This document shows, in pieces, positions 1 to 14,487 of a stretch of DNA of 14,487 bases; positions within the stretch are counted from its first letter, which is position 1; each line of letters opens with the position of its first letter. The notes beneath the pieces were generated by a model. That model saw only the letters and a list, made by a program, of their open reading frames with translations. It made no database searches and was not told the DNA's origin. Location of the stretch: positions 1 through 14,487 of the forward strand of contig CALCPC010000046.1 in assembly GCA_937900975.1 (NCBI GenBank), read 5' to 3'. Source of the stretch: an uncultured Paracoccaceae bacterium (GTDB lineage Bacteria > Pseudomonadota > Alphaproteobacteria > Rhodobacterales > Rhodobacteraceae). A program made the position numbers and the translations under genes.

Positions 1-1035
1 CGCGCCCCCCGTGCCATACCCCGCATGGCGCGGCAGGGGCTTTGCCCACTCCCCGCGCAGAAACGCCTGAATGGCCGCGTCGTCGGCGGCGGGACAGTTC
101 TTCACCGCTTGAGAGATCGCGCGGTTGGTCTGCCGCGTGCCGATATCGAGCGATGGAACCCCTAGGAACGGCGCCTCGCGCACGACTGTGCTGGAATTGC
201 CGATCAGGGCCGCCGCGTTCTTCATCAACTCCGAAAAATGCCGGAACCGCATCGAGGGCAGAACCCGGAACGTCTCACGCGGGAGCGTGTCGATCACGCG
301 GAAGATATCGTCCGAGCCGGGATCGTTGTTCGGCGCAATGATCACAAAATTCCGGCCCGAGGCGTTCAGGCTGCCGAAAAGCTGCCGGGCTTGCGCGCCG
401 ATTGTATCCGTCTCGGAGGTGACGGGATGGAAAATGGCGATGCCATACTCCTCAAACCCGATCTGGTAGCGTTCGCGCACTTGGTCCAGCGTCACGCCCG
501 AGGGTTTGATGTGGATATCCAACTCCGGCGAGCCGATGACATGGATCCGCTCCTCCTCCTCACCCAGGGCCTTGACGCGCCGCTTCGCGCTTTCAGAACT
601 GACAAGATGGGCCGAAGCGAGCTTGGTGTTACAATGGCGGAAAATCTCATCGATGGTGCCCGAAACCTCGCCCCCCTCGATATGCACGCAGCGGACATAT
701 TTGGTGGCGCAGACAATGGCGGTGGCCAGCGCCTCCACCCGATCGCCATGGACCAAGACGAGATCCGGCTCCGCCTCCTCCAAATAATCCGAAAAGCCGA
801 GCACGGTTTTTGCCAAGACAATATCGGTCGGGTCGCCGTGGCGCTGATTGATGAATTCCGATACCCGGTCGAAATGGGCATGAACCTCAAGCTTGGTCAG
901 CCCATAGCGTTCCTGCATATGCATTCCGGTGACAAAGATCGTCACGCCGTAACCGGCCGCTTCCGCCGCTTTGGCCAAGGGTTCGATCTTGCCGAAATCG
1001 GCCCGCGTGCCGCTGAGGAACACAAGGTTTTTCAC
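1..1035 (-). CDS. neuC: UDP-N-acetylglucosamine 2-epimerase, hydrolysing (NeuC), 3' end cut by window edge
   Basis: Reading the minus strand from a GTG at 1035 gives 345 codons without a stop, running off the window at base 1. NeuC converts UDP-GlcNAc to ManNAc plus UDP in the cytoplasm, the first committed step of sialic acid synthesis. Visible family motifs are the N-terminal GTRADFGK, VHGDRVEALA, HIEGGEVSGTIDE, IFHPVTSE, APNNDPGSD and IGNSS, in the order expected of GT-B-fold NeuC/WecB epimerases. From memory the family is about 370-390 residues, so perhaps 30-40 residues lie outside. The GTG start is chosen because VKNLVFLSGTRADF matches the normal N-terminus and the next upstream in-frame codons lead straight to the neuB stop; an AGG lies 6 nt before it. 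It sits 18 nt downstream of neuB, so the two are co-transcribed. A legionaminic-acid-type (UDP-diNAcBac) epimerase is the main alternative. Confidence 0.93.
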   Translation of the reverse strand, partial: MKNLVFLSGTRADFGKIEPLAKAAEAAGYGVTIFVTGMHMQERYGLTKLEVHAHFDRVSEFINQRHGDPTDIVLAKTVLGFSDYLEEAEPDLVLVHGDRVEALATAIVCATKYVRCVHIEGGEVSGTIDEIFRHCNTKLASAHLVSSESAKRRVKALGEEEERIHVIGSPELDIHIKPSGVTLDQVRERYQIGFEEYGIAIFHPVTSETDTIGAQARQLFGSLNASGRNFVIIAPNNDPGSDDIFRVIDTLPRETFRVLPSMRFRHFSELMKNAAALIGNSSTVVREAPFLGVPSLDIGTRQTNRAISQAVKNCPAADDAAIQAFLRGEWAKPLPRHAGYGTGGA

Positions 1036-1053
1036 ACCCGACCTATGGCTGCG

Positions 1054-2106
1054 TCAGGGGGCGGTTTCAAGCCCATCCTCGTCCAGGTCGTCCCAGCGCA
1101 GCTGCGCATTGCGTTTGACAGCGCGTTTCAGACGCCGCCCCACAACCTCATCAAAGCGGTAGCCCGGGATCTCTCCGCTGCCGGGCCGCCGTGCCCAAAT
1201 ATCCGTCTCGGCGATGACATGCCCCGCGCCAAGATCGGCATCCGCGACGACAGAGGCGCGCGCGAACCTGTAAACGGCCTCCTCTGGCGCGCTGCGCTTT
1301 TTGTCGTTGCGGGCGGCGATGTGGATCTCGCGCGCGCGGTCGATCAGATGGCGCAGTTCGGCGGGATCCATCGAACAGGATATGTCCGGCCCCTCCCGAT
1401 AGCGCGTGTCGGTAAAGTGCCGCTCAAGAATAGACGCGCCAAGCGCGACAGAGGCCAGCGCCATTTCTGGGCCGATGGAATGATCCGAAAAGCCGACAAT
1501 TGCGTCGGGAAACGCTGCGCGCAGCTCCGTCACGCCCTTTAGCGAGACGATCTCCGCCGGCGATGGATAAAGATTTGTGCATTCCAGCAGCGCAAACGGG
1601 ATCTCAGCCGCGCGCAACACCGCGACCGAGCGCGCGACAGAGTCCACCGTCTGCATCCCCGTCGACATGATCACCGGCTTGCCAAAGCGCGCGATGTGCC
1701 GGATCAAGGGCAGGTTGTCGGCCTCGCCGGACCCGATTTTAAAGCCCGGAACCCCGATATCGTTCAAGAAATCGGCGGCTTTGCGCGAAAACGGCGTCGA
1801 GATGTAAATCAGCCCCTGCGCTTCGGCATGGTCTTTCAGGACGATTTCATCCTCGGCCGACAGCGCGCAACTTTCCATCACATCCCAGATCGACCGATCT
1901 GCGTTGGGGGGGAAAATCGACTTCGCCTCGTCCGTCATTTCGTCTTCGACAAAATGGGTCTGGTGCTTGATACACTCCGCGCCCGCGCGTGCGGCCAGAT
2001 CAACCATCCGTTGCGCCGTGCCAAGATCGCCGCCATGGTTGATGCCGATCTCGGCGATGACAAGCGGGGGATGCTCTGGCCCGATGGCGCGGTGGTTCAG
2101 TCTCAT
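1054..2106 (-). CDS. neuB: N-acetylneuraminate (sialic acid) synthase NeuB with C-terminal SAF domain
   Basis: This 350-residue protein condenses ManNAc with phosphoenolpyruvate to give N-acetylneuraminate. The N-terminal TIM barrel (about residues 15-270) shows VIAEIGINHGGD, IKHQTHFVEDEM, STPFSRKAADF, FKIGSGEADNLPLI, KPVIMSTGM, GFSDHS and LERHFTD. The C-terminal part (about 285-345) is the SAF/antifreeze-like domain. The wording of the motifs is closest, from memory, to Campylobacter jejuni NeuB1, the Neu5Ac enzyme, rather than to NeuB2/NeuB3, which make other nonulosonic acids; that would be decided by a tree. The ATG at 2106 is supported by the normal N-terminus, with a GGAG about 12 nt upstream. 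neuC follows after 18 nt. No CMP-sialic acid synthetase is visible, but the cluster continues beyond base 1. Confidence 0.95.
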   Translation of the reverse strand: MRLNHRAIGPEHPPLVIAEIGINHGGDLGTAQRMVDLAARAGAECIKHQTHFVEDEMTDEAKSIFPPNADRSIWDVMESCALSAEDEIVLKDHAEAQGLIYISTPFSRKAADFLNDIGVPGFKIGSGEADNLPLIRHIARFGKPVIMSTGMQTVDSVARSVAVLRAAEIPFALLECTNLYPSPAEIVSLKGVTELRAAFPDAIVGFSDHSIGPEMALASVALGASILERHFTDTRYREGPDISCSMDPAELRHLIDRAREIHIAARNDKKRSAPEEAVYRFARASVVADADLGAGHVIAETDIWARRPGSGEIPGYRFDEVVGRRLKRAVKRNAQLRWDDLDEDGLETAP

Positions 2107-2309
2107 GCGGCGGTTCCGCTCCGGTCTGGTGGCAAAGCCACGGCGATTGCCGCGACGCTATCGCTTAGGTTTAGACCACCGGCCCCCGGATGTGTAGGAC
2201 CGCGATCACCGCTGAAATCCCGCAGAATGCAGCGCATGGGGCTGCAAATGGGGGGAAAGTGCGGTAGGCCGGCGGGGCCGCGGCAAGACGGAAGAGGAGC
2301 CGGACCGAC
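2107..2309. other. Divergent intergenic region between neuB and the O-methyltransferase gene
   Basis: This 203-bp stretch separates two genes pointing away from each other, so promoters for both should lie here. No convincing -35/-10 pair was found for either. A small perfect hairpin (GTGGC-AAA-GCCAC, 2129-2141) lies in the neuB leader; it is short and may be chance. A purine-rich GAAGAGGAG at 2291-2299 is the ribosome-binding candidate for the plus-strand gene. The long minus-strand frame crossing this region is a shadow of the methyltransferase. Confidence 0.5.
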
Positions 2310-2987
2310 ATGAACACCCCCAACAGCCTGCGCGGGCTCTCTTCCGATGCACATTGGGACTACGAGAACGGCTTTTACTGGTTCTCGCCGCGCTCCCGCA
2401 TGAACAAGCTGCTGGCCCATTATGAGATCTACAAAAAAATCGTCGACCTTCCGGGCCATGTCTTTGAGTTCGGCGTCTACAAAGGCGCGTCCCTGATCCG
2501 CTTTGCGACGTTCCGCGATGCGCTGGAAAATGACTTCGCCCGCAAGATCGTGGGTTTCGACGCATTCGGCGCCTTTCCCAAGGATGATGTAAAGGACGCC
2601 GACGATCAGAAATTCATCGCGCGGTTTGAAGAAAGCGGCGGCGACGGGGTGGAGGATCGTGAACTCCAGGGCCTTCTGGCCGCCAAAAACTTTCAGAACG
2701 TCGACTTGGTCAAGGGCAATATCTTCGACACGTTGCCCACATATTTGGACCAGAACCCCGCCGCGCGGATCGCGCTGTTGCATCTCGACCTCGACACGAA
2801 GGAGCCGACAGACCGCGCGCTGGAGCTGCTCTACGACCGGGTGGTGTCGGGGGGCATCATCGTTTTCGACGACTACAACGCCGTGGCGGGGGCGACGCAA
2901 TCGGCCGATGCCTTCGTGGCCAAGTTTGGCCTCAGGATGCAAAAACTGCCCTTCTACACCGTCCCAAGCTTTGTCGAGAAACCGTAG
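2310..2987 (+). CDS. TylF/MycF-type class I SAM-dependent O-methyltransferase
   Basis: The 225-residue product resembles the TylF/MycF family, metal- and SAM-dependent enzymes that O-methylate sugar hydroxyls. The SAM-binding loop FEFGVYKGAS is at 52-61, followed by IVGFDAFGAFP. The second half has HLDLD at 158-162 and VFDDYN with Asp187-Asp188; in MycF the equivalent Asp residues bind magnesium. A purine-rich GAAGAGGAG 10 nt before the ATG supports the start. It is divergent from neuB/neuC, which suggests it decorates a sugar of the same surface glycan, although family members also act on other small molecules. It ends 7 nt from the convergent OsmC gene and no terminator hairpin is visible in that gap. 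The substrate cannot be told from sequence. Confidence 0.88.
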   Translation: MNTPNSLRGLSSDAHWDYENGFYWFSPRSRMNKLLAHYEIYKKIVDLPGHVFEFGVYKGASLIRFATFRDALENDFARKIVGFDAFGAFPKDDVKDADDQKFIARFEESGGDGVEDRELQGLLAAKNFQNVDLVKGNIFDTLPTYLDQNPAARIALLHLDLDTKEPTDRALELLYDRVVSGGIIVFDDYNAVAGATQSADAFVAKFGLRMQKLPFYTVPSFVEKP

Positions 2988-2994
2988 CGACAGC

Positions 2995-3492
2995 CTAGCG
3001 CAGCCGCAGATATCCGCCCTCGGTCTTCAGCCGATGCGTGATCGTGTTGGCCTGGGCCAGGGTCTGCTCAACAAAGCAGCCCTTTTTCGCCGCGTTAATC
3101 AGCGCCACCTGCTCTTCCAACGGGTTGGGGCTGTCGAGCAGGATATCGATGGCAAAGGATTTTGGCGCGGTCTCGTAGATCCGGTCCTTCGGGGTCCATT
3201 GCCAGACAATCTTGCACTCAACCGTCAGAGCGTCGATGGCCACGTCCATTCTTTTGGCAAAAGCCCGCACCTGCGTCATGATGCAGCCGGTCAGGCCCGC
3301 AATAAAATGCGCCAAGGGCGGCGGGGCGGTGGCGTCGCCGCCGTGAATCGTGCCCTCGTCGGTGGCCATGTCGAACGTCTCTCGCAGCGGATGGGTCATC
3401 GCAACGCAAAGCGCGTTGCGCATTTTGCCCTCTGCCCGGCCCGAACAGGTAAAGACGACGTCCAGCGGCGCTTTCGGTTGCGAAACTGTCAT
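2995..3492 (-). CDS. OsmC/Ohr-family protein
   Basis: This 165-residue protein belongs to the OsmC/Ohr family of thiol-dependent hydroperoxide reductases. The two expected cysteines are present: Cys70 in LTGCIMTQVRAFA, at the start of the long central helix, and Cys139 in AAKKGCFVEQTL. The N-terminal half is a beta-rich strand set (MTHPLRETFDMATDE), followed by APPPLAHFIAGL. Classical members reduce organic or lipid hydroperoxides, but many OsmC-like proteins sit in catabolic operons with no proven role. It is the last gene of the minus-strand operon, 21 nt after the BKACE stop, with a strong GGAGGG 9 nt before its ATG. A role in detoxifying a reactive intermediate or in handling a thioester is only inference. 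Confidence 0.88.
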   Translation of the reverse strand: MTVSQPKAPLDVVFTCSGRAEGKMRNALCVAMTHPLRETFDMATDEGTIHGGDATAPPPLAHFIAGLTGCIMTQVRAFAKRMDVAIDALTVECKIVWQWTPKDRIYETAPKSFAIDILLDSPNPLEEQVALINAAKKGCFVEQTLAQANTITHRLKTEGGYLRLR

Positions 3493-3513
3493 CGGGCGCG
3501 GCCCTCCATAAGA

Positions 3514-4443
3514 TCAAAACCCGACATGCGCCGCCCCTTTTAGGCCCAGCAACCCCCGCGCCTCGGCGGGGGTCGCGATGGCGTTGCCCTGCGCCTCTAG
3601 GACGCTTTTCACCTTTGCGACCTGTTCCGCGTTTGAGGCGGCGAGCTTGCCCCGCTCGATATAAAGAGAGTCCTCAAGCCCCACGCGGACATGCCCGCCA
3701 AGCTGCGCAGACACCGCCGCCAGCTTCATCTGTTGGGCGCCCGCGCCGATCACCGACCAGTGGTAATCGGCCCCGAACAGCCGGTCCGCCGTGCGCTTCA
3801 TAAAGACCAGATTATCGATCTCGGCCGCGATACCGCCAAGGATCCCCATCACGAATTGCAAAAAGATCGGCGCTTTGAACAGCCCCGCCTTTAGGCAAAA
3901 GGCCAGGTTGTAAAGATGCCCGACATCATAGCACTCATGCTCGAACTTCGCATGATGGGGCGCGCCGCCCATCGCGTCGGCGACGGCGCGGATATCGGCG
4001 AAGGTGTTGCGAAAGATCGCGCCCTCGGATCCGCGCAGATACCCCTCCTCCCAATCGAATTTGAACCGCTCATATCGATCCGCCAAAGGGTGCATCGCGA
4101 AGTTGAGCGAGCCCATGTTAAGCGAGCACATCTCGGGCGAGGCGGCCATCGCCGGGGCCAGCCGGTCTGCGATCCCCATCGTGATGCTGCCCCCGGTCGA
4201 GATGTTGACGATGGCATCCGTCTCTGCCCGGATCGCCGGCAGAAACGCGCGGAAATGCGCGGGATCGACCGAGGGTTTGCCGGTTTCGGGATCGCGGGCG
4301 TGCAGGTGCAGGATCGCCGCGCCGGCATGGGCCGCGTCGATGGCCTGGCGGGCGATGTCTTCGGGCCGATAGGGCAACGCGTCCGACATGGTGGGCGTGT
4401 GGATCGCCCCGGTGACAGCGCAGGTTATGATCGTTTTCGCCAT
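3514..4443 (-). CDS. Beta-keto acid cleavage enzyme (BKACE, DUF849 family)
   Basis: The 309-residue protein is a BKACE-family TIM barrel. Known members, such as 3-keto-5-aminohexanoate cleavage enzyme, combine a 3-keto acid with acetyl-CoA and release acetoacetate plus a CoA thioester. The zinc ligands His46 and His48 are present in AILHLHARDPETGKP at the same positions as in the Cloacimonas enzyme; STGGS follows at 82-86, then SLNMGSLNF and HVRVGLEDSLY, whose Glu257 is the likely third metal ligand. The specificity-determining pocket cannot be read by eye, so the keto acid is unknown; dehydrocarnitine and aminated keto acids are among known family substrates. The ATG at 4443 has GGAG 7 nt upstream inside the end of the cyclase gene, one nucleotide after which it begins, implying translational coupling. 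Confidence 0.92.
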   Translation of the reverse strand: MAKTIITCAVTGAIHTPTMSDALPYRPEDIARQAIDAAHAGAAILHLHARDPETGKPSVDPAHFRAFLPAIRAETDAIVNISTGGSITMGIADRLAPAMAASPEMCSLNMGSLNFAMHPLADRYERFKFDWEEGYLRGSEGAIFRNTFADIRAVADAMGGAPHHAKFEHECYDVGHLYNLAFCLKAGLFKAPIFLQFVMGILGGIAAEIDNLVFMKRTADRLFGADYHWSVIGAGAQQMKLAAVSAQLGGHVRVGLEDSLYIERGKLAASNAEQVAKVKSVLEAQGNAIATPAEARGLLGLKGAAHVGF

Positions 4444-4444
4444 C

Positions 4445-5221
4445 TTAGGTCTCCAGGATTGCGACGGCGCGCACGAACCCCGCCGATGCGGCCTTGATTT
4501 TGAACGGAAAGCAAGAGACCAGGAAACCCGCCGGCGGCAGTGCCTCTAGATTGGTCAGCTTCTCGATATGGCAGTAGCCGATCTCGATGCTGGCGCGGTG
4601 CCCCTCCCAAATCAGCGCGGGGTCGCGCGTTCGGGCGTATTGCGCGGCCGTCAGCGCAAAGGGCGCGTCCCAACTCCACGCATCCGTACCGGTCAGCCGC
4701 ACGCCTTGGTTCAAAAGATGCAGCGTGGCATCGCGCCCCATCCCGCACCCCCGGCTGAGGTAATCCGGTCGGCCATAGCGCGCACCAGCAGCGGTGTTGA
4801 CCAACACGATGTCAAGCGGCGAGAGCGTGTGGCCGATGCGCGCCAGCTCTGCGTCGATCTCGGCCGGGGTGACGATATGGCCGTCGGGCAAATGGCGGAA
4901 ATCCAGTTTGACGCCCGCACCAAAACACCAGTCAAGCGGGACCTCGTCGATGGTGATCGCGCGCTTGCCGCCATCCATCGTCGAATGGTGATGGTAAGGC
5001 GCGTCGAGATGCGTGCCGTTGTGGGTGTAGACCGTCAGCTTCTCAAGCGCCCACCCCTCTCCCCCCGGCAGATCGGCGGGCGTGAGCCCGGGAAAAAACC
5101 CCGCCATCTGCGCTGCCGTTGCCCGATGGTCGAAATAGACGATCTCGGGCAGCATGATGTCGGGGTCAGAGGCGATATCAGCCTCCAACGCCACGGACAA
5201 ATCGACGAATTTTCGTGCCAT
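4445..5221 (-). CDS. Cyclase-family metal-dependent hydrolase (kynurenine formamidase/isatin hydrolase-like)
   Basis: Using the ATG at 5221 gives 258 residues, the usual size of the cyclase family (PF04199). The signature HxGTHxDxPxH is complete as HNGTHLDAPYH at residues 67-77 and supplies the histidine and aspartate metal ligands. The family hydrolyses amide or ring C-N bonds (kynurenine formamidase, isatin hydrolase), and some members act on other rings. A frame upstream is open to 5284, but that start would overlap dctM by 52 nt and has no ribosome site. The chosen start follows GAGGG by 8-9 nt and leaves 11 nt after the dctM stop; MARKFVDLSVALE is also the normal N-terminus. Its place between a TRAP importer and a BKACE suggests it hydrolyses the imported compound. 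Confidence 0.88.
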   Translation of the reverse strand: MARKFVDLSVALEADIASDPDIMLPEIVYFDHRATAAQMAGFFPGLTPADLPGGEGWALEKLTVYTHNGTHLDAPYHHHSTMDGGKRAITIDEVPLDWCFGAGVKLDFRHLPDGHIVTPAEIDAELARIGHTLSPLDIVLVNTAAGARYGRPDYLSRGCGMGRDATLHLLNQGVRLTGTDAWSWDAPFALTAAQYARTRDPALIWEGHRASIEIGYCHIEKLTNLEALPPAGFLVSCFPFKIKAASAGFVRAVAILET

Positions 5222-5232
5222 GGCAGGGCCCT

Positions 5233-6537
5233 CTACAACAATCCGGTGGCGATGGGGGGAAACAGGATGACCAGGATCAGACACAACAGCATCATCAGCG
5301 CGAACGGGGCTGCGCCCACGAAAATGTCGGTCAGGCTGACGCTGTCATCGTCGAGGGTCGATTTGATAACATAGACCGACACCCCGAAGGGCGGCGTCAG
5401 CAGGCCGATTTCGACCGCGATGACCGTCACGATGCCAAACCAGACCAGATCGACCCCCATCGGCGCCACGATGGGCAGCATAAGCGGCACTAAGATCAGC
5501 ATAATCGACGCGCTGTCCAGGATCATCCCAAGTGCGATCACGACCAGGACATAGACGGCGATCAGGCCAAGAATGCCAAGCTCCGCCGACGCGGCCATCT
5601 GCCCAAAGCTGAGCGGCACACCAGAGAAGGCCAACATGCGAGAGTACATTTGGGCGGCGATGATCAAAAAGCAGACCGATGCGGTCACATGGCCGGTGTC
5701 GATCAACTCGCGCCAAAGCGCCGCGACTGGCAGCCGGCGCTTGAAGAGGCCAAGCATCAACGCCCCGATCGCACCGATGGCGCCCGCCTCCACCGGCGTG
5801 AAGAAACCCGCATAGATCCCGCCGAGCACAAGGACGATCAAGCCTGTGATCGGCAGCCCCTTGGCCAAAAGCGCGGCGGAGCCAAGCGCTTGGGTCGCTG
5901 CACGCTCTGGCGCGCCGACAAATCCCGGGGCAAAGACCGCCATCAAAACGGTCCCCACCCCAAACAACAGCGCCAGCACGATCCCCGGACCGATGCCGGC
6001 GACGAAAAGATCGCCAATCGATTGCTCTGCCAGCAGACCGAACAGGATCAGCAACAGGCTTGGCGGGATCAACATGCCAAGCACCGAACTTCCCGCGACA
6101 ACGCCCACGGCAAACCGCTCGGTATAGCCGTGGCGGCGCATCTCGGGCACCGCGATCTTGGTAAAGACGGCGGCGGAGGCGATGGAGATACCGGTGACGG
6201 CGGCAAAGCTTGCATTTGCTGCGACGGTACCAACGCCAAAACCGCCCTTGATCTTGCGAAACGCTGCGTTTGCCACATCGACGGCGTCGCGCCCGATGCC
6301 CGATTCAGACACCAGAAACCCCATCAAGACGAATAGCGGCACGACCCCGAAGAAATAGCTTGCGATTGCGTCATTGGCCGCAAGACCCAGCATTTTCGCC
6401 GCCAAGACAGGGGAGCCCTTGATGGCCCAGACCCCCAGAAAGGAGCACAAGATCAATGCGATGGGCACGAACATGCCCCCGATCACCAAGAGCCCCATGC
6501 CGCCGAGCGCCAGAAGACCGATCTCGAACCCCGACAT
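5233..6537 (-). CDS. dctM: TRAP transporter large permease (DctM-type)
   Basis: This 434-residue, almost entirely hydrophobic protein is the large membrane subunit of a TRAP transporter, which uses the sodium or proton gradient to import a substrate handed over by the periplasmic binding protein. It has many predicted membrane segments and typical DctM wording: PLFVLMGFLVSESGIG, TGISIASAAVFTKIAVPEM, GSSVLGMLIPPSLLLILFG, GGIYAGFFTPVEAGAIGA and IGLLTPPFGVSVYVIK. The frame is open upstream to 6636, but the real start is the ATG at 6537, where the dctQ stop and this start share a base (TGATG), a typical termination-reinitiation junction. The upstream extension is polar and not DctM-like. The cyclase gene starts 11 nt after its stop. 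Confidence 0.95.
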   Translation of the reverse strand: MSGFEIGLLALGGMGLLVIGGMFVPIALILCSFLGVWAIKGSPVLAAKMLGLAANDAIASYFFGVVPLFVLMGFLVSESGIGRDAVDVANAAFRKIKGGFGVGTVAANASFAAVTGISIASAAVFTKIAVPEMRRHGYTERFAVGVVAGSSVLGMLIPPSLLLILFGLLAEQSIGDLFVAGIGPGIVLALLFGVGTVLMAVFAPGFVGAPERAATQALGSAALLAKGLPITGLIVLVLGGIYAGFFTPVEAGAIGAIGALMLGLFKRRLPVAALWRELIDTGHVTASVCFLIIAAQMYSRMLAFSGVPLSFGQMAASAELGILGLIAVYVLVVIALGMILDSASIMLILVPLMLPIVAPMGVDLVWFGIVTVIAVEIGLLTPPFGVSVYVIKSTLDDDSVSLTDIFVGAAPFALMMLLCLILVILFPPIATGLL

Positions 6538-7088
6538 CAGACGGCAACGCCGTTTTGGAACCGGCGGGCGATGCGCGCGAGAAATTGCAGCACCAAGAGG
6601 CCGCAGCCGACCAAAATCATCAGCTTCACCGGCCAAACCGGCGCGGTAAAGTCGCCCGCGGCCCCCACGAATTCAGACCGCGACCAGGCGCGCGTGAAAA
6701 TCGGCCATGTGGCGGCCAGGATCGCACCCACGACCAGTGCCCCAAGCAGATCATAAAGTGTCTCAACCACGACGAGCACCCTTGGCGCACGGCGCGCGAG
6801 GACGCCGATCACCGCCTCGGACCGTGTCATCCGCCCGGCCTTCAAGGCCTGCGGGGCCTGCAAAAACACAATCGCGACGATGGACAGCGTCACCATCTCT
6901 GGCACGCCAGAGATCGGCACGTTAAAGGCGTTGCGGCTGAAGACATCGGCGCCGATCAAGAAGACCAGCCCCGATATCAGGAAGGAACCGCAGAGATTGG
7001 CCACCTGGGTCGCACCGTCGAGCGTGCGCAGGCCCATGGCCGCGATGCGCCCCAGCACCGACCCCGTCGCGGGCCCTTTTGTGGGCAT
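6537..7088 (-). CDS. dctQ: TRAP transporter small permease (DctQ-type)
   Basis: The 183-residue protein has four hydrophobic segments at about 33-52, 64-82, 109-130 and 150-172, the layout of a DctQ small membrane subunit. Characteristic patches are the first-helix end GADVFSRNAFN followed by PISGVPEM, and LYDLLGALVVGAILAATWPIF in the third helix. It pairs with DctM to form the membrane domain. The ATG lies 2-3 nt after the dctP stop with GAGAG upstream, and its TGA overlaps the dctM ATG by one base. The order P-Q-M is the standard TRAP order. Confidence 0.93.
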   Translation of the reverse strand: MPTKGPATGSVLGRIAAMGLRTLDGATQVANLCGSFLISGLVFLIGADVFSRNAFNVPISGVPEMVTLSIVAIVFLQAPQALKAGRMTRSEAVIGVLARRAPRVLVVVETLYDLLGALVVGAILAATWPIFTRAWSRSEFVGAAGDFTAPVWPVKLMILVGCGLLVLQFLARIARRFQNGVAV

Positions 7089-7091
7089 CGG

Positions 7092-8150
7092 CTACTCTCG
7101 ATCCCAGTCGCGCAGCGGTGTGGCCCCGGCGGCGCGCATCGCATCCATATAGCTTGTCAGAACCTCGGTCCCCGGAAGGCCCTGCCCGTCAAGCCCCGCC
7201 GCCCAAGCCTGCGCCGCGTTCTCCATCCCTTCCGACCAGGCCCTGCGCATGTCGGCGGGCGCGTCGGCGACCGTGGCGCCGTTCTCGGCCATGACGGTGA
7301 AGGCGTTTTGAACCGCAGTTTCCAGGGCCGAGACATACCACTCCCCCGTCTCGGCCGCGGCCTCCGTCAGCGCTGTTTGCACGGTCTCCGGCAACCCCTC
7401 AAACCAGGCCCGGTTGGCGCAAATCGCTCCCGCATATTGCGCGCCGAGACCCGCCCGGGTGATGTAAGGCGCCACTTCAAAAAGCTTGCCCGGCAGCGCG
7501 GCGGAGGCAAAGACAATCACACCGTCGAAGACGCCGGTTTTCAACTCGTTGTAATACGTCGTCAAGTTGCCCGAAACGCCAACTGCGCCCGTTCCCGACA
7601 ACCAGTTCAGCGCGGGCCCAGGCGCACCGATCTTTTTGCCGGCAAGATCCGACAGGGCCGTGACCGGGAAATTCGTCATCAAAAGATAGTCGTCGATAAC
7701 CATCGGTGCGCCGATATAGACCACGCCGTTGTCGGCATAGCTTTGCTGCATTTTGGGATCTTCGACCTGCATGCGGTGCATCAGATCGCCGATCTTGCGC
7801 GCGTCAGCAGTGACGAAGGGCGTGTAATAGGTGACGTTTTGCACCGCCAGCTTGGCCGGATCGAACAGCGATTGACAGGTGCCAAGCTCTGCCAGGCCCG
7901 CCTCGACCGCCTCAAGCTCTTCGCCGACACCGGCGATCGACCCGCCATAAAGGCCCGTGAAGGTCATTGTGTGGCCCGTCCCCTCCAGCCGCGCGGTCAC
8001 GCCCGGGACAAAGGCCGCGTCCAGCATCTTGACCCAGCGAAAAACCGGCGGGTGCCCCGCGGCGATGGTGGCGCTGAACGTCTCGGCAAGGGCCCCGGCC
8101 GGGACACCAAGGCTTACGGCCAGCAGCGCGGCCTGCGCTATGCGTTTCAT
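7092..8150 (-). CDS. dctP: TRAP transporter periplasmic substrate-binding protein (DctP-type)
   Basis: The 352-residue protein begins with a Sec signal peptide (MKR, hydrophobic core, likely cleavage after AGALA at residue 22). The mature part reads as a DctP-family solute receptor: IAAGHPPVFRWVK, LYGGSIAGVGEELEAVEAGLAELGT, and NLTTYYNELKTGVFDGVIVF. In most TRAP receptors a conserved Arg follows LKGLK-type sequence in the hinge strand and clamps the ligand carboxylate (Arg147 in SiaP); here the equivalent stretch is LAGKKIGAPG, with Gly175 in that position. This suggests a ligand without the usual carboxylate contact or another binding mode. The ATG overlaps the tetR stop as ATGA, so translation is coupled to the regulator. 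Confidence 0.94.
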   Translation of the reverse strand: MKRIAQAALLAVSLGVPAGALAETFSATIAAGHPPVFRWVKMLDAAFVPGVTARLEGTGHTMTFTGLYGGSIAGVGEELEAVEAGLAELGTCQSLFDPAKLAVQNVTYYTPFVTADARKIGDLMHRMQVEDPKMQQSYADNGVVYIGAPMVIDDYLLMTNFPVTALSDLAGKKIGAPGPALNWLSGTGAVGVSGNLTTYYNELKTGVFDGVIVFASAALPGKLFEVAPYITRAGLGAQYAGAICANRAWFEGLPETVQTALTEAAAETGEWYVSALETAVQNAFTVMAENGATVADAPADMRRAWSEGMENAAQAWAAGLDGQGLPGTEVLTSYMDAMRAAGATPLRDWDRE

Positions 8151-8815
8151 GATTTCCTCCGCTTATGGTTCTGATTATTTTGGTTTTCGCGCGCCAAGGC
8201 CAAAACGCCGCCCTTGGCAAAGCAGGTCAACTGGCCAAGCACCGCGTCAAAGCTTTGCATCCCGCGCCGCCCCATCAGCCGCTCCACCCGCCCATCGCGG
8301 CCAATGACCGAGATCAGCGCGCCGAGCGCGAGGGTATAGCTCATGGCCGCCGTCGCCCGGTCGGCACCGGGCACCGCATCCTCCAGCGCCGCAACAAAGG
8401 CCAGCGCGGTTGGGTCATAGTGCTTGCGCACCAACGCGCGCTCCCGCTCTTGCCCGACGACGAGGCCACTGAAGATGCGGGTATACGTCCCCTGCCCGCC
8501 CGACGGGCCAAGCGGGGGACGAAACAACGCCTCAAGGATCCGCTCCAACGCGTGGTCGGCATTGCGGTCCACCGCGCCAAGCAGCGCCAAACGCTCTGCA
8601 TTTATGGTTTGGGAGCGTTGCGCAATGACTGCCTCGTAAAGCCGGTCCTTGCTGCCAAAGTGATAGTGCAACAACGCCTGCGACACCGCCGCCCGCCGTG
8701 CAATCGCCTTCATCGCGGCGCCGTCAAAGCCACGCACGGAAAACTCCACCTCCGCGGCGAAGAGGATTTTTGCAACGGTGTCCGTGGCGACGGGCTTAAG
8801 GCTGTCCTCGGGCAT
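8147..8815 (-). CDS. TetR/AcrR-family transcriptional regulator of the TRAP/BKACE operon
   Basis: The 222-residue product has a TetR N-terminal DNA-binding domain at about residues 12-64: ILFAAEVEFSVRGFDGAAMKAIA, then the helix-turn-helix AAVSQALLHYHFGSKDRLYEAVI. The C-terminal ligand-binding part is typical in length but not assignable to a ligand. It is first in the minus-strand operon and its stop overlaps the dctP start by four bases (ATGA). A perfect palindrome lies 17 nt upstream of its start, inside its own promoter, so autorepression lifted by the transport substrate or a metabolite is the natural model. There is no clear Shine-Dalgarno sequence, and the predicted transcription start coincides with the ATG, suggesting a leaderless message. 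No other Met lies near the N-terminus. Confidence 0.9.
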   Translation of the reverse strand: MPEDSLKPVATDTVAKILFAAEVEFSVRGFDGAAMKAIARRAAVSQALLHYHFGSKDRLYEAVIAQRSQTINAERLALLGAVDRNADHALERILEALFRPPLGPSGGQGTYTRIFSGLVVGQERERALVRKHYDPTALAFVAALEDAVPGADRATAAMSYTLALGALISVIGRDGRVERLMGRRGMQSFDAVLGQLTCFAKGGVLALARENQNNQNHKRRKS

Positions 8816-8821
8816 AACAGG

Positions 8822-8850
8822 ATCTTAGGCCTGACTGATCAATCAGTCAA
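8822..8850 (-). promoter_or_regulatory. Sigma70-type promoter of the tetR-dctPQM-cyclase-BKACE-osmC operon
   Basis: Read on the minus strand, TTGACT (8850-8845) is followed by a 17-bp spacer and TAAGAT (8827-8822). These match the -35 and -10 consensus at 5/6 and 4/6 positions with ideal spacing. Six bases (CCTGTT) separate the -10 from the tetR ATG at 8815, so transcription would start at or next to the A of the start codon. The TetR palindrome covers most of the -35 box and the spacer. Confidence 0.6.
8832..8849. promoter_or_regulatory. Palindromic operator, probable TetR binding site
   Basis: TGACTGAT-CA-ATCAGTCA is a perfect inverted repeat of two 8-base arms around a 2-base centre. It overlaps the -35 box and spacer of the operon promoter and lies just upstream of the regulator gene, which is the classic layout of an autoregulated TetR operator. 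The size fits a TetR-family dimer. It may also affect the divergent gene starting at 8947, 98 nt away. Confidence 0.72.
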
Positions 8851-8946
8851 ACCCGCACCACAGCCCGAACGCCCTCAGCGGATCAAGCCTGTTTTCGCAG
8901 CGCCCGGGCTTCGCTACGCTCTCACAAACCTTGGATGGAGACGGCG

Positions 8947-10056
8947 ATGCGACAGCGGAACATGCGCGACCTAAGCTTTGCGACCTTCAACCTTTTGAAC
9001 CTGCAGGTGCCCGGCGGCCTGACCTATGGCACGCGCCCCCCCAATCCCGACGACGCCGACGGGCGCCGCGCCTATGCGCGCAAAATTGCCTGGACAGGCG
9101 CGAAGATCGCGATGCTTGAGGCCGAGATCATCGGTTTTCAGGAACTTTGGGCGCGGGAAGCGTTGGAGGCTGCCTTTGCCGCGGCGGGCCTTGCCGACGC
9201 ATACACACTCATCGCCCGCGACGCACCGGGCATCGGTCGCCCGCAAGTCGCGCTGGCGGTTCGGAAAAATCGACACGGCGCCGCGCAGGTGCAAGGCGAA
9301 CCAACCTGGATTGCAGAGTTTCCGACCGATTTCCGCTTTGACACCCTGCGAGAGACCAACGGCGCCGAAGAAGAGATCACCGTCACCATCAACCAGTTCT
9401 CGCGCCCGGTTTTGCGGGTTGTCATCCAATCTGAGGGGACGCGGCCAAAGCCGCCGCCGATCACGGTCTATGTGGCGCATCTCAAGTCGAAGGGGCCCGC
9501 GCGGCTAAGCTTTGCGCGGCCTCAACCGGCCGTGTTGCAAACCTATCCTGAGATCACAAAATCCGCCGTCGCCCATATCCGCCGGGTGATGGAGGCCGGC
9601 GCCCTGCGGGCGCTGCTGGACCGGGAGATGACGGGGATACAAGACGATGCGCTCTCCCCCGTCGTCGTTCTCGGCGACCTCAACGACGATACGCAATCGG
9701 TGACGAACGAGTTGATCTCGGCGCAGCCGACCTACCGGGTTTTTGAGAAAAGCACCGCCGGCGGGCGTTCTGACCGCGGGCTTTATTCGGTGGAGCGGCT
9801 GCAGCAATACCGCTCCTCCCGCCACGTCTATTACACGCATATATTTCGGCACAAACGCGAAAGCCTCGACCATATTCTTGTGTCCGAAGAGTTCTACGAC
9901 CACGCCGCCAAACGCCAATGGTCGTTCCGCGAGATGGAGGTCTACAACGATCACCTCAACCGCGCGGCGTTTGAGGAGGACGGCGCCACCGATCACGGAC
10001 TTGTCCGCGCCGCATTCGATTGGAACCCGATGCCAGCGGCACTGCTTGATGCGTGA
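8947..10056 (+). CDS. Endonuclease/exonuclease/phosphatase-family protein
   Basis: The protein (369 residues from this start) carries the EEP fold motifs in order: ATFNLLNLQ (metal-site Asn15), IIGFQELW (Glu66), VYVAHLKSKGP, VVVLGDLNDD with its DxN pair, SLDHILVS and the terminal TDHGLVRAAF with the catalytic Asp-His. Members cleave phosphodiester or phosphomonoester bonds in DNA, RNA, lipids or inositides; the substrate cannot be told here. There is no signal peptide, so it is probably cytoplasmic. An ATG 12 nt upstream (8935) is in frame, but the chosen ATG at 8947 has GGAG six bases before it, lying inside that alternative reading. It is divergent from tetR and ends 84 nt before the CoA-transferase. 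Its link to the surrounding catabolic genes is unclear. Confidence 0.88.
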   Translation: MRQRNMRDLSFATFNLLNLQVPGGLTYGTRPPNPDDADGRRAYARKIAWTGAKIAMLEAEIIGFQELWAREALEAAFAAAGLADAYTLIARDAPGIGRPQVALAVRKNRHGAAQVQGEPTWIAEFPTDFRFDTLRETNGAEEEITVTINQFSRPVLRVVIQSEGTRPKPPPITVYVAHLKSKGPARLSFARPQPAVLQTYPEITKSAVAHIRRVMEAGALRALLDREMTGIQDDALSPVVVLGDLNDDTQSVTNELISAQPTYRVFEKSTAGGRSDRGLYSVERLQQYRSSRHVYYTHIFRHKRESLDHILVSEEFYDHAAKRQWSFREMEVYNDHLNRAAFEEDGATDHGLVRAAFDWNPMPAALLDA

Positions 10057-10064
10057 CTTCGCGC

Positions 10065-10093
10065 TTGAACCCGGGCCCGAGGCAGGGCATAAA
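10065..10093 (+). promoter_or_regulatory. Candidate promoter of the CoA-transferase operon
   Basis: TTGAAC (10065-10070) and CATAAA (10088-10093) are separated by 17 bp and each matches the sigma70 consensus at four of six positions. The pair lies just upstream of a palindromic operator and about 50 nt before the CoA-transferase start. It is a modest match and is called mainly because of its position and spacing. Confidence 0.4.
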
Positions 10094-10112
10094 TAACTAA
10101 CTGGTTACTTAT
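10093..10112. promoter_or_regulatory. Imperfect palindromic operator upstream of the CoA-transferase operon
   Basis: ATAACTAACTGGTTACTTAT equals its own reverse complement at 16 of 20 positions, with arms ATAAnTAAC and GTTAnTTAT. It is markedly AT-rich in a GC-rich context and lies directly downstream of the candidate -10 box, where a bound repressor would block initiation. The arms differ from the 8832-8849 palindrome, so a different regulator is likely; TetR-type regulators often use such sites. Confidence 0.6.
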
Positions 10113-10140
10113 GCTCCGCATGCCCGGGGCCGGAGGCGCA

Positions 10141-11571
10141 ATGAGCAAAGTGATAGACGCAGAGGCCGCGGCCAAGCTGGTGCCGAACGGTGCCGTGCTG
10201 GCTGTTAACAGCTCAAGCGGCCTTTGCTGTCCCGACAAGGTTCTTGAAGCCCTTGGCGCCCGCTTCGCGGCGGAAGGCGCCCCCCGCGACCTGACCTCCA
10301 TCCATCCAATTGCCGCTGGCGATTTTTTCGGCGTCAAAGGTGTCGACCACATTGCGCGGCCGGGGCTTTTGACCCGGATCATAGGCGGCTCCTACCCCTC
10401 GGGCCCAACCCGGGCGGAACCGCCTGAAATCTGGAAAATGATCGGGCGCGAGGAGGTCGCGGCCTACAACGTCCCGTCTGGCATCGTCTTCGACATGCTG
10501 CGAGAGGCGGCGGCAAAACGTCCGGGCGTGCTGACCAAAGTGGGGCTAGAGACCTTTGTCGACCCCGATCTTGAAGGTTGCGCCATGAACGCTGCCGCTG
10601 CCGCCCACCCCATTGTGCGGCGCATGGCTTTCGAAGGGGAGGATTGGCTCTATTTCCCGGCCATCGCCCCCAATGTCGCGATCATCCGGGCCAGTGTCGG
10701 CGACGAGGCCGGCAACCTCAGTTTCGCGCAGGAGGGGGCAACGCTCGGCGCGATGGAGATGGCGCTGGCGGCGCATAACACAGGCGGCACAGTCATCGCG
10801 CAAGTGCGCGCGCTTGCCGCGAAAGGATCGCTGCGCCCCCATGATGTGGGCGTGCCCGGCATCCTGGTCGATGCCATCGTGGTGGCCCCCGATCAGATGC
10901 AAACCACAGCGACGCCCTACGATCCCGCAATCTCGGGGGAGCTTTTCCGCCCGCTCGACGCCTTCGACACACCCGAATTCGGCGTTGGCAAGGTCATTGC
11001 CCGCCGTGTTGCGCAGAGTTTGCGCGCGGGGTGGGCCGTGAACATCGGCTTTGGCGTCTCAGCCAACGTGCCGCGGATCTTTCTGGAAGAGGGCCAGCAC
11101 GGGGCCGTCACTTGGGTGATCGAACAAGGTGCGATAGGCGGCATCCCGCTGCTCGATTTCAAATTTGGCTGTGCCGCGAATGCCGAGGCGTTTGTCAGCT
11201 CTCCCCACCAGTTTTGCTATTTCCAGGCCGCGGGGTTCGACGCAGCACTCCTGTCGTTTCTCGAAGTCGACAGCGCGGGCTCCGTCAACGTCTCGCGCCT
11301 TTCGGCCGTGCCGCACCGCACGGCGGGTGCCGGCGGCTTTGTCGACATTACCGCCCGCGCGCGGCGGATCGTCTTTTCTGGCACGTTTATGGCCGGCGGC
11401 AAGACCGAGATTGTCGATGGCAAACTGGTTATTCGAGAGCCTGGGCGGGTGGCGAAATTCGTCGATGCCGTCGAGCTAGTGGCGTTTTCGGGCCGTCGCG
11501 CGCGCGCGCAGGGCCAGGCGGTGCACTATGTCACCGAACGCTGCGTGAATGAATTGACACAAGCGGGGTAG
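10141..11571 (+). CDS. Family I CoA-transferase (Pct/YdiF-like propionate/acetoacetate CoA-transferase), truncated by in-frame TAG
   Basis: The 476-residue reading frame is a fused alpha-beta family I CoA-transferase, which moves CoA between carboxylic acids through a glutamyl-CoA thioester. Family features are AVNSSSGLCCPDKVLEALG near the start, GSYPSGP, YNVPSGIVFDMLREAAAKRPGVLTKVGLETFVDP, and VIEQGAIGGIP, where Glu328 is the likely catalytic residue. The ATG at 10141 has GGAGG four bases upstream; an ATG at 10111 lies inside the operator and is rejected. The frame stops at TAG 11569-11571 (codon 477), yet translation of the same frame beyond it continues the family's C-terminal tail to 11715. 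The undisrupted length would be 524 codons, the usual size of Pct enzymes. It could activate the acetoacetate released by BKACE. Whether the shortened protein works is unknown. Confidence 0.85.
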   Translation: MSKVIDAEAAAKLVPNGAVLAVNSSSGLCCPDKVLEALGARFAAEGAPRDLTSIHPIAAGDFFGVKGVDHIARPGLLTRIIGGSYPSGPTRAEPPEIWKMIGREEVAAYNVPSGIVFDMLREAAAKRPGVLTKVGLETFVDPDLEGCAMNAAAAAHPIVRRMAFEGEDWLYFPAIAPNVAIIRASVGDEAGNLSFAQEGATLGAMEMALAAHNTGGTVIAQVRALAAKGSLRPHDVGVPGILVDAIVVAPDQMQTTATPYDPAISGELFRPLDAFDTPEFGVGKVIARRVAQSLRAGWAVNIGFGVSANVPRIFLEEGQHGAVTWVIEQGAIGGIPLLDFKFGCAANAEAFVSSPHQFCYFQAAGFDAALLSFLEVDSAGSVNVSRLSAVPHRTAGAGGFVDITARARRIVFSGTFMAGGKTEIVDGKLVIREPGRVAKFVDAVELVAFSGRRARAQGQAVHYVTERCVNELTQAG

Positions 11572-11715
11572 CTGGTGACGGAAATCGCACCGGGCCTTAA
11601 CCTCGACCAGGACGTGCTGGCCGCAGCCGCCACCCCGATTGCCGTCTCACCAAACCTCCGAGAAATGGATGCGGCGCTTTTTCGTCCTGAACCGATGGGG
11701 CTTTCGATACCATGA
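11572..11715 (+). pseudogene. Detached C-terminal tail of the CoA-transferase, in frame after TAG
   Basis: The 47 codons after the TAG stay in the same frame and read LVTEIAPGLNLDQDVL...SPNLREMDAALFRPEPMGLSIP before TGA at 11713-11715. EIAPG(L/I)xLxxDVL and a final PMGL are, from memory, the ordinary C-terminus of Pct/YdiF-type CoA-transferases. The TGA overlaps the enoyl-CoA hydratase ATG at 11712 as ATGA, which fits the original coupled gene end. No start codon with a ribosome site is seen for separate translation. Confidence 0.85.
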
Positions 11716-12473
11716 CGCTGACGTGGGACGCCCGGGACGGCGTGGCGACGATCACCATCGCCCGGCCCGAAAAACGCAACGCTCTGCATGCCGCGGCAAT
11801 CACCACGCTGGCCGAGATCTGCGCGACGCTCGACGCGCGCGAGGACATTCGCGCGGTGATCCTGACGGGAAGCGGCGGGACGTTTTCCGCCGGCGGCGAT
11901 ATAGGGGCGTGGAGTGCGCTTTCTCCCGCGGCCTTCGCGCGCCATTGGGTGCGCGATGGGCATGCTGCGTTCGACAGGCTCGCCCGGCTGACCCAGCCTG
12001 TGATTGCCGTGCTGAACGGGTCCGTGCTTGGCGGCGGGTTGGAACTGGCCGCCGCGGCCGACTACCGGATCGCCGAGACGCAGGCGACGCTCGCCATGCC
12101 CGAAACCGCGCTTGGGATCATTCCGGGCTGGTCGGGCACGCAACGCGCCGTGCGGCGGTTCGGGGCACAAACGGTGCGGCGGATGGCACTTTTTGGCGAG
12201 GTTTTCGACGCGGAGACGGCGGCGGCGTTGGGCTTGGTCGACCAAGTGGTGGCGACGGGCAAGGGCATGACCGCCGCCGAAACGCTGGCAAGCGCGGTGA
12301 CAAACCGGGCACCGGGCGCCACGGCGCTGGTCAAGATGCTGGTGAATGCGGCGGAGGGGGAGGAGCGCGAGCGGGTTTTGGAAGCGATGGCGGGACAGAT
12401 CGCGGCCGGGTCGGAAGAGCTTGCATCCGGGCTGCAGCGTTTTCGATCCAAGAAAAAGGGCAGCGACACATGA
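11712..12473 (+). CDS. Enoyl-CoA hydratase/isomerase (crotonase family)
   Basis: The 253-residue protein is a crotonase-fold enzyme that adds water to trans-2-enoyl-CoA. The oxyanion-hole segments FSAGGDIGAW (58-67) and NGSVLGGGLELA (102-113) are present. Both catalytic glutamates of true hydratases are there: Glu111 in GGGLEL and Glu131 in PETALGIIPGWSGTQR, 20 residues apart as in rat mitochondrial crotonase (144 and 164). This favours hydratase over isomerase or hydrolase activity. The ATG overlaps, as ATGA, the TGA that would end the full CoA-transferase frame, so it was evolved for translational coupling; the premature TAG 140 nt upstream may reduce its translation. Its own stop again contains an ATGA (12470-12473), but no recognisable protein follows in that frame. 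Confidence 0.94.
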   Translation: MTLTWDARDGVATITIARPEKRNALHAAAITTLAEICATLDAREDIRAVILTGSGGTFSAGGDIGAWSALSPAAFARHWVRDGHAAFDRLARLTQPVIAVLNGSVLGGGLELAAAADYRIAETQATLAMPETALGIIPGWSGTQRAVRRFGAQTVRRMALFGEVFDAETAAALGLVDQVVATGKGMTAAETLASAVTNRAPGATALVKMLVNAAEGEERERVLEAMAGQIAAGSEELASGLQRFRSKKKGSDT

Positions 12474-12503
12474 ACGTTTGGGCTCAGCGCTGCGGCCGGG
12501 GGC

Positions 12504-12574
12504 GGGTGTCCACTGCGCGGAACGCGCAGTCCGCGCGCATGCGCACGGGTGCGGGCTTGCCCGCACGGACACCC
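12504..12574. repeat. 71-nt four-way-junction inverted-repeat element
   Basis: Four helices abut with no unpaired bases at the junction. The outer stem pairs GGGTGTCC (12504-12511) with GGACACCC (12567-12574), eight perfect pairs. Helix 2 is ACTGCGCG-GAA-CGCGCAGT (12512-12530). Helix 3 is CCGCGCGCATGCGCACGG (12531-12548), six or seven pairs with one C-A mismatch and a CATG loop. Helix 4 is GTGCGGG-CTTG-CCCGCAC (12549-12566), closing on a CUUG-type tetraloop if RNA. It is not a tRNA: no T-loop signature, wrong arm sizes. It looks like a dispersed palindromic intergenic element; copy number cannot be seen in this window. Confidence 0.75.
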
Positions 12575-12633
12575 TTTGCGCCCCGCTCCGGGCTTTGCAC
12601 GGCCCCTACGGTTGCTTCGGCCAGGGACGCAAA
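12575..12633. repeat. Second stem directly following the four-way junction
   Basis: TTTGCGCCCC (12575-12584) pairs with GGGACGCAAA (12624-12633) at nine of ten positions. The left arm begins at the base after the first element ends, so the two modules are contiguous. The 39-base interior contains only weak short pairings (for example GGGC with GCCC). It is probably part of the same composite element. Confidence 0.5.
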
Positions 12634-12834
12634 AGAAAGACCGCACCCCCACGAAAAGCCAAGCGCGAAGACGCGCAGCGCCAACCAACGCGCGGCGCCG
12701 TTCGGGCCAACAGCCGCCAAAAAGACCTCATCGGGCAGTCTGGATCGGGCGCCAAAGCTCCGCACCGTCGCCGACGCAACACATCAGGACTATTGCCGCG
12801 CCCGCGTGCCCGCACACAGCACGGGCGGCCGCCC

Positions 12835-13599
12835 ATGACCGGCGTTGCCTTGGTCACAGGCGCCACGCGCGGCATTGGCCTCGCTACGGCGAAAGCCCTT
12901 GCGCGCGCCGGCTTTGCGGTCGCGGTGAATGGGCCAGAGGACGATAGCGCGCTGGCCGACGCGGCGGCCGCCGTCGCCGCGGGCGGCGTGCGCGCCCAGG
13001 CCATGCCCTTCGATGTCAGCGATCTTGACACCCATGCGCCCGCGCTTGCTGAGATCGCGGCGGTTCTCGGCCCGATCAGCACCCTGGTCAACAATGCGGG
13101 CGTTGGCGTTCTCTCCCGCGGCGACCCTCTCGACGTCACGCCGGAGAGCTTTGACCGCTGTTTTGCAGTCAACGCCCGCGCGCCGTTCTTTCTCTCCCAA
13201 GCCTTTGCGCGCCAGGCCTTGGCCGGACCCAAGCCCGCAGCCTTTCAGACCATCGTCAACATCACGTCCTCGAACGCCACGGCCGTGGCGGTCGAGCGTG
13301 CCGAATACTGCGCCTCCAAAGCCGCCGCGGCGATGGCCGCGCAGGCCTTCGCGGTCAGATTGGGCGCGGCTGGGATCGCCGTCTACGACCTCCGCCCTGG
13401 TTTGATCGAGACCGAAATGACGGCCCCGGTGATCGAAAGCTACAAACGCCGCGCGGCAGAGGGCCTGACGCTGATGCCGCGCGTCGGCACGGCTGAGGAG
13501 GTGGCGCAAAGCGTGGTCACGCTCGCCACTGGCGCACTTCCCTACACCACTGGACAGGTCATCGCCGTCGATGGCGGCCTTTTGGTGCCCCGGTTTTGA
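12835..13599 (+). CDS. Short-chain dehydrogenase/reductase (SDR, 3-oxoacyl reductase-like)
   Basis: The 254-residue protein is a classical SDR that oxidises a hydroxyl or reduces a ketone with NAD(P). The cofactor loop TGATRGIG is at 8-15, NNAG at 86-89, and the catalytic tetrad is Asn113, Ser145, Tyr158 and Lys162 (YCASK). The C-terminal TTGQVIAVDGGLLVPRF is typical. The frame stays open far upstream to 12346, but the start at 12835 places the TGxxxGIG motif correctly. There is no Shine-Dalgarno sequence; instead a 12-base palindrome directly abuts the ATG. In this operon it might convert a 3-hydroxy acid or 3-hydroxyacyl-CoA to the 3-keto form used by BKACE, which is inference. Substrate specificity cannot be read from sequence. 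Confidence 0.93.
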   Translation: MTGVALVTGATRGIGLATAKALARAGFAVAVNGPEDDSALADAAAAVAAGGVRAQAMPFDVSDLDTHAPALAEIAAVLGPISTLVNNAGVGVLSRGDPLDVTPESFDRCFAVNARAPFFLSQAFARQALAGPKPAAFQTIVNITSSNATAVAVERAEYCASKAAAAMAAQAFAVRLGAAGIAVYDLRPGLIETEMTAPVIESYKRRAAEGLTLMPRVGTAEEVAQSVVTLATGALPYTTGQVIAVDGGLLVPRF

Positions 13600-13630
13600 G
13601 CGCCGCGCCGAACACCGGCGCGCGGGCGCG

Positions 13631-13679
13631 GCGGGGATGCGGGCCGGCCCCCCTTACCCGGGGCGGCCCGCGTCCCCGC
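13631..13679. repeat. Strong 20-bp GC-rich hairpin after the SDR gene
   Basis: Bases 13631-13651 pair with 13660-13679 over 20 base pairs, with one G-T wobble (13638/13672), one bulged G (13647) and an 8-base loop CCTTACCC. No T-run follows, so it is not a canonical intrinsic terminator. It may end or attenuate transcription with Rho, protect the upstream mRNA 3' end, or be another palindromic repeat. It lies 32 nt after the SDR stop in a 251-bp gap without any gene. Confidence 0.7.
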
Positions 13680-13850
13680 AGCGCGGGCCCACCCCTTGAC
13701 CGGCCGGCGCCAGCGAAGCCGCATCGCCAATCGACGGCTCGACACAACGGCCCAGCTACACCAGCACGCCCCCCCGTAGCCGTCCAAGCCGCAAAACCCC
13801 ACGCCCCGGCGCCGTCACGGCCCCGCGCGGCGTTTCGTTAGGAGGCCCGG

Positions 13851-14487
13851 ATGCGGATCGACCTGCCCACCGAAGACGGCGCCCGCGTCGGATACGAGAT
13901 GCGCGGCGTCCCCCTGCCCCACACGCCGATGCCGCCAAAGCCTGCCCGCGTCGTCTACGCCGCGGCCCATGTCGTGGCCGACCCTTTCGCGGATAGCGAC
14001 CCTGCCTCGGGCGCCATCGATTGGGCGGCGACGCTGGCCTTCCGGCGCCACCTCGCAGGGCTCGGCTTGGGGATTGCGGAGGCGATGGACACCGCGCAGC
14101 GGGGTATGGGGCTTGGCTGGCCAGACGCTTTGGAGCTGATTTCCCAGACGCTGCGCGAGGTGCCAGAGGCGCAGGTCTTCAGCGGCATCGGCACCGATCA
14201 CGTGTCCAAACCCGATGGGTTGGACGCTGTCGCACGCGCCTATCTTGAGCAATTGGACGCGGTGCAAACGCTTGGCGGCCGGGTCATCGTCATGGCCAGC
14301 CGCGCGCTTGCGGCGGTGGCGACCGGGCCTGAGGCCTATCTGGCTGTTTATCGTCGGGTCCTTGCGGCCGCCGACCGGCCAGTGATCCTGCATTGGCTGG
14401 GCGAGATGTTCGACCCCCAGCTTGCGGGCTATTGGGGGCACGCCGACCTCGATGCTGCGACGGATACGGTCATTGCGCTGATCGAGG
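13851..14487 (+). CDS. DUF993 family protein (TIM-barrel, dihydrodipicolinate synthase-like), 3' end cut by window edge
   Basis: From the ATG at 13851, which has GGAGG five bases upstream, 212 codons run without a stop to the window edge. The protein reads as DUF993 (PF06187), a family related in fold to dihydrodipicolinate synthase/aldolase TIM barrels. Recognisable stretches are IDWAATLAFRRHLAGLGLG, IAEAMDTAQRGMGLGWPDAL, FSGIGTDHV and VILHWLGEMFDPQLAGYWGH. No characterised reaction is known to me for this family; a lyase or aldolase role is a fold-based guess. Full-length members are roughly 380-400 residues from memory, so about half is missing. It is on the same strand as the CoA-transferase operon but separated from the SDR by a 251-bp gap with a strong hairpin. 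Confidence 0.85.
   Translation, partial: MRIDLPTEDGARVGYEMRGVPLPHTPMPPKPARVVYAAAHVVADPFADSDPASGAIDWAATLAFRRHLAGLGLGIAEAMDTAQRGMGLGWPDALELISQTLREVPEAQVFSGIGTDHVSKPDGLDAVARAYLEQLDAVQTLGGRVIVMASRALAAVATGPEAYLAVYRRVLAAADRPVILHWLGEMFDPQLAGYWGHADLDAATDTVIALIE

Follow-up and report, generated by a model that had tools for sequence, protein, structure and literature searches.

The window, by which we mean the whole 14,487-nucleotide stretch of DNA that was analysed, carries a CoA-transferase gene that is interrupted by a single in-frame TAG and followed directly by an enoyl-CoA hydratase gene. The frame opens with the ATG at 10141 and continues for 476 codons up to the TAG at 11569-11571, beyond which 47 sense codons lead to a TGA at 11713-11715; the hydratase ATG, at 11712, overlaps this TGA as ATGA. 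The original prediction had described the stop, the overlap and the absence of a frameshift, and all three are borne out by the sequence, in which the joined frame is continuous through the TAG. The features are:

10141..11568, plus strand: N-terminal part of a CoA-transferase of the YdiF/Pct type, 476 codons (PF01144; PDB 2ahu)
11569..11571, plus strand: in-frame TAG, codon 477 (read from the sequence; a leucine column in relatives)
11572..11715, plus strand: same-frame family tail, 47 codons, then TGA (tail profile, 86.3 bits)
11473..11640, plus strand: codons 445-500, holding all 8 differences from the near-identical protein P0004 (protein comparison)
11712..12473, plus strand: enoyl-CoA hydratase/isomerase, intact (open reading frame; PF00378, 155.9 bits)

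Residues 1-476 contain a CoA_trans domain (Pfam PF01144, 76 bits), and the truncated frame is similar to E. coli YdiF (PDB 2ahu) from residue 4 to residue 474, with an E value of 5.6e-82; the domain and this long similarity place the protein in the YdiF/Pct type, without the uninterrupted frame of approximately 523 residues, since a TAG occupies codon 477. The glutamate motif lies ahead of the stop and is retained (window vieqgaiggi, aligned to tvetgpiggi in YdiF), and its glutamate, invariant across 18 aligned sequences, is presumably the catalytic one, with the same role as in YdiF. Judged by its sequence, the gene is an acyl-CoA:acetate/3-ketoacid CoA-transferase of this type, an ordinary metabolic gene. 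It has in common with YdiF/Pct-type enzymes (E. coli YdiF, and 72-75% relatives in Shinella, Ruegeria and Shimia) its domain, joined-frame length, glutamate motif and C-terminal tail; it differs from them in the interruption at codon 477 and in its residues at 446, 448 and 470, none of which is seen in any of 212 other members.

The codons that follow the TAG were compared to a profile built from the tail columns of other aligned family members. They score 86.3 bits, while the best of 2000 shuffles reaches 11.0 bits, and only three of 1248 six-frame segments of the window exceed this latter value, all of them lying in the frame of the tail and overlapping with it. The same tail is also aligned in E. 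coli YdiF, and by itself it has no Pfam or NCBIfam match at 0.001. Since its profile score lies far above those of shuffles and of other segments, the stretch after the TAG is, at the level of sequence, the true CoA-transferase family tail, as had been proposed.

The pairing with a hydratase is common, since a hydratase relative lies directly downstream of the CoA-transferase in 67 of the 98 relative loci at 55% identity or above (3 of the 98 have fewer than 400 bases downstream). In 26/98 of these loci the stop reads ATGA, judged by the letters alone, the overlap with a start being putative in each. Weaker translational coupling to the hydratase, as a consequence of the TAG, is plausible. Elsewhere in the window, on the minus strand at 3514-4443 and near TRAP-type transporter genes (DctM, DctP), lies a gene for a beta-keto acid cleavage enzyme whose score of 495 bits exceeds the 430-bit cut-off of the NCBIfam model for 3,5-dioxohexanoate:acetyl-CoA acetone transferase.

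Relatives at codon 477

We examined a family sample of 394 genomes, of which 115, the window's own genome included, gave matches at an E value of 1e-60 or better. Among the listed matches, an internal stop was found in none of the 133 others, which come from 114 other genomes of the family; going by the listed ranges, codon 477 is covered by 130 of these, and the other three end before it (G316:C118, G202:C248 and G327:C13). An overlapping set of 101 genomes is in agreement, with 27 other full-length matches that are free of internal stops. From a named genome collection, which holds no contig under 3000 bases, 80 relatives were kept, with a best identity of 75%; these include Shinella, Ruegeria, Shimia, uncultured Rhodobacteraceae and others.

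The joined frame has the usual length of the family, as originally predicted: 104 of the 105 relative loci taken from the 101-genome set and the named collection are complete and encode at least 523 residues, and the remaining one leaves its contig at residue 514. Column 477 is a leucine, the residue that had been suggested for this position, in 211 of 213 distinct aligned rows beside the window. These rows were drawn from the best 120 of 7296 database relatives and the 98 loci at 55% identity or above, and none of them stops short of window residue 514. The truncated protein of the window itself does not appear among the best 120 of 7296. Homologues that end at codon 476 were sought and none was found among the 104 complete loci, and the idea that the family normally ends at this point was rejected on the basis of these lengths and of the leucine column.

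The two other genomes of the window's genus lack a full-length copy of this CoA-transferase, their best matches having E values of 7.4e-6 and 3.2e-5. Horizontal acquisition of the gene is possible, given genus-mates without a full-length copy and 74-75% relatives in Shinella and Ruegeria. A separate observation concerns a record titled Enemella evansiae (L068), which carries a 75% relative at 1106-2674, coordinates identical to those of the relative (L003) in G004, a genome of the window's family. Enemella evansiae is an actinobacterial name, and the record may have a wrong title or represent a mixed bin.

Differences from a near-identical protein are clustered around the stop

A near-identical relative, P0004, is a 414-residue partial protein from a 2405-base contig, which its source record describes as a CoA-transferase (MAG) from a Pseudomonadota bacterium. 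It is 98% identical to the window protein and reads through codon 477; no match of comparable identity was found in the genus or family samples, where the best other match is at 75%, and its contig is absent from the 80 relatives kept from the named collection. The comparison was made at the protein level, residues 1-110 being absent from P0004. All 8 differences, the stop included, fall within residues 445-500 and none within 111-444, and simulation gives a probability of 6e-6 that 8 random places among 414 would lie within such a span. The TAG is thus part of a cluster and not a lone change, and the original view that one isolated base change would account for the interruption does not hold, as seven further amino-acid differences accompany it.

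The three residues unseen in other members, at 446, 448 and 470, fall in this stretch, a stop at 477 being excluded by construction from any protein list. At site 452 the situation is reversed, the commoner family residue being that of the window and the rarer one that of P0004. Ten other residues are common to the window and P0004 and unseen in the remaining members, indicating that the lineage of the two is itself divergent. Moreover, 6 of the 212 other members also carry three or more otherwise unseen residues in conserved columns over a span of 33 positions, so that the unusual residues are by themselves no more than suggestive, and it is the contrast with P0004 that carries the argument. 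A second copy in the same genome, as donor of codons 445-500, was rejected, since the search returned a single match, the window gene itself.

Predicted effect on the protein

In the predicted model of an intact relative, P0003 (mean pLDDT 68.7 overall, 83-93 in the blocks covering 471-520), residue 477 lies in a strand formed by residues 476-482, which is followed by a helix (488-495) and a further strand (501-508). The stop would thus remove a conserved structural part, falling inside a predicted strand with a helix and a strand beyond it, and the 476-residue product probably does not fold properly. If the sequence is taken literally, the truncated enzyme is probably inactive.

Other broken genes in the assembly

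The assembly that contains the window comprises 3.88 Mb in 907 contigs, at 78% completeness. We screened six multi-copy families in it for further broken genes. No match with a stop was found for Aldedh (0/16), ECH_1 (0/9) or Aminotran_1_2 (0/14), nor among the best 26 of 112 ABC_tran matches. Two of the 15 MFS_1 matches were flagged with a stop and neither was counted as broken: one, on contig C691, has a 428-residue frame and looks intact, and the other, on C674, is a contig-edge fragment that ends at its own stop and scores below the family cut-off.

In the AMP-binding family, one of 16 matches was flagged, with a TGA. This is a fatty acyl-AMP ligase gene (L149, contig C127, 523-2274) that is broken by an in-frame TGA at 1024-1026 into two pieces, matching PF00501 at 3-82 and 164-384. 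A second case, an acyl-CoA synthetase gene on the minus strand of contig C748 (L150, 7371-9381), was found by hand from two neighbouring AMP-binding matches; the reading frame changes near 8240 and an in-frame TAG interrupts it near 8006, leaving three pieces, which match PF00501 2-277, PF00501 299-384 and PF23562. Interruptions are therefore not unique to the CoA-transferase in this assembly. By automatic flagging alone, three better assembled relatives have 0 of 51 AMP-binding matches with a stop, versus 1 of 16 here. The excess of broken genes is nevertheless weak evidence, because it is confined to one family of the six. A codon-usage scan for split frames, applied to 37 loci of the same genome and to the window, gave no special prominence to the stop in the CoA-transferase; its list of split frames was set aside, as adjacent genes that share a frame seem to confound it.

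Origin of the interruption

We read the TAG as a stray stop that interrupts an ordinary gene in a single, fragmented draft assembly, and somewhat favour an error or strain mosaic over a real null allele, with a probability of roughly 0.55. The consensus would then be locally wrong or mosaic across about 170 bases, corresponding to codons 445-500; the wrong stretch could stem from thin or error-rich coverage or, alternatively, from two mixed strains merged in one contig. This reading is based on the intact relatives, on the clustering of all 8 differences from P0004, on the rough assembly and on the presence of at least two other broken genes, and it makes an assembly or sequencing cause somewhat more likely. 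Several observations count against it. P0004 is possibly another strain, in which case the clustered differences could be real variation, and at site 452 the rarer residue is on the P0004 side. In five of the six families screened, no broken gene was confirmed, and for the fatty acyl-AMP ligase there is no intact near-identical copy among the 120 matches listed (next best 61%), which is also expected of a real pseudogene.

The strongest alternative, which we regard as a serious possibility at less than even odds, is a real and recent null allele, in which a nonsense mutation would have arisen alongside either a local burst of substitutions or a conversion tract, the downstream hydratase remaining intact. 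The lack of a frameshift and the identity of residues 111-444 to those of P0004 are consistent with it, as are the interruptions in two more acyl-activating genes of the genome; in addition, the genus-mates without a full-length copy suggest that the gene may be dispensable in the genus. Neutral decay, however, should scatter changes along the gene, and residues 111-444 show none with respect to P0004, so that over the residues compared the pattern is not one of pseudogene-type decay. No donor for a conversion tract was found within the genome.

Programmed readthrough, recoding and a deliberate split are all unlikely. The original prediction was right to name nonsense mutation, pseudogene, error and readthrough as candidates, but readthrough is not upheld as the cause. 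Programmed or tolerated readthrough of the TAG, or its reassignment, would yield a full-length enzyme and would explain why frame and family tail are preserved beyond the stop; we judge it highly improbable, since TAG is a normal terminator (of the 12 complete genes of the window taken as real, 4 close with it), no tRNA with a CUA anticodon is present among the 17 recovered (from a genome that is 78% complete, with tRNAs for several amino acids missing), and no examined relative has the stop. A conserved programmed stop was rejected on the last of these grounds and TAG reassignment on the first.

Equally improbable is a natural split enzyme, in which translation would stop at the TAG and restart at the GTG at 11575-11577, so that a 476-residue body and a separate 46-residue tail peptide assemble into the complete fold, with residues 446-470 changed to suit the junction: the GTG lies 3 bases past the TAG, the GGGG at 11565-11568 is a weak Shine-Dalgarno-like run and the tail keeps the family pattern, but the cut would fall inside the predicted strand, unusual residues occupy conserved columns shortly before it, and no examined relative is split at codon 477.

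The interruption of the CoA-transferase most likely marks the gene as a broken copy of an ordinary kind, or else results from faulty assembly of the fragmented draft genome, with no new coding trick involved. Pseudogenes interrupted by nonsense codons and errors in draft assemblies are both well known in general, and the window resembles them in its single stop, its intact relatives and the other broken genes of its assembly; it differs in that such stops stand alone or amid scattered decay, whereas here the stop lies in a tight cluster of differences. The locus would be of significance only if the stop proved real and the enzyme were nonetheless made, in full length or in two pieces. It calls above all for caution, in that a stop which, read alone, resembles readthrough or a fresh mutation is seen, once relatives and assembly quality are considered, to point to a broken or mis-assembled copy.
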